From the NCBI RefSeq assembly GCF_030345075.1, contig NZ_CP128361.1, positions 868,001-932,000 of the forward strand: a stretch of 64,000 nucleotides of DNA, read 5' to 3'. Shown in pieces: positions 1 to 64,000 of this stretch. The stretch's first letter is position 1; every line of letters starts with the position of its first letter. Source of the stretch: Solwaraspora sp. WMMA2065 (lineage in GTDB: Bacteria > Actinomycetota > Actinomycetes > Mycobacteriales > Micromonosporaceae). The position numbers were made by a program, and so were the translations under genes. The notes beneath the pieces are model-generated. The model was not told the origin of the DNA, did not search any database, and saw nothing but the letters and a program-made list of their open reading frames with translations.

Positions 1-116
1 ACGACGGCATCGCCCCCGGTGCGGTCTTCACCGGCCAGGGCTGGGCGGGCGCGACCGACCGGTACGACATCGACGCCGTCGCCGGACTGTCCGTGCTCAC
101 CCTGCAACGGAACTGA
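1..116 (+). CDS. C-terminal fragment of an unrecognised protein
   Basis: An open frame enters the window from the left and ends at the TGA at 114-116. It gives about 37 residues, including the stretches GAVFTGQGWAGATDRYD and LSVLTLQRN. Its bias towards G or C at third positions fits a real gene. The fragment is too short to name a family; the Gly/Trp-rich tail would suit the last strand of a secreted or beta-rich enzyme, but that is a guess. It converges with the helicase gene on the other strand, 54 bases away. Confidence 0.45.
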   Translation, partial: DGIAPGAVFTGQGWAGATDRYDIDAVAGLSVLTLQRN

Positions 117-170
117 CCGGCACCGCTCAGACCGACCGGACCGACCCGGTCGGCGGCGGGACCGACCGGC

Positions 171-3100
171 TCACTCGGCCTGCTCGGCCTCGTCCATCGC
201 CCGGTAGATCCGCTGCTCCGACACCGGGTACGGGGTACCCAGCGCCTGGGCGAACACGTTCACCCGCAGCTCCTCGATCATCCAGCGGATCCGCCGGGCG
301 GCTTCGGTGTTGTGCCGGGCCGGCGGCAACCCGTCGAGCATCTGCTGGTACTCCCGGCGTACCGTGTCGATCCTGGCCTGTTGGTCGCGGTCCCGGCGCG
401 GATTCTGCGGCAGCTTCTCCAACCGGCGTTCGATCGCGGTCAGATAGCGCGGCAGGTCCGCCAGCCGGGCGTACCCGGTGGCGGTCACGAACCCCGGGTA
501 GACCAGGGCGGCGAGCTGCTCGCGGACGTCGCTGAGCGCCGCCACCAGCGCGAGATCGGTGGTACGGCCGAGCCGCTGCTGCACCGCGTACGCCGCCGCC
601 AGCACCTGGCGTACCCGGGAAACGATCTCGACCGTGACGTCGACCAGCCCGGCGCGGACCTGCTCGCGCAGCGCGGTGAAGCCGTCGGCGTCCCAGGCCG
701 GACCGCCCGCCTGCGTCATCAGCAGGTCCACCGCCGCCCCGGCGCAGTCGTCCAGCAGCTCGACGACGTTGCGGTACGGGTTGCGGCTCAACGCCAGCTT
801 GTCCTGGTTGGACAACCGGCCGGAGACGAACTTCGCCGGGGACGGCAGGGTGAGCAGCAGCAGCCGCCGGGTGCCGGCCCACATCGACCGGTCCCGCACG
901 GCAGCGCTGTCGAACACCCGGACCGCGACGCTCGCCCCCTCGTCGACCAGACCCGGGTACGCGGTGACCCGGTATCCGACCCGGTCCTGCTCGACGCTGC
1001 GCGGCAGCGCGCCGATGCTCCAGTCGCGCAACCCGCGGCGTTCCACGTCCGGCGCGGCGGCCGCCACCACCTTGCGTACCTCAGTGGTCAGCTCGCGGCG
1101 CAGCGCGGCCAGGTCCTTCCCCTCGGCCAGCGGCTTGTCGTTCTCGTCGACCACCCGGAAGGTGACCCGTAGATGCTGGGGCACCTTGGTCAGGTCCCAG
1201 GCGTCGTGCGGCACCATCACCCCGGTCAGCCGACGCAGCTCCCGACCCAGCGCGTCCAGCAGCGGTTCGGAGCCGGGGGTGATCGCGGCCAGCACCGCGC
1301 GGGCGAAGTCCGGCACCGGCACGAAGTTGCGGCGCAGTTGCTTCGGTAGCGACCGGATCAGGGCCACGACCAGCTCCTCGCGCAGCCCGGGCACGTGCCA
1401 GCCGAAGCTGTCGTCGGACACCTGGTTGAGCATCGCCAACGGCACGTCGACGGTCACCCCGTCGGTTCCGGTGCCGGGCTCGAACCGGTACGTCAGCGGC
1501 AGGGCTATCCCGTCGGAGTGCCACTCGTCGGGGAAGTCCGCCGGGTCGATGCGGCCCTTGCCCTGGTTGACCAGCATGTCCCGGTCGAAGGTGAGCAGGT
1601 CGGGCCGGTCCCGGCGGGTCTTCTTCCACCAGGAGTCGAAGTGCCGGCCGGAGACCACCTCGGCGGGCAGCCGCTGGTCGTAGAACTCGAACAGGGTCTC
1701 GTCGTCGACCACGATGTCCCGGCGGCGGACCCGTTCCTCCAGCTCGCCGACCTCGTCGAGCAGCGCCCGGTTGTCGTGGAAGAACCGGTGCGGGGTGTGC
1801 CAGTCGCCCTCGACGAGGGCGTGCCGGATGAACAGCTCCCGGCTCAGCACCGGATCGACCCGACCGAAGGTGACCTTGCGTCCGGCGATCAGCGGTACGC
1901 CGTACAGGGTGACCTTCTCGTAGGCCATCACCGCCGCCTGCTTCTTCTCCCAGTGCGGTTCGCTGTACGAGCGTTTCACCAGGTGGCCGGCGAGCGCCTC
2001 GACCCACTCGGGTTCGATCCTGGCGACCGTACGCGCCCACAGCCGGGACGTCTCGACCAGTTCGGCGGCCATCACCCAGCGGGGCGGCTTGCGGGCCAGC
2101 GCCGAGCCAGGGAAGACCGCGAACTTGGCTCCCCGGGCGCCCAGGTACTCCGGCTTGGCCGGATCCTTCACCCCGACGTGCGACAGCAGACCGGCCAGCA
2201 GCGACTGGTGTACGGCGGTCGGCGCGGCCGGCTCACCGCCCCGGTCGACCGGTACGTTCATCGACCGCAGCACCTGCCGGATCTGGCTGTTGATGTCCTG
2301 CCACTCGCGGACCCGCAGATAGTTGAGGAACTCGGCGCGGCACATCCGCCGGAACGCGCTGCCGGAGCGTTCCCGCTGCTGCTCCCGCAGGTAGCGCCAC
2401 AGGTTCAGCAGCGCGACGAAGTCGGACTCCGGGTCGGCGAACCGGGCGTGCGCCTGGTCGGCCTGGGGTTTGTGCTCCGCCGGCCGCTCCCTGGGGTCCT
2501 GGATGGACAGCGCGGCGGCGATCACCGCGACCTCGTCGACGCAGCCGTTACTCTCGGCCGCGAGCACCATCCGGCCCAGCCGGGGATCCACCGGCAGCTG
2601 CGCCAGCCGCCGACCTACCTGGGTCAGCCGGGGCGGCAGGCCCGGCGACGGCGGCTCGATCGCGCCCAGCTCGTGCAGCAGGGCGACGCCGTCGGTGATC
2701 TGCCGGCGGTCCGGCGGCTCGACGAACGGGAACGCGGCGATGTCGCCCAGCCCGATCGACGTCATCTGCAGGATCACCGAGGCCAGGTTGGTCCGCAGGA
2801 TCTCCGGATCGGTGAACTCCGGTCTCGACTCGAAGTCGGCCTCGTCGTACAGCCGGATGCAGATGCCGTCCGAGGTACGCCCGCAGCGGCCCTTACGCTG
2901 GTTGGCCGACGCCTGCGACACCGGCTCGATCGGCAGCCGCTGCACCTTGAGCCGGTTGCTGTAGCGGGAGATCCGTGCCGTACCCGGGTCGATGACGTAC
3001 TTGATGCCCGGCACGGTCAGCGACGTCTCGGCGACGTTCGTGGCCAGCACCACCCGCCGGCCCGGATGCGACTGGAAGATCCGGTGCTGCTCGGCGGCGG

Positions 3101-4157
3101 ACAACCGGGCGTACAGCGGCAGGATCTCGGTGTCGCGCAGCCGGGGCCGGTTGGCGACCAGCTTGCCCAGCGCGTCGGCGGCGTCGCGGATCTCCCGTTC
3201 GCCGCTGAGGAAGACCAGGATGTCGCCGGGACCTTCGCCGGCCAGTTCCTCGACCGCCGCGCCGATCCCGTCGACCTGGTCGAGGGTGATGGTGCCCGGC
3301 GTCGCGTCGGGGTCGTCCGGGTCGACGGTCTCCCGCAGCAGCGGCCGGTAGCGCACCTCCACCGGATAGGTACGCCCGGAAACCTCGACCACCGGCGCCG
3401 GTGGCCGGCCCGGCTCGCTGAAATGGTCGGCGAAGCGCTGCGGGTCGATCGTCGCCGACGTGATGACCACTTTCAGGTCGGGGCGGCGGGGCAGCAGCTG
3501 TTTGAGGTAGCCGAGGATGAAGTCGATATTGAGACTGCGTTCGTGCGCCTCGTCGATGATCAACGTGTCGTACTGGCGCAGCATCTTGTCGTGCTGCAAC
3601 TCGGCCAGCAGGATCCCGTCGGTCATCAGCTTCACCAGGGTCTGGCCGCCGACCTGATCGGTGAATCGGACCTTGTAGCCGACCACGTCGCCCAGGGTGG
3701 TGCCGAGCTCGTCGGCGATCCGGTCGGCGACGGTACGGGCGGCCAGCCGACGCGGCTGAGTGTGCCCGATCAGCCCGCGTACGCCACGACCCAGCTCCAG
3801 GCAGATCTTCGGGATCTGGGTGGTCTTACCCGAGCCGGTCTCGCCGGCCACGATCACCACCTGGTGGTCGCGGATCGCCGCCGCGATGTCGCCGGCGCGT
3901 TCGCTGACCGGCAGCCCGTCCGGGTAGCGGATCTGCGGCACCGCGTCCCGCCGCCGCTGCACCGCCTGCTGCGCCGACGCGACCGCGGTGGCGATCTCGT
4001 CGAGCGCCGCCTGCCGGGCCTGCGGATCCCGGACCTTGCGTACCCCGTCGAGGCGTCGGTGCAGCCGCCGTTCGTCACGAAGAGTCAGCTCGGGGAGGAG
4101 TTTCAGCAGTTCAGAGGCGGAGCGCGCGGCAGAGGGCGGGTTCATGGCGCTGACCAC
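171..4157 (-). CDS. hrpA: ATP-dependent RNA helicase HrpA (DEAH family)
   Basis: This is a full-length HrpA-type DEAH-box RNA helicase of about 1,328 residues, the usual size for the family. Visible motifs are the Walker A GETGSGKTTQ near residues 105-114, DEAH near 202-205, SATI (motif III), NVAETSLTVPG and QRKGRCGRT (motif VI). These are followed by the HA2/OB region and the long C-terminal DUF3418-type domain typical of bacterial HrpA. The protein is cytoplasmic and is thought to act in mRNA or ribosome-related RNA remodelling. The start is uncertain: GTG at 4157 (Met-Val-Ser-Ala-Met) or the in-frame ATG at 4145; neither has a strong ribosome binding site. It stands alone and faces the APH-like gene tandemly, 54 bases downstream of it. 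Confidence 0.95.
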   Translation of the reverse strand: MVSAMNPPSAARSASELLKLLPELTLRDERRLHRRLDGVRKVRDPQARQAALDEIATAVASAQQAVQRRRDAVPQIRYPDGLPVSERAGDIAAAIRDHQVVIVAGETGSGKTTQIPKICLELGRGVRGLIGHTQPRRLAARTVADRIADELGTTLGDVVGYKVRFTDQVGGQTLVKLMTDGILLAELQHDKMLRQYDTLIIDEAHERSLNIDFILGYLKQLLPRRPDLKVVITSATIDPQRFADHFSEPGRPPAPVVEVSGRTYPVEVRYRPLLRETVDPDDPDATPGTITLDQVDGIGAAVEELAGEGPGDILVFLSGEREIRDAADALGKLVANRPRLRDTEILPLYARLSAAEQHRIFQSHPGRRVVLATNVAETSLTVPGIKYVIDPGTARISRYSNRLKVQRLPIEPVSQASANQRKGRCGRTSDGICIRLYDEADFESRPEFTDPEILRTNLASVILQMTSIGLGDIAAFPFVEPPDRRQITDGVALLHELGAIEPPSPGLPPRLTQVGRRLAQLPVDPRLGRMVLAAESNGCVDEVAVIAAALSIQDPRERPAEHKPQADQAHARFADPESDFVALLNLWRYLREQQRERSGSAFRRMCRAEFLNYLRVREWQDINSQIRQVLRSMNVPVDRGGEPAAPTAVHQSLLAGLLSHVGVKDPAKPEYLGARGAKFAVFPGSALARKPPRWVMAAELVETSRLWARTVARIEPEWVEALAGHLVKRSYSEPHWEKKQAAVMAYEKVTLYGVPLIAGRKVTFGRVDPVLSRELFIRHALVEGDWHTPHRFFHDNRALLDEVGELEERVRRRDIVVDDETLFEFYDQRLPAEVVSGRHFDSWWKKTRRDRPDLLTFDRDMLVNQGKGRIDPADFPDEWHSDGIALPLTYRFEPGTGTDGVTVDVPLAMLNQVSDDSFGWHVPGLREELVVALIRSLPKQLRRNFVPVPDFARAVLAAITPGSEPLLDALGRELRRLTGVMVPHDAWDLTKVPQHLRVTFRVVDENDKPLAEGKDLAALRRELTTEVRKVVAAAAPDVERRGLRDWSIGALPRSVEQDRVGYRVTAYPGLVDEGASVAVRVFDSAAVRDRSMWAGTRRLLLLTLPSPAKFVSGRLSNQDKLALSRNPYRNVVELLDDCAGAAVDLLMTQAGGPAWDADGFTALREQVRAGLVDVTVEIVSRVRQVLAAAYAVQQRLGRTTDLALVAALSDVREQLAALVYPGFVTATGYARLADLPRYLTAIERRLEKLPQNPRRDRDQQARIDTVRREYQQMLDGLPPARHNTEAARRIRWMIEELRVNVFAQALGTPYPVSEQRIYRAMDEAEQAE

Positions 4158-4211
4158 GATACCCGCCGCCCCTCGCCCGGTCGCCCGGGTTTCCGGCCAC
4201 CTGTCCCTGGT

Positions 4212-5378
4212 TCAGGCCACCGCGTTCAGCAGCCTCTCCAACGTCGTACGCGTCGGAAGCCGGGACAGCACGTGTCGCACACTGCGCTCGGCGTACCGCC
4301 GATCCTCGGTCGTCCGCGCAGCCAACGCTGCCTCGACCTGCTCGGACACGTAGTTGACCAGACCGGTCGCCGCGCCCCGGAAATCGGCCAGGCACCGTGT
4401 CGGCACGCCACCGGCCCGCCGACGGTAGCCGTCGACCAGCGCCCGCGCACCGACGGCGTCGACCCGACCGTGCGGTGCGACTGCCCAGTCCAGCAGGGCG
4501 TTCGCCAACTCCCAGGCCGGCGGCTGTCCACCGGCGTGCTCCCAGCCGACGACGACGAGGCGACCGTCGGGAGCGAGCCGGGTCTGCGCCGGCCCGAGCG
4601 TGTTGTGGGTCAGCACCGGATCCGGCACCGGCACGTCGCGGCCGACCGCCGCCAGGTCCTCCAGGGCCGGCACCGCCGCCGCCAGTTGCCCGGCCCAGGG
4701 CGCCTGCCGAGCGGTTGCGGTGGCCGCCAGCCCGGCCCAACTGGCCGGACCGATCCGTCTGGCGTGCCACGGGCTGACCCGACCGACCGGCAACGCCAGG
4801 CCGTGCAGCGTGGCGAGCACGTCGCCGACCGCACCGGCGACCGCCGCGCTCACCGGGGCCGCGAGCGGCGGTCCGGCCGGCAGATGCTGGTACGCCCGCC
4901 ACCGGTGCCCACCGACGGACTCGACGACCTCGCTGTCGCGGCTGCGTACCGGGGTCGGCAGCAGCACACCGGCCGCTGCGGCGGCCAGCTGCAGGGCGAC
5001 GTCAGTGTCGGCGTCGACGGTCGGCAGCCAGGTGTCCACCGTACGGACGGTGAAACGCCCTCGGTCGGTGTCGATCGACCAGCGGCGGCCGATGTCGTCC
5101 GGGCGGGCCAGTGAACGCATCGGGCCGGCGACGCTGCCCAGGTCGAAGCGGTCCGCGATCGCCTGGGCAAGCGACGGGTCGGCGGTGTCGGCCCGCCCGT
5201 GCATCCGGTCGACCTCGGCCTTGAGCTCCGGCCAGGTGCGGAAGCCGTACTGACCGGCCAGCGCCGCCTGCGCGTCGGCCAGGGTCGTGGTCGGAACGAC
5301 GTCACGCAGCCCGGCCAGCAGCTCCTTGGCCTGTTGCCGCAGGTGGTCCAGGTGCGGATTGTCGGGGAGCGTCTTCAC
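4212..5378 (-). CDS. APH-like kinase-fold protein, probably catalytically degenerate
   Basis: The 388-residue protein has two parts. Residues 1-60 carry the short LDHLRQQAKELL...GQYGFRTWPELK helical module that often precedes ankyrin or APH domains in actinomycetes. The rest resembles the aminoglycoside/choline phosphotransferase (APH) fold. Where active APH enzymes have a catalytic HGD(x4)N loop, this protein reads LTHNTLGPAQT, and where the metal-binding Asp of the IDWE motif belongs it reads VGWEHAG. Both key aspartates therefore look lost, which suggests a pseudokinase or binding protein rather than a resistance enzyme. The start is GTG at 5378, with GAGG about 8 bases upstream. It runs in the same direction as hrpA and lies upstream of it. 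No substrate can be named. Confidence 0.75.
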   Translation of the reverse strand: MKTLPDNPHLDHLRQQAKELLAGLRDVVPTTTLADAQAALAGQYGFRTWPELKAEVDRMHGRADTADPSLAQAIADRFDLGSVAGPMRSLARPDDIGRRWSIDTDRGRFTVRTVDTWLPTVDADTDVALQLAAAAAGVLLPTPVRSRDSEVVESVGGHRWRAYQHLPAGPPLAAPVSAAVAGAVGDVLATLHGLALPVGRVSPWHARRIGPASWAGLAATATARQAPWAGQLAAAVPALEDLAAVGRDVPVPDPVLTHNTLGPAQTRLAPDGRLVVVGWEHAGGQPPAWELANALLDWAVAPHGRVDAVGARALVDGYRRRAGGVPTRCLADFRGAATGLVNYVSEQVEAALAARTTEDRRYAERSVRHVLSRLPTRTTLERLLNAVA

Positions 5379-5893
5379 GGGAAACCTCGCTCTGCGCCCG
5401 GACTCGCACGGGCGGATTCAGAGCTCCGGCGTCCGTCGCTCGAACCTCGGACCTGGGGTGGCTTCGAGCCTTCCGGCGAGTCTCGGCGCGATCCCCGACG
5501 CGCTGCCGGTGAGCTTAACCGGCCACGGCGCTGCCGTCGACTGCCCCGCGCGCTGTCCGTCGCTTTCTGCCCGCCGCTCCCCGCTTCCCGCCCCCCGCCG
5601 CTTCCCCGCCCGGCCGCTCCGCGATGTGAGGCTGAGATACGTTATCTGGCGCGGAATAGGTATCTCAGCCTCACATCGATGCGTCAGGACCCGTGTGGAC
5701 GTCGGGAATGGCCCGGAGTGCTCCGTCGCCCGCCCATTCGGTGGTGCCTCCCGGGCAGGGAATGCGGCCGGTCGGCCGCGCTGGACCGGCCGTCGTGGCG
5801 GACCCTCCCGGACGGGGGCTGGGGAGAGGACCGCCATGGGACCGGTCGCGGCGAGCGGGGGAGCGGAGCACCCCGGGTGTCTACGGGGGCTGG
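5379..5893. other. Non-coding stretch with one long inverted repeat
   Basis: I see no convincing gene in this 515-base gap between the start of the APH-like gene and the end of the cysteine-motif gene. ORFs that cross it have a protein composition typical of random high-GC frames. It holds a pyrimidine-rich tract (about 5,550-5,615) followed by the perfect 19-bp inverted repeat described separately. The gap should contain the promoter of the leftward APH-like gene and the terminator of the gene at 5894-6334. Confidence 0.5.
5622..5678. repeat. Perfect 19-bp inverted repeat with 19-base loop
   Basis: The arms at 5622-5640 and 5660-5678 are exact reverse complements; the core is GATGTGAGGCTGAGATAC. 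The loop is 19 bases. Unlike the GC-only terminators nearby, the arms are only about half GC. It may be a terminator for the leftward gene ending at 5894, or a protein-binding or small mobile palindrome. No run of T follows it. Confidence 0.75.
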
Positions 5894-6334
5894 TCACTCG
5901 TCGTTGACGTCGTCACCCTGGTCGTTGCCTGCGTTGTCGTGCGGATAGCCGGCCGGCATCAGACCGGACAGTTGCAACACCGCTCGGACCCGTCGCGCCG
6001 AGCTCGGGTCCCACCGGTCCAGGATGGCGAGGGCGCGCAGCGACGGCCGGCACGGCGCGACCACCCCGCCGCACCGGTGGCACTCGCCGGTGGTCCGATT
6101 CGGAATATGCGTACGAGCCGTCTCGTTCGCCTGCCGGATCGCCGCCTCCAGCGCGGCGGAGCGTGGCTGAGCGCCCTTGAGCTGGAATGGCCAGTCGCGG
6201 TCCGGGTCGACCTGCCCAGGGGTTCGCTTCGGCAGCGGAGGCCGGTTCGGTGTCAAGTCGACATCGCGTGGCGTACTGATCGAGGTGTACCGGGCGAGCC
6301 GGGGCGTCCCGCCGATTCCGTCGTTCCTGGGCAC
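5894..6334 (-). CDS. Cysteine-motif protein, cassette copy 1 (unknown function)
   Basis: The product is about 146 residues if it starts at GTG 6334, which has GGGGGA 4-9 bases upstream. It opens with RNDGIGGTPRLARYTSI, has a low-complexity Pro/Asp segment, then a possible metal site GECHRCGGVVAPC, and ends with a helix-like LDRWDPSSARRVRAVLQLSGL and an acidic tail. A clear paralogue lies at 13622-13990. Both copies are divergent from an XRE/DUF5753 regulator that is followed by a DUF397 gene, so I infer it is a conserved partner of that regulator. I do not recognise a family with known function. The divergent regulator carries the same GGGGGAACAG string in front of its own start. Confidence 0.75.
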   Translation of the reverse strand: MPRNDGIGGTPRLARYTSISTPRDVDLTPNRPPLPKRTPGQVDPDRDWPFQLKGAQPRSAALEAAIRQANETARTHIPNRTTGECHRCGGVVAPCRPSLRALAILDRWDPSSARRVRAVLQLSGLMPAGYPHDNAGNDQGDDVNDE

Positions 6335-6368
6335 TGTTCCCCCTACGTGGAGAGTGCGATTCGGGTGC

Positions 6369-6403
6369 CCCGGAGGGAACGCTTGCCGGTCATTCCCTCC
6401 GGG
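6369..6403. promoter_or_regulatory. 11-bp inverted repeat in the divergent promoter region
   Basis: The arms CCCGGAGGGAA (6369-6379) and TTCCCTCCGGG (6393-6403) are exact reverse complements separated by 13 bases. They lie in the 157-base space between the divergent starts at 6334 and 6492. The place suits an operator for the adjacent XRE regulator, acting on both genes. This is inference from position and symmetry only. Confidence 0.5.
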
Positions 6404-6491
6404 TCTGACTTCCACCCTGGACTATCCGTCGCCCGGCCGGGAAGATGTGTGGCGGTAATAGGATCACTACTTCATCAGCGTGGGGGAACAG

Positions 6492-7310
6492 ATGGCGAAC
6501 GCGAATGAGTTTCGGCATATCCTGCGGTTGCGGCGGACCGAGAAAGGACTGTCGCAGGACGCGCTCGGCTCACAGGTGCACGTGACCGGATCGCAGATCG
6601 GCCACTACGAGACGGGGCGCTCACTGCCGCCCGACGACCTGGCGGTCAGCCTGGACCGGGTGCTCGGCACCGGCGACGAGCTGCGCCGGTTGGCCGAGCA
6701 GGCGCGCGGCGAGGCGGTCGCCCCATGGATGCGCCCGTGGAAGCTGAACGAGTCCCGGGCGGTGCAGCTGCGCTGGTTCGAGCACTCGCTCATCCCGGGG
6801 CTGCTGCAGACCGAGGCGTACGCCCGGGAGGTCATCTCCGCCGGCACGCACACCGAGGTGCAGATCGAGGAGATGACCCGGGAGCGCATGGAGCGGCAGA
6901 CGGCGGCGCTGGAGCGGGTGAATCCGTACCCGGTGCCGTTGACCGCCATCATCGGCGAGGCCGCGCTGCGGGTCGGGCCGTCGGCGCTGATGAAGGACCA
7001 GCTGGAGCATCTGGTCGACATCGGCCACCGGCAGACCGTGCACGTGCGCGTCCTGCCGTTCTCCGCCGGGCTGCACCCGGGGCTGGCCGGTGCGTTCGCG
7101 TTGGCGACCCTGCCGGACGGCGGAACGGCGGCGTACATTGACGACCAGATGGCAGGGCGGGTCTGCGAGACCGCCGACAAGCTCCGCCACCTGGTGCTCG
7201 CGTGGGAGATGGTCTGCGCGCGGGCACTGCCCTGTGACCAGTCCCGTGATCTGATCCTGAGAGTGATCGATGAGCATGAGCGAGCCGGTGTGGCGCACGT
7301 CCACCCGTAG
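6492..7310 (+). CDS. XRE-family regulator with DUF5753 domain, cassette copy 1
   Basis: The 272-residue protein has an N-terminal helix-turn-helix of the XRE type (about residues 8-60, with LSQDALGSQVHVTGSQIGHYE) and a long C-terminal domain with the features of DUF5753, including WFEHSLIPGLLQTEAYAREV and the IIGEAALR and HVRVLPF segments. Such proteins (WhiJ-like) pair with small DUF397 proteins in actinomycetes and influence development or antibiotic production. The ATG at 6492 is chosen over the GTG at 6480 because GGGGGAA sits just in front of it. The DUF397 gene starts inside its 3' end (41-base overlap), so the two are translationally coupled. Confidence 0.92.
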   Translation: MANANEFRHILRLRRTEKGLSQDALGSQVHVTGSQIGHYETGRSLPPDDLAVSLDRVLGTGDELRRLAEQARGEAVAPWMRPWKLNESRAVQLRWFEHSLIPGLLQTEAYAREVISAGTHTEVQIEEMTRERMERQTAALERVNPYPVPLTAIIGEAALRVGPSALMKDQLEHLVDIGHRQTVHVRVLPFSAGLHPGLAGAFALATLPDGGTAAYIDDQMAGRVCETADKLRHLVLAWEMVCARALPCDQSRDLILRVIDEHERAGVAHVHP

Positions 7311-7461
7311 CAGCAGCAACGGCGGCGCCTGTGTCGAGGTCGCCGACAACCTTCCCGGCCGGGTCCTGGTCCGGGACAGCAAGGACCGTGCCGGCGGGAC
7401 GTTGACCTTCGCCCCGTCGGCCTGGTCCCGCTTCGTCACCTCGGCCAAGCATGCCATGTAA
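7270..7461 (+). CDS. DUF397 protein, cassette copy 1
   Basis: A 63-residue protein with the DUF397 pattern: W-x-T-S-x-R-S-S-S, then GGACVEVADN, VLVRDSKD and LTFAPSAWSRFV. DUF397 proteins are the usual small partner of the XRE/DUF5753 regulators and are thought to antagonise them. Its start overlaps the end of the regulator by 41 bases. The paralogue at 12476-12676 shares CVEVA(D/E)NLPGRVLVRD and GGTLTFAP. Confidence 0.92.
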   Translation: MSMSEPVWRTSTRSSSNGGACVEVADNLPGRVLVRDSKDRAGGTLTFAPSAWSRFVTSAKHAM

Positions 7462-7726
7462 CTGATCTTGGCGGTGGTCGTGGCAGCGCGAGCCTGCGTC
7501 GAGTGGCCACGGTCGAGGGCACCCACATGGTTGTCTCAGGGCCGGTTTGACGACAATGACGGTTCCCTCGACTTCGTGGATCAACGTTCCGAAGGTCGGG
7601 GCTGATCCGGTCGGCCCGAAAGGTCGTGACCTTGGGCCTGGTTGCCCGGGATCCCACCGGGAAAGGGTGGACGTGGGCGGGTCCGGGCGACCGGTCCGGG
7701 CCGCGCCGCCACAGGAGGTGGAACCC

Positions 7727-8488
7727 ATGTCCGAGCAGCGGTACACGGGCAAGGTCGCGCTGGTCACCGGCGCCGGATCCGGCATCGGCCGGGCCGTGGC
7801 GCTGCGGCTGGCCGCAGAGGGAGCGACGGTGGTCGGCTGCGACGTCGACACCGACGGGCTGGACGGCACCGGCAAGCTGCTTGCCGCCGCCGGACACGCC
7901 GCTGACCTGGTCACCGCCGATGTGACCGTGCAGGCCGACATCGACGAACTGGTCACCCGGCTGCCCGGCGACCGGATCGACCTGCTGGCCAACGTCGCCG
8001 GCGTGATGGACTTCTTCCTGCCGGTGACCGAGCTCGACGACGCCACCTGGGACCGGGTGCTCGCGGTCAACCTGACCGGCCCGATGCGGCTGACCCGGGC
8101 CGTGCTTCCGCTGATGAAGGTGGCCGGCAAGGGAGCGATCGTCAACATCGCCTCGATCGGTGGGCTGACCGGTTCGGTCGCCGGGTCCGCGTACGTGGCG
8201 TCGAAGCACGGCCTGATCGGCCTGACCCGTTCGACGGCGTTCCTGTACGGCGCGGACGGCATCCGGACCAACGCTGTCTGCCCCGGCGGGGTGGAGACGA
8301 ACATCGGCCGCAGCGCCCAACCGAAGGTCGAATGGGCGTACGAGCGACTGTCGAAGTCCTTCGCCGGTCACGTGACCCGGACCGCCGCACCGGACGAGAT
8401 CGCGACCCTGGTCGCCTGGCTCGGCAGCGACGAGGCGGTCAACGTCAACGGCGCCGTCATCACCTCGGACGGCGGTTGGACCAGCTGA
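7727..8488 (+). CDS. SDR-family oxidoreductase
   Basis: A 253-residue classical short-chain dehydrogenase. It shows the cofactor motif TGAGSGIG near residues 13-20, NVAGVM (NNAG-like), the catalytic Ser in NIASIGG, Tyr and Lys in YVASK, and the PGGVETNI segment. The NAD(P)-dependent reaction acts on an alcohol or ketone that cannot be named from sequence. The start is ATG 7727, with a strong AGGAGG eight bases upstream. It has its own 265-base upstream region after the DUF397 gene and converges with the pseudouridine synthase gene. Confidence 0.93.
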   Translation: MSEQRYTGKVALVTGAGSGIGRAVALRLAAEGATVVGCDVDTDGLDGTGKLLAAAGHAADLVTADVTVQADIDELVTRLPGDRIDLLANVAGVMDFFLPVTELDDATWDRVLAVNLTGPMRLTRAVLPLMKVAGKGAIVNIASIGGLTGSVAGSAYVASKHGLIGLTRSTAFLYGADGIRTNAVCPGGVETNIGRSAQPKVEWAYERLSKSFAGHVTRTAAPDEIATLVAWLGSDEAVNVNGAVITSDGGWTS

Positions 8489-8577
8489 CCCGCCACCGGA
8501 GGCAGCGCCCTACCGGACGGTTTCGCCGCAGCCGCCGGACGCGCTGCCGGGCCAGGGGGGCGCGGATGTCTGCCAGG

Positions 8578-9408
8578 TCAGCCGGACCCGCGCAACCGCT
8601 GGTACGCCCGGTCCAGCTCGGTCCGGGCGGGTGCGCCGCCGGACACCGGCTGCCAGAAGTCGGGGTCCGGCGGCGCTGTCACGTCGGCCCGCTTGCCGGC
8701 CGCGGTGTCGAAGCCGAGTCGCCAGGCGTGCAGATACGTGCGTACCCCGTTGGCGGCGGCTGCCCGGTCGAACAGCGGGTCACCGACGATCGGGTGGCCG
8801 ATCCAGGCCAGGTGCACCCGGATCTGATGCCGGCGGCCGGTCAGCGGCGCGACGGCGAGCAGCCGGTGCGTGGCGTCGGCTGCCGCCGTACCGGATCCGG
8901 TGGTGCCCCCGTCGGACCCGGCGGTGACGGCGGTGATCCGGCTCTGTGACGGATAGCTCTTGACGTGGTCGAACTCGGCCCCGGCGGCGAGTGACCAGCG
9001 CGCGGTGGCGGCGTCGAAGCCGATGTCGGCTCGGTTGCCGGCGACCCGTACCCGGTTCTTGCGGCCGACACTCAGCGGCAGGTCGACGACGCCGACGTCG
9101 GGCAGCGGCGTGGTGCCGGCGGCGGCCGACACCACGGCCAGATAGACCTTCTCGACGGTACGGCGGTTGAACTGCCGGGTCAGGTCGCCGTGGTGGCGTA
9201 GCTCTTTGGCGAACAGGATCGCCCCGGAGGTGTTCTTGTCGATGCGGTGCACCGGGAAGACCGGCTCACCGGCCTCTTCGGCGAGGCGGGCCAGGTCGGT
9301 GCCGTGCCGTTCGCCCATCACCGACACACCGGGAGGCTTGTTCAGCACCAGGGCGGTGTCGTCCTCGAACAGGACGGCACCGGCGCGAAGTTCGGTCCAC
9401 AGGTTCAC
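8578..9408 (-). CDS. RluA-family pseudouridine synthase
   Basis: About 276 residues from GTG 9408. The catalytic motif is HRIDKNTSG (family HRLDxxTSG, with the catalytic Asp). Other family marks are LNKPPGVSV near the N-terminus, EKVYLAVV, and GRRHQIRVHLAWIGHPIVGD near the C-terminus. It should convert uridine to pseudouridine in rRNA or tRNA; which position cannot be read from sequence. No S4 domain is visible, and the frame could extend further upstream but that part looks non-coding and would overlap the next gene. It lies 82 bases downstream of the hypothetical gene at 9491-10174. Confidence 0.9.
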   Translation of the reverse strand: MNLWTELRAGAVLFEDDTALVLNKPPGVSVMGERHGTDLARLAEEAGEPVFPVHRIDKNTSGAILFAKELRHHGDLTRQFNRRTVEKVYLAVVSAAAGTTPLPDVGVVDLPLSVGRKNRVRVAGNRADIGFDAATARWSLAAGAEFDHVKSYPSQSRITAVTAGSDGGTTGSGTAAADATHRLLAVAPLTGRRHQIRVHLAWIGHPIVGDPLFDRAAAANGVRTYLHAWRLGFDTAAGKRADVTAPPDPDFWQPVSGGAPARTELDRAYQRLRGSG

Positions 9409-9490
9409 CGGTGGCCGAGGATACGCCGCACGTGGCGGCGTACCCCCGGCGCACCCTGTGCTCGCATCAAGAGGCGATGCGCCGGACGGC

Positions 9491-10174
9491 TCAGCCGGCG
9501 GTGGACCAGATGGCGGTGAACGCGGCGGCCTCACCGGCCAGCCAGCGCTCCACCTGGTCGGGGCGGGAGGTGACGTCCGGGCGGCGGAAGGTGGTGCCGC
9601 GCCGCAGGTCGACCAGGACCGGCTCGGCGTGCGGCAGCACCTGGTCCATGTGCCGGGCCATCAGGTGCAGGGTCGCGGTGTACGCGTCGGGGCTGGGTGG
9701 CTGGTCGTCGAAGTGGATCCGGACCGCTTCGGCGTGCCCGTCGGCGTACCGCAGGCCGAAGTGTGGGTTGATCTTGACGGGGAGGTTGCCGACCATGCCG
9801 AGCGCGTCGTGGGTCTGCGCCAGCTCCACCTGGGTCAGATCCCCCAGCGACTCCAGGTAGCGCTGCGCGCCTGGGGTGAGGGTCGCGTACAGCGGCTGCC
9901 AGCGCTGGGCGACCTGCCCGACCACGGCCGCCAGGTGGCTGCCGCCGGTGCGGAACCGGATGTCGGCCTTGAGCGCCTTGACCAGCTGCCCGTGCGGGTT
10001 GAACCCGGAGCGGCTGACCCGCTGCCGGCGCAGCCCGCCGACGAAGGTTGCCTTCGCCGGCCCGGACTGCCCGACATAGCGGGTGAAACCGAGCAGAGTC
10101 GCGTACGGGACCGGGGCGGGGTTGGTCGGTGCTGCGGTGGGGGTCGAAGCGGTGGCAGGAGGGGGTGCGATCAC
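9491..10174 (-). CDS. Conserved hypothetical protein
   Basis: A 227-residue soluble protein I do not recognise. Its start is GTG 10174, with GGAAGG six bases upstream. After a Pro/Ala-rich first 20 residues it has a basic segment (RRQRVSRSGFNPHGQLVKALKADIRF), and then LPVKINPHFGLRY, which looks like a folded mixed alpha/beta domain. No membrane segments or known catalytic motifs are seen. It may form a transcription unit with the RluA-type gene downstream. Confidence 0.65.
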   Translation of the reverse strand: MIAPPPATASTPTAAPTNPAPVPYATLLGFTRYVGQSGPAKATFVGGLRRQRVSRSGFNPHGQLVKALKADIRFRTGGSHLAAVVGQVAQRWQPLYATLTPGAQRYLESLGDLTQVELAQTHDALGMVGNLPVKINPHFGLRYADGHAEAVRIHFDDQPPSPDAYTATLHLMARHMDQVLPHAEPVLVDLRRGTTFRRPDVTSRPDQVERWLAGEAAAFTAIWSTAG

Positions 10175-10404
10175 GGCGTTCCTTCCCAGGTCAGGAGCCG
10201 GATTAGTACACCCATTCTAATCGAGATGTGACGCTGCGCCCAGTGTTTGATCACGCTGCGCCGACTGTCCTGCCCGCGCGAACTTTGTCGGCGTCCACGT
10301 TTGGTTGGCGTGTCGGCCGTGTCGATGGAGTGGTCGCGTCCAGGATGCTGGGCGTGTCGATGCTGCCGGCGGCGCTGGCCCTTCGGAGGGATCACGACGG
10401 TCTT

Positions 10405-10719
10405 ATGACAGACGAACGCCACCACGTAGTCGCCCGACTCTGGGAAGAGCACCTGCAGGCCCCATTTCCGGCCCGGCTCAGGCGTGCCGAGGTTGCTGGT
10501 GCGGAGATGATCATGCTTGACGCTGACACTGCCGGATGCGTCAAGTCGTGGCTCGACAATCACGGGCGACTCGACGGCAGGCGGCGCGAGGTGATCGCAT
10601 CCTGCCTGGACGAGCTCAACCGCGTCGTGCCGATCCTGGCCGACCAGGACGAAGTTGCCTACTGCGAACGGCTCCGTGAGCTCGCCGCGCTGATCTGTGG
10701 CCGGCCCGCGACGAAGTGA
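10405..10719 (+). CDS. Small conserved hypothetical protein
   Basis: The 104-residue product from ATG 10405 reads like a real helical protein: ERHHVVARLWEEHLQAPFPA, then LDADTAGCVKSWL and RRREVIASCLDELNRVV. Similar short helical proteins of unknown function are common in actinomycetes. A longer frame starts at 10228, but its first part lacks protein-like composition. GGAGGG lies about 14 bases before the ATG, which is longer than ideal. A competing leftward frame over this region looks like a shadow. Confidence 0.6.
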   Translation: MTDERHHVVARLWEEHLQAPFPARLRRAEVAGAEMIMLDADTAGCVKSWLDNHGRLDGRRREVIASCLDELNRVVPILADQDEVAYCERLRELAALICGRPATK

Positions 10720-10897
10720 AGTAACGCACGCACCCAAGACCGCCGAGTCTGCCAACTTGGCCCGGACGTGCGGCGGCGGAGCTGTCGATGTCAACTGGTG
10801 AAGCCTGGTTCGGTGACTACCGCTCCGCCACGTGAATCCGGGCAAAACGGCGACGACTGGCGGTTGATGACGCCGACGCGGCCTGGTTGACGAGGTG

Positions 10898-10935
10898 GGC
10901 TAATGGTGTTAGCCTATTGGCTATCTAACTTAGCT
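10898..10935 (+). promoter_or_regulatory. Two tandem 17-bp operators, 21 bp apart
   Basis: Two dyads of the form GGCTA(A/T)-N5-TTAGC(C/T) lie at 10898-10914 and 10919-10935. Their arms match while the centres differ, and the repeat distance is 21 bases, two helical turns. They end 18 bases before the ATG of the hydrolase, so bound protein would cover the promoter or start region. The pattern is typical of TetR- or MarR-type repressors binding as a pair of dimers. No regulator gene is adjacent. Confidence 0.75.
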
Positions 10936-10953
10936 GTCAGCCTGGAGGTTGCG

Positions 10954-11805
10954 ATGACCGCGTACCTGTCCCTCGACGGCGGGCGCATCGCCTACGAGGT
11001 CACCGGGACCGGCGACGGCCCGCTCGTGGTCCTCGCGCCCGGCATGGGCGAGAGCCGTGCGGCGTACCGTTTCGTCGCCCCGCAGCTGGTCGCGGCCGGC
11101 TACCGGGTCGCCGCCACCGACCTGCGGGGCACCGGCGAGTCCAGCATCGGCTGGCCGGCGTACTCCCGTACCGACATCGCCGGTGACCTGGTCGCGCTGA
11201 TTCGGCACCTGGGCGGTCCGGCCGTGCTGGTCGGGCACTCGATCTCCGGCGGGGCAGCCACCATCGCCGCTGCCACCGCCGCCGAGCTGGTCACCGCCGT
11301 GGTCGAGCTCGCGCCGTTCACCCGTAGACAGTCGATCAGCCTCGGTGACCTGCGGGTCAAGCGGTACCGGCAGGGCATGAGCCGGCTGATGGGCGCCGGC
11401 ATGTTCGGCAGCGTCAAACAGTGGCTCGGCTACCTCGACGTCGCCTTCCCTGGGCAGCGGCCCGCCGACTGGTCCGAGCAGCTGGCCCGGACCGAGGCCC
11501 GCCTGCGCGAGCCCGGCCGGATGAAGGTGCTGCAGAAGATGGGCCAGTCCAGCCCGGCCGATGCCGGTGCGCAGCTCGGCAACGTCCGCTGCCGGGTACT
11601 GATCATCGAAGGGACGCTCGACCCGGACTGGGCCGACCCGCGTGCCGAGGGCGAGGCGATCGTCGCGGCGCTGCCCGCCGGCCTGGGTACGGTGGCGATG
11701 ATCGACGGAGCCGGGCACTACCCGCACACCCAGTTCCCCGACCAGGTGGTCGCGCTCATGCTCCCGTTCCTGGCCGAGACGGCCGGTGCCGAGGGCCGGT
11801 CCTGA
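10954..11805 (+). CDS. Alpha/beta-fold hydrolase
   Basis: A 283-residue alpha/beta hydrolase. The nucleophile elbow is GHSISGG, the oxyanion region PGMGES, and the catalytic His lies in GAGHYPHTQ near the C-terminus; a likely acid is in the EGTLDPDW segment. The substrate is unknown (ester, epoxide or haloalkane). The ATG at 10954 is preceded by GGAGG at a good distance; the upstream extension to 10903 crosses the operators and is rejected. Expression is probably controlled through the tandem operators at 10898-10935. Confidence 0.92.
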   Translation: MTAYLSLDGGRIAYEVTGTGDGPLVVLAPGMGESRAAYRFVAPQLVAAGYRVAATDLRGTGESSIGWPAYSRTDIAGDLVALIRHLGGPAVLVGHSISGGAATIAAATAAELVTAVVELAPFTRRQSISLGDLRVKRYRQGMSRLMGAGMFGSVKQWLGYLDVAFPGQRPADWSEQLARTEARLREPGRMKVLQKMGQSSPADAGAQLGNVRCRVLIIEGTLDPDWADPRAEGEAIVAALPAGLGTVAMIDGAGHYPHTQFPDQVVALMLPFLAETAGAEGRS

Positions 11806-11845
11806 CGAGTCTTCACCAGACAGTGCCGGATGACAGTATCGACAG

Positions 11846-12364
11846 ATGGACAGCTCGGCGACCCGGGGCAACATCCGTACCGTCGCCGGTCTCGCCGGTG
11901 CCGCGCTGGCACTGGCTGTGGTCGTCAGCCTGGTGCCGCGCGACGAGCCGGGGCCGGCTGAGTCGTGGCGGCCACCCGCCGGTCACGTCGTCGTGGACAC
12001 CGTCGACCTCGGTGACGACCGCGCGTTGCGGCTCTGGGTGAAACCGGGCAGCTGGTACGTGGAGAGCCTGATCGACGGCGAGCACGAGGCATTCATCGGC
12101 GCCGGGGGCGGGGGTGATCAGTTCACCGTCGCCGAGGTGTTCGAGGCGTACGTGGGGACGGTTCCCCTGCCGGACGCGCATGCGGTCCTGGTGCGGTCGT
12201 GGGGAGGCGTGGCCGTCCGCGTCGGGGTCCACAACGGGGTGTTCATCGTCGCGGATTCAGTGGCAGCGCCGGACGATCGGGAGTTGCTGGTGACCTCACT
12301 GGGCCCGGCCGACGTCATCCTTGCCGCCGAGGTGTACGTCCCGATCGCCGGGCGTGCCCAGTGA
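11846..12364 (+). CDS. Hypothetical membrane-anchored or secreted protein
   Basis: A 172-residue protein with a short basic N-terminus and one hydrophobic segment (about residues 13-31, LAGAALALAVVVSLV), then an extracytoplasmic domain with many short beta-like stretches (WYVESLID, VAVRVGVHNGVF, LVTSLGPADVILAAEV). This suggests a signal anchor with the bulk outside the membrane. No family was recognised. It follows the hydrolase by 40 bases and may share its transcript. Confidence 0.7.
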   Translation: MDSSATRGNIRTVAGLAGAALALAVVVSLVPRDEPGPAESWRPPAGHVVVDTVDLGDDRALRLWVKPGSWYVESLIDGEHEAFIGAGGGGDQFTVAEVFEAYVGTVPLPDAHAVLVRSWGGVAVRVGVHNGVFIVADSVAAPDDRELLVTSLGPADVILAAEVYVPIAGRAQ

Positions 12365-12375
12365 GGTCACCGTCA

Positions 12376-12438
12376 TGATCACTTGACGTGCTGCAGGTCA
12401 GCTACCGGCGTGTCGGCCGGATTCTGCGCAAGTGATCA
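12376..12438. repeat. 10-bp inverted repeat between convergent genes
   Basis: TGATCACTTG (12376-12385) and CAAGTGATCA (12429-12438) are exact reverse complements with a 43-base loop. They sit between the rightward gene ending at 12364 and the leftward DUF397 gene ending at 12476. It could end transcription in both directions, or be a widely spaced operator. Confidence 0.45.
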
Positions 12439-12475
12439 CTCAGCTCTGGTCGCGGCGCGGCGCGGCACGCCACGG

Positions 12476-12676
12476 CTAACGTGCGTCCGACCGGTCGGCC
12501 GTCGCCAGGTCGAGGAAGGCCGACCAGGCGGCCGGCGCGAAGGTCAGGGTGCCGCCGTCGCGGTCCTTGGTGTCCCGGACCAGCACCCGCCCAGGCAGGT
12601 TCTCGGCGACCTCCACGCAGCTTGTGCTGTCGCTGTGCGTGCTCTTGTGCCACCGGGGCGCGGTGCTTACATCCAT
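12476..12676 (-). CDS. DUF397 protein, cassette copy 2
   Basis: A 66-residue DUF397 protein: WHKSTHSDSTSCVEVAENLP, VLVRDTKD and GGTLTFAPAAWSAF. It overlaps the end of the XRE gene by 10 bases, so it is coupled to it. It closely resembles the DUF397 protein at 7270-7461. Its role as antagonist of the paired regulator is inferred from the family. Confidence 0.92.
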   Translation of the reverse strand: MDVSTAPRWHKSTHSDSTSCVEVAENLPGRVLVRDTKDRDGGTLTFAPAAWSAFLDLATADRSDAR

Positions 12677-13452
12677 CTCTCAGCCGTCCTCATGATCAGT
12701 TCTAGGCTCTGCGGGCCAGATAGAGCGTAGTCGCGGATGCTCTCCCAGGTACGTTCAAGGCTGGACGCGTCGTCCGGATTTTCCACCACTCGCCCCTGCA
12801 GGTACCCCTCCAGGTAGCCGACGGATCTGCCGTCGACGGTGGCGATGACGAACGGTCCGTCCAGCCCGGGGTACGCCCCGGCGTCGGCCGGCACCACCTG
12901 GACCCGGATGTTCGGCTGCTCGCAGGCGGCCACCACCGCTGTCAACTGTTCGTGCATCACGCACGGGTCGCCGACCCGCCGGTGCAGGACGCTCTCGTCG
13001 ATGACCGCGACGAGCTGGCAGGAGTCGGGCTGCCGGTAGAGGATCTCCTTACGGCCGAGCCGGGTGGCCAACGCGACGTCCATCGCCTCGCCGCGCTCGC
13101 CGTATGCGAGCAGCACCGCACGGGCGTACGCCTCGGTCTGCAGCAGTCCGGGCAGCGCGAGGGGTTGGAAGACCCGGATGAGCGTTGCCTTGCCCTCCTG
13201 CTCGATGAACGGCCGGTACCAGACCGGGGCGCGTTCACCGACGACGAATTCGCGATAGAACTTCACGAACGCGGTGCCGAATGCCCGGTCCACCGCGCCC
13301 AGATAGTCGGGCAGTGCGGGCCGTTCGCCGCGTTCTATCGAGCCGACGTGTGACGTCGAAAAGTGGATGCGCTCGCCCCACGCTTCCTGGGTGAGGCCGA
13401 GCATTTCGCGGACGCGCCGCAGCTCACCTACCAGATACTCGCTCCCGCTCAC
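12667..13452 (-). CDS. XRE-family regulator with DUF5753 domain, cassette copy 2
   Basis: About 261 residues from GTG 13452. The XRE helix-turn-helix (LGLTQEAWGERIHFSTSHVG) is N-terminal, and the DUF5753 domain follows, with LALPGLLQTEAYARAV, AVIDESVLHR and IRVQVVPADAG. The GTG at 13452 has GAAGG just upstream and fits the family length; the ATG at 13491 would add 13 poorly conserved residues. The gene is divergent from the cysteine-motif gene at 13622 and is followed by its DUF397 partner, repeating the layout at 5894-7461. Confidence 0.9.
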   Translation of the reverse strand: MSGSEYLVGELRRVREMLGLTQEAWGERIHFSTSHVGSIERGERPALPDYLGAVDRAFGTAFVKFYREFVVGERAPVWYRPFIEQEGKATLIRVFQPLALPGLLQTEAYARAVLLAYGERGEAMDVALATRLGRKEILYRQPDSCQLVAVIDESVLHRRVGDPCVMHEQLTAVVAACEQPNIRVQVVPADAGAYPGLDGPFVIATVDGRSVGYLEGYLQGRVVENPDDASSLERTWESIRDYALSGPQSLELIMRTAERWM

Positions 13453-13565
13453 AATACCTTCACATCCCTCAATTTGCCGCGACTGACCCATCTGATCTTG
13501 TGTCAGTCATCGAATAGCTACGCTCGGTCGCCGATCATCTTCCGCTCGTCGGTCCAAACAGTCCA

Positions 13566-13608
13566 GGGTGGAAGCAGATCAGGTCCGATCAGGGCGACAA
13601 TTCCACCC
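13566..13608. promoter_or_regulatory. Inverted and direct repeats before cassette copy 2
   Basis: GGGTGGAA (13566-13573) and TTCCACCC (13601-13608) are exact inverted repeats. Between them GATCAGG occurs twice with a 10-base period (13577-13583, 13587-13593). They lie just upstream of the ribosome binding site AGGAGG at 13609-13614 of the gene at 13622. They may bind the divergent XRE regulator. The sequence differs from the repeat at 6369-6403, so a shared operator is not obvious. Confidence 0.4.
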
Positions 13609-13621
13609 AGGAGGAACGGAA

Positions 13622-13990
13622 ATGCGAAACGACGGCATCGGCGGAACGCCGCGCCTGGCCCGGTACACCTCGATCGGTACGCCGCCGCGCGGCCGACTGA
13701 CCGGGCCGAACCCGAACCGCTCGCCGTCGGTGCGCCGCAGCACGACCGAGTCGGTCGTGCTCCGGGCCCGCGACATCGTCACCACCCACCTGCCGAGCCG
13801 CGTCGGCGAGTGCCGGGTGTGCGGCGGCGTCGCGATGTGCGAACCGTTCGCCAAGGCGATCGCGGTCCTGGACCGTTGGGATCCGGTTCGGGCCCGGCGG
13901 GTCAGGTCGGTGCTGGAGTACGCGGGACTGTGGCCGGACAGCCACCTGCCGGAGGCGGCGCGGGATAGCGACGCCGACCGTCAGAGCTGA
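13622..13990 (+). CDS. Cysteine-motif protein, cassette copy 2 (unknown function)
   Basis: A 122-residue paralogue of the protein at 5894-6334. It shares the N-terminus RNDGIGGTPRLARYTSI, the cysteine motif GECRVCGGVAMC and the segment LDRWDPVRARRVRSVLEYAGL. The middle, Pro/Arg-rich part is not conserved. The cysteines could bind zinc. ATG 13622 has AGGAGG seven bases upstream. Its stop codon lies in the first copy of a 24-base tandem repeat whose second copy holds the stop of the convergent helicase gene. Confidence 0.8.
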   Translation: MRNDGIGGTPRLARYTSIGTPPRGRLTGPNPNRSPSVRRSTTESVVLRARDIVTTHLPSRVGECRVCGGVAMCEPFAKAIAVLDRWDPVRARRVRSVLEYAGLWPDSHLPEAARDSDADRQS

Positions 13991-14024
13991 CCGACGGCGG
14001 ACGGTCAGAGCTGACCGACGGCGG
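13980..14024. repeat. Tandem 21-base repeat (24-base period) holding two convergent stops
   Basis: The unit GTCAGAGCTGACCGACGGCGG lies at 13980-14000 and again at 14004-14024. The rightward gene stops at the TGA at 13988-13990 in copy 1; the leftward helicase stops at 14005-14007 in copy 2. Each copy holds a small dyad, GTCAG-AG-CTGAC. It looks like a local duplication at the join of two convergent genes. Confidence 0.8.
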
Positions 14025-16524
14025 TGACGTGCAGCACCGCGCTGCCCGCCTCGTCCGAGGCGGCGAGGTCCACCTCGGCGCTGATCCCCCAGTCGTGGTC
14101 CTCGGCCGGGTCGGCGAAGATCTGCCGGACCAGCCACCGCTCCCGCTCCTGCGTGATCAGCAGCAGCGCCGGTCCACGGGCGTCCGGTCCGGTGCCGATC
14201 TCGTCGTACTCGTCGAAGTACGGCTCCAGCGCGTCGGCCCAGGCGTCGGCGTCCCAGCCGGAGTCGGCGTCCAGCTCGCCGAGCTCGTCGTAGCGGCGCA
14301 ACGCGGCCAGCTCCACCCGGCGGAACAGCGCGTTGCGGACCAGCACCCGGAACGCCCGCGGGTTGCCGGTGACCGCCGGTGGCCGGTCGTCGGCAACCAC
14401 GGCGGCCTCGGGGTCATCGGTCGGATTGCGCAACCGCTCCCACTCGTCGATCAGGCTGGAGTCGACCTGGCGGACCAGCTCACCCAGCCACTCGATGAGG
14501 TCGATCAGCTCCTCGGTCTTGGCGTCGTCGGGCACCGTCTGGCGCAGCGCCCGGTACGCGTCGGCCAGGTACCGCAGCACCAGACCCTCCGACCGGGACA
14601 GCCCGTAGAAGTTGACGTACTCGACGAAGGTCATCGCCCGCTCGTACAGGTCGCGGACCACCGACTTGGGCGCCAGCTCGTAGTCGGCCACCCACGGATG
14701 CCCCTGCCGGTACGTCTCGTACGCCATCTCCAGCAGCTCGGCCAGCGGCTTCGGGTGGGTGACCTCGTCGAGCAGTTCCAGGCGGGCCTCGTACTCGATG
14801 CCGTCGGCCTTCATCTGCGCGACCGCCTCGCCGCGGGCCTTGTGCTGCTGCGCGGAAAGGATCTGCCGGGGGTCGTCCAACGTCGCCTCGATGATCGACA
14901 GCACGTCGAGCGGGTACGTCGGCGACTCCACGTCGAGCAGTTCGATCGCGGCCAGCGCGAACGGCGACAGCGGCTGGTTGAGCGCGAAGTCGAGTTGCAG
15001 GTCCACGGTGAGTCGGACCCGGCGGCCCTCGGCGTCCGGCCCGGGTAGCTGCTCGACCACCCCGCCGGCGCGCAGCGCCCGGTAGATGGCGATCGCCCGG
15101 CGGATGTGCCGGCGCTGCGCCGCCCGGTCCTCGTGGTTGTCGGTCAGCAGGTGGCGCATCGCGGTGAACGCGTCGCCGGGCCGGCTGATCACGTTGAGCA
15201 GCATCGCGTGGCTGACCCGGAAGCTGGAGGTCAACGGCTCCGGCTCGGCCTCGACCAGCCGTTCGAAGGTCGGCTTGCCCCAGCCGATCGACCCCTCCGG
15301 CGGCTTCTTGCGGACCACCTTGCGCCGTTTCTTCGGGTCGTCACCGGCCTTGGCGAGGGCCTTCTCGTTCTCGATGACGTGCTCCGGGGCCTGCACGACG
15401 ACGGTGCCCAGGGTGTCGAATCCGGCCCGGCCGGCCCGCCCGGCGATCTGGTGGAACTCGCGGGCCTTGAGCAGCCTGGTGCGTACCCCGTCGTACTTGG
15501 ACAGGCCGGTGAACAGCACCGTGCGGATCGGCACGTTGATCCCGACGCCGAGGGTGTCGGTGCCGCAGATGACCTTGAGCAGCCCGGCCTGGGCGAGGGT
15601 CTCCACCAGCCGGCGGTACTTGGGCAGCATGCCGGCGTGATGCACCCCGATGCCGTGGCGGACCAGCCGGGACAGGGTGCGTCCGAAGCCGGAGGAGAAC
15701 CGGAAGTTGCCGATCGCCGCAGCGATCGCGTCCTTCTCCGCCCGGGTGCACACGTTGATGCTCATCAGCGCCTGGGCCCGTTCCAGTGCCGCCGCCTGGG
15801 TGAAGTGGACCACGTACACCGGGGCCTGGTGGGTGCTGAGCAGCTCTTCCAGGGTCTCGTGCAGCGGTGTCGTCGCGTAGGTGAACATCAGCGGCACCGG
15901 CCGCTGCGCCGAGGAGACCACGGCGGTGGCCCGCCCGGTCCGCCGGCTCAGGTCGTCGACGAACCGGGTCACGTCGCCGAGCGTCGCCGACATCAGCACG
16001 AACTGGGCCTGCGGCAGCTCGATCAGCGGCACCTGCCACGCCCAGCCCCGGTCCGGCTCGGCGTAGAAGTGGAACTCGTCCATCACCACCTGGCCGACGT
16101 CGGCCGCGGACCCGTCGCGCAACGCCAGGTTGGCCAGGATCTCGGCGGTACAGCAGATGATCGGCGCGTCGGCGTTGACGCTGGCGTCGCCGGTGAGCAT
16201 CCCCACCTCGGACGCGCCGAAGATCTCGCAGAGCGCGAAGAACTTCTCCGACACCAGCGCCTTGATCGGCGCGGTGTAGAAGGTGACCCGGTCATCGGCC
16301 AGGGCCGCGAAGTGCGCGCCGGTGGCGACCAGGCTCTTGCCGGAGCCGGTCGGGGTGTTCAGGATGACGTTCGCCCCGGAGACGATCTCGATGAGCGCCT
16401 CGTCCTGGTGCGGGTACAGCTCCAGGCCACGGCCGGCCGCCCAGCCGGCGAACGCCTCGTAGACGGCGTCCGGGTCCGCGCCGCGCGGCAGCAGGTCGGT
16501 CAGGGTCGGGGCGGTCTGTGTCAT
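14005..16524 (-). CDS. DEAD/DEAH-type superfamily 2 helicase with C-terminal DUF3516-like region
   Basis: An 839-residue Ski2-like superfamily 2 helicase. Motif I is TPTGSGKS near residues 50-57, the DExH box is DEFH, motif III is SATL, and the second RecA domain carries GVGINVPIRTV and the motif VI HQIAGRAGRAG. A long C-terminal region follows, of the kind annotated as DUF3516 in actinobacteria. It probably unwinds RNA or DNA; the exact role is unknown. The start is ATG 16524, with AGGA about nine bases upstream; the longer frame to 16872 overlaps trmB and is rejected. Confidence 0.93.
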   Translation of the reverse strand: MTQTAPTLTDLLPRGADPDAVYEAFAGWAAGRGLELYPHQDEALIEIVSGANVILNTPTGSGKSLVATGAHFAALADDRVTFYTAPIKALVSEKFFALCEIFGASEVGMLTGDASVNADAPIICCTAEILANLALRDGSAADVGQVVMDEFHFYAEPDRGWAWQVPLIELPQAQFVLMSATLGDVTRFVDDLSRRTGRATAVVSSAQRPVPLMFTYATTPLHETLEELLSTHQAPVYVVHFTQAAALERAQALMSINVCTRAEKDAIAAAIGNFRFSSGFGRTLSRLVRHGIGVHHAGMLPKYRRLVETLAQAGLLKVICGTDTLGVGINVPIRTVLFTGLSKYDGVRTRLLKAREFHQIAGRAGRAGFDTLGTVVVQAPEHVIENEKALAKAGDDPKKRRKVVRKKPPEGSIGWGKPTFERLVEAEPEPLTSSFRVSHAMLLNVISRPGDAFTAMRHLLTDNHEDRAAQRRHIRRAIAIYRALRAGGVVEQLPGPDAEGRRVRLTVDLQLDFALNQPLSPFALAAIELLDVESPTYPLDVLSIIEATLDDPRQILSAQQHKARGEAVAQMKADGIEYEARLELLDEVTHPKPLAELLEMAYETYRQGHPWVADYELAPKSVVRDLYERAMTFVEYVNFYGLSRSEGLVLRYLADAYRALRQTVPDDAKTEELIDLIEWLGELVRQVDSSLIDEWERLRNPTDDPEAAVVADDRPPAVTGNPRAFRVLVRNALFRRVELAALRRYDELGELDADSGWDADAWADALEPYFDEYDEIGTGPDARGPALLLITQERERWLVRQIFADPAEDHDWGISAEVDLAASDEAGSAVLHVTAVGQL

Positions 16525-16577
16525 GTCTGTCCATCCTGCCTGTCGCCGCCGCCGGCCGCCAACGTGGGTGACCGTCG

Positions 16578-17261
16578 TCAGCCGTCGGGCGTACCCCCGA
16601 CGCGTTCGAAGACCAGGTCCAGCGCCGGTCGGCCGGCGCGGACCCCGCGCCGTTCGAACTTCGTCTCCGGCCGGTACGCCGGCCGGGGCGCATACCCGTC
16701 GTGCAGGTTGCGCAGCTGCGGGTCGGCGGTCAGGGTGGCCAGCATCGCCTGGGCGTACGGCGCCCAGTCGGTGGCGCAGTGCAGCCGCCCGCCGGGCCGC
16801 AGCCGGGAGCGCAGCAGCGCCACGTGCTCGGGTCGGACCAGTCGCCGCTTGTGGTGGCGCGCCTTCGGCCACGGGTCGGGGAAGAACGCGTACACCGCGT
16901 CCAGGCTGCGTTCGGGCAGGCAGCGGCGGGCCAGGTCGAGGGCGTCGCCGGTGGCGACCCGGACGTTGGTCAGCGCGTGCTGTTCGATCAGCGCCAGCAG
17001 GTTCGCGATGCCCGGGGTGTGCACCTCGACGGCCAGGTAGTCGCGGTCGCGGTCGGCCGCCGCCATCGTCGCGGTGGCGTCGCCCATGCCGAAGCCGATG
17101 TCGAGCACCACCGGTGCCGTCCGGCCGAACAACGCCGCCGGGTCCAGCGGCGCCGGCAGGTCGTCAACGACGGTCCGGTATGCGGCGGACAGCCGGTCGA
17201 GCGCGTCGTGGTGTCGGCCGCTGAGCCGTCCCCGGCGCGGGTGGTAGGTGCGGATGCTCAC
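16578..17261 (-). CDS. trmB: tRNA (guanine-N7-)-methyltransferase TrmB
   Basis: A 227-residue SAM-dependent methyltransferase that makes m7G46 in tRNA. Family marks are the SAM loop LDIGFGMGDAT, the acidic EVHTPGIANLL strand end, FFPDPWPKARHHKRRLV, and the C-terminal TKFERRG motif, all in the right order. The start is GTG 17261, giving the usual family length; a longer frame to 17306 lacks support. It lies 53 bases upstream of the helicase gene and may be co-transcribed with it. Confidence 0.95.
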   Translation of the reverse strand: MSIRTYHPRRGRLSGRHHDALDRLSAAYRTVVDDLPAPLDPAALFGRTAPVVLDIGFGMGDATATMAAADRDRDYLAVEVHTPGIANLLALIEQHALTNVRVATGDALDLARRCLPERSLDAVYAFFPDPWPKARHHKRRLVRPEHVALLRSRLRPGGRLHCATDWAPYAQAMLATLTADPQLRNLHDGYAPRPAYRPETKFERRGVRAGRPALDLVFERVGGTPDG

Positions 17262-17360
17262 GTGGCGACAGCCTATATCCGACACCGAGCGTGTCCGGGG
17301 TGTCATCCAGGGCTGCGTGGTGAGAGGATCCCGGCAGCGTCGCGGAGAGGATGGTGACCG

Positions 17361-17858
17361 ATGCCCGTACGCCGTTCACTGGCCACCGCAGGGCTCGGCG
17401 TGACCCTCGCGGTCGTCGCCGGGCTGCTCGGCGCGGCCCCGGCCCGGGCCGCCGACGTGTTCGTCGATCTCAATCCGAGCACGGTGGAGTCCGGTTACCT
17501 GGTGGGCATCCGGGCCAGTTGTACCGACAACACCGCGCCGGCCACCGTCGAGTCCGACGCGTTCGGCACGGTCGAGGTGCGGCCGCAGTTCGAGGAGCTC
17601 ACCGCGGCGGTGACCGTGCCGGCCGAGACGGAGGCGGGCAGCTACCGGGTGCGGTTGACCTGCCCGGACGACCGGTCGGCAGCCACCACGCTGTACGTGC
17701 TGGACCCGACCCGGCCCAGTCGTGGCCCGGCCACCGGCTTCGGTGGCACGGCCGGTGACGACGGTGCCGGCGGCCTGCTGACCGGGGTCGGCGTGATCGC
17801 TCTGGCCGCCGGTGCGGTGCTCGGCGTACTGACCCTGCGTCGGCGCCGGTCGGCCTGA
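17361..17858 (+). CDS. Secreted, membrane-anchored protein; probable sortase substrate
   Basis: A 165-residue protein with a signal peptide (hydrophobic stretch to AAPARA, cleavage near residue 30), one extracytoplasmic domain with two cysteines (RASCTDN, RLTCPDD) that may pair, a low-complexity spacer, a C-terminal membrane segment and the tail RRRRSA. The spacer carries GPATGFGG before the membrane segment, which resembles a non-canonical sorting signal rather than LPXTG. A class F-type sortase gene follows 28 bases later, so the two probably form an operon and an enzyme-substrate pair. Confidence 0.8.
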   Translation: MPVRRSLATAGLGVTLAVVAGLLGAAPARAADVFVDLNPSTVESGYLVGIRASCTDNTAPATVESDAFGTVEVRPQFEELTAAVTVPAETEAGSYRVRLTCPDDRSAATTLYVLDPTRPSRGPATGFGGTAGDDGAGGLLTGVGVIALAAGAVLGVLTLRRRRSA

Positions 17859-17886
17859 CCAGGCGCGGCAGGGGAGGGGACGGGCC

Positions 17887-18504
17887 GTGGCGAAGGGCGG
17901 TGGCCGGGGCTGGACCGGGCCGGCTGCGATCGTGCTGGTGCTGGTCGGGCTCTTCGCGATCGGGTCCGGCGGCGACGGCGACTGGCGGGACATCCTGGCC
18001 GGTGGCAACAATCCGCCGCCCCGGGAGTTCCCGGTGCTGGAGCCGAGCCGGCCGATCCGGATCGCCGTCCCGTCGCTCGACATCCGCGCCCCGGTGCACT
18101 CGGTCGGGCTCGCCGACGACGGGTCGATCGCCGTACCGGCGCTGCACCGGCACAACCAGGCCGGCTGGTACGACGGGGGACCGACGCCCGGTCAGTTCGG
18201 GCCGGCGATCATCGTCGGGCATGCCGACACCCGGGACGGGCCGTCGGTCTTCCATGATCTGGCCGACATCGAGCCGGGGGCGACCGTCGAAGTGACCCGG
18301 CGGGACCGGGTGGTGGCCGTCTTCGAGGTCAACTCGGTCGAGCACTTCGGCAAGGACGAGTTGCCGGTCGAGCAGGTGTACGGCGACTACGCCCGACCCG
18401 GCCTACGGATGATCACCTGCGGTGGCGAGTGGCTGGGCGACGGCATCGGGTACGCGGACAACATCGTGGTGTCCGCCTCTCTGGTGTCGACGAGGAAGGC
18501 CTGA
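17887..18504 (+). CDS. Class F-type sortase
   Basis: A 205-residue membrane-anchored transpeptidase. After a short basic N-terminus there is one membrane segment (about residues 11-27), then the sortase domain with IAVPSLDIRAPV, the catalytic His in VGHADT and the catalytic Cys in MITCGGEW. The C-terminal part reads GYADNIVVSA. The size and layout fit the actinobacterial class F group. The start is GTG 17887, with GGGGAGGGGA upstream. The gene before it encodes a likely substrate. Confidence 0.92.
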   Translation: MAKGGGRGWTGPAAIVLVLVGLFAIGSGGDGDWRDILAGGNNPPPREFPVLEPSRPIRIAVPSLDIRAPVHSVGLADDGSIAVPALHRHNQAGWYDGGPTPGQFGPAIIVGHADTRDGPSVFHDLADIEPGATVEVTRRDRVVAVFEVNSVEHFGKDELPVEQVYGDYARPGLRMITCGGEWLGDGIGYADNIVVSASLVSTRKA

Positions 18505-18548
18505 GGTGCCACTACGAACAGTGATGAACTGAGCGGTGGTCGGGGTAC

Positions 18549-19571
18549 GTGTTCGCAGACATGACCTCAACAGCCAAGCCCAGACCGTCCCGAGTCGCTC
18601 GTAAACCCGTCCTGGTCGCTGGCGCTGCCGCTACCGCTGGGATCATGCTGGCGGTGACCGCAATGGCCGGAGCGGAAACGACGTCACCGGCAGCCGGTGA
18701 ACCGGCTAGCACTTTCGCGGCCGAGCTCGTCGGATGGGCGACACAGAACGGTGGTACCACCGGTGGCGCCGGCGGCGAGACCGTTCAGGTGGACAGCGTG
18801 GCGGCGTTCACCGAGGCGGTGACCGACGGGCAGGCACGGGTGGTTGAGGTGACTGGAGCGCTCGCGCTGCCCGACATGACGCCCGTGGGGTCGAACAAGA
18901 CGATAGTGGGGGTCGGCGGCGATGCGACCATCACCGGCGGCGGCCTTACCCTGAGTGAGTCGACCAACGTCATCATTCAGAATCTGACCTTCGACGACTG
19001 GAACGACGACGCGATCAACATAGAGGACGAGTCGACCAATGTCTGGGTCGATCACAACAGCTTCGGTGTCGGCTTCGACGGCGCGGTCGACATCAAGCGC
19101 GGCTCGGACTTCATCACGGTGTCCTGGAACCGCGTGACCGGCCACAACAAGGTGATGCTGCTGGGCCACTCGGACAACAACGGCGCGCAGGACATCGGCA
19201 AACTGCGGGTGACGTACCACCACAATTTTTTCGAGGGCACTGTGCAGCGCAACCCTCGTGTGCGATTCGGCAATCCGGTACACGTGTTCAACAACCTCTA
19301 CCAGGACGTGTCCGGCTACGGCGTGGCGTCCACCGAGGACGCGGGGGTGCTGGTCGAAGGCAACGTGTTCGTCGGCGTCGACGACCCGTTCCACCTGGCC
19401 GAGGCAGCATCCGGCCCCGGCACCTTGATCGCCCGGGACAACCTGCTACTCGATTCGGGCACCGGAGAGGCCGGTGGCGACGTCGCTGACATCCCGTACG
19501 CGTACCAGCTTGATCCAGCCTCGGAGATCGAGGCGCTGGTGACCGCCGGGGCGGGAGCTGGCCGGCTGTAG
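18549..19571 (+). CDS. Secreted pectate lyase (polysaccharide lyase family 1 type)
   Basis: A 340-residue secreted enzyme with a long signal peptide (hydrophobic to about residue 40). It has parallel beta-helix motifs of pectate lyases: SNKTIVGVGG, the NVIIQNLTF strand, VDHNSFG, YHHNFFEG and the catalytic Arg in QRNPRVRFG, with DGAVDIKRGSDFITVSWN between. It cleaves polygalacturonate by beta-elimination with calcium. It starts at GTG 18549 or ATG 18561. With the two cellulases in this window it points to growth on plant material. A hairpin terminator follows directly. Confidence 0.93.
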   Translation: MFADMTSTAKPRPSRVARKPVLVAGAAATAGIMLAVTAMAGAETTSPAAGEPASTFAAELVGWATQNGGTTGGAGGETVQVDSVAAFTEAVTDGQARVVEVTGALALPDMTPVGSNKTIVGVGGDATITGGGLTLSESTNVIIQNLTFDDWNDDAINIEDESTNVWVDHNSFGVGFDGAVDIKRGSDFITVSWNRVTGHNKVMLLGHSDNNGAQDIGKLRVTYHHNFFEGTVQRNPRVRFGNPVHVFNNLYQDVSGYGVASTEDAGVLVEGNVFVGVDDPFHLAEAASGPGTLIARDNLLLDSGTGEAGGDVADIPYAYQLDPASEIEALVTAGAGAGRL

Positions 19572-19599
19572 GCCGCCCCGGCCGACCTCCGGGGCGGCC
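19571..19599 (+). terminator. Terminator after pectate lyase
   Basis: An 11-bp perfect stem (19571-19581 with 19589-19599, core GGCCGCCCCGG) and a seven-base loop begin at the last base of the pectate lyase stop codon. There is no T-run, as is usual in actinomycetes. Confidence 0.7.
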
Positions 19600-19698
19600 G
19601 GTGGAGCGTGCCCCCGTCGCCACCGGCTGCCCCGGAGTGTCCCGCCATCCGGAAGGCGGAAAGATGGTCAGCACACCCAGCAGCACCGAGGAGGATTC

Positions 19699-21132
19699 AT
19701 GAGCCAGACGGCGCAGATCGGGGTCACCGGTCTGGGGGTGATGGGCCGTAACCTGGCCCGCAACCTCGCGCGGCACGGCCATGTGGTGGCGGTCCACAAC
19801 CGGTCGGCCGGCCGGACCAAGGAGATGATGGCCGAGTTCGGCCACGAGGGCACCTTCCTGCCGGCGGAGAGCCCGGCCGAGTTCGTCGCCTCGTTGGAAC
19901 GCCCCCGCCGCGTGGTGATCATGGTCAACGCGGGTGCCGCCACCGACGCGGTGATCAACGAGTTCGCGCCCCTGCTGGAGCCGGACGACATGATCATCGA
20001 CGGCGGCAACGCCCACTTTCTGGACACCCGTCGGCGGGAGGCGGAGCTGCGCGAGCGCGGGCTGCACTTCGTCGGCACCGGCGTCTCCGGCGGCGAGGAG
20101 GGCGCCCTGCACGGGCCGAGCATCATGCCCGGTGGTTCGGCCGAGTCGTACGCCGCGCTCGGCCCGCTGCTGGAGGACATCTCGGCCAAGGTCGACGGTA
20201 CGCCGTGCTGCGTGCGGATCGGCCCGGACGGTGCCGGCCACTTCGTCAAGATGGTCCACAACGGCATCGAGTACGCCGACATGCAGCTGATCGGTGAGGC
20301 GTACGACCTGCTGCGCCGCGCCGGCGGGCTCACCCCGGCGCAGATCGCCGACGTGTTCCGCAGCTGGAACTCCGGTCGGCTCTCCTCGTACCTGATCGAG
20401 ATCACCGCCGAGGTGCTCGGCCACACCGACGCCGTCACCGGCAAGCCGTTCGTCGACGTCGTGCTCGACCAGGCCGGCCAAAAGGGCACCGGCCGGTGGA
20501 CCGTGCAGGGCGCCCTCGACCTCGGGGTGCCGGTGAGCGGCATCTCCGAGGCGGTCTTCGCCCGGTCGCTGTCCGGCCACGCCGACATCCGGGCCGCCGC
20601 CGCCGACCTGCCGGGCCCGGTGGAGAGCTGGGCCGGGTCGGCCGACGAGCTGATCGCCGATGTCGAGCAGGCGCTGTACGCGTCGAAGATCGTCGCGTAC
20701 GCGCAGGGTTTCCACCAGATCCAGGCCGGCAGCGCCGAGTACGACTGGGACATCGACCTTGGCGCGGTGGCCCGGATCTGGCGCGGCGGCTGCATCATCC
20801 GGGCCGCGTTCCTGGACAAGATCCGGGCGGCCTACGACGCGGCGCCGCAGCTGCCGACGCTGCTGACCGACGGGTACTTCGCCGAGGCCCTAACCGGTGC
20901 CCAGCTGGGCTGGCGTCGGGTGGTTGCCACGGCGGCGCAGGTCGGGGTGCCGGCTCCCGGGTTCGCCTCCGCGTTGGCCTACTACGACGGGCTGCGCGCG
21001 CCCCGGTTGCCGGCCGCCCTGATCCAGGGGCAGCGGGACTTCTTCGGCGCGCACACCTATCGCCGGGTCGACGCCGAGGGCAGCTTCCACGTGCTGTGGG
21101 CCGACGACCGCAGCCAGGTCGAATCCCGCTGA
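19699..21132 (+). CDS. gnd: 6-phosphogluconate dehydrogenase, decarboxylating
   Basis: A 477-residue enzyme of the oxidative pentose phosphate pathway that turns 6-phosphogluconate into ribulose 5-phosphate and CO2 with NADP reduction. It shows the cofactor loop GLGVMGRNLARNLA, IDGGNAHFLDTRRRE, VSGGEEGALHGPSIMPGG, the catalytic Lys in HFVKMVHNGIEYADMQ and, near the C-terminus, RDFFGAHTYRR. Length and motifs match the long, E. coli-like type. The start is ATG 19699, with GAGGAGG upstream. It is probably monocistronic. Confidence 0.97.
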   Translation: MSQTAQIGVTGLGVMGRNLARNLARHGHVVAVHNRSAGRTKEMMAEFGHEGTFLPAESPAEFVASLERPRRVVIMVNAGAATDAVINEFAPLLEPDDMIIDGGNAHFLDTRRREAELRERGLHFVGTGVSGGEEGALHGPSIMPGGSAESYAALGPLLEDISAKVDGTPCCVRIGPDGAGHFVKMVHNGIEYADMQLIGEAYDLLRRAGGLTPAQIADVFRSWNSGRLSSYLIEITAEVLGHTDAVTGKPFVDVVLDQAGQKGTGRWTVQGALDLGVPVSGISEAVFARSLSGHADIRAAAADLPGPVESWAGSADELIADVEQALYASKIVAYAQGFHQIQAGSAEYDWDIDLGAVARIWRGGCIIRAAFLDKIRAAYDAAPQLPTLLTDGYFAEALTGAQLGWRRVVATAAQVGVPAPGFASALAYYDGLRAPRLPAALIQGQRDFFGAHTYRRVDAEGSFHVLWADDRSQVESR

Positions 21133-21242
21133 TCCGACCCGGCCGTCCGGTTCGCCGTGGCGGGCGTGCCCCGTCAGCCACGGCGACCGGCACCGGCGGC
21201 CGGTGTCAGCGACCCCGGTGTCAGTGCCCCGGCACCGCGGGC

Positions 21243-22010
21243 TCAGTCCAGGTCGACGACGACCGGGGCATGGTCGGACGGGGTCGGGCCCTTGCGGGCG
21301 TCGCGGTCCACGTAGGCCGCCCGGACCCGTCGGTTGACGGTGCCGCTGGCGTAGACCAGGTCGATCCGCATGCCCATGTTCTTCGGGAACATCCCGGCCC
21401 GGTAGTCCCAGTAGGTGTACGGGTGCGGGCCCTTCATCGGCTGCGGCACCACGTCGACCAGGCCGAGGGCGAGCAGGTCGGCCAGCGCGGCCCGTTCGGC
21501 CGGGGTGACGTGGGTGGAGCCGGCGAAGACCGTCGGGTCCCATACGTCGGCGTCGGTGGGCGCGACGTTGAAGTCGCCGCAGATCAGCAGATCGGTGGCG
21601 GCCTCTGCGGCGAGCGCGCGGCGCAGCCCGGCCAGCCAGTCCAGCTTGTAGGTGTAGTGCGCCGAGTCGGGGCTGCGCCCGTTCGGCACGTACACCGACC
21701 AGACCCGGACCCCGGCGCAGGTCGCCGCGACGGATCTGGCCTCCGGCAGCGGGAAGCCGGGCTCGGCGTCGAACCCGGTCCGGACGTCGTCGAGCCCGAC
21801 CCGGGACAGCACCGCGACGCCGTTCCAGCGTCCGTCGCCGTGCGCTGCCACCGCGTAGCCGAGGTCACCGACCTCGGCGGTCGGGAACGCGGCCGCCGCG
21901 CACTTGGTCTCCTGCAGACACACCACGTCCGGGGTGGTGTCGGCCAGCCAGCTGAGCAGCCGGTTCAGCCGGGCCTTGACCGAGTTGACGTTCCAGGTGG
22001 CGATCCGCAC
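21243..22010 (-). CDS. xthA: Exodeoxyribonuclease III / AP endonuclease
   Basis: A 255-residue exonuclease III-type DNA repair enzyme. It has the family order TWNVNSVKARL, LQETKC (metal-binding Glu), YVPNGR, CGDFNVAPTDADV and the C-terminal SDHAPVVVDLD with the catalytic Asp-His pair. It cuts DNA at abasic sites and degrades 3' ends. GTG 22010 gives the conserved N-terminus; the long upstream frame overlaps the PAC2 gene and is rejected. Confidence 0.96.
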   Translation of the reverse strand: MRIATWNVNSVKARLNRLLSWLADTTPDVVCLQETKCAAAAFPTAEVGDLGYAVAAHGDGRWNGVAVLSRVGLDDVRTGFDAEPGFPLPEARSVAATCAGVRVWSVYVPNGRSPDSAHYTYKLDWLAGLRRALAAEAATDLLICGDFNVAPTDADVWDPTVFAGSTHVTPAERAALADLLALGLVDVVPQPMKGPHPYTYWDYRAGMFPKNMGMRIDLVYASGTVNRRVRAAYVDRDARKGPTPSDHAPVVVDLD

Positions 22011-22069
22011 CCGGCCAGCGTGCCACAGTACCGGCCGGGTGACCCGGGGGAGGGCCGCCCCCGGGCCGG

Positions 22070-22987
22070 TCAGCCGGGCAGGTCCCCGGGCCGGGTCTGC
22101 TCGGCGAGGAAGCGCTCCAGCTCCGCGCCGAGCTCGTCGGCGGTCGGCAGCGGCCCGCTGGACTCGGCGAGCAGGTTGGTGCCGGACCGACCCCGGGTGA
22201 AGCTGTCGTACTGCTCCTCCAGCGCACTGACCAGGGATCCGGCCTCTTCGGTCTGGGCGACCTGCCGGTCGATGTCCTCCCGGACCGCCTCGGCAGCGCT
22301 GTGCAGCTGCTCGGTGGGCAGCAGCAGACCCGTGGTCCGCGAGACGGAGTTGAGCAGTAGCTCGGCGGCGGCCGGATACTCGGCCTGGGCCACGTAGTGC
22401 GGGACGTGCACGGCGAAGCCCACCGCGTCGTGGCCCTGCTGACCGAGGCGGTACTCCAGCAGGTGCCCAGCGCTGCCTGGCACCTGGACCCGCTGCAGCC
22501 AGGGTTCGTAGCCGCTGATCAGCTCGCGACGGCTGGCGTGCGCGGTGACCCCGGTCGGCCGGGTGTGCGGCACCGCCATCGGGATGGCGTTCAGCCCGAT
22601 CGTGGTGCCGACGTTGAACTGGCGGTGCACCGCGATCGCCGCAGCGGTGAACCGTTCCCACTGCAGGTCAGGCTCGGGGCCACCGAGCAGCAGGAACGGC
22701 GTGCCGGCGTCGTCACGCATCAGGTGGACTTCGAGCCGGGGCTCCTCGTAGTGCTCCCAGTGGTCCTCGACGAAGAGCATCACCGGCCGGCGGGACCGGT
22801 AGTCGAGCAGCTGGTCGATGTCGAAGGTGGCCACGACCTCGTGCTCGAGGGAGGCGAGCAGGTGTTCACGGGCGAGTCGGGTCGCGTTGCCGGCGTCGAC
22901 GAAACCCGTCATCGCCTGGATCAGCACCGGCTGACCGAGCTCGGGCACCTCGTCGACGACGTCGTAGAGCTCGTGTGGGTCGAGCAC
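22070..22987 (-). CDS. PAC2-family (proteasome assembly chaperone-like) protein
   Basis: A 305-residue cytoplasmic protein with PAC2-family features: LDPHELYDVV at the N-terminus, MTGFVDAGNATRLA, LLGGPEPDLQWERF, and the C-terminal helical segment TADELGAELERFLAEQ. These actinobacterial proteins are distant relatives of eukaryotic proteasome assembly chaperones; their role is not settled. GAGGAGG lies nine bases before the GTG at 22987 but directly against the TTG at 22996, so the GTG is the better start. A SigR-like promoter pattern lies 54-80 bases upstream. Confidence 0.9.
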   Translation of the reverse strand: MLDPHELYDVVDEVPELGQPVLIQAMTGFVDAGNATRLAREHLLASLEHEVVATFDIDQLLDYRSRRPVMLFVEDHWEHYEEPRLEVHLMRDDAGTPFLLLGGPEPDLQWERFTAAAIAVHRQFNVGTTIGLNAIPMAVPHTRPTGVTAHASRRELISGYEPWLQRVQVPGSAGHLLEYRLGQQGHDAVGFAVHVPHYVAQAEYPAAAELLLNSVSRTTGLLLPTEQLHSAAEAVREDIDRQVAQTEEAGSLVSALEEQYDSFTRGRSGTNLLAESSGPLPTADELGAELERFLAEQTRPGDLPG

Positions 22988-23040
22988 CGGGCGCAACCTC
23001 CTCAGAACGGTACGGCGGGTACGGCATCTCCAATTGCGGC

Positions 23041-23067
23041 AACGCTAGTCCCATGCCGGCGCATTCC
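23041..23067 (-). promoter_or_regulatory. SigR/SigH-like promoter of the PAC2 gene
   Basis: Read on the minus strand, GGAAT (23067-23063), 19 bases, GTTG (from 23043). The published SigR/SigH pattern is GGAAT-N18/19-GTT. The predicted transcript would start about 45 bases before the PAC2 start. A chance match is possible in a window of this size. Confidence 0.4.
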
Positions 23068-23261
23068 GGTTTCCGGGCGTCGATCCGACGCGGCGGACTA
23101 CTCACGGTCCGGTAGCGGACACGACAAGTCGGCAGTCGCTGGTCGGCTCCTGCCTGTCCGGGGGATGCCGCATTCGGCGGGACGGGTGATGCCCGCCGGT
23201 CGGACGGGGGAGTGGCGGGGTGGTGGCGGGAGGTGGTCAGTTAACAGGTGATAAAGGCTGT

Positions 23262-23293
23262 AGTAAACAATGATGGGCGAAATATCGTTTACT
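23262..23293. repeat. 7-bp inverted repeat AGTAAAC/GTTTACT
   Basis: Exact arms at 23262-23268 and 23287-23293, separated by 18 bases, in the AT-rich part of the region between divergent genes. It may be a regulator site; nothing more can be said. Confidence 0.4.
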
Positions 23294-23362
23294 GGCGGTT
23301 TGCCGTGATCGACGTGTCATGCCGATGTCGCTGAGGGATCGCCCGATTACCTGGTGAAGAAT

Positions 23363-23378
23363 TGTGGTGTCCATCACA
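23363..23378 (+). promoter_or_regulatory. CRP/GlxR-like binding site
   Basis: TGTGG-N6-TCACA matches nine of the ten fixed bases of the actinobacterial CRP/GlxR consensus TGTGA-N6-TCACA. It is centred about 53 bases upstream of the predicted transcription start of the lysozyme-like wall protein gene. In mycobacteria and corynebacteria, CRP-type regulators are known to control resuscitation-promoting factor genes, so the target would make sense. Confidence 0.55.
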
Positions 23379-23411
23379 AAATCACCCTGGGTGATCGAGC
23401 TGCGGTCTGCC

Positions 23412-23417
23412 TAGCCT
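23412..23417 (+). promoter_or_regulatory. Likely -10 element for a leaderless transcript
   Basis: TAGCCT ends six bases before the ATG at 23424, so transcription would start at or next to the A of the start codon. No ribosome binding site is present there, which agrees with a leaderless mRNA. No clear -35 element is seen, consistent with activation by a CRP-type protein. Confidence 0.45.
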
Positions 23418-23423
23418 CGTCGA

Positions 23424-24386
23424 ATGCCTGATGACGACACCACAAGGAGCGAGGACACCACCCTGAGTCGCGATGACCGTTCGGCTGATGTCCCCTCGGA
23501 CACCACGCCGACCGGCGCGGCCCGGGCCGTCGCCCGGTGGGAGCGCCTTCGCAACCGGCTGCCCGCCCTGTCATACCCACACTCCGCCCGACCAACCCTC
23601 CCATCGCTCGGAGCTACCCTGCGTCACCGCGCCAATGCCCGGACGGCGCTGGCCGCCGCCGTCGTCTGCGCCCTCGGCGTAGTCGCGGCGGTCGAGTCGA
23701 CCGCCGATTCGCCGGCGGCGACCGGGCCGGCTCCGGCCGCTGCCGAGGCCGACCTGCAGCGCCGGGCCGACGCGGCCGACGCCGCGTCCCGGGCCCAGCG
23801 CCCCGAGCCCGGCGAAGGGGAACCGGCGGCCGCCGCCGCAGCCCAGGCCGCTGAGACCACCGAAGCACCGGCCGACCCGGACGTCGCCGCTGCGGAGCCC
23901 ACCGAGACCGCCGAGCCCGCCCCGGAACCGACCTCGACCACCGTCGCCCCGGTCGCCGGGCTGTCCCAGGTGCAGATGGACAATGCCACGGCCATCGTCG
24001 ACGCCGGCCTGGCGTTGCAACTGCCGCGCCGGGCCATGGTGATCGCGGTGGCCACCGCGATGCAGGAGTCGACCCTGCTCAACCGGGCCAGCGAGGTGCT
24101 GCCGGAGTCCAAGAACTACCCGCACCAGGGCACCGGCTGGGACCACGACTCGGTCGGACTGTTCCAGCAGCGCACCAGCACTGGCTGGGGGGCGGTGGCA
24201 GACCTGATGAACCCGACCTACTCGGCGACCCAGTTCTATCTGGCCCTGCAGCGGGTGGCCGGTTGGGAACAGCTGCCGTTGACCGTCGCCGCCCAGGCGG
24301 TGCAGGTCTCGGCGTACCCGGGGCACTACGCCCAGCACGAGGCCGCTGCCGACGCCGTGGTCACCGCGGTGCTCGCGGCCCGCTGA
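23424..24386 (+). CDS. Membrane-anchored lysozyme-like cell-wall protein
   Basis: A 320-residue protein with a cytoplasmic, Thr/Arg-rich N-terminus, one membrane segment (about residues 75-91, LAAAVVCALGVVAAV), a long Ala/Pro/Glu spacer outside the membrane, and a C-terminal domain of about 140 residues. That domain has a candidate catalytic Glu in AMQES and the SVGLFQQR motif seen in lytic transglycosylase/lysozyme-like folds of actinobacterial wall enzymes. It probably acts on peptidoglycan. No ribosome binding site precedes ATG 23424; see the leaderless promoter. It converges with the SGNH hydrolase gene across a long hairpin. Confidence 0.8.
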   Translation: MPDDDTTRSEDTTLSRDDRSADVPSDTTPTGAARAVARWERLRNRLPALSYPHSARPTLPSLGATLRHRANARTALAAAVVCALGVVAAVESTADSPAATGPAPAAAEADLQRRADAADAASRAQRPEPGEGEPAAAAAAQAAETTEAPADPDVAAAEPTETAEPAPEPTSTTVAPVAGLSQVQMDNATAIVDAGLALQLPRRAMVIAVATAMQESTLLNRASEVLPESKNYPHQGTGWDHDSVGLFQQRTSTGWGAVADLMNPTYSATQFYLALQRVAGWEQLPLTVAAQAVQVSAYPGHYAQHEAAADAVVTAVLAAR

Positions 24387-24449
24387 GTACCGCCTGTCCC
24401 GTTCCGCCCGTCCCACGGACCGACCGGAACACCGGTCACGCCCTTCGGC

Positions 24450-24505
24450 GGCGTACGCCGCCAGCGGCCCTTGGTCACCCGGCCAGGCCGCTGGCGGCGT
24501 ACGCC
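24450..24505. terminator. 20-bp perfect stem: bidirectional terminator
   Basis: Exact arms at 24450-24469 and 24486-24505 (core GGCGTACGCCGCCAGCGGCC) with a 16-base loop. It lies between two convergent genes, and its right arm codes for the last residues of the SGNH hydrolase. It probably ends both transcripts. Confidence 0.8.
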
Positions 24506-25332
24506 ACTTCGGCCAGCAGGTTCTGTCCGTCGGTGTCGGGGTGGAAGTAGTCCAGCCGGTTCAGCTGGTCCACGGTGAACCGGGTGTCGTGCACCGCTCC
24601 GTCGTCGAACCGGCACCGGTCGCCGTACGCCCGGCAGACCCCGGCCAGCTCCCGGTTGTACGCCGCGACCCGGTCGCGTACCGCCGCCCGGCGCTGTGTC
24701 GCGGCCTCGTCAGTCGCTGTCGCGTTGGCCAGCAGCGACGGACATACGCCACGGTCCCAGGCCCGCACCACCCGCTCCTCCCCGTGCCCGATCTCCCACA
24801 GCCGGTACAGGTCGGGGATGCTCAACAACAGGACCTCCGCCTGCGGCACACCATCGCCCAGCACCCGCAGGGCCCGGTCGACGTCGTCACGGAACGCCGC
24901 GACCGGGGTCATGTCCTGCGGCGTCGCCCGGCAGGCGTCGTTCGCGCCGATCAGCACCGTCACGTACTGGGCCGAGACGTCCACCGCCGACGCGGCCTGG
25001 TCGGCCAGTGCCGCGGCCCGCGCCCCTGGCACCGAGAAATCGTGCTCCTGCCCGTTCATCGCTGGATTGACCTCGGCGATCCGCTGGTAGAGACTCTCCA
25101 CCCGAAAACCGTCGCCAGTGGACCACGAATTGCGCCGGCAACTGGTCAGCACGACGCAGGAGCCGTACCCGGCGGTGATCGAGTCGCCGAGCGCCGCCAT
25201 CGACGACGGTAGGTCGGTGCCCGGCGGTGGCGGCGATGTCGGGTCCGGCCCGCCGCCGTCCTCGCCGGCTTCGCAGGCCAGCGCCACGAGGGCGCAGACG
25301 GCGGCGGCGCCGGCCACCCAACGTCGGTGCAT
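24475..25332 (-). CDS. Secreted SGNH/GDSL hydrolase, possible lipoprotein
   Basis: A 285-residue exported esterase-type protein. The signal peptide ends in ALVALACEAG, whose Cys could be lipidated although the lipobox is imperfect. The catalytic Ser lies in GDSITAG, the oxyanion residues are a Gly in the ARAAAL region and the Asn in IGANDAC, and Asp/His are in DYFHPD near the C-terminus. The family includes lipases and carbohydrate esterases. ATG 25332 has GGAGG seven bases upstream. It follows the OleD-like gene by 68 bases on the same strand and could be the last gene of that operon. Confidence 0.9.
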   Translation of the reverse strand: MHRRWVAGAAAVCALVALACEAGEDGGGPDPTSPPPPGTDLPSSMAALGDSITAGYGSCVVLTSCRRNSWSTGDGFRVESLYQRIAEVNPAMNGQEHDFSVPGARAAALADQAASAVDVSAQYVTVLIGANDACRATPQDMTPVAAFRDDVDRALRVLGDGVPQAEVLLLSIPDLYRLWEIGHGEERVVRAWDRGVCPSLLANATATDEAATQRRAAVRDRVAAYNRELAGVCRAYGDRCRFDDGAVHDTRFTVDQLNRLDYFHPDTDGQNLLAEVAYAASGLAG

Positions 25333-25400
25333 CCGGACCTCCAACGAGACGGAAAGCGACGGAAGGATAACTATATGCGTCGGCGTGGATCTGGCGATAC

Positions 25401-26339
25401 CTACCGGGCCGGGCCGGTCGACAGCTCCGCCAGGAAACCGGGCAGGGCCCGCCGGGGCACCCACCCCTGGGCGTACGCCCGATCCAGATCCAGCACCGTG
25501 CCGTACGCCAACTGCTCCACCGCGTACCGGGAGATCCGGCCGGTGCCCGGCAACCCCAGCCGGGCCGCACCATCGACCAGCACCGCCGCGCCCAGCGCCA
25601 CCGGCACCGGCACCCGCAGCGGCCGCGCCGGCCGGCCGGCCGCCGCAAGCACCCCGGCGACCACGGCGTCGCGTGCGTACGGCGTCGCGTCGGCCACGTT
25701 GAACGGACCCGGCGGCCAGCTCAGCGCCGCCAGGCACGCGTCCGCCAGGTTCTCCACCGCCGTCAGGCTCATCGCAACGTCCGGACCGGGCACCGGCACC
25801 CGACCCCGCCGGACCGCAGCCAGCAGCCGGGGCAGCAGATGCGGGTCACCGGCCCCGTAGACCGCCCTGGGCCGCAGCACCACCGCACCGGCCGCCAACG
25901 CCAGCCGCTCCCCGGCGGCCTTGGTCCGCCCGTACCCGGTGCGCTGGCCGTCCGTCGGGTGATCCTCGCGGATCACGGTGCCGTGTCCACCCGGCCGGTA
26001 GACGCTGGCGCTGCTCACCCAGACCACCGGCCGGTCGGCCGCTGCCCGCAGCAGCCGGGCCGTGCCCGCCACGTTCACCGCGTGGTACGCGGCCTCCGCC
26101 GCCGCGCCCGGCGGCGGATCCCCGACCGCCGCCGCCAGATGCACCACGACGTCGACGCCCCGCAGGTCTGGAACCTCCCGGGCGGCGTCCCACGGCACGT
26201 GCCGACCCACCGGGCCGGGTCGACGGCCCACCGCCACCACCTCGGCACCGGCCGCTGCGGCGGCCCGTGCCACCGCCGATCCGCAGAAGCCACTGGCACC
26301 GGTCACCGCGACCCGCAGCCCGGCCAGCCGGATGCTCAC
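25401..26339 (-). CDS. NAD-dependent epimerase/dehydratase, OleD-like
   Basis: A 312-residue extended SDR. It has the cofactor motif TGASGFCGSAV near residues 14-24, HLAAAVGDP, the catalytic SSASVY region, and Tyr and Lys in YGRTK, then RPRAVYGAGD and NVADATPY. Proteins of this group include OleD, which reduces a 2-alkyl-3-ketoacid to the 3-hydroxyacid in long-chain olefin and beta-lactone pathways; the link rests mainly on the OleA-like and OleC-like genes upstream. The GTG start at 26339 overlaps the stop of the P450 gene (GTGA). Confidence 0.85.
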   Translation of the reverse strand: MSIRLAGLRVAVTGASGFCGSAVARAAAAAGAEVVAVGRRPGPVGRHVPWDAAREVPDLRGVDVVVHLAAAVGDPPPGAAAEAAYHAVNVAGTARLLRAAADRPVVWVSSASVYRPGGHGTVIREDHPTDGQRTGYGRTKAAGERLALAAGAVVLRPRAVYGAGDPHLLPRLLAAVRRGRVPVPGPDVAMSLTAVENLADACLAALSWPPGPFNVADATPYARDAVVAGVLAAAGRPARPLRVPVPVALGAAVLVDGAARLGLPGTGRISRYAVEQLAYGTVLDLDRAYAQGWVPRRALPGFLAELSTGPAR

Positions 26340-27487
26340 CACCGGGTCGCCCGGACCGTCAGCCGGGCCCAGCCCGGCAGCGCCGAACGCCGGTCCACCC
26401 GCGCCCCCGTCACCACCGGCCGGTACGGGGCCAGCGCGGCGAGCACATCGTCGAGCTGGGCGTGGGCCAGCCGGGCACCGGGGCAGTGGTGCGCCCCGGT
26501 GCCGAACACCAGATGCCCGACCGCCACCGGCACCGGCACATCCGGATTCGGGTGCGGCGCATCGGCGCGGGCCGCGTGCCGGGCGACCAGCAACAGCCGG
26601 TCGCCGGCCCGCAGCCGGGTACCCGAGCGCAACCGGCTGCCGGCCCGTCCGGCGGTGCCGGCCAGCTCGGCGGCACCCGCCACCACCCGGGGCAGCACCG
26701 GGCTCGGCGCGGTCACCCGCAGCAGCTCCGACACCAGCACGGCCCGCGAGTCGGCGCGGTCCGCCGCCGGCCACAGCCGGTCGTCGGCACACCAGGCGAC
26801 GGCCCGGGGGATCGCCGCCACCGTGGTGTTGACCGAGGCGACGGCCAACATGCCGGCCCGGGCCGCCTCGTCCGCCGGACCGCCGAGCAGCCGGGCCAGC
26901 TCGGCGGCGGCCGACGCCGTGGCGGCGCGGTCCCGGGCGGCCCGGCCCGGCCAGCGCAGCCCGGGCAGATGCTCTCGGGCTGCGTGCGCCGCAGCGGACC
27001 TGGCCGCGGCGGTCAACGCGTGCGCCGACACCGACACGTCCAGCATCGCGGCGGTACTCGCCCCGGCCAGCTCGGCCACCAGATCGACGACATCCACCTC
27101 GGCCCCGTCGCCCAGTGGTACCAGCCGCCGCCGCAGCACGTCCAGCCAGACCGGGCGTAGCCGGACGACCCCGTCGGCGCCGTACACCGACGCGGCGGCC
27201 CGGCGGGTCCGCCGGTGCCCGGCGCCGTCCTGGTCGAACAGGAACCCATCGCCGCCGGTGGCCCGGCGTGCCGTCCCGGCGGTGGTCCGCTCGGCCGAGC
27301 GGTCCAACGGGACCCGACGCAGCGCTTGGGCGAACGGCGCGGCGTCGTGCACCAGAACGGTCCGGCCGATCCGGCGCACCGGCGCGCGTCGGGTCGCCGC
27401 CAACAGGGCGAACAGCACCGGATGGCTACCCAGGTAGACCAGCCGGTCCCGGCGGCGGCCCCGCCGGGTCGGTCGCTGTTCATCCAT
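26336..27487 (-). CDS. Cytochrome P450
   Basis: A 383-residue P450. The haem loop is FGTGAHHCPG with the ligand Cys at residue 335, and the K-helix ExxR is E254-LL-R257. The I-helix reads AVASVNTT around residues 215-222, where most bacterial P450s have AG(x)(D/E)TT, so the usual acidic residue is Asn220. This occurs in P450s with altered oxygen activation. Redox partners are not encoded nearby. The start overlaps the stop of the AMP ligase (ATGGATGA) and the stop overlaps the next gene, so it is firmly inside the operon and probably tailors its product. Confidence 0.92.
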   Translation of the reverse strand: MDEQRPTRRGRRRDRLVYLGSHPVLFALLAATRRAPVRRIGRTVLVHDAAPFAQALRRVPLDRSAERTTAGTARRATGGDGFLFDQDGAGHRRTRRAAASVYGADGVVRLRPVWLDVLRRRLVPLGDGAEVDVVDLVAELAGASTAAMLDVSVSAHALTAAARSAAAHAAREHLPGLRWPGRAARDRAATASAAAELARLLGGPADEAARAGMLAVASVNTTVAAIPRAVAWCADDRLWPAADRADSRAVLVSELLRVTAPSPVLPRVVAGAAELAGTAGRAGSRLRSGTRLRAGDRLLLVARHAARADAPHPNPDVPVPVAVGHLVFGTGAHHCPGARLAHAQLDDVLAALAPYRPVVTGARVDRRSALPGWARLTVRATRW

Positions 27488-28970
27488 CGCCGGCCACCCG
27501 CGCCGCAGCTCGCGCCGTTACCTGCGCCGCCACCTGAGCCGCCGCCTGCCGGTCCGGCTTGCGGGACCGCCCGGCCAGCGGAACCCGGGCGAACACCACC
27601 CGGTCCGGCCGGGCCGATCCCATCCGGTCCAGCACCGGCCGCAACGCGACCCGCAGCCGGGCCCGGTCGGCGCCCGGCTCCGGCTGCACCACGGCCACCA
27701 GCCGTTCGTCCCCGTCGTCGGCCGGCACGCCGACCAGCACCGCCAACGCCACCCCCGGCACGTGCAACGCCGGCTCGTACAGGCCCGGGTAGATGTTCTC
27801 CGCCGCCCGCAGCACCATGTCCTTGCACCGGCCGGCGAGCACCAGCCGGTCGCCGTCGAGCCGGCCGACGTCGCCGGTGGCCACCTCGGCCATCGGCGGT
27901 TCGCCGAGGTACCGGTCGGCCTGCCCCGGACCGGACAGTCGCACCTGCCCGGTGTCGTCGACCCGGGCGGTCACCCCCGCCAGCGGCCGGCCCACCAGGT
28001 CCCCGTCGGCGGCGTACCCGCGCTTGTCGGCCTCCTCAACGGCTGCGGCCGGGAACAGTTCGGTCAGCGCGTACACCCCGTACGCCCGGTCCGCGCCGGC
28101 CCGCTTGACCCGGCCCAGCAGGGCGGCGCTGACCGGGGCCGAGCCGCTGAACACCCGCCCGGTCAGTCGGGGCGAGTGCTCCAGCACCGCGCGCAGTTGC
28201 GGTGGTGTCAGGTACGTCGCCTGCGGCCGCAGCCGGATCAGCTGCCGGGCCAGCAGCGACGGCGACCGGGCCGGCAACGCCACCGGCGCGCCGGCCGCCA
28301 ACGCCGGCACCAGCACGAAGAACGTGCCGCCCAGCACCGGCACATCGGGCTGCGGGCCGACCAGCCCGGTCACCGCCCGCATCCCGGCGGACAACCCGGC
28401 CCGGGTGTGCACCACCGCCCGTGGCCGGCTGGTCGTCCCCGAGGTGAAGACGATCACCGCGTCACCGTCGCCGTCGAACGCCGCTGGTAGCGGGCCGGTG
28501 CCCGCCGGCAGCGCCGGCGCGCAGCCCGGCAACCGGCGCCCGACCGTACGGACCGGGGCGATCCGGGTCAGATCCGGCAGCGCCAGGTGCGCGCGGCGGG
28601 CCAGCGGACCGGCCCAGCCGGCCACCGCCTGCGCCACCGAGTCGGCCAGCACCAACGCTGGCTCGGCCACGGCGAGCCGGGCGGTCAGCACATCCGGACC
28701 GGCCGTCGGGTCCAGCACCGCCACCCGCACCCCCAGGTGGTACGCGGCCAGCAGTACCGCCAGCGAGCGGAGGCCCGGGCGTACCGCCAAGCCCAGGGTG
28801 TCCCCGGCGGCGAGCCCGTGCCGGGCCAGCGTGGCGGCGTACCGGTCGGTGAGACCGGTCAGGTCACCGGTGGTGGCCCGGACCCGGCAGCGGCCGGTCA
28901 GTGCCGTGGCGGTCAGCACCGCCGGCCGGTGCGGGTCGGCGCGCAACGTGGCCGCGAGTCGGTCCAGCAT
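27480..28970 (-). CDS. AMP-dependent ligase, OleC-like
   Basis: A 496-residue adenylate-forming enzyme. The phosphate loop reads VFTSGTTSRPRAV (residues 174-186), with Ser and Arg in place of the usual Gly and Lys. Later motifs are YALTE, TGDVGRLDGD and GRCKDMVLRAAENIYP. Such enzymes activate carboxylates; OleC members instead close 3-hydroxyacids to beta-lactones. No carrier-protein gene is adjacent. The start, ATG 28970, has GGAGG upstream. The nearby OleA-like and OleD-like genes support the OleC assignment, but a simple acyl-CoA ligase cannot be excluded. Confidence 0.85.
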   Translation of the reverse strand: MLDRLAATLRADPHRPAVLTATALTGRCRVRATTGDLTGLTDRYAATLARHGLAAGDTLGLAVRPGLRSLAVLLAAYHLGVRVAVLDPTAGPDVLTARLAVAEPALVLADSVAQAVAGWAGPLARRAHLALPDLTRIAPVRTVGRRLPGCAPALPAGTGPLPAAFDGDGDAVIVFTSGTTSRPRAVVHTRAGLSAGMRAVTGLVGPQPDVPVLGGTFFVLVPALAAGAPVALPARSPSLLARQLIRLRPQATYLTPPQLRAVLEHSPRLTGRVFSGSAPVSAALLGRVKRAGADRAYGVYALTELFPAAAVEEADKRGYAADGDLVGRPLAGVTARVDDTGQVRLSGPGQADRYLGEPPMAEVATGDVGRLDGDRLVLAGRCKDMVLRAAENIYPGLYEPALHVPGVALAVLVGVPADDGDERLVAVVQPEPGADRARLRVALRPVLDRMGSARPDRVVFARVPLAGRSRKPDRQAAAQVAAQVTARAAARVAGDG

Positions 28971-28995
28971 CAGCGGCCTCCGTCCCGGCGTGCGG

Positions 28996-29784
28996 TCACC
29001 GGGGATCCTCGGTCAACGGGCCGGCACCCCGGTCCAGGTACCAGGCGGCGGTGCGCCGCAGGCCGTACGCCCGCAGCCGCCGGGTCGAGTTCTCCACCAC
29101 CATGTCCCGGCGGTGGATGATCGCCGACGTGTTGCTGCGTACCCGGTTGAGGAAGGTCCGGTCGGTCGGTGACGGCCGGCGCGGCATGCCGCCGCACGCC
29201 TGGTACAGCTCGGTGGTGACCGCCATGTTGTTGCCGGCGTGCATCCGGTACGGCGCCAGGTAGCCGTCGCCGCGTCGGTGTGCCGGCCGCAGCCGACCGA
29301 ACGCCGCGGCGAGGAGCACCAGCAGCCGGAACCCGGCCCGACCCAGCGGGCCGTGCTCGTCGCGGCGGGCCCGGATCGCGCCGCAGACCAGCCCGGCACC
29401 GCCGGCCAGCCCGGCCCGGGCCGCCGCCACCCAACCGGGGTGCGGCAGACAGTCGGCGTCGGTGCGGGCCAGCCACCGGGCGCCGTGCGCGATGGCGTAC
29501 CGGAAACCGGTGTCGACCGCGGCGCCGACGCCCTTCTGCGGTTCCTGCAGCAGCCGGACTGGAAACGGCGCGGCCGCGGCGAACCGTTCGACCACGGCGG
29601 CGGTGCCGTCCGTGGAGCCGTTGTCGACCACGACCAGGGTGAAGTCCCGGTCGGTCTGGTCGGCTAGCGCGGCCAGCGTGGCACCGATCCGGGCCTGCTC
29701 CTGGTACGCCGGCACCACCACCCACAGCGGCCCCGCACCGGCCGCCGCCGGTGCGGCGGGTGGCTGCTCGACCGCCCGGGTCAC
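28996..29784 (-). CDS. Family 2 glycosyltransferase
   Basis: A 262-residue GT-A fold enzyme: VVVPAYQEQARIGATL, VVVDNGSTDGT, and the metal-binding RTDADCLPHPGW. There is no clear membrane segment. It overlaps the OleA-like gene by four bases (ATGA), so it belongs to the same operon and may add a sugar to the product, or act on a lipid carrier. Donor and acceptor are unknown. Confidence 0.9.
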   Translation of the reverse strand: MTRAVEQPPAAPAAAGAGPLWVVVPAYQEQARIGATLAALADQTDRDFTLVVVDNGSTDGTAAVVERFAAAAPFPVRLLQEPQKGVGAAVDTGFRYAIAHGARWLARTDADCLPHPGWVAAARAGLAGGAGLVCGAIRARRDEHGPLGRAGFRLLVLLAAAFGRLRPAHRRGDGYLAPYRMHAGNNMAVTTELYQACGGMPRRPSPTDRTFLNRVRSNTSAIIHRRDMVVENSTRRLRAYGLRRTAAWYLDRGAGPLTEDPR

Positions 29785-30809
29785 GGCTTCTCCCAGACCA
29801 TCGTCATCACACTGACCCCGCCACCGAGGCCGACCGCCAGCACCCGGTCGCCGCTGCGCAGTCCGGCGTCGATCCGGGCCAGCTGCACGCCGAGGGTGGC
29901 GCTGGCCAGGTTGCCGAACTCGGTGACCGTCACCTCCAGCTTCTCCTTCGGCACCCCGGTGACCTCGATGAAGCGTTCCAGGTACGGCACGCTGACCTGG
30001 TGCACCAGGACGCGTTCGTAGTCGACCCAGTCCCAGCCGGTGCGCCGCCGAACCCGGTCCAGGATGTCGGTGCCGATCCGCTCGAAGACCGACCGCAGGG
30101 CGTGCCCGTCGCCGTGGAAGTAGGTGTGCTCGTCACCGCGCGGATGCCGGGAGCCACCGCCGAAGATGCCACCGACCGCCCAGTGCCCGGACCGGGTCTC
30201 GGTGTCGACGTCGACGATCCCGCCGTTTGACACCGGCTCGACCAGCACCGCCGCCCCGCCGTCGCCGAACGTGTAGCCGGCGAACGACGACCGGGCCTGC
30301 GCCATGCTGTCCAGCCGGGGACGCATGACCCGGGTCGGGGTCTCACCGGTGACGACCAGCGCCCGCCGCGCCCGTCCGGCCACGATCATCGACCGGGCCA
30401 GGTCGATGCCGTTGATGAAGCTGTTGCAGGCGTTGCTGACGTCGACCGCGTGCGCCGATCCACCCAGCTCGGCCTGGACGATGTGCGCGGTCGCCGGCTC
30501 GACCATGTCCCGGCTGGCCGAGGCGAACAGCAGCAGGTCGACGTCGTCGGCGGTGCGTCCGGCGGTGTCGAGCGCCCGCCGGGCGGCCCGCACCGCGAAC
30601 GTCGAGGCGTACTCGTCGTCGGCGGCGACCCGGCGCTGTCCGATGCCGGTCATCGTGGCGAACAGGCCGGGTGGCAGTGCGACGTCACTGGCGGCGGTGA
30701 TCCGGTCCTGCAGGTCGGCGGTGGTGAGGGTACGGTCGGGGAGGCTGACGCCGACCCCGGTGATGCCGACCCGGGGGACGGGCCACTCCGGTCGCGACGA
30801 AACGTTCAT
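29781..30809 (-). CDS. Thiolase-fold condensing enzyme, OleA-like (KAS III family)
   Basis: A 342-residue KAS III-type enzyme. The catalytic triad is visible as Cys128 (SNACNSFING), His270 (LVHQVSVPYL) and Asn300 (EFGNLASATLG). The spacings Cys-His 142 and Cys-Asn 172 equal those of Xanthomonas OleA (C143, H285, N315) rather than FabH. Glu104 in DMVEPATAH sits near the place of OleA Glu117. OleA joins two acyl-CoA chains head to head to a beta-keto acid. This is the first gene of the leftward operon. Confidence 0.88.
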   Translation of the reverse strand: MNVSSRPEWPVPRVGITGVGVSLPDRTLTTADLQDRITAASDVALPPGLFATMTGIGQRRVAADDEYASTFAVRAARRALDTAGRTADDVDLLLFASASRDMVEPATAHIVQAELGGSAHAVDVSNACNSFINGIDLARSMIVAGRARRALVVTGETPTRVMRPRLDSMAQARSSFAGYTFGDGGAAVLVEPVSNGGIVDVDTETRSGHWAVGGIFGGGSRHPRGDEHTYFHGDGHALRSVFERIGTDILDRVRRRTGWDWVDYERVLVHQVSVPYLERFIEVTGVPKEKLEVTVTEFGNLASATLGVQLARIDAGLRSGDRVLAVGLGGGVSVMTMVWEKP

Positions 30810-30961
30810 CGGCTCAGCTTCCTGCCGGACCGGCCGGTCCGGATGAGTAGGGGTGCTCAGCCCGACCTGGTGGTGCGGGCCGACGTCGGTAGCTCGTCGT
30901 CGAGCCTCAACGGGCGCGTTCGCGAGGTTACGGCCCGGTGTCTGCCGGGTACAGCCCGGGG

Positions 30962-31228
30962 ATGGCCACGAAGTCGCAGCCCAACAGGGCCCGGGGTACC
31001 GTCGGTCACGCCTACAGCGCGTTGAATCTGCGGCTGGCGATGGCCGGTTTCGGGCTGGTCTTCTGCACCGTGCTCGGGGCGCTCGCCTGGCGGGCCGACC
31101 TCACCGCCGGCGCGGTCGTGCTGTGGGTGTTGGCCGTGATCGCCGTGGTCGACCTGGTCGTCGTCCAGCGTCGTCGCCGGGCCCGCCGGCGGGAGCAACC
31201 GGGCGTACGGCATTCACTGTTCGAGTGA
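30962..31228 (+). CDS. Small membrane protein, DUF6343-like
   Basis: An 88-residue protein with two membrane segments (about residues 22-40 and 47-65) and a basic tail RRRRARRRE. The pattern, with SALNLRLAMAGFGLV and VVDLVVVQRR, resembles the DUF6343 proteins of actinomycetes, of unknown function. It starts at ATG 30962. A weak SigB-like pattern (GGTT-N17-GGGTAC, 30926-30952) lies directly upstream. It is divergent from the OleA-like operon. Confidence 0.75.
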   Translation: MATKSQPNRARGTVGHAYSALNLRLAMAGFGLVFCTVLGALAWRADLTAGAVVLWVLAVIAVVDLVVVQRRRRARRREQPGVRHSLFE

Positions 31229-31280
31229 CGCGGGGCTCGCGCCGTCCGCGCGACCCGGGGTCTCGCCGTTGGTGTGAGCC

Positions 31281-31306
31281 GGAATTCGATGGCCCGGCCC
31301 GGCGTT
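31281..31306 (+). promoter_or_regulatory. SigR/SigH-like promoter of the EF-Tu leader
   Basis: GGAAT (31281-31285), 18 bases, GTTA (31304-31307): an exact match to the SigR/SigH pattern GGAAT-N18-GTT. Transcription would start near 31315, about 270 bases before the EF-Tu gene and just before the leader ORF. An alternative -10 element, TAGCGT at 31313-31318, would make the leader ORF leaderless. Confidence 0.5.
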
Positions 31307-31325
31307 ACCGGCTAGCGTGACCACC

Positions 31326-31418
31326 ATGTTCGGCACCGTCGGCGCTGTGCGGCCCGCAGGTCTTCACCTGCCGGGCGCCGCCGTCGTGTGCGCGTGGCTG
31401 GCTGATACCCGAGGCTGA
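31326..31418 (+). CDS. Possible 30-residue leader peptide upstream of EF-Tu
   Basis: ATG 31326 opens a 31-codon frame ending at TGA 31416-31418, coding MFGTVGAVRPAGLHLPG and so on to LADTRG. Its stop touches the first base of the left arm of a 10-bp hairpin (31418-31427), the arrangement expected when a translating ribosome controls an RNA structure. It has no ribosome binding site, but it could be read from a leaderless transcript. Without conservation data it may be a chance frame. Confidence 0.35.
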   Translation: MFGTVGAVRPAGLHLPGAAVVCAWLADTRG

Positions 31419-31509
31419 CCCTCCTCCCGCTGCGGCAGAACCACGGAGGAGGGTGGCCCGGTCCTTCCGGCGCTGCCCGTCGACGGGCGCGCCGGGCGGC
31501 GTGGTTCTG
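31418..31509 (+). promoter_or_regulatory. EF-Tu leader with competing RNA stems
   Basis: Stem A pairs ACCCTCCTCC (31418-31427) with GGAGGAGGGT (31445-31454). Stem B pairs CAGAACCACG (31436-31445) with CGTGGTTCTG (31500-31509). Both are perfect 10-bp stems, and they share base 31445 and interleave, so they are exclusive or form a pseudoknot. A palindrome GCCCGTCGACGGGC lies inside stem B, and another hairpin (CGGGCGG/CCGCCCG) follows near 31517-31540. The layout suits attenuation or translational control of the EF-Tu gene. Confidence 0.55.
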
Positions 31510-31582
31510 ACGCGGTCGGGCGGTCTGGCACCCGCCCGCGTTCGTCGTCCGCCAGCTCGTTTCCCATCCCTGGAAGATCATC

Positions 31583-32770
31583 ATGGCGAAGAGTCAGTTC
31601 GTGCGGGCGAAGCCGCACCTCAACATCGGCACCATGGGTCACGTCGACCACGGCAAGACCACCCTGACCGCCGCGATCACCAAGGTTCTCGCCGACCGGG
31701 ACCCGGCGGCCAACCGGTTCGTGTCCTTCGACGGCATCGACCGGGCGCCGGAGGAGGTCTCGCGGGGCATCACCATCAACATCTCGCACGTCGAGTACGA
31801 GACCGCGACCCGGCACTACGCCCACGTGGACATGCCGGGCCACGCCGACTTCGTCAAGAACATGATCACGGGGGCGGCGCAGGTGGACGGGGCGATCCTG
31901 GTCGTCTCCGCGCTCGACGGGGCGATGCCGCAGACCCGCGAGCACGTGCTGCTGGCCCGTCGGGTCGGGGTGCCGTACCTGGTGGTGGCGATGAACAAGG
32001 CCGACGCGGTCGACGACCCGGAACTGCTCGACCTGGTCGAGCTCGAGGTCCGCGACCTCGTCACCGAGTACGGGTTCCCCGGCGAGCAGGTGCCGGTGGT
32101 CCGGGTGTCGGCGCTGCGGGCGCTGGAGGGCGACCCGCGCTGGGTGGACTCCATCGTGGAGCTGCTCGACGCGGTCGACCGGTACGTCCCGGTGCCACCC
32201 CGCGAGCTGGGCGAGCCGTTCCTGATGCCGATCGAGAACGTGCTGACCATCTCCGGTCGGGGCACCGTGGTGACCGGCGCGGTCGAGCGGGGCACCCTGC
32301 GGCTCGGCGACCCGGTGGAGGTGGTCGGACTCGGTCCGACCCTGTCGACCGTGGCGACCGGGCTGGAGACGTTCGGCAAGTCGCTGGACACCGCCGAGGC
32401 CGGCGACAACGCCGCCGTACTGCTGCGCGGGGTCAAGCGGGACCAGGTGCAGCGGGGCCAGGTGGTGGCGGTGCCCGGCAGCGTCACGCCGCACCAGCGG
32501 TTCCGGGCCCGGTTGTACGTGCTGACCACCGCCGAGGGGGGCCGGCACACGCCGTTCTTCGCGAACTACCGGCCGCAGTTCTACTTCCGTACCACGGACG
32601 TGGTCGGGTCGGTGCGGCTCGCCGACGGCACGATGGCCATGCCGGGCGACACCGTCGAGGTGACGGTGGAGCTGGGCAGGCCGGTCGCGATGGACGTCGG
32701 GCTCGGCTTCGCGGTCCGTGAGGGCGGCCGTACGGTGGCCGCCGGCACGGTGGCCGAGCTGCTCGACTGA
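31583..32770 (+). CDS. tuf: Elongation factor Tu paralogue without cysteine
   Basis: A 395-residue EF-Tu with intact GTPase motifs: GHVDHGKTT (residues 19-27), DMPGH (83-87, keeping the catalytic His) and NKAD (138-141). Domains 2 and 3 are complete, including [19 protein letters not shown]. It delivers aminoacyl-tRNA to the ribosome. It is not next to fusA or ribosomal protein genes, so it is probably a second, divergent copy like tuf3 of some streptomycetes. The usual DCPGH Cys is Met84, and the whole protein has no Cys. The gene has a long structured leader and ends in a 22-bp hairpin. Specialised use under stress or elfamycin resistance are both possible. Confidence 0.93.
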
Positions 32771-32771
32771 G

Positions 32772-32818
32772 CCACGGGGTACGGCCCTCCGGCCCGGCCG
32801 GAGGGCCGTACCCCGTGG
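32772..32818 (+). terminator. 22-bp perfect hairpin terminator after EF-Tu
   Basis: Arms at 32772-32793 and 32797-32818 are exact reverse complements (core CCACGGGGTACGGCCCTCC) with a 3-base loop, two bases after the EF-Tu stop codon. No T-run follows. It isolates the EF-Tu gene from clpP. Confidence 0.85.
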
Positions 32819-32835
32819 ACGGCGCTCGGATCGCC

Positions 32836-32867
32836 TTCTGCTCACAGCAGATCTCCTGTCAGCAGAA
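32836..32867 (+). promoter_or_regulatory. PopR-like operator half-sites before clpP
   Basis: TTCTGC (32836-32841), five bases, GCAGAT (32847-32852), then a further GCAGAA (32862-32867). As I recall, the Streptomyces lividans PopR activator binds TTCTGC/GCAGAA palindromes before clpP3clpP4. The site lies 70-100 bases before the clpP start, and the downstream gene encodes a PopR/ClgR-like regulator. Confidence 0.5.
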
Positions 32868-32938
32868 AGGGCAGCGGTCCGGACCGTCGCCAGTCGAAGC
32901 TGGTAGCCACATCACCGTGATCGAGAGGGGCGTCACTG

Positions 32939-33553
32939 ATGCGGCACACCAGTCCCGCGATGGCTGCGGACGGCGCGACCACCGGCTTCGGCGACCAGGT
33001 CTTCCAACAGCTGCTCAAGGAGCGGGTGATCTTTCTCGGCACCCAGGTCGACGACACCTCGGCCAACACGATCTGTGCGCAGATGTTGCTGCTGGCGGCC
33101 GAGGACAGCGAGCGCGACATCTTCCTCTACATCAATTCGCCGGGCGGCGTGATCAGTGCCGGCATGGCGGTCTACGACACGATGCACTACATAGGAAACG
33201 ACGTGGCGACCGTCGGCCTCGGTCTCGCCGGGTCGATGGGACAGTTCCTGCTCTGTGCCGGCGCGCCCGGCAAACGGTACGCCCTGCCGCACACCCGGAT
33301 CATGATGCACCAGTTGTCCGGCGGGATGGGCGGCAGCGCCGCCGACATCGCCATCCAGGCGGAGAACATGCTGCACATCAAGCGGACGACGATCGAGCGG
33401 ATCGCGTTCCACACCGGGCGCACCCGCGAGGAGATCGAGCAGGACTCCGACCGGGACCGGTGGTTCACCGCAGAGCAGGCCCGCGAGTACGGCATCATCG
33501 ACCAGGTGATCGCCACCACTGCGCAGCTGTCCGCCGGTGGCGTCTCCAGCTGA
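32939..33553 (+). CDS. clpP: ATP-dependent Clp protease proteolytic subunit
   Basis: A 204-residue ClpP. Catalytic residues are Ser99 (GLAGSMGQ), His124 (RIMMHQ) and Asp173 (DRDRWF). YINSPGGVISAGMAVYDTM and the handle helix are present. The usual AASM around the Ser reads AGSM. It works with a Clp ATPase in cytoplasmic proteolysis. It stands alone instead of as a clpP1P2 pair and is followed 27 bases later by an XRE regulator, which resembles the PopR-controlled clpP3/4 system. ATG 32939 has GAGAGGGG upstream. Confidence 0.94.
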   Translation: MRHTSPAMAADGATTGFGDQVFQQLLKERVIFLGTQVDDTSANTICAQMLLLAAEDSERDIFLYINSPGGVISAGMAVYDTMHYIGNDVATVGLGLAGSMGQFLLCAGAPGKRYALPHTRIMMHQLSGGMGGSAADIAIQAENMLHIKRTTIERIAFHTGRTREEIEQDSDRDRWFTAEQAREYGIIDQVIATTAQLSAGGVSS

Positions 33554-33580
33554 CCGGGCGAGCCAGGACGGAGACTTTCG

Positions 33581-34015
33581 ATGCTGCTGCGACAGGTCAT
33601 CGGGCGGGTGCTGCGCCGGCTCCGGCAGGACCAGGGTCGCACCCTGCAGGACGTCGCCCGCGCCGCCGGCCTGTCCACGGCGTACCTGTCGGAGCTGGAG
33701 CGTGGACGCAAGGAACCGTCCTCGGAGATGTTGGCGTCGATCTGCCGGGCGCTCGGCGTCGCGCTGGAGGAGCTGTTGGCGCAGGCGATGCAGGAGCTGA
33801 CCCGCAGCCGTCCGATGGCCACCGTCCGCTGTCGACGATCTGTCCGGCCCTCGGGCGGGTCTCCGTCGGCCACCCGAGGGCGACGGGGACGGGTGGGTCC
33901 GTCCGCCGGTCGGCCGGGCGAGCGGTGGGCCGGCCGGCTGGTGGCCGACCCGCCGCTCGCGGCGCAGCGGCGGGTCGGCCAACAGCACAGGTTCAGGAGC
34001 AGGCCACCCCGTTGA
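33581..34015 (+). CDS. XRE regulator, PopR/ClgR-like, with doubtful C-terminal tail
   Basis: The first 80 residues are a clear ClgR/PopR-type XRE protein: [40 protein letters not shown] and [16 protein letters not shown]. These regulators activate clp genes and are themselves Clp substrates. The remaining 65 residues are Arg/Gly/Pro-rich and cross two long inverted repeats (33847-33881 and 33943-33980), and the frame overlaps the GH9 gene by 23 bases. The true end is therefore doubtful: a frameshift after about residue 80 would restore a short family-sized protein (a TGA in another frame lies near 33799). Confidence 0.8.
33943..33980. terminator. 15-bp perfect stem between convergent genes
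   Basis: Arms at 33943-33957 and 33966-33980 (core GGCCGACCCGCCGCT) with an 8-base loop lie just beyond the GH9 stop (33993) and inside the doubtful tail of the regulator. It is a likely bidirectional terminator, which argues that the regulator tail is not coding. Confidence 0.7.
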
Positions 34016-37000
34016 CGGTGATCAGCTCCGGTGCCGGGTTGGCTCCGCCGGCGGTGGTGGCGTTCAGCCCGAACATTGCCGTCTCGCCGGGCTCCAGCCG
34101 GCCGTTGTAGGTCTCGCTGCGGGCCGTCACCGTCGCCCCGCTCTGGCTGACCTTGGCCATCCACGCCTCCCGGAGCCGCTGGTCACCGGTGAACGCGAAG
34201 CGGACCGTCCAGCCGTCGACTGTGGCGTCCCCGGTGTTGGTGATGTCGACCTGGGCGGTGAAGCCTCCGCCGCCGGCCCATTTGCCGTAGTTGATGTACT
34301 CGGCCCGGCAGCTCAACGGCGCCGGTGCCGGCACCGCGTCGCCCTGGTCGGCCAGGAAGGAGGCGATCCAGCTCAACGCCGAGTTCCAGTTGATCGCCAC
34401 TTCGTTCGTCGCGTACGACTCGATGTCGTCGACGTAGCAGAACATCGGCGCGCAGCCTTCCAGCAGGTCCCGGGCGAACGGGTCGTCCAGGCCGGCGTTG
34501 GCACCGCCGGCGATCGACCCGGCCGGCGGGATCGGCAGGTCCGGGTCGAGCTGGTTGCCGAAGATTCGGCTGTGCTGGTTGCGCGGGTACACCGAGCCCC
34601 AGCCGGTGACGTACGAGTGGTTCAGCGCGTTGCGACCGAAGATGTAGTCCATCGCCTGCACGGCACCGTCGCGGTACCCGGTGTCCCCGGTCATGTCGTA
34701 CGCCGTGGCGAGCACCACCGCATTGTTGATGATGTTGCTGTTGGCACCCCAGAAGTAGGCACCCCGGTTGCCTGGCATCGGCAACCCGTACGCCTGACCG
34801 TCCCCGGTATCGAGGTAGGAGTCGGCGGCGGCCACCACCGAGGCACGGATCCGGTCCCGCTCCTGCGGGGCGAGCCCGTTCGGCACGGTGGCCAGGTCGA
34901 GCCGGCCGAGCGCGGCGGTGGAGCCCCAGCCAAAGCCGGTCGCGTCGAAGACGTCCCGGGTGTGGTGCGGCGAGGCGGTGACGTCGTCGAGGTAGCTCTG
35001 CTCGCCGGTGGTCAGGTACATCTCGGCCGCCGCCCAGTAGAACTCGTCGCTGACGTCACCGTCGCTGTAGGCGCCGCCACCGTTGCCGTCGGCCGGGTCG
35101 GCGAGCCGGGCCGGGTTGGCCTTGGCAGCCGCGTAGGCCGTCGTCGCCGCAGTCCGGCACTGGTCGGCGAACGCGGTGTCGTACGGGGCGTACAGCCGGG
35201 CGCACTGGGCGGTGACGGCCGCCAGGTTCAGCGTGGCTGCGGTCGACGGCGGGTGCAGCTCCCGCAGCTCCGGGTCGTCCTCCGGCTGCAGCGGCAGGCC
35301 GGTCCAGTTCCGGTCGTGGATCTTGTGGTGCGCCATCCCGGCGAGCGGTTCACCGGCCGGCACCTGCATCCGCATCAGGAACTCCAGCTCCCAGCGGGCC
35401 TCGTCGAGGATGTCCGGCACGCCGTTGTCCCGCTCGGGCACCCGCAAGGTGCCGTCGCCGAGCCCGGCCCCGCCGTCGGCGCTGGGCGCGGTCTTGGTCC
35501 GCTCGAACGCGCTGAGCAGCTGGTAGGTGGCGATGCCACCGTTGACCACGTACTTGCCGTGGTCGCCGGCGTCGTACCAGCCGCCGCGTACGTCGAGTCG
35601 GTAGTCGCAGACGCCGGGCTGGCACGGCACGTCGATGTCGCCCTGGTTGGGCGCGACGCCGACATGGCCGGCGGGGCGGGCGTACTCCTCGCCGACCAGG
35701 TCTGCGTCGATGGCGATGCCGCTGCGCTGGATGTAGAAGAACTGCAGCGCGTCGGAGCGCAGCTGCTGGTAGATGTCGCCGGAGATGGCGAACGGGTAGC
35801 TGGTCTCGCCGTCGGTGACCAGGGTGAACCCGGTGCCGGTGCCCCGGTACGCGGAGAAGTCGATGCTGTGCGTCTGCTCGCCGGAGGCGCTGTCCAGCCC
35901 ACGTACGGTGCTGGTGCCGCTGGCCACGACCGTCCCGTCGGCGTCGTGCAGTTGCCAGTCGAGCGGCTCGGTGGCGTCGGTGACGACGGTGGCGTTCTTG
36001 GGTCCGCCGGGCAGGTAGCCGACCTGGTTCACCCGTACCCGTGGCCCGGTGTCCGGCATGTACGGCGGCTCCTCCTCGCCGCCGCGCAGCGAGACGTCGT
36101 CCAGGCAGAAGGTGTATTCGTCGGCGTTGCCGCCGACCTGGAAGGCGAGCTGGGCCCGTTCGGTGTCCTCGCTGGCGACGAAGGTCGCCTCGACCCGCGA
36201 GGGTTCGGCGGTCAACGCCAGGTCGCGGCCGAAGTAGCCGGTGTACGGGTCGGCACCGAGCTGGACCACCGCCCGTACGGCGGCGGCCGGTTCGGCGGAC
36301 GCCGTGAAGCCGATGGTGTACTCCTCGCCGGTGATCAGCGGCAGGCCCTCCTGCAGGATGCCGGCGTCCCACGGGTTGGCCAGCCCGGTCGGGACGGTGG
36401 CGCAGAGCCGTCCGTCGACCACCCGGGGGCTGGTGGTGCCGTAGCTGATCCAGCTGTCGGTGCCGTTGCTGAAGTCGCCGTTGGTGATCTGCTCCGGCCC
36501 GCCGGGTGGGGGACCGACAGTGTCGTCGCTGAGCAGCGAGACGTCGTCCAGGCAGAGGGTGTAGTCGGCGGCGCCGCCGCCGAGTTGGAAGGTGAGGGTG
36601 CCGTCGGGGGAGTCGAGGTTGGCGGTGAACTCGTAGGTGAACGTCTCGGCGTCTGGCACGAGGTCGAGCTCGCGGCTGAGCACGGTGGTGTAGGGCTCCG
36701 CGTTGAGCTGAACGTTTGCCCGTACGGACGCGGGAACGTCGCTGGCGGCCGTGAAGGCCAGTCGGTACGCGGCACCGTCGATGAGTTCGATGCCGTTGTG
36801 TCCGATGCTGGCGTCCCACGGGTTGGTGGTGCCGCCGGGCACGCTGGCGCACAGTTGGCCGTCGGTGGCGGCCAGGGTGACGTTCTCGGTGCCCCACCAG
36901 GGGGCTGTTCCGTCGTCGAAGGTGCCGTTGACGATATGTTCGCGTTCCTCGGCGTACGCCGTCGTCACGGTCAGGGTGGTCAACGCCAGGACGCTGGCAC

Positions 37001-37049
37001 TGGTGCCGGCGAGCAGCGCGACCGTCCGGCGTCGTCTGGATCGGGTCAC
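33993..37049 (-). CDS. Secreted multidomain cellulase, GH9 with CBM4-type and CBM2 domains
   Basis: A 1,018-residue secreted glycosidase. Order: signal peptide (to about residue 33, ends TTAYA); two similar CBM4/9-type modules (about 34-180 and 185-325, each with NPWDA and [10 protein letters not shown] or [10 protein letters not shown]); an Ig-like CelD-type domain (about 335-420, [17 protein letters not shown]); the GH9 catalytic domain with [13 protein letters not shown] (catalytic Asp), PRNQHSR (His) and [14 protein letters not shown] (acid Glu); then a C-terminal CBM2 (about 915-1018). It cuts cellulose beta-1,4 bonds. A CebR-type operator lies 24 bases upstream, as in the GH6 gene. Confidence 0.96.
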
Positions 37050-37072
37050 GGGGTTCCTTCCGCGCGGGGGAC

Positions 37073-37086
37073 TGGGAGCGCTCCCA
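37073..37086 (-). promoter_or_regulatory. CebR-type operator before the GH9 gene
   Basis: TGGGAGCGCTCCCA is an exact match to the 14-bp palindrome bound by CebR/CelR repressors of streptomycetes and Thermobifida. It ends 24 bases upstream of the GH9 start. Cellobiose is the usual inducer. Confidence 0.9.
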
Positions 37087-37289
37087 TTGATCTGAGACGA
37101 TGTTGCCAGGGCGTTACCGGCGTGTCAATCACGTCATGTGTGGCGGGTCGCGCGACCGGTGCTAGGTGTCCGTTATGCGGTATTTAGTAGTTTATGCCCA
37201 GCGGGCGGCTGTGATTCTCCATGATCTTTAACATCTGCATGCTGATCTACTAGAGACATTTCGGCCCTGTTCCTGGCAGGCTGCCAGCC

Positions 37290-38033
37290 ATGACCCTGAA
37301 GCTGCGTTCCGCGGCGGTGACCGACCGCGGCCTGATCCGGAGCGGGAACCAGGACTCCGTGCACGCCGGCGACTGGCTCGTCGCCGTCGCCGACGGCATG
37401 GGTGGGATGGCCGCCGGGGATCTGGCGAGCAAGATCGCGATCGAGGCGATCGCCCCGCTCGATGCGGCCGTCGCGGACGATGAACTGGTACCGAGGCTGC
37501 AGTCGGCGGTCGAGACCGCCAGCGCCGGAATCCGGCAGGCGATAGCCGAGGATCCGGCGCGGGAGGGGATGGGAACGACCCTGACCGCCCTGCTCTTCGC
37601 CGGGTCCGGCGTGGCGATCGCACTGGCACATATCGGCGATTCGCGGGCGTACCTGCTGCGGGGCGGCGCGCTGGAGCAGGTCACCCGGGACGACACGTTC
37701 GTGCAGATGCTGGTCGACGAGGGCGTCATCACTGCCGAGCAGGCCGCCAGCCATCCGCGCCGAGCGGTGGTCACCCAGGCGTTACAGGGGGAGAACGTCA
37801 ACCCCGCCTACCAGGTCTTCGAACCGCAGACCGGCGACCGTTGGCTGCTGTGCAGCGACGGGCTGTCGAACGTGGTGCGGGCGGAGAGCATCGCCGAGGT
37901 CCTGGCCACCTACGCCGACCCGCAGGCGGGCGCGCAGCGGCTGGTCGACCTGGCGATCCGGGCCGGCGGGCCGGACAACATCACCGTGGTCATCGGCGAC
38001 ATCACCGAAGTCACCGGCGACATCACCGGGTAA
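37290..38033 (+). CDS. PP2C-family protein phosphatase
   Basis: A 247-residue soluble PP2C Ser/Thr phosphatase without membrane segment. Metal-binding motifs are visible: DRGLIRSGNQD, VADGMGGMAAG, MGTTLTALL, HIGDSRAYLL, LLCSDGLSNVV and GGPDNITVV. The C-terminus ends in a repeated GDITEVTGDITG. It faces the SigB-type sigma gene and may act in partner switching or against Ser/Thr kinases. The ATG at 37290 lacks a clear ribosome binding site; the upstream 200 bases are AT-rich. Confidence 0.95.
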   Translation: MTLKLRSAAVTDRGLIRSGNQDSVHAGDWLVAVADGMGGMAAGDLASKIAIEAIAPLDAAVADDELVPRLQSAVETASAGIRQAIAEDPAREGMGTTLTALLFAGSGVAIALAHIGDSRAYLLRGGALEQVTRDDTFVQMLVDEGVITAEQAASHPRRAVVTQALQGENVNPAYQVFEPQTGDRWLLCSDGLSNVVRAESIAEVLATYADPQAGAQRLVDLAIRAGGPDNITVVIGDITEVTGDITG

Positions 38034-38047
38034 CGGTCGCCGAGACG

Positions 38048-38090
38048 CCGGCTGCGGCCGGCCCGGGAGGTCGGGGCCGGCCGCAGCCGG
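38048..38090 (+). terminator. Terminator after the PP2C gene
   Basis: A perfect stem of 17 bp (38048-38064 with 38074-38090, core CCGGCTGCGGCCGGCC) with a 9-base loop lies 15 bases after the PP2C stop, in front of the convergent sigma gene. Confidence 0.8.
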
Positions 38091-38154
38091 TGGGAGCCTT
38101 CAGCGTGGGTCGCAACCAGGCGGCGGGCACCGTCGGACCCACCGATCGGGCCGA

Positions 38155-39042
38155 TCAGTACGTCGACTGCAACTGCCCGCGGAGCTTGGTCAGTGCCCTG
38201 GCGAGCAACCGCGACACGTGCATCTGGGACACGCCGATCTGATCGGCGATCTGCGACTGGGTCAGGTTGCCGTAGAAGCGCAGGGTGAGGATGCGCTGCT
38301 CGCGTTCGTCGAGGGTGGCCAGCGCTGGGCCGAGCGCGACCCGCAGCTCCGCCAGCTCGTACTCGCGGTCCTCGGCACCGAGCATGTCGGCCAACTCGGT
38401 GGCGCGCTCGCCGTCGCCGGTCGGTGTGGACAGCGACACCGCGTTGTACGCGCGGGCACCTTCCAGGCCTTCGAGCACCTCCTCCTCGGTGATCCGCAGG
38501 TGTGCGGCGATGTCGGCGACCGTCGGTGACCGGCCCAGCGTCTGCAGCAGGGTGCTGTTCGCCTCCGAGATGCTCAGCCGTAGCTCCTGCAGCCGGCGGG
38601 GCACCCGGATGTCCCAGGTCCGGTCCCGGAAGTGCCGCTTCAGTTCACCGATGATCGTCGGGATCGCGTAGCCGGCGAAGTCGACGCCGCGCGCGGGGTC
38701 GAACTTGTCGATGGCCTTGATCAGGCCGACGGCTGCGGTCTGAGCGAGGTCGTCGGTTGGCTCACCCCGGCCGCTGTAGCGCTGGGCGAGGTGCTGAGCC
38801 AGCGGAAGCCATGCCTCGATGGCTCGGTCGCGCAGTGCCTCCCGGGACGGGTGACCGGGCGGCAGCGCCGCCATCGCGGCCAGCAGATCGGCTGCGCTGT
38901 CCTCCGGTGCGGTCACCCGCCGGTCCAGTGTGGCCGGCGCTGTGATCGTCCGGTCCGGTGTCATCGTCCGGTCCACTGTATTCGGCTCGGCAAGTGTCGT
39001 CGGCTCGGTCACCGTGCGGTGTCCGGTCAGTGTCGCGGTCAT
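38155..39042 (-). CDS. SigB/SigF/SigG-family RNA polymerase sigma factor
   Basis: A 295-residue group 3 sigma factor of the stress/development class. Region 2 shows YSGRGEPTDDLAQTAAVGLIKAIDKFDPARGVDFAGYA, followed by the IRVPRRLQELR linker that is typical of SigB/SigF, region 3, and region 4 with LTQSQIADQIGVSQMHVSRLLARAL. The first 50 residues are an imperfect Thr/Pro repeat (TEPTTLAEPNTVDRT, TITAPATLDRRVTAPED). ATG 39042 is chosen because GGGAGGA precedes it; the longer frame to 39141 is rejected. It should recognise GTTT-N15-GGGTA promoters, several of which occur at 47-58 kb. Confidence 0.94.
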   Translation of the reverse strand: MTATLTGHRTVTEPTTLAEPNTVDRTMTPDRTITAPATLDRRVTAPEDSAADLLAAMAALPPGHPSREALRDRAIEAWLPLAQHLAQRYSGRGEPTDDLAQTAAVGLIKAIDKFDPARGVDFAGYAIPTIIGELKRHFRDRTWDIRVPRRLQELRLSISEANSTLLQTLGRSPTVADIAAHLRITEEEVLEGLEGARAYNAVSLSTPTGDGERATELADMLGAEDREYELAELRVALGPALATLDEREQRILTLRFYGNLTQSQIADQIGVSQMHVSRLLARALTKLRGQLQSTY

Positions 39043-39248
39043 GGTGGTCCTCCCTGCACCTCGTCCGCGGATATGGAAAGTGGTGCGTTCTGCTGTGTCC
39101 GCTAGGGTCTTTCGGCCTCCAACACTAACCCGGTCGGTCAATCAAAAGCTAGCCGAAAGTACGATGTATTTATCGCCCATGACAGATCAAGTCGGACATT
39201 TCGCTGTGCACTCGCACCGCTTCCGGGCCCCGGTTACCCCGTTCAGGG

Positions 39249-40160
39249 TCAATGAAGCGCCACCAGCGCCTCGTGCTCGTCGACCGGTAGGTCGCCTGGG
39301 GCGACCGCGAGGACGGACATCCCGGTCAGCTCCGACACGCCGTCGAGGGCGGTCGCGAAGGCGACATCCGCCGCGTCCCGGCCGGTCGCGATCCGCACCA
39401 TGCTGGGCCGGGGTGCCAGCCGGGTCGCGTCCCACACGTACCACCGGTCACCGACGGCGGCCTCGGCGACCAGATGGAAATCCATCGGAGCCAGGCCGGG
39501 TGCGTAGACCGCGACCACTCGCGCCGGGATGTCGACGGCCCGGCAGAGCGCCACCGTCAGGTGTGCGTAGTCGCGGCAGACGCCGACCCCGCTCAGCAAC
39601 GTCTCGGCGGCGTCGGTGCCGGGCCCGCTCGCCCCGGCCGTGTACGAGGTCCGGCTGTGGACGTAGTCACAGATCGCCCGGAGGGAGTCGACGGAGTCGG
39701 GGTAGCCGGCGAACCGGGCGGCCGCGAATCCCGTCATCCGGTCCGACGGACAGTAGCGGCTCGGCCGGGTGTAGATGACGCGATCCAGTTGACTGACCGC
39801 TGACCCGGCCGCTGCCGGGGCCTGGTCCGACGCCGGAGGCGGCAGAGTGGTCACGCGGTACGAGACCGTGAGATCTCCGACCGGTGCACTTACCAGATGC
39901 TGACGGCCGCCGGCGGCCCAGCTCCCGTCGATCTCCGTCACGGCAACGTCGTCGCCGTCCGCGGTGCTCGCCACCAACCGGGCCGGCGGGGCCGGCCGGT
40001 ACGCAGTGACCTGCAGTACCAGTGTGGCCGGCGCTTCGATGTGGTAGCTGAGCCGGCAGCCAATCTCTCCTGTAGCCGGAGTCGTCCGATGGTCACCTAT
40101 CGCCCATTGGTACCCGTCGGACGCAATCGTCGCACCGGCTGCCGGGAGCGACCCCGTCAC
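39249..40160 (-). CDS. Transglutaminase-like protein
   Basis: A transglutaminase/cysteine protease-fold protein. The catalytic Cys lies in SGVGVCRDYAHL, the His in MDFHLVAEA and the Asp in WYVWDATRL. The N-terminal half (CRLSYHIEAPATLVLQV) resembles the beta domain that precedes this core in bacterial proteins. There is no signal peptide. The start is uncertain: GTG 40160 gives 303 residues but has no good ribosome binding site, and family members usually begin close to the GCRLSYHIE segment. The gene is divergent from the pirin. Confidence 0.85.
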   Translation of the reverse strand: MTGSLPAAGATIASDGYQWAIGDHRTTPATGEIGCRLSYHIEAPATLVLQVTAYRPAPPARLVASTADGDDVAVTEIDGSWAAGGRQHLVSAPVGDLTVSYRVTTLPPPASDQAPAAAGSAVSQLDRVIYTRPSRYCPSDRMTGFAAARFAGYPDSVDSLRAICDYVHSRTSYTAGASGPGTDAAETLLSGVGVCRDYAHLTVALCRAVDIPARVVAVYAPGLAPMDFHLVAEAAVGDRWYVWDATRLAPRPSMVRIATGRDAADVAFATALDGVSELTGMSVLAVAPGDLPVDEHEALVALH

Positions 40161-40241
40161 GTCCGGTGGATGGTTGAACCCTTGATCAGAGCGTACGCTG
40201 CAACCGGTGGATGTCTGGTCGGAGTCGATGACGCGGCCGCC

Positions 40242-40299
40242 AGCGCAACGCGCACATCGCCCGGAAAACCAGCGCAAAGCGCATATCGTCCGGAAATGA
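40242..40299 (+). repeat. Imperfect tandem 29-base repeat before the pirin gene
   Basis: Two 29-base copies at 40242-40270 and 40271-40299 share AGCGCAA(c/a)GCGCA(c/t)ATCG and CCGGAAA; they differ at six positions. The second copy ends nine bases before the pirin start. The GCGCAA/GCGCA units could be regulator half-sites. Confidence 0.7.
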
Positions 40300-40307
40300 G
40301 GACTCCG

Positions 40308-41297
40308 ATGCCAGCCATCACCGTCGACGACGTACTCGTACTGCCGCGCCTGCCGGCCCACGATCCGGCCGCCGGCACGATCCGGCCGGTCCACCGGGTC
40401 ACCACCGCCCCCAGCGGCTTCGAGGGCGAGGGTTTCCCCGTCCGCCGGGCGTTCGCCGGCGTGCCGGTCGGCGAGCTCGACCCGTTCCTGCACCTGGACC
40501 AGATGGGCGAGGTGGAGTACGCGCCGGGTGAGCCGAAGGGCACCGCCTGGCACCCGCACCGCGGCTTCGAGACTGTCACGTACATCATCGACGGGATCTT
40601 CGACCATCAGGACTCGCACGGTGGTGGGGGCACGATCACCGACGGGGACACCCAGTGGATGACCGCCGGTTCCGGACTGTTGCACATCGAGGCACCACCG
40701 GAACACCTGGTCGCCAGCGGCGGGCTCTTCCACGGTCTCCAGCTGTGGGTCAACCTGCCCCGGTCGAAGAAGTTTGCTTCGCCCCGGTACCAGGACATTC
40801 GGGGCGACCAGGTCGCCCTGCTCAGCACCCCGGACGGAGGAGCGCTGATCCGGGTGATCTCCGGCTCGGTCGCCGGGAACGACGGTCCCGGCTCCACCCA
40901 CACCCCGATCACCATCAGCCATCTGACGGTGCAGCCGGGGGCGCAGGTGGACCTGCCCTGGCGGGCCGACTTCAACGCGTTGGTGTACGTCCTGGGTGGT
41001 CGGGGATCCGTCGGCCCCGATCTGCGGCCCGTGCACACCGGTCAACTGGCTGTCCACGGGCCCGGCGACACGCTGCGGATCGCCGCCGACGTCCGACAGG
41101 ACAGCCGCGTACCGCAGCTCGACGTGTACGTCATGGGCGGTCGGCCGATCCGGGAACCTGTCGCGCGGTACGGACCGTTCGTGATGAACACCCGGGCGGA
41201 GCTGCTCGCCGCGTTCGAGGACTACCAGGCAGGTCGACTGGGGGTGGTGCCGGCGGTCGACGTCCCGCACGGCACCGGTCAGCAGCTGCCACGTTGA
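40308..41297 (+). CDS. Pirin-family protein
   Basis: A 329-residue two-cupin pirin. It has the metal-binding pattern HPHRGFETVTYIIDG (two His) and the second His pair in the HIEAPPEHL region with a Glu, PVGELDPFLHLDQM near the N-terminus and NLPRSKKFASPRYQDI. Some pirins degrade quercetin or regulate oxidative metabolism. GAGGA lies five bases before ATG 40308; ATG 40296 is an alternative. The direct repeat upstream suggests regulated expression. Confidence 0.93.
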   Translation: MPAITVDDVLVLPRLPAHDPAAGTIRPVHRVTTAPSGFEGEGFPVRRAFAGVPVGELDPFLHLDQMGEVEYAPGEPKGTAWHPHRGFETVTYIIDGIFDHQDSHGGGGTITDGDTQWMTAGSGLLHIEAPPEHLVASGGLFHGLQLWVNLPRSKKFASPRYQDIRGDQVALLSTPDGGALIRVISGSVAGNDGPGSTHTPITISHLTVQPGAQVDLPWRADFNALVYVLGGRGSVGPDLRPVHTGQLAVHGPGDTLRIAADVRQDSRVPQLDVYVMGGRPIREPVARYGPFVMNTRAELLAAFEDYQAGRLGVVPAVDVPHGTGQQLPR

Positions 41298-41330
41298 GTT
41301 CACCGACGTGCTGACAGCCGGACTGGGCGG

Positions 41331-41465
41331 TCAGGACACCAGGAACACCCCGAGTACGCCCAGCACCACCATCACCAGGACCGCGAGGAGCAGTCCCTGT
41401 TCACTCTGGACGGTCCGGTTCGAGTAGGTCTGCTGGGGATCCGGGGTTACGATCTCGGTGCTCAT
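41331..41465 (-). CDS. 44-residue single-span membrane protein
   Basis: ATG 41465 is preceded by GAGGAGG at an ideal distance and opens a 45-codon frame to TGA 41331. The protein begins MSTEIVTPDPQQTY, has a polar linker with SNRTVQSEQG, and ends with one strongly hydrophobic segment (LLLAVLVMVVLGVLGVFLVS). The strong ribosome binding site and clean membrane span make it credible despite its size. It lies among stress-type membrane proteins. Function unknown. Confidence 0.75.
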   Translation of the reverse strand: MSTEIVTPDPQQTYSNRTVQSEQGLLLAVLVMVVLGVLGVFLVS

Positions 41466-41623
41466 CGTGCCTCCTCAGCGTGCTGCCCTGGCATCTCGAC
41501 AATGACGGTAGGCGCCAGGCCGCGTCCGTGAATCCCGGAGCTGTGCCATCTGTGGGTGTCGCCGCAGCAACCGGGTACCCGGCCGGCCCCGCCCAAACAC
41601 CCTCCTGGGAATAGCAAAGTGAC

Positions 41624-41688
41624 GGGTGCCGGAGGCACGGGCAGGTGGTGGGGTGCCGGAGGTGCCGGCAGGTGGTGGGGTGCCGGAG
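41624..41688. repeat. 27-base tandem repeat, about 2.4 copies
   Basis: Copies at 41624-41650 and 41651-41677 and a partial third to 41688 share GGGTGCCGGAGG and GGCAGGTGGTG. They lie in the 293-base gap between the 44-residue gene and the general stress protein gene, which holds no other supported feature. Confidence 0.75.
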
Positions 41689-41758
41689 CGGCGCGGGACA
41701 ACACCCGGGGTGCCGTCCCGCCCCGCCACTCGTGATTGCCGGCTGGGGCCGGCCCTCG

Positions 41759-42361
41759 TCAACGGGATGTGCGTCCGGCCTGCTGGGTCGACTCCCGTAG
41801 CACCTGGTGGGCCCGGTCGGCGTATTCGGCGTCGACCGTCACGCCGTACTGGCTGGCCTGTAGCAGGCTGCGGGAGGAGAAGTCCCGCCGGCCTCCGGTC
41901 ATCGCGTGCGCCACCGCACCGAACACGGCACCCCAGACCGCACCGATCACCACGGCGGTGACGATGATGCCCAGCCAGTTCACCACCGCGAAGATGCCGA
42001 TCAGCAGGCCGATGAACAGTCCGAACCAGGCGCCGGTGCCCGCGCCGGCCAACGCTGCCCGGCCGGTGGTGAGTCGGCCGGTGACCTCTTCCACCAGCCG
42101 CAGGTTGGTGCCGACGATGGCGGTGCGTTCCACCGGGAACCGGTTGTCCGACAGCCGGTCGACGGCGCGCTGCGCGGAGGCGTAGTCCGGATGGCTGGCG
42201 ACGGTCACACTGGTCCGTGCGGGACCGCCGTTCTGTGGCGCGGCACCGGGTGCGGTGGCTGGTCCGGCTGGTCCGGCCGGCAGGTTGCTGGCCGGGAAGT
42301 TGGCGGTGTCGCCGAACATGCCCGGCGACGGATTATCCGTACGGGTCGTGGATCTGGTCAT
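41759..42361 (-). CDS. General stress protein-like membrane protein
   Basis: A 200-residue protein from ATG 42361, with a strong GAGGAGAGGAGG upstream. The N-terminal 60 residues are Pro/Thr-rich. A domain follows that resembles the general stress protein 17M-type fold (YASAQRAVDRLSDNRFPVERTAIVGTNLRLVE), then a Gly-rich double membrane segment (about residues 110-150, GAGTGAWFGLFIGLLIGIFAVV and on). Relatives are typical members of stress regulons. No exact SigB-type promoter was found directly upstream. Confidence 0.85.
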   Translation of the reverse strand: MTRSTTRTDNPSPGMFGDTANFPASNLPAGPAGPATAPGAAPQNGGPARTSVTVASHPDYASAQRAVDRLSDNRFPVERTAIVGTNLRLVEEVTGRLTTGRAALAGAGTGAWFGLFIGLLIGIFAVVNWLGIIVTAVVIGAVWGAVFGAVAHAMTGGRRDFSSRSLLQASQYGVTVDAEYADRAHQVLRESTQQAGRTSR

Positions 42362-42426
42362 GTTTGGCCTCCTCTCCTCGGCAGGAGTGCCCGGTGAGCC
42401 GCCCGGGTAACCCGGTCCCCGCACGG

Positions 42427-42462
42427 ACTTCGGCCCCTCCCGATGCCGGGAGGGGCCGAAGT
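42427..42462 (-). terminator. Terminator after the GH6 gene
   Basis: A 16-bp perfect stem (42427-42442 with 42447-42462, core ACTTCGGCCCCTCCCG) with a four-base loop lies 26 bases after the GH6 stop codon. Confidence 0.85.
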
Positions 42463-42487
42463 GTACCTGGGGATCCTGACTTGGGCG

Positions 42488-43942
<1,455 letters not shown>

Positions 43943-43946
43943 TCAG

Positions 43947-43960
43947 TGGAAGCGCTCCCA
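43947..43960 (-). promoter_or_regulatory. CebR-type operator before the GH6 gene
   Basis: TGGAAGCGCTCCCA matches 13 of 14 bases of the CebR palindrome TGGGAGCGCTCCCA. It lies 44 bases upstream of the GH6 start, next to a weaker half-site (GAGAGCG). Together with the site at 37073 it links both cellulases to one repressor. Confidence 0.85.
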
Positions 43961-44068
43961 TGGATATCGACCACCGTACGGGGATGTTGCTGATATGTGA
44001 AGAGCTTGTGACGCCAACTGCCCCAAAGGCGGTATAAAGTGAAATATCAGACGCGGCCGGCAGTCGGG

Positions 44069-44851
44069 TCAGTCGAGCGGCGTGCGGAACTCCGGACGCA
44101 CGGCGATGATCCCGAACGCGGCACCGAACGGGTCGGTCAACTGTGCGTAGGTACCCGGACCAGCCTGGTACGGACCAAAGGAGACCGTTCCGCCGAGCGC
44201 CTGGCAGCGCTGCACCGCCGCCTCGCAGTCGTCGACCTCGAAGGTCGTCCGCCAGTGCGCCGGAACCTGCGGCGGGTACATCTCGCCCATCTCGATCAGC
44301 CCGGCCACCTCACTGGTCTCCCGCAACCACTCCTGGTATCCGGACCCTTCGCTGTAGATGCTGGGTCGCGTGGTCCACCCGAAAACCGAGCCGTAGAAGG
44401 CCCCGGCACCGGCCACGTCCCGGGTGGCGAGTTCGTTCCAGCAGGTAGCGCCGGGCTCGCCGGTCACCTGCGCGCCCGGGAAGGCCCTCCGCTGCCAGAG
44501 CCCGAACACGGCACCCTGCGGATCGGCGATCAGGGCGAAGTGGCCCCGCTCGGCAACCGGGGCGGGCGGTGAGAGTGTCGATCCGGCGGCCCGGGCCACG
44601 CTTTCGACTGTCGCGGCCAGATCGTCCGAGGCGAGGTAGGTCAGCCAGGCCGCCGGCTGGCCTGCGGCGAGGGGCGGGGCGAGCCCAGCGACGGCCATGT
44701 CTCGCAGGTGGAACTCGACACCGGTGCTGTTCGGCTCGTCAACCGGCTTCCACCCGAACAGTCCGTGGTAGAAGTCGCTCGAACCCGCGGTGTCGCTGGT
44801 GCGTAGTTCGGACCAGCAGGGGGTTCCCGTGGCGTAGCCTCTGATTCGCAC
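44069..44851 (-). CDS. Two-domain VOC (glyoxalase-like) protein
   Basis: A 260-residue protein with two tandem vicinal-oxygen-chelate domains: TPCWSELRTSDTAGSSDFYHGLFGW and, near residue 130, ATCWNELATRDVAGAGAFYGSVFGW, each ending in a DPQGAVFGLW or DPFGAAFGII motif. Members include dioxygenases, lyases and drug-binding proteins; the function here is unknown. GTG 44851 has AGAGG about 10 bases upstream. It follows the phosphatase/kinase gene by 121 bases on the same strand. Confidence 0.9.
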   Translation of the reverse strand: MRIRGYATGTPCWSELRTSDTAGSSDFYHGLFGWKPVDEPNSTGVEFHLRDMAVAGLAPPLAAGQPAAWLTYLASDDLAATVESVARAAGSTLSPPAPVAERGHFALIADPQGAVFGLWQRRAFPGAQVTGEPGATCWNELATRDVAGAGAFYGSVFGWTTRPSIYSEGSGYQEWLRETSEVAGLIEMGEMYPPQVPAHWRTTFEVDDCEAAVQRCQALGGTVSFGPYQAGPGTYAQLTDPFGAAFGIIAVRPEFRTPLD

Positions 44852-44972
44852 CGCTTTGTACCTCTTCGCGTCGTTTATCCGATTGGCGTAGTCAGTTACC
44901 CTACGCCACGGAGACGCCCGCTGCGACTCGGCTGAATGGCCCAATTGATGTCACTTTGGGTAAACATCGGAG

Positions 44973-47141
44973 TTACGAGTCGATCGGCAACATGATCTCG
45001 AACCACACGGTTGAACCCCGTACCGAGGGGTCCGTGCCCCAGGTGTCGCTCAACTGCTCGATCAGACCCAGACCCCGGCCGCGGCTACTCAATGTGTCGA
45101 TGTGCGCCCGACTGACCGTGCCCCGGGTGCCACTGTCAGCTACCGAGACGAGTAGCCGCTCCTGGCTGAGATCGATCTCGACCCGTGCCTCGGTGCCGGC
45201 GTGCAGCAGGGCGTTCGTGGTCAACTCGCTGGCACAGAGCACCGCCGGCCCGATCACCGACTCGGGAACCTGCCACCCGGCCAGTTGGCCGGCCAACCAG
45301 TGCCGTACTCGGCTCGGTGCGATCGGCTCGGCAGGAACCAGCAACCCCGCCGACCGGCTCGGCGCGGCCGCATGCTCCACCGCGAGTACCGCCACGTCGT
45401 CGTCGGTGGTACCGGGCACCGCCGCACTGGCCACCGCGCAGAGATTGCGCGGATCGCTGGTGCTGGTCTCGGCGACGGCTGCGGCCAGAGCGGACATCCC
45501 GTCGCCGAGATCCTGACCGCGTCGTTCCACCACGCCGTCACTGAACATCAGCAGCGTGTCGCCGGGGCGCAGCTCGACCCGGGTCGGTCGCCGTGGCCCG
45601 GCCAGACCGAGTGGCGGCCCGGGCGGCACCGGGACGAACTCGGCGCTCGCGGTGGTCGACGACCAGCGTCGTATCAGCGGAGCGGGATGACCAGCGCTGG
45701 ACACGGTCAACCCGCCGGTCGCCGGATCGAGCACCCCGTACAGCACGGTCACGAACAGTTCCTCGTTGCGGCTCTCCGCGCCCAGGCTGTGCACCAGCCG
45801 GTCCAGCCCGTTCAGCACCGCCGTCGGCTCCGGTTCGGCCAGCGCGAGCCCGCGCAGCGCGGCCCGGACCTGGCCCATCAGCGCCGCTGCCCGCACATCG
45901 TGCCCGACGACATCGCCGAGCACCACGGCCAGCCCGCCATCGGGAAGCCGGAACGCGTCGTAGAAGTCGCCGCCGGCCGAATTGCCGTCCACCCCCGGGT
46001 CGTAGCGTGCGGCCAACCGCAGCAGCGGCAGGTCCGGCAACTGCTCCGGCAGCATGCTGCGCTGCAGCAGTTGAGCCGTACCATGCTGGGTCTCGAACCG
46101 CCGGGCTCGCTCGGCCGCCTGGGTGACCAGTTCGGCGACGGCCGAAAGCAGTGCCCGTTCGGCCGGCGCCCACGAATGTGGATCTCGGTACCCGAAGGTG
46201 ATTCCACCGCGTAGTGATCCGGCTCGCAGCGGCAGGGCGGCGAGCGCCGTCACCAGCTCGTCGTGCCGGTCCGTGGCGTACCGGGCGAGCGGCCGGCCCT
46301 CCCCGGTGAACCGGGGGACACCGGTGCCGGCGACGGTGGCCAACGGGGTGGCCGCGTCCCGGGGGATGCGGCGCCACACCGGAGGCAACCGCTCGTCGGC
46401 TTCGTCGAGCAGCTCACCGCGGACCCGGCGGACCACCCGCCACCCGCCACCGTCGTCGATGCCGAGCGCCACCTGATCGACGTCGAGCGAGGCCAGGCCG
46501 TACCGCAGCGCGACCCGGGCGACGTCGTCGAGGGTGAGTGTGCCGGCCAATGCCGAGGTCAGCTCGCTGAGGCTCTGCAACCGGTGGGTGATGGTGCCGG
46601 TCTCGGTCGCGACTGAGAGCATCCCGACGATCCGCCCGTCGCTGTCCCGGACCGCCGAGTAGCCACGAGTGAATGCCGTACCGCCGAACGGGCCCGACTC
46701 GCCGGTGCCAAACGGTGCCACGGCCTCCGACTCGAGGAACGGTTCGCCGGTGCGGTAGACCCGTGCCACCACGTCGCCGACGCCCGGCCGGTGCCACGCG
46801 TCGGCGAACACCGCGGCGGCGGGCTGGGCGAACGCCTCCGGGTGCTTGGCACCGAGCAGCTCCGCGTAGGCGTCGTTGTAGATCATCAGGAAGTCGTCGC
46901 CGTAGACCAGAGCCATTGGCACCGGTGAAGCGAGCACCAACTCGACCGCTGCCCGTACCGCAGGATCCCAACCATCCGACCGACCGAGCGGCGTGCTCGC
47001 CCAGTCATGCCGGTCGACTTGCCCGGCTGGTACGGCGTTGTCCGGTGCGGCGTTGTCCGGGTTGGTGCCGGCCGGGGTGGCGGAACGCGCAGCCGGAACC
47101 CCCGACGGGGTGTCCCGGGTCTGCCCGGCGGTGCCTGCCAT
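44973..47141 (-). CDS. PAS-GAF-PP2C phosphatase with C-terminal anti-sigma-type kinase domain
   Basis: A 722-residue cytoplasmic signalling protein. Order: PAS-like domain (about 60-165, PMALVYGDDFLMIYNDAYAEL), GAF domain (about 190-340), SpoIIE/RsbU-type PP2C domain (about 350-560, with LLQRSMLPEQLPDLP, GGDFYDAF and LGDVVGHDVRAA) and a HATPase domain (about 600-722, with the N-box ELTTNALLHAGT and GRGLGLIEQLSD). Such fusions both dephosphorylate anti-anti-sigma factors and can phosphorylate them or bind sigma factors. It is a plausible sensor for the SigB-type factor at 38155. The start at ATG 47141 is chosen on domain length. Confidence 0.92.
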   Translation of the reverse strand: MAGTAGQTRDTPSGVPAARSATPAGTNPDNAAPDNAVPAGQVDRHDWASTPLGRSDGWDPAVRAAVELVLASPVPMALVYGDDFLMIYNDAYAELLGAKHPEAFAQPAAAVFADAWHRPGVGDVVARVYRTGEPFLESEAVAPFGTGESGPFGGTAFTRGYSAVRDSDGRIVGMLSVATETGTITHRLQSLSELTSALAGTLTLDDVARVALRYGLASLDVDQVALGIDDGGGWRVVRRVRGELLDEADERLPPVWRRIPRDAATPLATVAGTGVPRFTGEGRPLARYATDRHDELVTALAALPLRAGSLRGGITFGYRDPHSWAPAERALLSAVAELVTQAAERARRFETQHGTAQLLQRSMLPEQLPDLPLLRLAARYDPGVDGNSAGGDFYDAFRLPDGGLAVVLGDVVGHDVRAAALMGQVRAALRGLALAEPEPTAVLNGLDRLVHSLGAESRNEELFVTVLYGVLDPATGGLTVSSAGHPAPLIRRWSSTTASAEFVPVPPGPPLGLAGPRRPTRVELRPGDTLLMFSDGVVERRGQDLGDGMSALAAAVAETSTSDPRNLCAVASAAVPGTTDDDVAVLAVEHAAAPSRSAGLLVPAEPIAPSRVRHWLAGQLAGWQVPESVIGPAVLCASELTTNALLHAGTEARVEIDLSQERLLVSVADSGTRGTVSRAHIDTLSSRGRGLGLIEQLSDTWGTDPSVRGSTVWFEIMLPIDS

Positions 47142-47177
47142 GGGTGGCAGCCTATCCGGGGCCGCCGTCGGCGGGTG

Positions 47178-47202
47178 GCGTGGACCGGCGCAAGGTGGGT
47201 AT
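47178..47202 (+). promoter_or_regulatory. SigB-like promoter of the MscS-like gene (weaker match)
   Basis: GCGT (47178-47181), 15 bases, GGGTAT (47197-47202). It fits the streptomycete SigB pattern GNNT-N14/16-GGGTA but has GCGT instead of GTTT. It would give a leader of about 75 bases before 47285. Confidence 0.4.
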
Positions 47203-47284
47203 GCGGGCCGGCGGTAGGCGATGCAGCGCGTCCGTACGACAACGAGGCGACGCATCGGTAGATGAGCCGGAGAGGGGGGACCGG

Positions 47285-48172
47285 ATGTCCTCGACGTACG
47301 CGTCGGCGCAGGTCGACATCGGCAACGCGCTGACTGACATGTGGCGGTCCGTGATACTTTTCGTGCCCCGGGCCATCGCGTTCATCGCGATTCTGGTGGT
47401 CGGATGGTTGATCGCACGGGCAGTGCTGAAGGGCGTCGACAAGGCGCTCGAACGGGTCGGGTTCGACCGGGCGGTGGAGCGCGGCGGCATCGGCAAGGCC
47501 TTGGAACGGACCCGGTACGACGCCAGCGACATCCTGGCCCGGTTGGCGTACTACGCGGTGCTGCTGTTCACCCTGCAGTTCGCGTTCGGAGTCTGGGGGC
47601 CGAACCCGATCAGCGACCTGATCAGCGCGGTTGTGGCGTGGCTGCCGCGGGCGTTCGTCGCGATCGTCATCGTGGTCGTCGCCGCTGCCATCGCGACCGC
47701 GGTACGTGACCTGGTGTCGGGTGCGCTCGGCGGGCTCTCCTACGGCCGGCTGCTGGCTACCGCCGCGTCGGTGTTCATCGTCGCGCTCGGCGTCATCGCC
47801 GCGTTGAACCAGGTCGGCATCGCCACCACGGTCACTACCCCGGTGCTGATCGCGGTACTCGCCACCATCGCCGGTGTGCTGATCGTCGGCGTCGGCGGTG
47901 GCCTGGTCCGACCCATGCAGCAACGGTGGGAGGGCTGGCTGACCCGGATGGCGGAGGAGTCACAGGCGATGCGGGACAGCGCGCAGGCGTACCAGGCCGG
48001 CCGGGACGACGCCGGTGGCCGGATGAACGAACCGACGCAGGTGATTCCGCAGACCCAGCAGGCGCCGGCGATGTCCGGTGGCCGGGAGGCGGCCAGCGGT
48101 CGGGGCATGGCCGGCCCGGGCGCCAACCGGCCCGGTGGTATGACCGGACCGGGCGGAACGTCCCGCGGTTGA
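47285..48172 (+). CDS. MscS/CmpX-like membrane protein
   Basis: A 295-residue membrane protein with four to five hydrophobic segments (about residues 22-48, 88-106, 120-145, 158-175 and 180-205) and conserved TM-helix repeats with small residues (VLKGVDKALERVGFDRAVERG). This layout resembles the small mechanosensitive channel relatives called CmpX/TM_helix proteins. The soluble MscS beta domain is not evident. The last 60 residues are a Gly/Gln/Met-rich tail. ATG 47285 has GGAGAGGGGGGA upstream. It probably responds to membrane stress. Confidence 0.85.
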   Translation: MSSTYASAQVDIGNALTDMWRSVILFVPRAIAFIAILVVGWLIARAVLKGVDKALERVGFDRAVERGGIGKALERTRYDASDILARLAYYAVLLFTLQFAFGVWGPNPISDLISAVVAWLPRAFVAIVIVVVAAAIATAVRDLVSGALGGLSYGRLLATAASVFIVALGVIAALNQVGIATTVTTPVLIAVLATIAGVLIVGVGGGLVRPMQQRWEGWLTRMAEESQAMRDSAQAYQAGRDDAGGRMNEPTQVIPQTQQAPAMSGGREAASGRGMAGPGANRPGGMTGPGGTSRG

Positions 48173-48210
48173 TCCGTCCGGTCGGGCCGGTGAGCCGGTA
48201 CGGGCCGGGG

Positions 48211-48588
48211 TCAGCGCGGGGCCGCGCCGCTGATCCCGGCCAGCTGGCAGACGGCGACCAGCCGCAACGTCACCCAGTCGACCGTCGTCCACTGGGTGGT
48301 CGGCCCGACCACCGGGGGGCGCCAGCCGGCCTCGGTGGCCGCGTCGCGCACGCCATCGGCGTACCGGGCCAGCGTCACCGGGCTGAGCGGACGCAGATCC
48401 GCGAACAGCCGGTCCCGGATCGCGGCGGCGTGCTGATCCAGCTCGGCCAGCAGGCCGGGCAGGACTGCGGCGGCGGCCAGGCCGGCGGCGCCGAGCGAGG
48501 TGTGCAGATCGGCCAACGAGGTCTGCGCCGCCCTTCGGGCGGCCGGGACGGCCAGCATGCCGTGCGGGGCGGCGGGGAACGGACTCAT
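48211..48588 (-). CDS. Hypothetical protein, possibly DUF6401
   Basis: A 125-residue protein with helices: SLGAAGLAAAAVLPGLLAELDQHAAAIRDRL, then PLSPVTLARYADGVRDAATEAGWRPP and a C-terminal DWVTLRLVAVCQLAG. This pattern resembles what I remember as DUF6401 of actinomycetes, seen near natural-product genes, but I cannot confirm it. It lies 17 bases downstream of a small membrane protein gene, probably in one operon. Confidence 0.65.
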   Translation of the reverse strand: MSPFPAAPHGMLAVPAARRAAQTSLADLHTSLGAAGLAAAAVLPGLLAELDQHAAAIRDRLFADLRPLSPVTLARYADGVRDAATEAGWRPPVVGPTTQWTTVDWVTLRLVAVCQLAGISGAAPR

Positions 48589-48605
48589 GTGCGGTGCCCG
48601 CCCGG

Positions 48606-48827
48606 CTACTCGACGCGTCGGATGTCGGCCGGGGCCGGGCGGCGGCGGGCCGCGTCGTCGGCGAGGATCACCGTAGCCACCATCAGCGCCACGCAGACGC
48701 TGAACAGCCAGGAGCCGTCCGGCAGCAGGTAGGCGGAGACCGGCGCCTGGATCGCGGTCAGCAGGAAGCCGAGCCAGGCCCAGCGTCGCTGGCGCGGCGT
48801 GAGGAATCCGGAGGCGGTGGGGCGCAT
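48606..48827 (-). CDS. Small two-span membrane protein
   Basis: A 73-residue protein with two hydrophobic segments (about residues 17-34 and 39-56: WLGFLLTAIQAPVSAYLL and WLFSVCVALMVATVIL), basic ends and the motif RQRRWAWLG. Two-span proteins like this are frequent and unassigned in actinomycetes. It precedes the gene at 48211-48588 by 17 bases. Confidence 0.7.
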   Translation of the reverse strand: MRPTASGFLTPRQRRWAWLGFLLTAIQAPVSAYLLPDGSWLFSVCVALMVATVILADDAARRRPAPADIRRVE

Positions 48828-48927
48828 CCGAAAAGTCTCGCTCGGATGATCCTCACCGCCGTCAGCCGATCGGACGAGGTTGGCTGACCGATGCGTCAGG
48901 GGCCGGACTGGCGACCGACTGGCGACG

Positions 48928-49182
48928 TCAGTGCGGACCGGTCCGGCCGGTGGTCGACGGCCGGTACGGCCGCTCGGGGTCGGTCGTCGCCGGTCCGCCC
49001 GGGCGGCCGCCGATCCGGTCCACCGCTTCCGCGTCGTGGCCGAACTCCTCCTCGGCCGCGGCGTCGTTGCCCGTCATGTCGTCGACCTCACCGTCGCCCG
49101 CTGGTGCGGCTACAGCCCGCTCCAGCTCACGGACCGGCAGCCGGTCCTCGTCGCGCCAGACTTCGTCTGCGGAATCAGTCAT
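48928..49182 (-). CDS. Small acidic protein with SigB-like promoter
   Basis: An 84-residue, very acidic, probably disordered protein (MTDSADEVWRDEDRLPV, EVDDMTGNDAAAEEEFGHDAEAV). I do not recognise it. The start at ATG 49182 is supported by the promoter GTTT-N15-GGGTAA, whose -10 element ends 11 bases upstream, giving a nearly leaderless mRNA. Small acidic proteins of this kind are common in general stress regulons. Confidence 0.7.
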   Translation of the reverse strand: MTDSADEVWRDEDRLPVRELERAVAAPAGDGEVDDMTGNDAAAEEEFGHDAEAVDRIGGRPGGPATTDPERPYRPSTTGRTGPH

Positions 49183-49192
49183 GCCGGCCGGG

Positions 49193-49217
49193 TTACCCGG
49201 CCGGGTTGTCGCCAAAC
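49193..49217 (-). promoter_or_regulatory. SigB-like promoter of the acidic-protein gene
   Basis: On the minus strand GTTT (49217-49214), 15 bases, GGGTAA (49198-49193). It is an exact match to the SigB/SigF stress-promoter pattern, with the start codon about four bases after the predicted transcription start. Confidence 0.75.
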
Positions 49218-49284
49218 AGGGGCCGGCGGACGAGTACGGCTTGCGGCCGGACCCGGCCGGTGGCTGAGCGGGGCCGGCGGACGC

Positions 49285-49326
49285 GGCCGGGGCGGGTGGG
49301 CCGGTTTCGGCCCACCCGCCCCGGCC
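49285..49326 (-). terminator. 18-bp perfect hairpin after the SRPBCC gene
   Basis: Arms at 49285-49302 and 49309-49326 (core GGCCGGGGCGGGTGGGCC) with a six-base loop lie 84 bases after the SRPBCC stop codon. They separate it from the acidic-protein gene. Confidence 0.85.
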
Positions 49327-49409
49327 GTCAGGCCCACCGGTCGGCCGGCTCGGGAGGAGTCACCGCCGGCCGGCGGGCGCTGTTCGAGGTGCGGTGGTCG
49401 GTCGAATTG

Positions 49410-49874
49410 TCACGGCTGCGGTCGGGGGACCTCGCCACGCCAGGCCCCGGTCTCCACGCCGTGCCGGCTCTCGATGAAATCCTTGAAGCGCTTCATATCA
49501 CCCTTCACCCGGCGGTCCACGATGCCCAGCTTGTCGCCGGCCTGCTCCGCCACTCCCTCCGGGTCGAACTCCATCTGCGCGGTGACCCGGGTGTGGGCAT
49601 CGTCCAGGCGGTGGAACGTGATGACACCGGCCTGCTTCACCCCGCCGGTCGCGGTCCAGGCGACCCGCTCGTCGGGAATCTGCTCGGTGATCTTCGCGTC
49701 GAACTCACGCGACACCCCGGCGATCTCGGTCGTCCAGTGCGTCAGCGTCTCCGACACTTGAGTCACCTCGGAGACGCCCTCCATGAACTGGGGGAACTCC
49801 TCGAACTGCGTCCACTGGTTGTACGCGGCGCGTACCGGCACCGCGACATCGACGTACTCGGTCACTGCTCCCAT
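49410..49874 (-). CDS. SRPBCC (START-like) family protein
   Basis: A 154-residue protein of the polyketide cyclase/dehydrase-like SRPBCC fold: EYVDVAVPVRAAYNQWTQFEEFPQFMEGVSEV, then HWTTEIAGVSREFDAKI and GVITFHRLDDAHTRVTAQMEF. It has a hydrophobic pocket fold but no obvious catalytic residue. GGAGGG precedes ATG 49874. It lies 42 bases after the DUF2795 gene, in one SigB-type unit. Confidence 0.9.
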   Translation of the reverse strand: MGAVTEYVDVAVPVRAAYNQWTQFEEFPQFMEGVSEVTQVSETLTHWTTEIAGVSREFDAKITEQIPDERVAWTATGGVKQAGVITFHRLDDAHTRVTAQMEFDPEGVAEQAGDKLGIVDRRVKGDMKRFKDFIESRHGVETGAWRGEVPRPQP

Positions 49875-49916
49875 GTGAGTCCCTCCTTTACTTCCGCCGG
49901 GCCGCAGGCGGCGCGG

Positions 49917-50327
49917 TCACCAGCGGGTCGTCTCGTTGGCATGGCCGAGTTCGGCCCACACCTCGGACACCGTCTGGAACGTGCGACCCGGCGGCAGCTG
50001 ATCGATCTCGTCGAGCACGTCGTCGGGTGCCTCGTTCTCCAGCGCGCTGTCGCGCAGCGTGCTGCGGTCCCCGGGCAGCGCCGAGAGGTTGATGTAGCGG
50101 CCCAGCCTGCTCCGCTGCTCGACCTCCTCGCTGGTCATGCCCTGCGGCGTACCGGAGCGGTTGTCGCCGGCCGGAACCGCAGCCGGCTCCGGCTGGTCCT
50201 CGCCCGGGGGCTCCGCCTCGTGCCACTCCTCGGCCCGGCCTCCGGTGGTGCCCTGCGTGGTCCCACGGGTGTCGTGGGCCATGCTGTCGTCCACCCGGGG
50301 ACTGTGCTTGCTGTTGCCGCGTTCCAT
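49917..50327 (-). CDS. DUF2795-family protein
   Basis: A 136-residue protein. The C-terminal half is a clear DUF2795 domain: LGRYINLSALPGDRSTLRDSALENEAPDDVLDEI, LPPGRTFQTVSEVWAELGH. The N-terminal half is Gly/Glu/Pro-rich and probably disordered. The start at ATG 50327 lies just after a SigB-like promoter, so it is preferred to ATG 50282. The function is unknown; relatives are typical actinobacterial stress genes. Confidence 0.88.
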   Translation of the reverse strand: MERGNSKHSPRVDDSMAHDTRGTTQGTTGGRAEEWHEAEPPGEDQPEPAAVPAGDNRSGTPQGMTSEEVEQRSRLGRYINLSALPGDRSTLRDSALENEAPDDVLDEIDQLPPGRTFQTVSEVWAELGHANETTRW

Positions 50328-50337
50328 AGCTGTTTGA

Positions 50338-50362
50338 CTACCCGTGAGCGGCGTGGCTAAAC
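50338..50362 (-). promoter_or_regulatory. SigB-like promoter of DUF2795-SRPBCC unit
   Basis: On the minus strand GTTT (50362-50359), 15 bases, GGGTAG (50343-50338). It exactly fits the stress-promoter pattern. The -35 element overlaps the stop codon of the upstream BrkB gene, and the start codon lies about 10 bases after the -10 element. Confidence 0.8.
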
Positions 50363-51295
50363 CGGCGTGCGTGGCGGCAGCACCGGGTCGGCCGGTTCCG
50401 ACTCACCGGCCTGGGCGGCCCGGCCGCGCTGCACCTCCGCGTTGATCTCGACGCCCAGCATCACCGCCAGGTTGGTCAGGTAGAGCCAGACCAGGAATGC
50501 GATCACCGCGCCGAGGCTGCCGTAGGTCACGTCGTATGAACCGAAGTACGCGACGTAGGTGCCGAACCCGGCGGAAGCCAGCGCCGCCAGCAGCAGGGTC
50601 ACCACGCCGCCGACGGCCAGCCAGCGAAGCCTCGGCTGGCGGACGTTGGGAGCGAACCAGTACAGAAGAGACAAAAGCGTCGTGACGATGGCGATCAGCA
50701 CCGGCCATTTGAGCAGACTCCAGGCGGTACGCGGGGCCTGGCCCAAACCGAGCCGGTCACCGAGCGCATCGGTGACCGGGCCGCTGACGATCAGCATCAC
50801 GGCGACCAGCGCGAGCAGCATCAGCCCGGCGGTGGTCAACCCGAGTTGCTGCGGCTGCAACCGGTAGAAGGGGCGACCTTCGGCCACCCCGTAGATGGCG
50901 TTCGCTGCGCGGGTGAACGCCCGAACGTACCCCGACGCGGACCACAGTGCGGCAACCAGGCCGAAGCTGAGCAGCACACCGGCGGAACTGCGCTGGGCGA
51001 CCACCTCGTCGATGATGTCGACGAAACCCTCGTCGCCCACCACCGCCCCGGCTCCGAGCTCCTCGGCCAGGCCGACCACGGTGTCCACCGTGCGTTCACT
51101 GTCGGAGACCAGACCGACCAGGGCGACGACCACGATCAACGAGGGGAACAACGCGAGCACCCCGTAGTAGGTCAACGCGGCGGCCCAGTCCACGCAGTTG
51201 TCCCGGACGAACCGGCGTCCGCTGCCGACCAGCACGGCGCGCCACGTCGTCAACCGGATCTCGCGTAACCGCGCCGGCCGTGCCGGACTGCTCAC
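50357..51295 (-). CDS. YihY/BrkB-family membrane protein
   Basis: A 312-residue membrane protein with six hydrophobic segments. It shows the family marks WAAALTYYGVLALFPSLIVVVALVG near residues 35-60, SGYVRAFTRAANAIYGV, and the last segments SYDVTYGSLGAVIAFLVWLYLTNLAVMLGVEINAEV. It was once called ribonuclease BN in error; the true role is unknown. The GTG start overlaps the stop of the aldehyde dehydrogenase gene (GTGA), so both are in one operon. Confidence 0.95.
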   Translation of the reverse strand: MSSPARPARLREIRLTTWRAVLVGSGRRFVRDNCVDWAAALTYYGVLALFPSLIVVVALVGLVSDSERTVDTVVGLAEELGAGAVVGDEGFVDIIDEVVAQRSSAGVLLSFGLVAALWSASGYVRAFTRAANAIYGVAEGRPFYRLQPQQLGLTTAGLMLLALVAVMLIVSGPVTDALGDRLGLGQAPRTAWSLLKWPVLIAIVTTLLSLLYWFAPNVRQPRLRWLAVGGVVTLLLAALASAGFGTYVAYFGSYDVTYGSLGAVIAFLVWLYLTNLAVMLGVEINAEVQRGRAAQAGESEPADPVLPPRTPV

Positions 51296-52734
51296 CAGCG
51301 GCCGTCCGGTCCACCCGGGGCCTGCAGATGCAGCACCTTGACGACGGTCATCTCGTCGAGCAGTTCCGGTCCGAATCCGAGGCCCTCGCCGCTGCCGCGC
51401 CGGGGGTGCGCGGCACCGCCCGGCGCTCCACCGAACACCGAGTTGATCTTCACGGTGCCCACCGGCAGTTCGCGCCAGGCCCGCTGCGCGTGGCTCATGG
51501 ACCGGGTCAGCACGGTCGCCGACAGGCCGTACGGGGAAGCCGCCGCCCGGGACAGCGCCTCGTCGAACGACCCCACCGTCATCACCGGGGCGACCGGGCC
51601 GAACGTCTCCTGCCGCATCACCGCCATGTCATCTGTGCATCCGGTCAGCACCGTCGGCGGGTAGAAGGCACCGGGCCCGTCCGGGATCCGGCCCCCGCAC
51701 CGCGCCGTCGCCCCGGCCGCCAGCGCCGCCGAGACCTGCGCATGCACCTGGTCGCGGTGCCGGCGGTCCACCAGCGGACCCAGCTCGGTGTACGGGTCAC
51801 GGGCAGGCCCCAACCGCATCCCCGAGCAGAGGCCGGTGAGCGCCTCGACGAACGGCTCCGCCACCGTGCTGTGTACATAGATCCGCTCCACGCTGACACA
51901 TACCTGGCCCGAGTTGGCCAACGCGCCGGCCGCCGCCTGCTGCGCGGCCCATCGCGGATCGACGCCCTCGTCGACGACCAGCGCGTCGCTGCCGCCGTTC
52001 TCCCGCAGCACCTTGGCCCCGGTCCGGGCGCACGCCTCGGCGACCGCCCGCCCGGTGTCGGTCGCCCCGACGTGGGCGACCAGGTCCACCCCGTCGGAGG
52101 CGGCGATCCGGGCACCGACGCCCCCGTCGCCGGTCAGCAGGGCGAAGACCCCGTCGGGAACCTCGTCGGCGACCATCCGGGCGAGCAGCGCGCCGGTCGC
52201 CGGGCAGCGTTCACTCGGCTTGTGCACCACCGTGTTGCCGGTCACCAGCGCCGCGCCGAGCAGCCCGCAGGCCACCGCTACCGGGTCGTTCCACGGCGTC
52301 AGCACCGCCACCACCCCACGCGGCACGTACGCCATCAGATCCAGGGCGGCCGGGTCGCCGGCCAGCGCCCGACCCCGGTGCACCGGCCCCAGTTCGGCGT
52401 ACTGCCGCAGGGTCGCGACACCGGCAGCGATCCCGGCCCGAGCCCCAGCCAACGGCTTGCCCATCTCCGCACTCTGCGCCTCGGCCACCTGGTCGGTGGC
52501 ACCGGCCAGAGCGTCCGCGATTCGTCGCAGCGCGGCGGCCCGATCCGCCGCCGGTGTCGCAGCCCACCCCGGCGCCGCCTCGCGGGCCGACTTCACCGCC
52601 GTGTCGACGTTCGCCTCGGTGGCGAGCGGACTGCGGCTGACCGGGGTGCCCTCGGACGGGTCCTCGACGACGATCTCGGCACCGTCGCCGAACCGCCCCC
52701 ACCCACCGTCGATGAACTGCTCCACGTCGTACAT
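51292..52734 (-). CDS. Aldehyde dehydrogenase family protein
   Basis: A 480-residue NAD(P)-dependent aldehyde dehydrogenase. The catalytic Cys lies in NSGQVCVSVERIYV; the general-base Glu lies in RENGGSDALVV, where most members have ELGG; TPWNDPVAVACG is the TPWNFP-like cofactor segment; and QETFGPVAPV is the family C-terminal motif. The aldehyde is unknown. It starts at ATG 52734, after a SigB-like promoter, and is divergent from a FAD-dependent oxidoreductase. Confidence 0.93.
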   Translation of the reverse strand: MYDVEQFIDGGWGRFGDGAEIVVEDPSEGTPVSRSPLATEANVDTAVKSAREAAPGWAATPAADRAAALRRIADALAGATDQVAEAQSAEMGKPLAGARAGIAAGVATLRQYAELGPVHRGRALAGDPAALDLMAYVPRGVVAVLTPWNDPVAVACGLLGAALVTGNTVVHKPSERCPATGALLARMVADEVPDGVFALLTGDGGVGARIAASDGVDLVAHVGATDTGRAVAEACARTGAKVLRENGGSDALVVDEGVDPRWAAQQAAAGALANSGQVCVSVERIYVHSTVAEPFVEALTGLCSGMRLGPARDPYTELGPLVDRRHRDQVHAQVSAALAAGATARCGGRIPDGPGAFYPPTVLTGCTDDMAVMRQETFGPVAPVMTVGSFDEALSRAAASPYGLSATVLTRSMSHAQRAWRELPVGTVKINSVFGGAPGGAAHPRRGSGEGLGFGPELLDEMTVVKVLHLQAPGGPDGRW

Positions 52735-52743
52735 CCGGCGGTC

Positions 52744-52768
52744 GTTCCCGGAGGTCGCGCCGGTAAAC
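52744..52768 (-). promoter_or_regulatory. SigB-like promoter of the aldehyde dehydrogenase-BrkB unit
   Basis: On the minus strand GTTT (52768-52765), 15 bases, GGGAAC (52749-52744). Its -35 element is one half of the palindrome AAACGTTT; the other half is the -35 element of the divergent promoter. Confidence 0.7.
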
Positions 52769-52793
52769 GTTTGGCCGCGCCCGGCCGGGGTAG
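52769..52793 (+). promoter_or_regulatory. SigB-like promoter of the FAD-oxidoreductase gene
   Basis: GTTT (52769-52772), 15 bases, GGGTAG (52788-52793). The start codon at 52804 lies 10 bases after the -10 element, so the mRNA would be nearly leaderless. It is back to back with the promoter at 52744-52768. Confidence 0.8.
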
Positions 52794-52803
52794 CCGCGCG
52801 GAG

Positions 52804-54408
52804 ATGGCAGAAACGGATGTGGAGACGGCGGACGCGGTCGTCATCGGCGCCGGACACAACGGCCTGGTCGCCGCCAACCTGCTCGCCGACGCCGGCTGGG
52901 ACGTGCTGGTCCTGGAGGCGACCGGGGCGCCGGGTGGTGCGGTCCGGTCCGCCGAGGTGACCGCCCCCGGCTATCTCAGTGATCTGTACAGCTCGTTCTA
53001 TCCGCTCGGATTCGCCTCGCCGGTGCTGCGGGAGCTGCGGCTGGCCGAGTTCGGGCTGCGCTGGCGGCACGCTCCGGACGTCTTCGCCCACCTGCTGCCG
53101 GACGACCGCGCGGCGGTGGTCAACCTGGACCCACGGCGGACCGCCGAGTCGCTGGAAGCATTCGCCGACGGCGACGGCGAGCGCTGGCTGTCGGCGTACG
53201 CCGAGTGGCGGGCCGTGTCGGCGCCGCTGATCGATGCGCTGTTCACCCCGTTCCCGCCGGTGCGGGCCGGCGCCGCGCTGCTGCGCCGGCTCCGGACCGC
53301 CGGATCGCTGCGGCTGGCCCGGCGCCTGGTGCTGCCGGTCCGCCAACTAGGCCGGGAGACCTTCGCCGGCGCCGGCGGTCCGGCGCTGCTCGCCGGTTGC
53401 GCGCTGCACACCGACCTGGCCCCCGACGATGTCGCGTCCGGCGTGTACGGCTGGCTGCTGACCATGCTCGGTCAGGAGATCGGCTGGCCGGTACCGGCGG
53501 GCGGCGCGCAACGGATCACCGACGCGTTGGTCGCCCGGCTGCGTTCCCGGGGCGGCCGGCTGGTCACCGGCGCCGCCGCCGACCGGGTGCTGATCGCCCG
53601 CAGCCGGGCGGTCGGCGTGCGTACCGTCGACGGCCGGCGGTGGCGGGCCCGGCGGGCGGTGCTCGCCGACGTTCCCGCTCCGGCGCTGCTGCTCGACCTG
53701 GTCGGCGACCGGTGGCTGCCTCCCAGGATGGTCGACGACCTGCGCCGGTTCCGGTGGGACGGGTCGACGGTGAAGGTTGACTGGGCGCTCGCCGGCCCGA
53801 TGCCGTGGCGCAATCCGGCGGTCGCCACCGCCGGTACCGTGCACCTCGGGGCCGACCTGGACGGCCTGACCCGGTACGCCGCCGAATTGGCCTGCGACGA
53901 GGTGCCCCGTGACCCGTTCCTGCTGCTCGGCCAGCTGACCACCACCGACCCGCAGCGATCGCCGACGGGCACCGAGTCGCTGTGGGCGTACACGCACCTG
54001 CCGCACCGGACCCGGTGGCACCCCGAGGAGATCGTCGAACACGTCGCGCGGATGGAGGCGGTGCTGCAGCGGCAGGCGCCGGGCTTCGGCGCCCTGGTCC
54101 AAGCCCGTCATGTGGCCGGTCCGGTGGACCTGCAGGAGCACAATCCGAGCCTGGTCGGGGGAGCGGTCGGTGGCGGCACCTCGGCTGCGTACCAGCAGCT
54201 GTTCTTCCGGCCGGTGCCCGGCCTTGGCCGCGCGGACACCCCGGTCGACCGGCTCTTTCTCGCCTCGGCGTCGGCGCACCCCGGCGGCGGGGTGCATGGC
54301 GCGCCCGGGTCGAACGCCGCGCGGGCGGCGCTGGTCCGCGACCGCGCGGCGACCGGGTGGATGTACGGGGCCGTGGTGTCGGCGGCGCAGCGGGCGGTCT
54401 ACCGCTGA
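52804..54408 (+). CDS. FAD-dependent oxidoreductase, phytoene desaturase-like
   Basis: A 534-residue flavoprotein of the phytoene dehydrogenase/amine oxidase group. The FAD motif is VVIGAGHNGLVAANLLADAG near residues 12-31, with VLEATGAPGGAVRS after it, and the C-terminal FAD segment is ASASAHPGGGVHGAPGSNAA. No carotenoid genes lie nearby, so the substrate is open. It has a SigB-like promoter and is divergent from the aldehyde dehydrogenase gene. Confidence 0.93.
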   Translation: MAETDVETADAVVIGAGHNGLVAANLLADAGWDVLVLEATGAPGGAVRSAEVTAPGYLSDLYSSFYPLGFASPVLRELRLAEFGLRWRHAPDVFAHLLPDDRAAVVNLDPRRTAESLEAFADGDGERWLSAYAEWRAVSAPLIDALFTPFPPVRAGAALLRRLRTAGSLRLARRLVLPVRQLGRETFAGAGGPALLAGCALHTDLAPDDVASGVYGWLLTMLGQEIGWPVPAGGAQRITDALVARLRSRGGRLVTGAAADRVLIARSRAVGVRTVDGRRWRARRAVLADVPAPALLLDLVGDRWLPPRMVDDLRRFRWDGSTVKVDWALAGPMPWRNPAVATAGTVHLGADLDGLTRYAAELACDEVPRDPFLLLGQLTTTDPQRSPTGTESLWAYTHLPHRTRWHPEEIVEHVARMEAVLQRQAPGFGALVQARHVAGPVDLQEHNPSLVGGAVGGGTSAAYQQLFFRPVPGLGRADTPVDRLFLASASAHPGGGVHGAPGSNAARAALVRDRAATGWMYGAVVSAAQRAVYR

Positions 54409-54442
54409 GCCGGTGTCGGAGCTCCGGCTGGAACCGCCGGGG

Positions 54443-55852
54443 TCACTGGCCGGGGGGACGCGGCCAGGACTCCTCAACCGGCGTCGGTGCCGGTGCGCGG
54501 GGCGCCGGTGGTGGTGCGGCTGCCGGTGTCGGTGGCGGTGGTGCGGCTGCCGGTGTCGGCGGTGCTGACGCCGGATCGGTCGCCGGTGCGACAGCAGGCG
54601 TGGCGGACTGGTCCCGCCCGGCCGGCGCGACAGCGGTCGGCGCGACCCACAGCGGGGCCTTTGGCAGCAGCGAACGGAAGTCGAACGAACACTTGCTGCA
54701 GGACCGCAGCGCCGTCTCGGTACGTCGGTCGCCGCACTGCCGGCAGAAGGTCACCACCGACTCGTCGGCCGACAGACCCTGGCAGCGTGGGCAGGCGAAG
54801 GCCGGACCCTTGGTCTGGGCCAGCCGCCCGGCCAGCACGAACGGGCTGATCACCGCGCTCACCGTGGTCGCCAGGTCGCGGGTCCGGCGGTTGCGTTCCT
54901 GCAGTCGCTCCAGTTCGGGGTTGACGATCTTCTCCAGCTTGCAGGTCGTGCAGATCAACAGCGTCCGAACCGGCAGCATCTCCCGTAGCTGGGCCTGCTG
55001 GTGCAGGAACGTCACCACCGGCACGTCGGCCGGGTCCACGGTGAACCGGAACGGCGTCGATGTGCCGGCCGAGGCGGCTGCCGCCGCGATGTACTCCTCG
55101 ACCCGGTACACCAGCCCTTGGATCTGGGTGACCAAGTTCGCCGGCATCTGCCCGGGCCGGCTGGTGATCAGGGTCCCGACGGTGAGCATCCCGTCGGCTA
55201 GCTGGGTCGGCACCTCGGCGACCGTTTCCGCAGCGACGAAGGTGAACGTGCCCGCCCCGGTCCGGCTCACCGGGGCACCCTTTGCCGGGTCGGACCCGTC
55301 GAGGAACCGGGTGGTGTGGCGGGAGATCAACGAGCCGGCCTGGGCCGCCCACCCGGCGGCGTTCTGCATGGCGGCGACGTCTCCGTTCCCGGTGTTGCGC
55401 CACCAGCCGGCGAAGCCGGCGGCGGCGGCCGGGTCGAGACGGGCCAGAGCGGCGTCGACGGCGGCCAGGACGGACCCGAAGACGTCCTGGTAGACAGCGG
55501 TCGCGCCCCAGTTACGGCCGACCTTCGCCGGCCAGCGGTCGCTCACCTGGACGGTGACCCGGCAGGCGGCAGGGCCGGCCTCCAGACCGATCTGCAACTG
55601 CACCGGCATCCGGGCCGGTTGCAGGGTGACCGCGCCGAGCTTGGAGCCGCGTACCGCCTGGATGACGCTGAGCTGCTCGACGGTGAGCTGGAAACCCAGG
55701 TTCCGTACGGCGGCGAGCAGATGCTGCCGTACGACGGTGAGTGGAGCGGCGACGGTCCGCTCCGCTCCGGCGGCGAGCTGGTCGGCCTGCCGATCGTCGT
55801 CGGTGCCGATGCCGGTGGCCGGCGCCCTGCCGTTGCTGTCTGCCCAGGTCAT
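54443..55852 (-). CDS. Zinc-ribbon protein of unknown function
   Basis: A 469-residue protein I do not recognise. The first 180 residues form a folded alpha/beta region (TVAAPLTVVRQHLLAAVRNLGFQ). Cysteine pairs follow: CTTCKLEK near 300, then CPRCQGL, CRQCGDRR and CSKCSFDF near 365-405, which read as zinc ribbons. A short hydrophobic stretch (VSAVISPFVLAGRLA) lies between the cysteine groups. The last 60 residues are an Ala/Pro repeat. The ATG overlaps the stop of the acidic gene upstream (ATGA), so the pair forms an operon. Confidence 0.75.
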   Translation of the reverse strand: MTWADSNGRAPATGIGTDDDRQADQLAAGAERTVAAPLTVVRQHLLAAVRNLGFQLTVEQLSVIQAVRGSKLGAVTLQPARMPVQLQIGLEAGPAACRVTVQVSDRWPAKVGRNWGATAVYQDVFGSVLAAVDAALARLDPAAAAGFAGWWRNTGNGDVAAMQNAAGWAAQAGSLISRHTTRFLDGSDPAKGAPVSRTGAGTFTFVAAETVAEVPTQLADGMLTVGTLITSRPGQMPANLVTQIQGLVYRVEEYIAAAAASAGTSTPFRFTVDPADVPVVTFLHQQAQLREMLPVRTLLICTTCKLEKIVNPELERLQERNRRTRDLATTVSAVISPFVLAGRLAQTKGPAFACPRCQGLSADESVVTFCRQCGDRRTETALRSCSKCSFDFRSLLPKAPLWVAPTAVAPAGRDQSATPAVAPATDPASAPPTPAAAPPPPTPAAAPPPAPRAPAPTPVEESWPRPPGQ

Positions 55853-56301
55853 TCCGTGCCGAATCCGGTGTCGAAGCTGGTGCCGGTGTCGAAGCTGGTG
55901 CTTTCGTAACTGCTGCTGCTGTCGTATGTGCTGATCTCGGCGGCCGCGGCGTCGACGCTGTAGTCCGTCGCGGCCGCGTAGTCGCTCGCCGTACCGGCCT
56001 CGTCGGCCGCCAGCGAGTACTGCCGGTCGGCAGCCTCGATCGAGGCGGTCGGGTCGAAGCCGGCGGCGACGCTGTCCGCCGCGTCCTGCAGGTGACCGTC
56101 GGCGGACTCGGTCCACGAGTCGCTCACGTCGGCGTGCCAGTCGGACCACTCCTGGTCGGCCACGGCCTGGTCCAGATGGGTCTCCACCGCGTCGGCGACC
56201 GGCTCGGGCAGCGTGGTCGAGCTACCTGCGAAATCCGTCGTGCCGGTGTCGGCGCTGGTGTCGCTGATCAGGTAGTCGTCCCAGCTCGGATCGGTTGTCA
56301 T
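55849..56301 (-). CDS. Acidic Asp/Ser/Ala-rich protein of unknown function
   Basis: A 150-residue very acidic protein with Trp-Ser-Asp clusters (QEWSDWHADVSDSWTES) and a low-complexity C-terminus (SSSSYESTSFDTGTSFDTGF). It has no signal peptide or membrane segment. It overlaps the zinc-ribbon gene by four bases, which suggests the two products work together. The composition suits a disordered or surface-exposed partner. GAGGGGG lies just upstream of the start. Confidence 0.7.
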   Translation of the reverse strand: MTTDPSWDDYLISDTSADTGTTDFAGSSTTLPEPVADAVETHLDQAVADQEWSDWHADVSDSWTESADGHLQDAADSVAAGFDPTASIEAADRQYSLAADEAGTASDYAAATDYSVDAAAAEISTYDSSSSYESTSFDTGTSFDTGFGTE

Positions 56302-56466
56302 TGACCGCCCCCTCCTGGTCGGGGCGCGTCATTCGCCGCCCCATGATCGTCATCTGCGATCGATGATGCATCGGTGGGCGGGCGGGCTGTATCCCCCTTG
56401 TGTGCCTCGGCCGCCGGTTCGACGGCAGCGACCGGCGGCCCAACGGGCGGTGGCGGTGTCAGACAG

Positions 56467-57519
56467 TCACGCCGCCCGCCCGACCGGTCGACGGACCGCA
56501 GCCCGCAGCCGGGCCGGCCCGCTGCCGACCATCGCCCGCGCGGTGCCGAGCGCGGCGGCCAGGACTGCGGCGGTGACGGTCTGCTTGTGCGTCACGGCCC
56601 ACAGCGCCAGCGAACGCCGACGTGCCTGGTCGTCGAAGGCGCCGTGTGCACCATGATCGACCTCGGCATCGGCCGGTACGTCCACATTGTCCCGCCAGTG
56701 GGCCCGGTCGATGACCTCGTCGGTCTGCTGGGAGTCGAATCCGACCTGCCGGATCGCCAGCAGCCGGTCGAGCAGCCCCGGGGCGATGATGTCGGCGAGC
56801 CGGGCCTGTAGGGTGGGGCCACCGACGTTGACCTCCCGCTTGCCGTTGTCGGCGGCCCAGCAGATCGCCGCAGCGGCCACCTCGGGTTGGAAGATCGGCG
56901 GTACCGGTTGCGGGTGTCGGGGCAGATGGGTACGCACCCAGGAGAACTGCGGCGTGTTCACCGCCGGCAGCTGGACCATCGACAGCTTGATCTCGGGGCT
57001 GGCCTGGAGCAACTCGGCCCGTAGCGAGTCGTTGAATCCCTGGATGGCGTGCTTGCTGGCGCAGTACGCCGACTGCAGCGGGATGCCCCGGTACGCCAGC
57101 GCCGAACCGACCTGCACGATCGTGCCGATTCCGGCCGGGCGCATCTGCCGCAGCGCCGCCAGCGTGCCGTGCACGGTGCCGAGGTAGTTGACCTCGGTGA
57201 CCCGCCGGAACTCGTCAGCGCTGATTTCCCAGGTCGGGGCGAAGACCGACACCATCGCGTTGTTGATCCACACGTCCAGGCCGCCGTTGCGTCGGTGCAG
57301 GTCGTCGGCGGCCTCGTCGACCGCTGCGGCGTCGGCGACGTCCACCTGGTACGTGGCCACCGCCTCGGCACCCAGCTCCCGACACTGTGCGGCGGCTGCG
57401 GCCAGGCCGGCCGCTCCCCGAGCGAGCAACCCGAGCCGGGCACCGCGGCGTGCGTACCGCTGGGCGGTGGCGCGTCCGATGCCGGCGCTTGCGCCAGTGA
57501 TCATCACGGTCTGGTTCAT
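56467..57519 (-). CDS. SDR-family oxidoreductase with C-terminal extension
   Basis: A 350-residue short-chain dehydrogenase: TGASAGIGRATAQRYA near residues 8-23, NNAMVSVFAP, the catalytic Ser in GSALAYRG, and Tyr and Lys in YCASKHA. The C-terminal 100 residues, with a weak hydrophobic stretch (TVTAAVLAAALG), go beyond the classical fold; relatives of this longer type are common in actinomycetes. ATG 57519 has GGGAGG upstream. A 9-bp hairpin lies in its leader. Confidence 0.92.
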   Translation of the reverse strand: MNQTVMITGASAGIGRATAQRYARRGARLGLLARGAAGLAAAAAQCRELGAEAVATYQVDVADAAAVDEAADDLHRRNGGLDVWINNAMVSVFAPTWEISADEFRRVTEVNYLGTVHGTLAALRQMRPAGIGTIVQVGSALAYRGIPLQSAYCASKHAIQGFNDSLRAELLQASPEIKLSMVQLPAVNTPQFSWVRTHLPRHPQPVPPIFQPEVAAAAICWAADNGKREVNVGGPTLQARLADIIAPGLLDRLLAIRQVGFDSQQTDEVIDRAHWRDNVDVPADAEVDHGAHGAFDDQARRRSLALWAVTHKQTVTAAVLAAALGTARAMVGSGPARLRAAVRRPVGRAA

Positions 57520-57535
57520 TCCGATCACCTCCCTG

Positions 57536-57555
57536 CGGGTGCCGTCCGGCACCCG
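57536..57555 (-). repeat. Short hairpin in the leader of the SDR gene
   Basis: CGGGTGCCG (57536-57544) and CGGCACCCG (57547-57555) form a perfect 9-bp stem just upstream of the ribosome binding site. The real loop would need to open by one or two pairs. It could lower translation or mark a processed end. Confidence 0.4.
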
Positions 57556-57602
57556 TCCACTGACCTGCCCTGACTTGGTCTGCCCTGGCTGGCCCCTGCT
57601 GA

Positions 57603-57627
57603 CGTGGGCCCGTCCGTCGGGCCCACG
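57603..57627 (-). terminator. Terminator after the SRPBCC gene at 57645
   Basis: CGTGGGCCCG (57603-57612) pairs with CGGGCCCACG (57618-57627) across a five-base loop, 17 bases after the stop codon. Confidence 0.75.
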
Positions 57628-57644
57628 GCCGTGGCGTGCCGGCG

Positions 57645-58088
57645 TCACCCGACGGTCTGCCGGGTTGCGATGTCGGACAGCCGGCGCAGCGTCTCCCGGT
57701 TGCGGTGGTGCAGGACCAGATCGTCGAGCTTCGTACGGACCCAGCGCAGCGGCCCTCCGGTGAACGACTCGGCGATGGTGACCCGAGTGCCGTTGCCCGG
57801 GGTCGGCGCGAGCCGGAACACGATCGTCGCCTCGCCCAGCGGCCACAGCCCGGCCCGTAACGTCAGCTCGTCGCCCGGCTGGCAGGAGATCACCGTGGAG
57901 GCGTCGGACAACGACAGCGGCCAGGGACCGGCGGTGTGGTGCAGCCGGGCCCCGGCCTGCGGCCAGTGCCCGTCGACATCGCGGATGTGCACGGTCCCGA
58001 CCACCCAGTCGCTGTACGACCAGCCGTTCGCCAGCACGGCGAACACCTGGTCCTGCGGGGCGGGGATCACCCGCTGCACGACAGCCAC
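57645..58088 (-). CDS. SRPBCC (START-like) family protein
   Basis: A 147-residue SRPBCC protein: VIPAPQDQVFAVLANGWSYSDWVVGTVHIRDVD at the N-terminus, then LHHTAGPWPL and a long C-terminal helix (RWVRTKLDDLVLHHRNRETLRRL). Ligand unknown. It starts at GTG 58088, four bases after the predicted start from a SigB-like promoter, and is divergent from the heptose operon. Confidence 0.9.
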   Translation of the reverse strand: MAVVQRVIPAPQDQVFAVLANGWSYSDWVVGTVHIRDVDGHWPQAGARLHHTAGPWPLSLSDASTVISCQPGDELTLRAGLWPLGEATIVFRLAPTPGNGTRVTIAESFTGGPLRWVRTKLDDLVLHHRNRETLRRLSDIATRQTVG

Positions 58089-58098
58089 GATCAGCCGG

Positions 58099-58123
58099 GT
58101 ACCCCGCGGGCGACCCGCTAACC
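58099..58123 (-). promoter_or_regulatory. SigB-like promoter of the SRPBCC gene
   Basis: On the minus strand GGTT (58123-58120), 15 bases, GGGTAC (58104-58099). It fits the streptomycete SigB pattern GNNT-N14/16-GGGTA(C/T). Confidence 0.6.
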
Positions 58124-58167
58124 CGGCCAGCGGCGAAATGGTGCGGACCGGACGAACGCCGTGGTTG

Positions 58168-58192
58168 GTTTACTCGCCCCGCACCCGGGAAA
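58168..58192 (+). promoter_or_regulatory. SigB-like promoter of the heptose operon
   Basis: GTTT (58168-58171), 15 bases, GGGAAA (58187-58192). The start codon at 58202 lies nine bases after the -10 element. GGAG is also present in between. Confidence 0.7.
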
Positions 58193-58201
58193 CGGAGCCA
58201 G

Positions 58202-59851
58202 GTGCGAAGCGAACTGATCAGTCGGGGCCGCGGGCTCTTCGACGCGGTGCTCTTCGACCGTGACGGGACGCTCGTGCACGACGTGCCGTACAACGGCGAC
58301 CCGGACCTGGTCCGCCCGGTGCGCGGTGCCCGCGCCGCGCTTGACCGGCTTCGCGCCGCCGGTCTGCGGCTCGGAGTCGTCACCAACCAGTCCGGCCTGG
58401 CGCGCGGCCACTTCACCACCCACGACATGCGTCGGGTGCACGACCGGATCGAGGAACTCCTCGGCCCGTTCGACACCTGGCAGGTCTGCCCGCACGACGA
58501 CGGCGACGGCTGCCGGTGCCGCAAACCGGCACCGGGCATGGTCCTGGCCGCGGCCCGGGAGCTGGGCACCAGCGCCGGGCGGTGCGTCGTGGTCGGCGAC
58601 ATCGGCCGGGATATCGTCGCCGCCGGTGCCGCTGGCGCGACCGGCATCCTGGTACCCACCGAGACGACCCATCCGCAGGAGACGGCTGCCGCTCCCGCCG
58701 TCGCCGGTGACCTGGCCGGCGCCGCTGATCTCATCCTGCGTCGCCACCGGGCGACCGCTCCCGACGAGCCCGGCCCGCGCGGTGGCCGGGTCCTGGTCGT
58801 GCGCTCCGACTCGGTCGGCGACGTGCTGGTCACCGGGCCGGCGATCCGCGCCGTGGCGGCCGGGGCGGACGAGGTGGTCATGCTCTGTGGACCGCAGGGC
58901 CGGGCCGCCGCCGAACTGCTGCCCGGTGTGGGCGACCTGATCGAGTGGCCGCTGCCGTGGATCGACCCGGATCCCGGTCCGGTGGACCCCGCCGACCTGA
59001 CCCGGCTGACGGAGCGGCTGGCCGAGGTCGGCGCCGACGAGGCGATCATCTTCACCTCCTTCCACCAGTCGCCGCTGCCGCTGGCGCTGCTCCTGCGGCA
59101 GGCCGGGGTGGATCGGATCGCGGCGATCAGTGACGACTACTCCGGCTCTCTGCTCGACGTGCGTCACCGGGTGCCGCCCGGCGTACCGGAGCCGGAACGC
59201 GCGTTGTCGCTGGCCGCCGCCGCTGGATTCGCGCTGCCCGGCGACGACGAGCCGGTGCTGCGGCTACGCCCGGGCTGTCTGCGGCCAGCCGCCGGGCCCG
59301 CACCACAGGAGCCCGGCTCGGGTGTGCGTCACCGGATGCCGGAGCCGGACCGGGCCGGGCCACCGGGCTACGTCGTCGTGCACCCCGGATCCTCCGTCGA
59401 ATCCCGCGCCTGCCCGCCGGAGCGGTGTGCCGCGTTCGTCGACGCGCTGCACGCCGCCGGGCACCGGGTGGTGGTCACCGGCGGCCCCGGTGAGCAGGCG
59501 CTGAGCCGTCGGGTCGCCGGCCGGTCCGGTGCCGATCTCGGCGGGCAGACCTCGCTGGCCCGGCTCGCCGCGATCATCGCGGGGGCCGGCGCGCTGGTCG
59601 TGGGCAACACCGGGCCGGCACACCTCGCGGCGGCGGTCGGCACCCCGGTGGTCAGCCTGTTCGCGCCGACGGTGCCGTTCGGCCAGTGGGGACCATACCG
59701 GGTGCCCTGGGTCCGGCTCGGCGACCCGGTCGCCGGCTGCCGCAATACCCGGGCCGCCCGCTGCCCGGTGCCGGGCCATCCGTGTCTGTCGACGGTCTCC
59801 CCGGACAGCGTGGTCGAGGCCGTCGAACTGATCTGCGGGACGGCCGGATGA
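58202..59851 (+). CDS. Fusion of GmhB-type phosphatase and family 9 glycosyltransferase
   Basis: A 549-residue two-domain protein. Residues 10-185 are an HAD phosphatase of the GmhB group: DRDGTL nucleophile motif, TNQSG, the zinc-binding CPHDDGDGCRCRKP and VVGDIGRDI. This would make heptose 1-phosphate from the 1,7-bisphosphate. From about residue 200 it is a family 9 (heptosyltransferase-like) glycosyltransferase: VLVVRSDSVGDVLVTGPAIRA, VVHPGSSVESRACPPER and GNTGPAHLAAAVGTPVVSLFAPT. The fusion couples precursor synthesis and transfer. First gene of a tightly packed operon with a SigB-like promoter. Confidence 0.93.
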   Translation: MRSELISRGRGLFDAVLFDRDGTLVHDVPYNGDPDLVRPVRGARAALDRLRAAGLRLGVVTNQSGLARGHFTTHDMRRVHDRIEELLGPFDTWQVCPHDDGDGCRCRKPAPGMVLAAARELGTSAGRCVVVGDIGRDIVAAGAAGATGILVPTETTHPQETAAAPAVAGDLAGAADLILRRHRATAPDEPGPRGGRVLVVRSDSVGDVLVTGPAIRAVAAGADEVVMLCGPQGRAAAELLPGVGDLIEWPLPWIDPDPGPVDPADLTRLTERLAEVGADEAIIFTSFHQSPLPLALLLRQAGVDRIAAISDDYSGSLLDVRHRVPPGVPEPERALSLAAAAGFALPGDDEPVLRLRPGCLRPAAGPAPQEPGSGVRHRMPEPDRAGPPGYVVVHPGSSVESRACPPERCAAFVDALHAAGHRVVVTGGPGEQALSRRVAGRSGADLGGQTSLARLAAIIAGAGALVVGNTGPAHLAAAVGTPVVSLFAPTVPFGQWGPYRVPWVRLGDPVAGCRNTRAARCPVPGHPCLSTVSPDSVVEAVELICGTAG

Positions 59852-60825
59852 ACATCTTGCTCTGGCACGTCCACGGATCGTGGACCACCGCGTTCGTCCA
59901 CGGCAAGCACCACTACCTGGTGCCGGTCACTCCGGACCGGGGGCCGTACGGGCTGGGCCGGGCGCGCACCTACCCGTGGCCGGACGGCGTCACCGAGATC
60001 CGCCCCGGGCAGCTCGCCACCGCCGAGGTCGACCTGGTGATCCTGCAACGCCCCGAGGAGCTCGACCTGGCCACCAGCTGGCTCGGCCGGACCGTCGGTC
60101 GGGACGTGCCGGCGGTCTACGTCGAGCACAACACGCCAAAGGGTGACGTGCCGACCAGCCGGCATCCGATGGCCGACCGTGACGACCTCACCGTGGTCCA
60201 CGTCACCCACTTCAACGACCTGTTCTGGGACACCGGCGGCACCCGGACCCGGGTGATCGAGCACGGCATCGTCGCCCCGGCCGCCCGCTACAGCGGCGAA
60301 CTCGACCGGCTCGCCGTGGTCACCAACGAGCCGGTACGCCGCCGTCGGGTCACCGGCACCGACCTGATGCCCCGGTTCGCCCGGGTCGCCCCGCTGGACG
60401 TGTACGGGATGGGAGTCGCAGGGCTGCCCGGGGCCCTCGGCGGGACAGCGGCCGGTCGGTTGGCCGTCCACGACGACGTGCCGCAGTCGGCGATGCACGC
60501 CGCGGTGGCCCGCCGCCGCGCGTACCTGCATCTGTGCCGGTGGACCTCACTCGGCCTGAGCCTGATCGAGGCGATGGCGATGGGCATGCCGGTGGTCGTC
60601 CTCGGCACCACCGAGGTGGTCGCCGCGGTACCACCGTCGGCCGGGGTGCTCGCCACCCGGGTGCAGACCCTGGTCGATGCCGCCCAGTGGCTGATCGACG
60701 AGCCGGATTCGGCCCGCCGGCTCGGCGACGGCGCGCGGCGCGCGGCGCAGGACCGATACGGACTGGACCGGTTCCTCGCGGACTGGGACGAGCTGCTGGA
60801 GGAGGCGCTATGCGCATCGCGATGA
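59848..60825 (+). CDS. Glycosyltransferase (GT-B fold)
   Basis: A 325-residue protein. It starts at the ATG of an ATGA overlap with the fusion gene. Features are MNILLWHVHGSWTTAF, VYVEHNTPKG and, near the C-terminus, RWTSLGLSLIEAMAMGMPVVVLGTTEVV, which resembles the donor-binding segment of GT4-like enzymes. The N-terminal domain is unusual. The sugar and acceptor are unknown; context points to heptose-containing glycans. Confidence 0.88.
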   Translation: MNILLWHVHGSWTTAFVHGKHHYLVPVTPDRGPYGLGRARTYPWPDGVTEIRPGQLATAEVDLVILQRPEELDLATSWLGRTVGRDVPAVYVEHNTPKGDVPTSRHPMADRDDLTVVHVTHFNDLFWDTGGTRTRVIEHGIVAPAARYSGELDRLAVVTNEPVRRRRVTGTDLMPRFARVAPLDVYGMGVAGLPGALGGTAAGRLAVHDDVPQSAMHAAVARRRAYLHLCRWTSLGLSLIEAMAMGMPVVVLGTTEVVAAVPPSAGVLATRVQTLVDAAQWLIDEPDSARRLGDGARRAAQDRYGLDRFLADWDELLEEALCASR

Positions 60826-62024
60826 TCTCGGAGCATGCCAGCCCGCTCGCCGCGCTCGGCGGGGTGGACGCCGGCGGCCAGAACACGCACGTCGCGGAGC
60901 TGTCCACCGCGCTCGCCGCCGACGGTCACGAGGTCCGAGTGTTCACCCGACGGGACGCTGCGGACCTGCCGGAACTGGTGCAGCTGGACAACGGGGTTGC
61001 GGTGGTGCACGTGCCGGCCGGACCGGCCGAGCACATCGCCAAGGACGACCTGCTGCCACACATGGCGCAGTTCAGCCAGTGGCTGGCCGGGCAGTGGAGC
61101 CACGACTGGACTCCGGCGGTCGCACACGCGCACTTCTGGATGAGCGGGCTGGCCGCGGTGCACGCCGGCCGGCTGACCGGGGTTCCGGTGGTGCAGACCT
61201 ACCACGCGCTGGGCACCGTCAAGCGTCGCCACCAGGGCGCGATGGACACCAGTCCACCCCGGCGCATCGGCTACGAGCGGGCGTTGGGCCGCAGCGTCGA
61301 CCGGGTGGTCGCGCAGTCCCAGGACGAGGTCGCCGAGCTGATCCGGATGGGGGTGCCCCGGGGCCGGCTGTCGGTGGTGCCGTCCGGCGTCAACGAGCAG
61401 ACCTTCGCCCCCGACGGACTGTCCGTGCCGCGCGACGAGGGCCGACCTCGGGTGCTGACCGTCGGCCGGCTGGTCGCCCGCAAGGGTTTCCAGGACGTCG
61501 TACGGGCCATGCAACTCGTACCGCACGCGGAGTGCGTCGTGGTGGGTGGTCCGCCGGCCGCCGAACTGGACACCGACCCGCAGGCCCGGCAGTTGCGCCA
61601 GTTGGCCGAGTCGTGCGGTGTCGGTGACCGGATCCGGCTGGTCGGCGGGGTACCCCGGGAACAGATGCCGTCCTGGTACCGGTCGGCCGACGTGCTGGTC
61701 GCCGCCCCGTGGTACGAGCCGTTCGGGCTCACCCCGCTGGAGGCGATGGCCTGCGGCGTGCCGGTGGTCGGCACCGCCGTGGGTGGGCTGACCGACACCG
61801 TCGTCGATGGACTCACCGGCGATCTGGTGCCGCCCCGGGACCCACGGGCGCTCGGCATGGCGCTGCGCGGGTTGCTCAACGACCGGGTCCGGAGGTTCGC
61901 CTACGCCACCGCCGCGCTGGACCGGGCGCGGCAGTGCTACTCGTGGCAGCGCGCTGCCACGCAGCTCACATCGATCTACGGCACCGTCAGCGGGGTGCGG
62001 CAGCCGAGCCGGGTGGTGGCCTGA
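60810..62024 (+). CDS. Family 4 glycosyltransferase
   Basis: A 404-residue GT4: SEHASPLAALGGVDAGGQNTHV at the N-terminus (nucleotide-sugar loop with GGxxxxGGQ), VPSGVNEQTFAP, VGRLVARKGFQD and the C-terminal EPFGLTPLEAMACGVPVVGT motif with two Glu. GGAGG precedes the ATG at 60810, which overlaps the previous gene by 16 bases. It probably extends the same glycan. Confidence 0.94.
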   Translation: MRIAMISEHASPLAALGGVDAGGQNTHVAELSTALAADGHEVRVFTRRDAADLPELVQLDNGVAVVHVPAGPAEHIAKDDLLPHMAQFSQWLAGQWSHDWTPAVAHAHFWMSGLAAVHAGRLTGVPVVQTYHALGTVKRRHQGAMDTSPPRRIGYERALGRSVDRVVAQSQDEVAELIRMGVPRGRLSVVPSGVNEQTFAPDGLSVPRDEGRPRVLTVGRLVARKGFQDVVRAMQLVPHAECVVVGGPPAAELDTDPQARQLRQLAESCGVGDRIRLVGGVPREQMPSWYRSADVLVAAPWYEPFGLTPLEAMACGVPVVGTAVGGLTDTVVDGLTGDLVPPRDPRALGMALRGLLNDRVRRFAYATAALDRARQCYSWQRAATQLTSIYGTVSGVRQPSRVVA

Positions 62025-62025
62025 G

Positions 62026-62724
62026 ATGTCCGACGTGAACTCGCTCATCGACACCCACCTCGCCGGGCTGGCCGAGGCGTTGCTGCCGTACCGCCAGGTG
62101 GCCGCGCGGCTGGGGCGCTGGGGCGCCGAGCTGGCCTGGACGCTCGGTCACGGCGGCCGGCTGCTGGTCGCCGGCAATGGCGGCAGCGCCGCCGAGGCCC
62201 AGCACCTCGCCGCCGAGCTGGTCGGCAAGCTGCGCGACGACCGGACGCCGCTGTCCGCGATCGCATTGACCGCCGAAACCTCCTCGCTCACCGCGATCAG
62301 CAACGACTTCGGCTTCGACGAGGTCTTCGCCCGGCAGGTACGGGCCCACGGCCGCCCCGGCGACATCCTGCTGCTGCTGTCCACGAGTGGACGTAGCGGC
62401 AACCTGCTCGCCGCCGCCCGGGCCGGCCGTGACGTCGGGCTGCGCTGCTGGGCCTGCACCGGCCCGGCGCCGAACCCGCTGGCCGAGGCGTGCGCCGAGG
62501 TATTGGCGGTGCCGGCGGCCGATCCGCAGGTGGTGCAGGAGCTGCACCTGGTCACCGCGCACCTGCTGTGCGGCTACGTCGACCAGACACTGCCCGGCGT
62601 ACTCGGTCTCACCGGTGCGGTCGACGTCCCCGCCCGTGCGGTCGATGCCGTCGCCGGCGCGCCCACGGCGCCAGCCGTGCCGGCCGGTCTGCCGGTGCTG
62701 GACGTGCGCGGCGGTGTCAGGTGA
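62026..62724 (+). CDS. gmhA: Sedoheptulose 7-phosphate isomerase GmhA-like (SIS domain)
   Basis: A 232-residue SIS-domain protein of the GmhA type: [23 protein letters not shown], then [32 protein letters not shown] and the His-containing [14 protein letters not shown]. GmhA turns sedoheptulose 7-phosphate into D-glycero-D-manno-heptose 7-phosphate, the first step of ADP-heptose synthesis. It starts one base after the stop of the GT4 gene and overlaps hldE. About 35 extra residues at the C-terminus look disordered. Confidence 0.92.
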
Positions 62725-64000
62725 CCGCCGGCCCGATCGTGGTGGTCGGCGACACTCTGCTCGACCGGGACGTCGACGGCGCGGTCACCCGGGTCTGCCC
62801 GGACGCCGCCGCGCCCGTGCTCGACGAGCGGTATGTCACCGACCGGCCCGGTGGTGCCGGGCTGGCCGCGGTGCTCGCCGCCGGGCAGGGGCACCCGGTG
62901 GTACTGGTCAGCGCGCTCGCCGCCGACCCGGCCGGATGCCGGCTCGCGGCGCTGCTCGCCGCAGCCGGCGTGGACCTGCATCCATTGCCGTTGGCCGGCG
63001 CGACCGCCGAGAAGATCCGGCTGCGAACCCGGGGTCAGGTGCTGCTGCGGTTGGATCGGGGCGGGGACGGCCGGGTGCACGGCGATCTGCCGCCGGCCAC
63101 CGCCGAGGTACTCGCGGCTGCGGCGGCGGTGGTGGTCAGCGACTATGGCAGGGGAGTCGCGCGGATGCCGGGCCTGCGGGCGGCGCTGGCGGCGACCGGC
63201 GCACCGGTGGTGTGGGATCCACATCCGCGCGGTCCGGCGGCGGTCGCCGGTGCCCGGCTGATCACCCCCAACGAGGCCGAGGTCCGCCAGTTGACCGGGC
63301 AGCCTGTCGGGGACACCCGCGTGGCCACCGCCGCGCGTGGCGCTGACGAGCTGCGTCGCCGCTGGCGGGCCGGGGCGGTCGCGGTGACGATGGGCGGCGA
63401 CGGTGCGCTGCTGTGCCACGCCGGTAGCGTGCCGCTGATGGTGCCGACGCCGATCAGCACCGACGGGGACACCTGCGGCGCGGGGGACCGGTTCGCCACC
63501 GCGGCGGCTACGGCGCTGGCCGCCGGAGCCGTGGTGTCCGAGGCGGTCCAGGCGGCGGTTGCCGAAGCGTCCCGGTACGTCGCCGACGGCGGTACGGCCG
63601 GGCTGCGTCGGCTACTGGCCGGGCCCGACCAGGCTGCGGTGCCGGTGGAGACCGGGGCGCTGGCTACGGCGGCGGCGGAGCAGGTCGGTCCGCGCGCCGC
63701 CGGGTCGCTGGCCGCCCGGGTACGGTCCGCCGGGGGCACCGTGGTGGCCACCGGCGGCTGCTTCGACCTGCTGCACGCCGGACACGTGTCGGCGCTGCAG
63801 GCCGCCCGGCAACTGGGTGACTGCCTGGTCGTCTGCGTCAACTCCGACGCCAGCGTGGCCCGGCTGAAGGGGCCGCAGCGGCCGGTGGTCGGCGAGCGTG
63901 ACCGGGCCCGGCTGCTCGCGGCACTGGGCTGCGTGGACGCGGTGGTCGTCTTCGACGAGGACACCCCGCACGCGGTGCTCAGCTGGCTGCGGCCGGACAT
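62721..64000 (+). CDS. hldE: Bifunctional heptose 7-phosphate kinase / heptose 1-phosphate adenylyltransferase (cut by window end)
   Basis: The 426 residues present cover a PfkB-type kinase domain ([36 protein letters not shown], and the catalytic Asp in DTCGAGDRF) and most of a nucleotidyltransferase domain beginning [19 protein letters not shown]. This order equals HldE, which phosphorylates heptose 7-phosphate at C1 and later makes ADP-heptose. The GTG at 62721 overlaps the GmhA stop. The C-terminus lies beyond the window, as may an epimerase (HldD) gene. Confidence 0.93.

Follow-up and report, generated by a model that had tools for sequence, protein, structure and literature searches.

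The window, i.e. the 64,000-nucleotide stretch of the Solwaraspora sp. WMMA2065 genome analysed here, carries an operon in which genes reminiscent of oleA, oleC and oleD are combined with genes for a glycosyltransferase and a cytochrome P450. This raises the question of how closely its enzymes are related to those of the ole systems and what they may produce together.

Organization and distribution of the operon

Five co-directional genes on the minus strand (25401-30809) follow each other in the order KAS III, GT2, ligase, P450, SDR (Table 1). They are separated by -4, +25, -8 and -4 bases, the start of GT2a overlapping the KAS III stop and the start of the SDR gene overlapping the P450 stop by 4 bases each. 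The five-gene operon is thus real and contains genes of the kinds, and as tightly packed, as described in the initial annotation. The interval given there, 24475-30809, holds for these five genes at 25401-30809, but its remainder (24475-25332) is a separate gene for a GDSL lipoprotein that has a start of its own and lies 68 bases downstream of the operon. We rejected the whole interval as one unit because the GDSL gene is found in just 8 of 40 family stretches (~19 kb each), in one of which (L050) it lies ~3 kb from the SDR gene, and in 1 of 80 named loci. Flanking genes were likewise dismissed as operon members, as called non-core genes form no group that recurs in more than 22 of the 80 loci, gene calling being rough in their G+C-rich DNA; the largest recurring non-core groups are antisense to core genes.

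Table 1. Genes of the operon and the adjacent hydrolase gene (positions in the window).
Product	Position	Strand	Features
KAS III condensing enzyme, OleA-like, 342 aa	29781..30809	-	Cys128, His270, Asn300, Glu104-Pro105
Glycosyltransferase family 2 (GT2a), 262 aa	28996..29784	-	PF00535 1.4e-25; GTG start
AMP-forming (ANL) ligase, 496 aa	27480..28970	-	PF00501 1.7e-31; 'OleC' by position only
Cytochrome P450, 383 aa	26336..27487	-	heme Cys and ExxR kept; Asn220 at I-helix acid position
Extended SDR, weakly OleD-like, 312 aa	25401..26339	-	PF01370 1.6e-28; GTG start
GDSL/SGNH hydrolase, predicted lipoprotein	24475..25332	-	PF13472; outside conserved core

The five-gene order, which the initial annotation had suggested looking for in other genomes, is kept together with the strand in 77 of the 80 named loci, the other three being cut by contig ends. 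As these loci were fetched by ligase similarity alone, this conservation is far beyond chance. The ligase is present in 7/7 genomes searched of the genus Solwaraspora. At least one of the genomes behind the count of 66 out of 200 lacks the cluster (L080, distant ligase only), and genomic context was fetched for 40 of the 66; family loci and named loci share organisms (e.g. L049 and L183) and are therefore not independent sets. The catalytic residues of the other enzymes are, like the heme Cys and ExxR motif of the P450, kept in nearly every readable locus.

The condensing enzyme is of OleA type

The Cys, His and Asn residues of the KAS III enzyme have, as first noted from the sequence, exactly the spacing of Xanthomonas OleA: 142 and 172 residues separate them in both proteins, their partners in an alignment with chain 3row_A being residues 129, 271 and 301. 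We discarded this triad as proof of an OleA, since 9/9 FabH-like rows carry the same residues, and relied on the Glu-Pro pair instead, which occurs in all rows that the tree places with OleA (35/35) and in 0/9 FabH-like rows. Cys, His, Asn and Glu104-Pro105 are kept in 40/40 aligned KAS III rows; in the 80 named loci Cys and His are found in 80 each, Asn in 79 (His in one) and Glu in 79 (one unread). Glu104-Pro105 takes the place of the Glu117-Pro base of Xanthomonas OleA; according to PMC7064751, Glu117 is required in OleA. In the KAS III tree the OleA group splits from nine FabH-like proteins with an SH-aLRT of 100 (44 rows, and again with 45 rows). These are unrooted quick trees with long branches, calculated without a PpyS or CorB sequence from hand-chosen rows. 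These comprise 12 family loci, 8 named loci and the window among others, but neither L100 nor L226 contributes its second KAS III gene. The family side is also joined by a KAS III of Streptomyces filipinensis, which is encoded at the same locus as OleB-, OleC- and OleD-like genes; the OleD-like gene of L233 rests on tblastn. Residues and tree together support the assignment as OleA-type condensing enzyme, in line with the initial annotation.

The orthologous OleA of Actinoplanes atraurantiacus, purified in small amounts, showed no reaction with C8-C16 acyl-CoAs, and in E. coli this OleA hydrolysed p-nitrophenyl hexanoate (PMC7064751). An A. atraurantiacus KAS III that carries Gln at the Glu position (L209) reaches 167.6 with the family profile, as compared to at most 156.4 for canonical OleA.

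Reductase, ligase and the search for oleB

The description of the SDR as OleD-like stands insofar as OleD is its best NCBIfam model (80 bits), but this score is far below the cut-off of 580, and in a comparison within the genome five other SDRs outscore it on the same model (80.5-108.8 against 77.9 bits), the cluster SDR ranking sixth, which lowers our confidence in the reading proposed below. The OleD model also gives matches in 14/14 control genomes. With a profile of the cluster SDRs, 14 OleD references score 130-178 bits; the range is 42-130 bits for the seven further SDR loci fetched from the genome. Tyr and Lys of the YxxxK motif are kept in 75/75 readable loci among the 80. By sequence, the SDR may be called weakly OleD-like.

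For the ligase, the term OleC-like proved too loose. It reaches 48.9 bits with the curated OleC model (cut-off 900), and menE (84 bits) and some FadD models score higher. Actinobacterial OleCs score 211-538 bits with the curated model, with 0/296 genomes above the cut-off. A profile of the ligase family scores OleCs (51-133 bits) and other ANL enzymes (22-115 bits) about alike. In the ligase tree, which is unrooted, based on hand-chosen rows (13 family loci, 8 named loci and the window) and has only nine non-OleC ANL rows, 22 family rows form one group (SH-aLRT 100) beside 16 OleC rows (99) and the nine other ANL rows (99). The OleC group also takes in the ligases of L226 and L100, whereas the cluster ligase falls outside, i.e. 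by sequence it belongs to a clade of its own. The initial annotation had regarded itself as refuted if a tree were to separate the three enzymes from the Ole and beta-lactone groups; the ligase is placed in this way, the condensing enzyme is not. The ANL motif residues are kept in the ligase, both in aligned rows and in named loci, and its structure model has a pLDDT of 81.1. Nevertheless, OleC chemistry should not be assumed for this step.

The reported absence of oleB was borne out in a search of the genome with a profile of ten OleB sequences, the best score being 69 bits. The same profile gives 483 and 347 bits in two oleB genomes, where unrelated hydrolases score 111 and 122. Without an OleB, the product is not expected to be decarboxylated to an olefin. 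A 202-bit OleB match in S. filipinensis was rejected as missed oleB of the cluster, as it sits in another ole-type locus ~175 kb off on the same contig.

Cytochrome P450 and glycosyltransferase

The P450 of the window misses PF00067, which is matched by 25 of the 26 members of its alignment, but its model (pLDDT 89.9) has P450BioI as nearest solved fold, and the heme Cys as well as Glu and Arg of ExxR are present in 77/77 readable loci of the 80. The I-helix acid is missing in 78/78 readable loci, the position being occupied by Asn (67), Thr (8), Ser (2) or Ala (1; two unread), and the I-helix Thr is kept in 77 of 80 (Arg in one, two unread). P450 rows of L070, L071, L073, L074, L075, L077 and L078 were dropped, the best tblastn match lying outside the operon, and L069 and L072 have no match to the P450 of the window. 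Judged from these residues, the missing acid weakens the case for plain hydroxylation, and the P450 may be a naturally occurring enzyme that activates oxygen although the usual acid is missing. In GT2a the DxD motif is kept in 37/37 aligned rows, the GT2 of L082 having been left out for a bad start, and in 80/80 named loci.

Proposed pathway and alternatives

The genes, their order, the conserved catalytic residues and the lack of a detectable oleB are observed; the product and the reactions are predicted. On balance, we lean slightly towards an operon that makes a head-to-head condensed, reduced and glycosylated lipid. Based on its residues and its place in the tree, a KAS III homodimer would load an acyl chain on Cys128 and join it head-to-head with a second acyl thioester, Glu104 serving as base, to give a 2-alkyl-3-keto acid, which the SDR may reduce to the 2-alkyl-3-hydroxy acid. 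The ligase would then adenylate the carboxyl group, and a nucleophile, most simply the 3-hydroxyl of the chain itself, would attack the acyl-AMP to yield a beta-lactone; this is the weakest step. The P450 may oxidize a chain and, as the usual I-helix acid is missing, perhaps activates oxygen in an altered way; GT2a would attach a sugar. We rate the beta-lactone as somewhat doubtful as the end product, given a ligase that does not group with OleC and an orthologous KAS III that condensed none of the acyl-CoAs tried.

The position of the ligase also suits a mycolate-like glycolipid without lactone, for which KAS III and SDR would provide the 2-alkyl-3-hydroxy acid, the ligase would transfer it as acyl-AMP to an amine or alcohol from another source, and GT2a would glycosylate the product. 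The nearest solved relative of the ligase, by sequence and by fold, is McbA (6sq8, 6h1b), and a Streptomyces hindustanus amide bond synthetase is also high among the fold matches; the invariant DxD of GT2a fits as well. Yet the similarity to McbA-type enzymes is limited (~25% identity, TM-scores 0.6-0.7, no listed PDB match being named OleC for comparison) and no core gene supplies the amine or other acceptor, so that we consider this route rather unlikely. PpyS-type alpha-pyrone synthases also use a Glu base. KAS III might thus join other partners, e.g. a beta-ketoacyl with an acyl thioester, and the later genes would decorate a pyrone or ketone, which would agree with the failure of the orthologue to condense acyl-CoAs and with the weaker match of KAS III to CorB (4yuc, 81 bits). 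However, a keto-acid reductase has no clear role on a pyrone and KAS III stands with OleA against FabH, albeit in a tree without PpyS or CorB, which makes this alternative improbable. Finally, the escape of the P450 from the Pfam model and its altered acid position could hint at an operon that has decayed or serves ordinary fatty-acid metabolism, with no specialized product, an explanation we hardly credit in view of the catalytic and heme-binding residues kept in nearly all readable loci and the conservation of ligase and gene order across the genus and the named loci.

Building on the condensed, reduced and glycosylated lipid, we speculate, as an unlikely but far-reaching extension, on a widespread class of actinomycete lipids: the non-OleC ligase would use a new mode of coupling for the 2-alkyl-3-hydroxy (mycolate-like) acid and the P450 would oxidize unusually, yielding glycosylated lipids new to Streptomyces and Micromonosporaceae. 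The neighboring ClpP gene of the genus could then even encode a protected second version of a protein that beta-lactones target.

Comparison with known systems

The operon shares with oleABCD of Xanthomonas and Micrococcus an OleA-type KAS III with Glu-Pro and an extended SDR together with an ANL ligase, but in the window cluster OleB was not found, the ligase is not a member of the OleC clade, and GT2 and P450 are added. Nocardiolactone-type nlt clusters of Nocardia also lack oleB; they have OleA, OleC and OleD homologues and form a beta-lactone (PMC7064751). In L100, which we take to be of nlt type, the ligase is inside the OleC clade and the KAS III clusters with its L226 counterpart. The lipstatin cluster lst of Streptomyces toxytricini likewise combines KAS III, AMP ligase and SDR, and leads to a beta-lactone without oleB (PMC7064751), but its LstAB is heterodimeric (PMC12141560). 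L226, taken to be lst from its organism and genes, has a ligase inside the OleC clade, unlike the cluster ligase; S. toxytricini carries both L226 and the five-gene cluster (L171).

The closest counterpart is an OleA-GT-OleC-P450-OleD cluster without oleB in A. atraurantiacus, for which a glycosylated beta-lactone was proposed (PMC7064751, 2020), so that the initial claim of an undescribed gene set has to be corrected. The locus of Actinoplanes (Paractinoplanes) atraurantiacus (L149), equated with the published cluster by organism and gene order, has the same five genes in identical order, encoding proteins 69/72/67/50/61% identical to those of the window; the organism is another one, and we found no difference in kind. 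Literature searches returned no product of the five-gene set. The operon is a further member of this published, chemically uncharacterized kind of cluster, and what is new is its distribution, the second GT2 gene in at least 24 of the 80 named loci and the P450 without I-helix acid. Taken together, a single published, predicted cluster becomes a family found in many actinomycetes, including Streptomyces, so that strains which are easy to cultivate can be searched for its lipid.

Gene organisation and conservation of the cluster

The cluster is real and widely conserved, and it belongs to a published but chemically uncharacterised kind. Its five genes overlap or nearly so, the gaps between consecutive genes being -4, +25, -8 and -4 bases. 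The initial annotation had assigned the interval 24475-30809 to a five-gene Ole-like operon; the run of five consecutive minus-strand genes stands, but the rest of that interval is a GDSL lipoprotein gene.

Cluster genes and neighbouring genes (window positions)
Feature	Position	Strand	Basis or content
KAS III (OleA-like)	30809-29781	-	Pfam match
GT2	29784-28996	-	Pfam match
AMP ligase	28970-27480	-	Pfam match
P450	27487-26336	-	No Pfam match for the window copy; alignment profile and predicted structure
SDR	26339-25401	-	Pfam match
GDSL lipoprotein	24475-25332
Small DUF6343 protein	30938-31228	+	Between KAS III and EF-Tu genes
Second EF-Tu	31583-32770	+	Transcribed away from the cluster
ClpP	32939-33553	+	2.1 kb from KAS III start
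HTH regulator	33581-34015		Follows ClpP gene
GH9 cellulase	33993-37049	-	Two CBM4/9 matches and CBM2

Of 200 Micromonosporaceae genomes, 66, spread over 13 of 44 genera, have a relative of the ligase (E 1e-20), and at least one of the 66 carries the ligase without the rest of the cluster (locus L080). All seven genomes examined from the window's genus have a relative, as do 17 of 199 genomes of what is probably Streptomyces (the genus of genome G370). With a threshold of E 1e-60, a profile of the KAS III matched two of 296 genomes from the phylum, the window's own among them. A scan of named genomes yielded at least 362 ligase relatives, and the best 80 of these were taken. They stem from Streptomyces, Kitasatospora, Actinacidiphila, Micromonospora, Actinoplanes and genera split from Actinoplanes, as well as from Planosporangium, Virgisporangium, Spirilliplanes, Actinospica, Modestobacter, Phycicoccus and a strain labelled Saccharothrix.

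The order KAS III, GT2, ligase, (second GT2), P450, SDR is found on one strand in 77 of these best 80 loci, and the remaining three (L134, L135, L141) are interrupted by contig ends. The second GT2 occurs in at least 24 of the 80, and in a tree of 24 such copies and a subsample of 15 first copies the two kinds separate with an SH-aLRT of 100. The first GT2 is absent, with the other four genes present, in 2 of the 40 Micromonosporaceae loci fetched with context (L063, L064). A second group of loci (L069-L079, n = 11) contains another P450 between GT2 and ligase in every case and a further P450 outside in 10/11; both P450s of L069 were confirmed by Pfam.

The condensing enzyme groups with OleA

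Cys128, His270, Asn300, Glu104 and Pro105 of the KAS III are conserved in 40/40 aligned sequences. Among the 80 named loci Cys and His are each found in 80, Asn in 79 (His in the other) and Glu in 79 (the other unread). In a tree of 44 hand-chosen sequences, 21 family members, 12 OleAs and one protein each from L226 and L100 stand apart from nine FabH-like proteins (SH-aLRT 100). L226, which comes from Streptomyces toxytricini and bears an OleC, is taken to be the lipstatin cluster, and L100 is taken to be a nocardiolactone-type locus. Glu-Pro is present in all 35 sequences on the OleA side, and Glu in none of the nine FabH-like ones. Against the OleA reading stands a further KAS III of A. atraurantiacus (L209), which has Gln at the Glu position and nevertheless reaches 167.6 bits to the family profile, as compared to at most 156.4 bits for canonical OleAs; its long branch lies on the FabH side of the trees.

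Streptomyces filipinensis possesses, about 175 kb from its five-gene cluster, a separate ole-type locus (L233, 6196-14924) with genes for a KAS III, a fatty acyl-AMP ligase, a desaturase and OleB-, OleC- and OleD-like proteins (OleB-like hydrolase, 202 bits; OleC-like ligase, 383 bits; OleD-like SDR, 42% to an OleD). Its KAS III has Glu-Pro and is placed, with a long branch, on the side of the tree that holds the family. The fatty acyl-AMP ligase and the desaturase of this locus hint that acyl-ACP may be the substrate.

Ligase, reductase and the search for OleB

The conserved ANL motif residues of the ligase make adenylation likely. In an unrooted tree with only nine other ANL enzymes, 22 family ligases form one group and 16 OleCs, including those of L226 and L100, another. 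With the family profile, the scores of OleCs (51-133 bits) overlap those of other ANL enzymes (22-115 bits), the top single score belonging to the OleC of L100. The nearest solved relative by sequence is McbA, which is also nearest by fold, along with an amide bond synthetase from Streptomyces (predicted structure, pLDDT 81.1, weak at 382-402). "OleC" is thus a positional name here.

The best NCBIfam model of the SDR is OleD, with a score far under the cut-off, and five other SDRs of the genome outscore it with this model (80.5-108.8 vs 77.9 bits), which matches in 14/14 control genomes. A profile built from 15 cluster SDRs, on the other hand, gives 130-178 bits for 14 OleD references and 42-130 bits for seven other fetched SDR loci of the window's genome. 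Thus the OleD label is plausible, not proved.

The initial annotation recorded OleB as absent here, and a profile of ten OleB sequences found none in the window's genome, with a best score of 69 bits vs 483 and 347 bits in two positive genomes. The best scores in genome G093 and in A. atraurantiacus were 62 and 61 bits, respectively.

An unusual I-helix in the P450

Although no Pfam model matched the window's P450, 25/26 members of its alignment match PF00067, the alignment profile finds solved P450s (3.6e-19), and the predicted structure (pLDDT 89.9) retrieves P450s from the PDB, with P450BioI at the top. All 77 P450s that could be read among the 80 loci retain the heme Cys and ExxR. At the acid position of the I-helix, 67 of the 80 have Asn, 8 Thr, 2 Ser and 1 Ala, with 2 unread; the next Thr is kept in 77. 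Of 29 main-group sequences, 26 have Asn, 2 Thr and 1 Ser at the acid position. The second-group P450s that were read (both of L069, and those of L076 and L079) have Glu-Thr. According to PMC9366932, aromatase in which Asp is mutated to Asn fails to form Compound I and its activity is lost, and natural exceptions to the I-helix pair include peroxygenases, P450cin and P450eryF.

Neighbouring genes

The ClpP and second EF-Tu genes are also near the cluster in 6/6 other genomes of the window's genus. The second EF-Tu scores 621 bits vs 724 bits for the genome's other copy. No ClpP was found in the flanks of the 80 named loci, of which about 4 kb upstream were examined. Since some beta-lactones inhibit ClpP (abstract of PMC11408123), it is conceivable that the gene beside the cluster encodes a protected copy.

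Predicted product and published counterpart

The initial annotation proposed an oxidised and perhaps glycosylated beta-lactone or related lipid. Most likely the product is a lipid that is formed by head-to-head condensation and is reduced, glycosylated and oxidised; a beta-lactone is possible, but the presumed ring-closing ligase falls outside the OleC clade.

The gene set had also been regarded as undescribed, but this kind of cluster was already reported for Actinoplanes atraurantiacus in mBio in 2020 (PMC7064751); a search of open-licence papers found no further publications on it, and the passages of PMC7158056 that were consulted make no mention of Micromonospora. The A. atraurantiacus OleA was active in E. 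coli on p-nitrophenyl hexanoate, but the purified enzyme, of which there was little, showed no reaction with any of the C8-C16 acyl-CoAs tried (PMC7064751). A locus titled Paractinoplanes atraurantiacus (L149), whose identification with the cluster of PMC7064751 rests on organism and gene order, has the same gene order as the window, with identities of 69, 72, 67, 50 and 61% to the window proteins.
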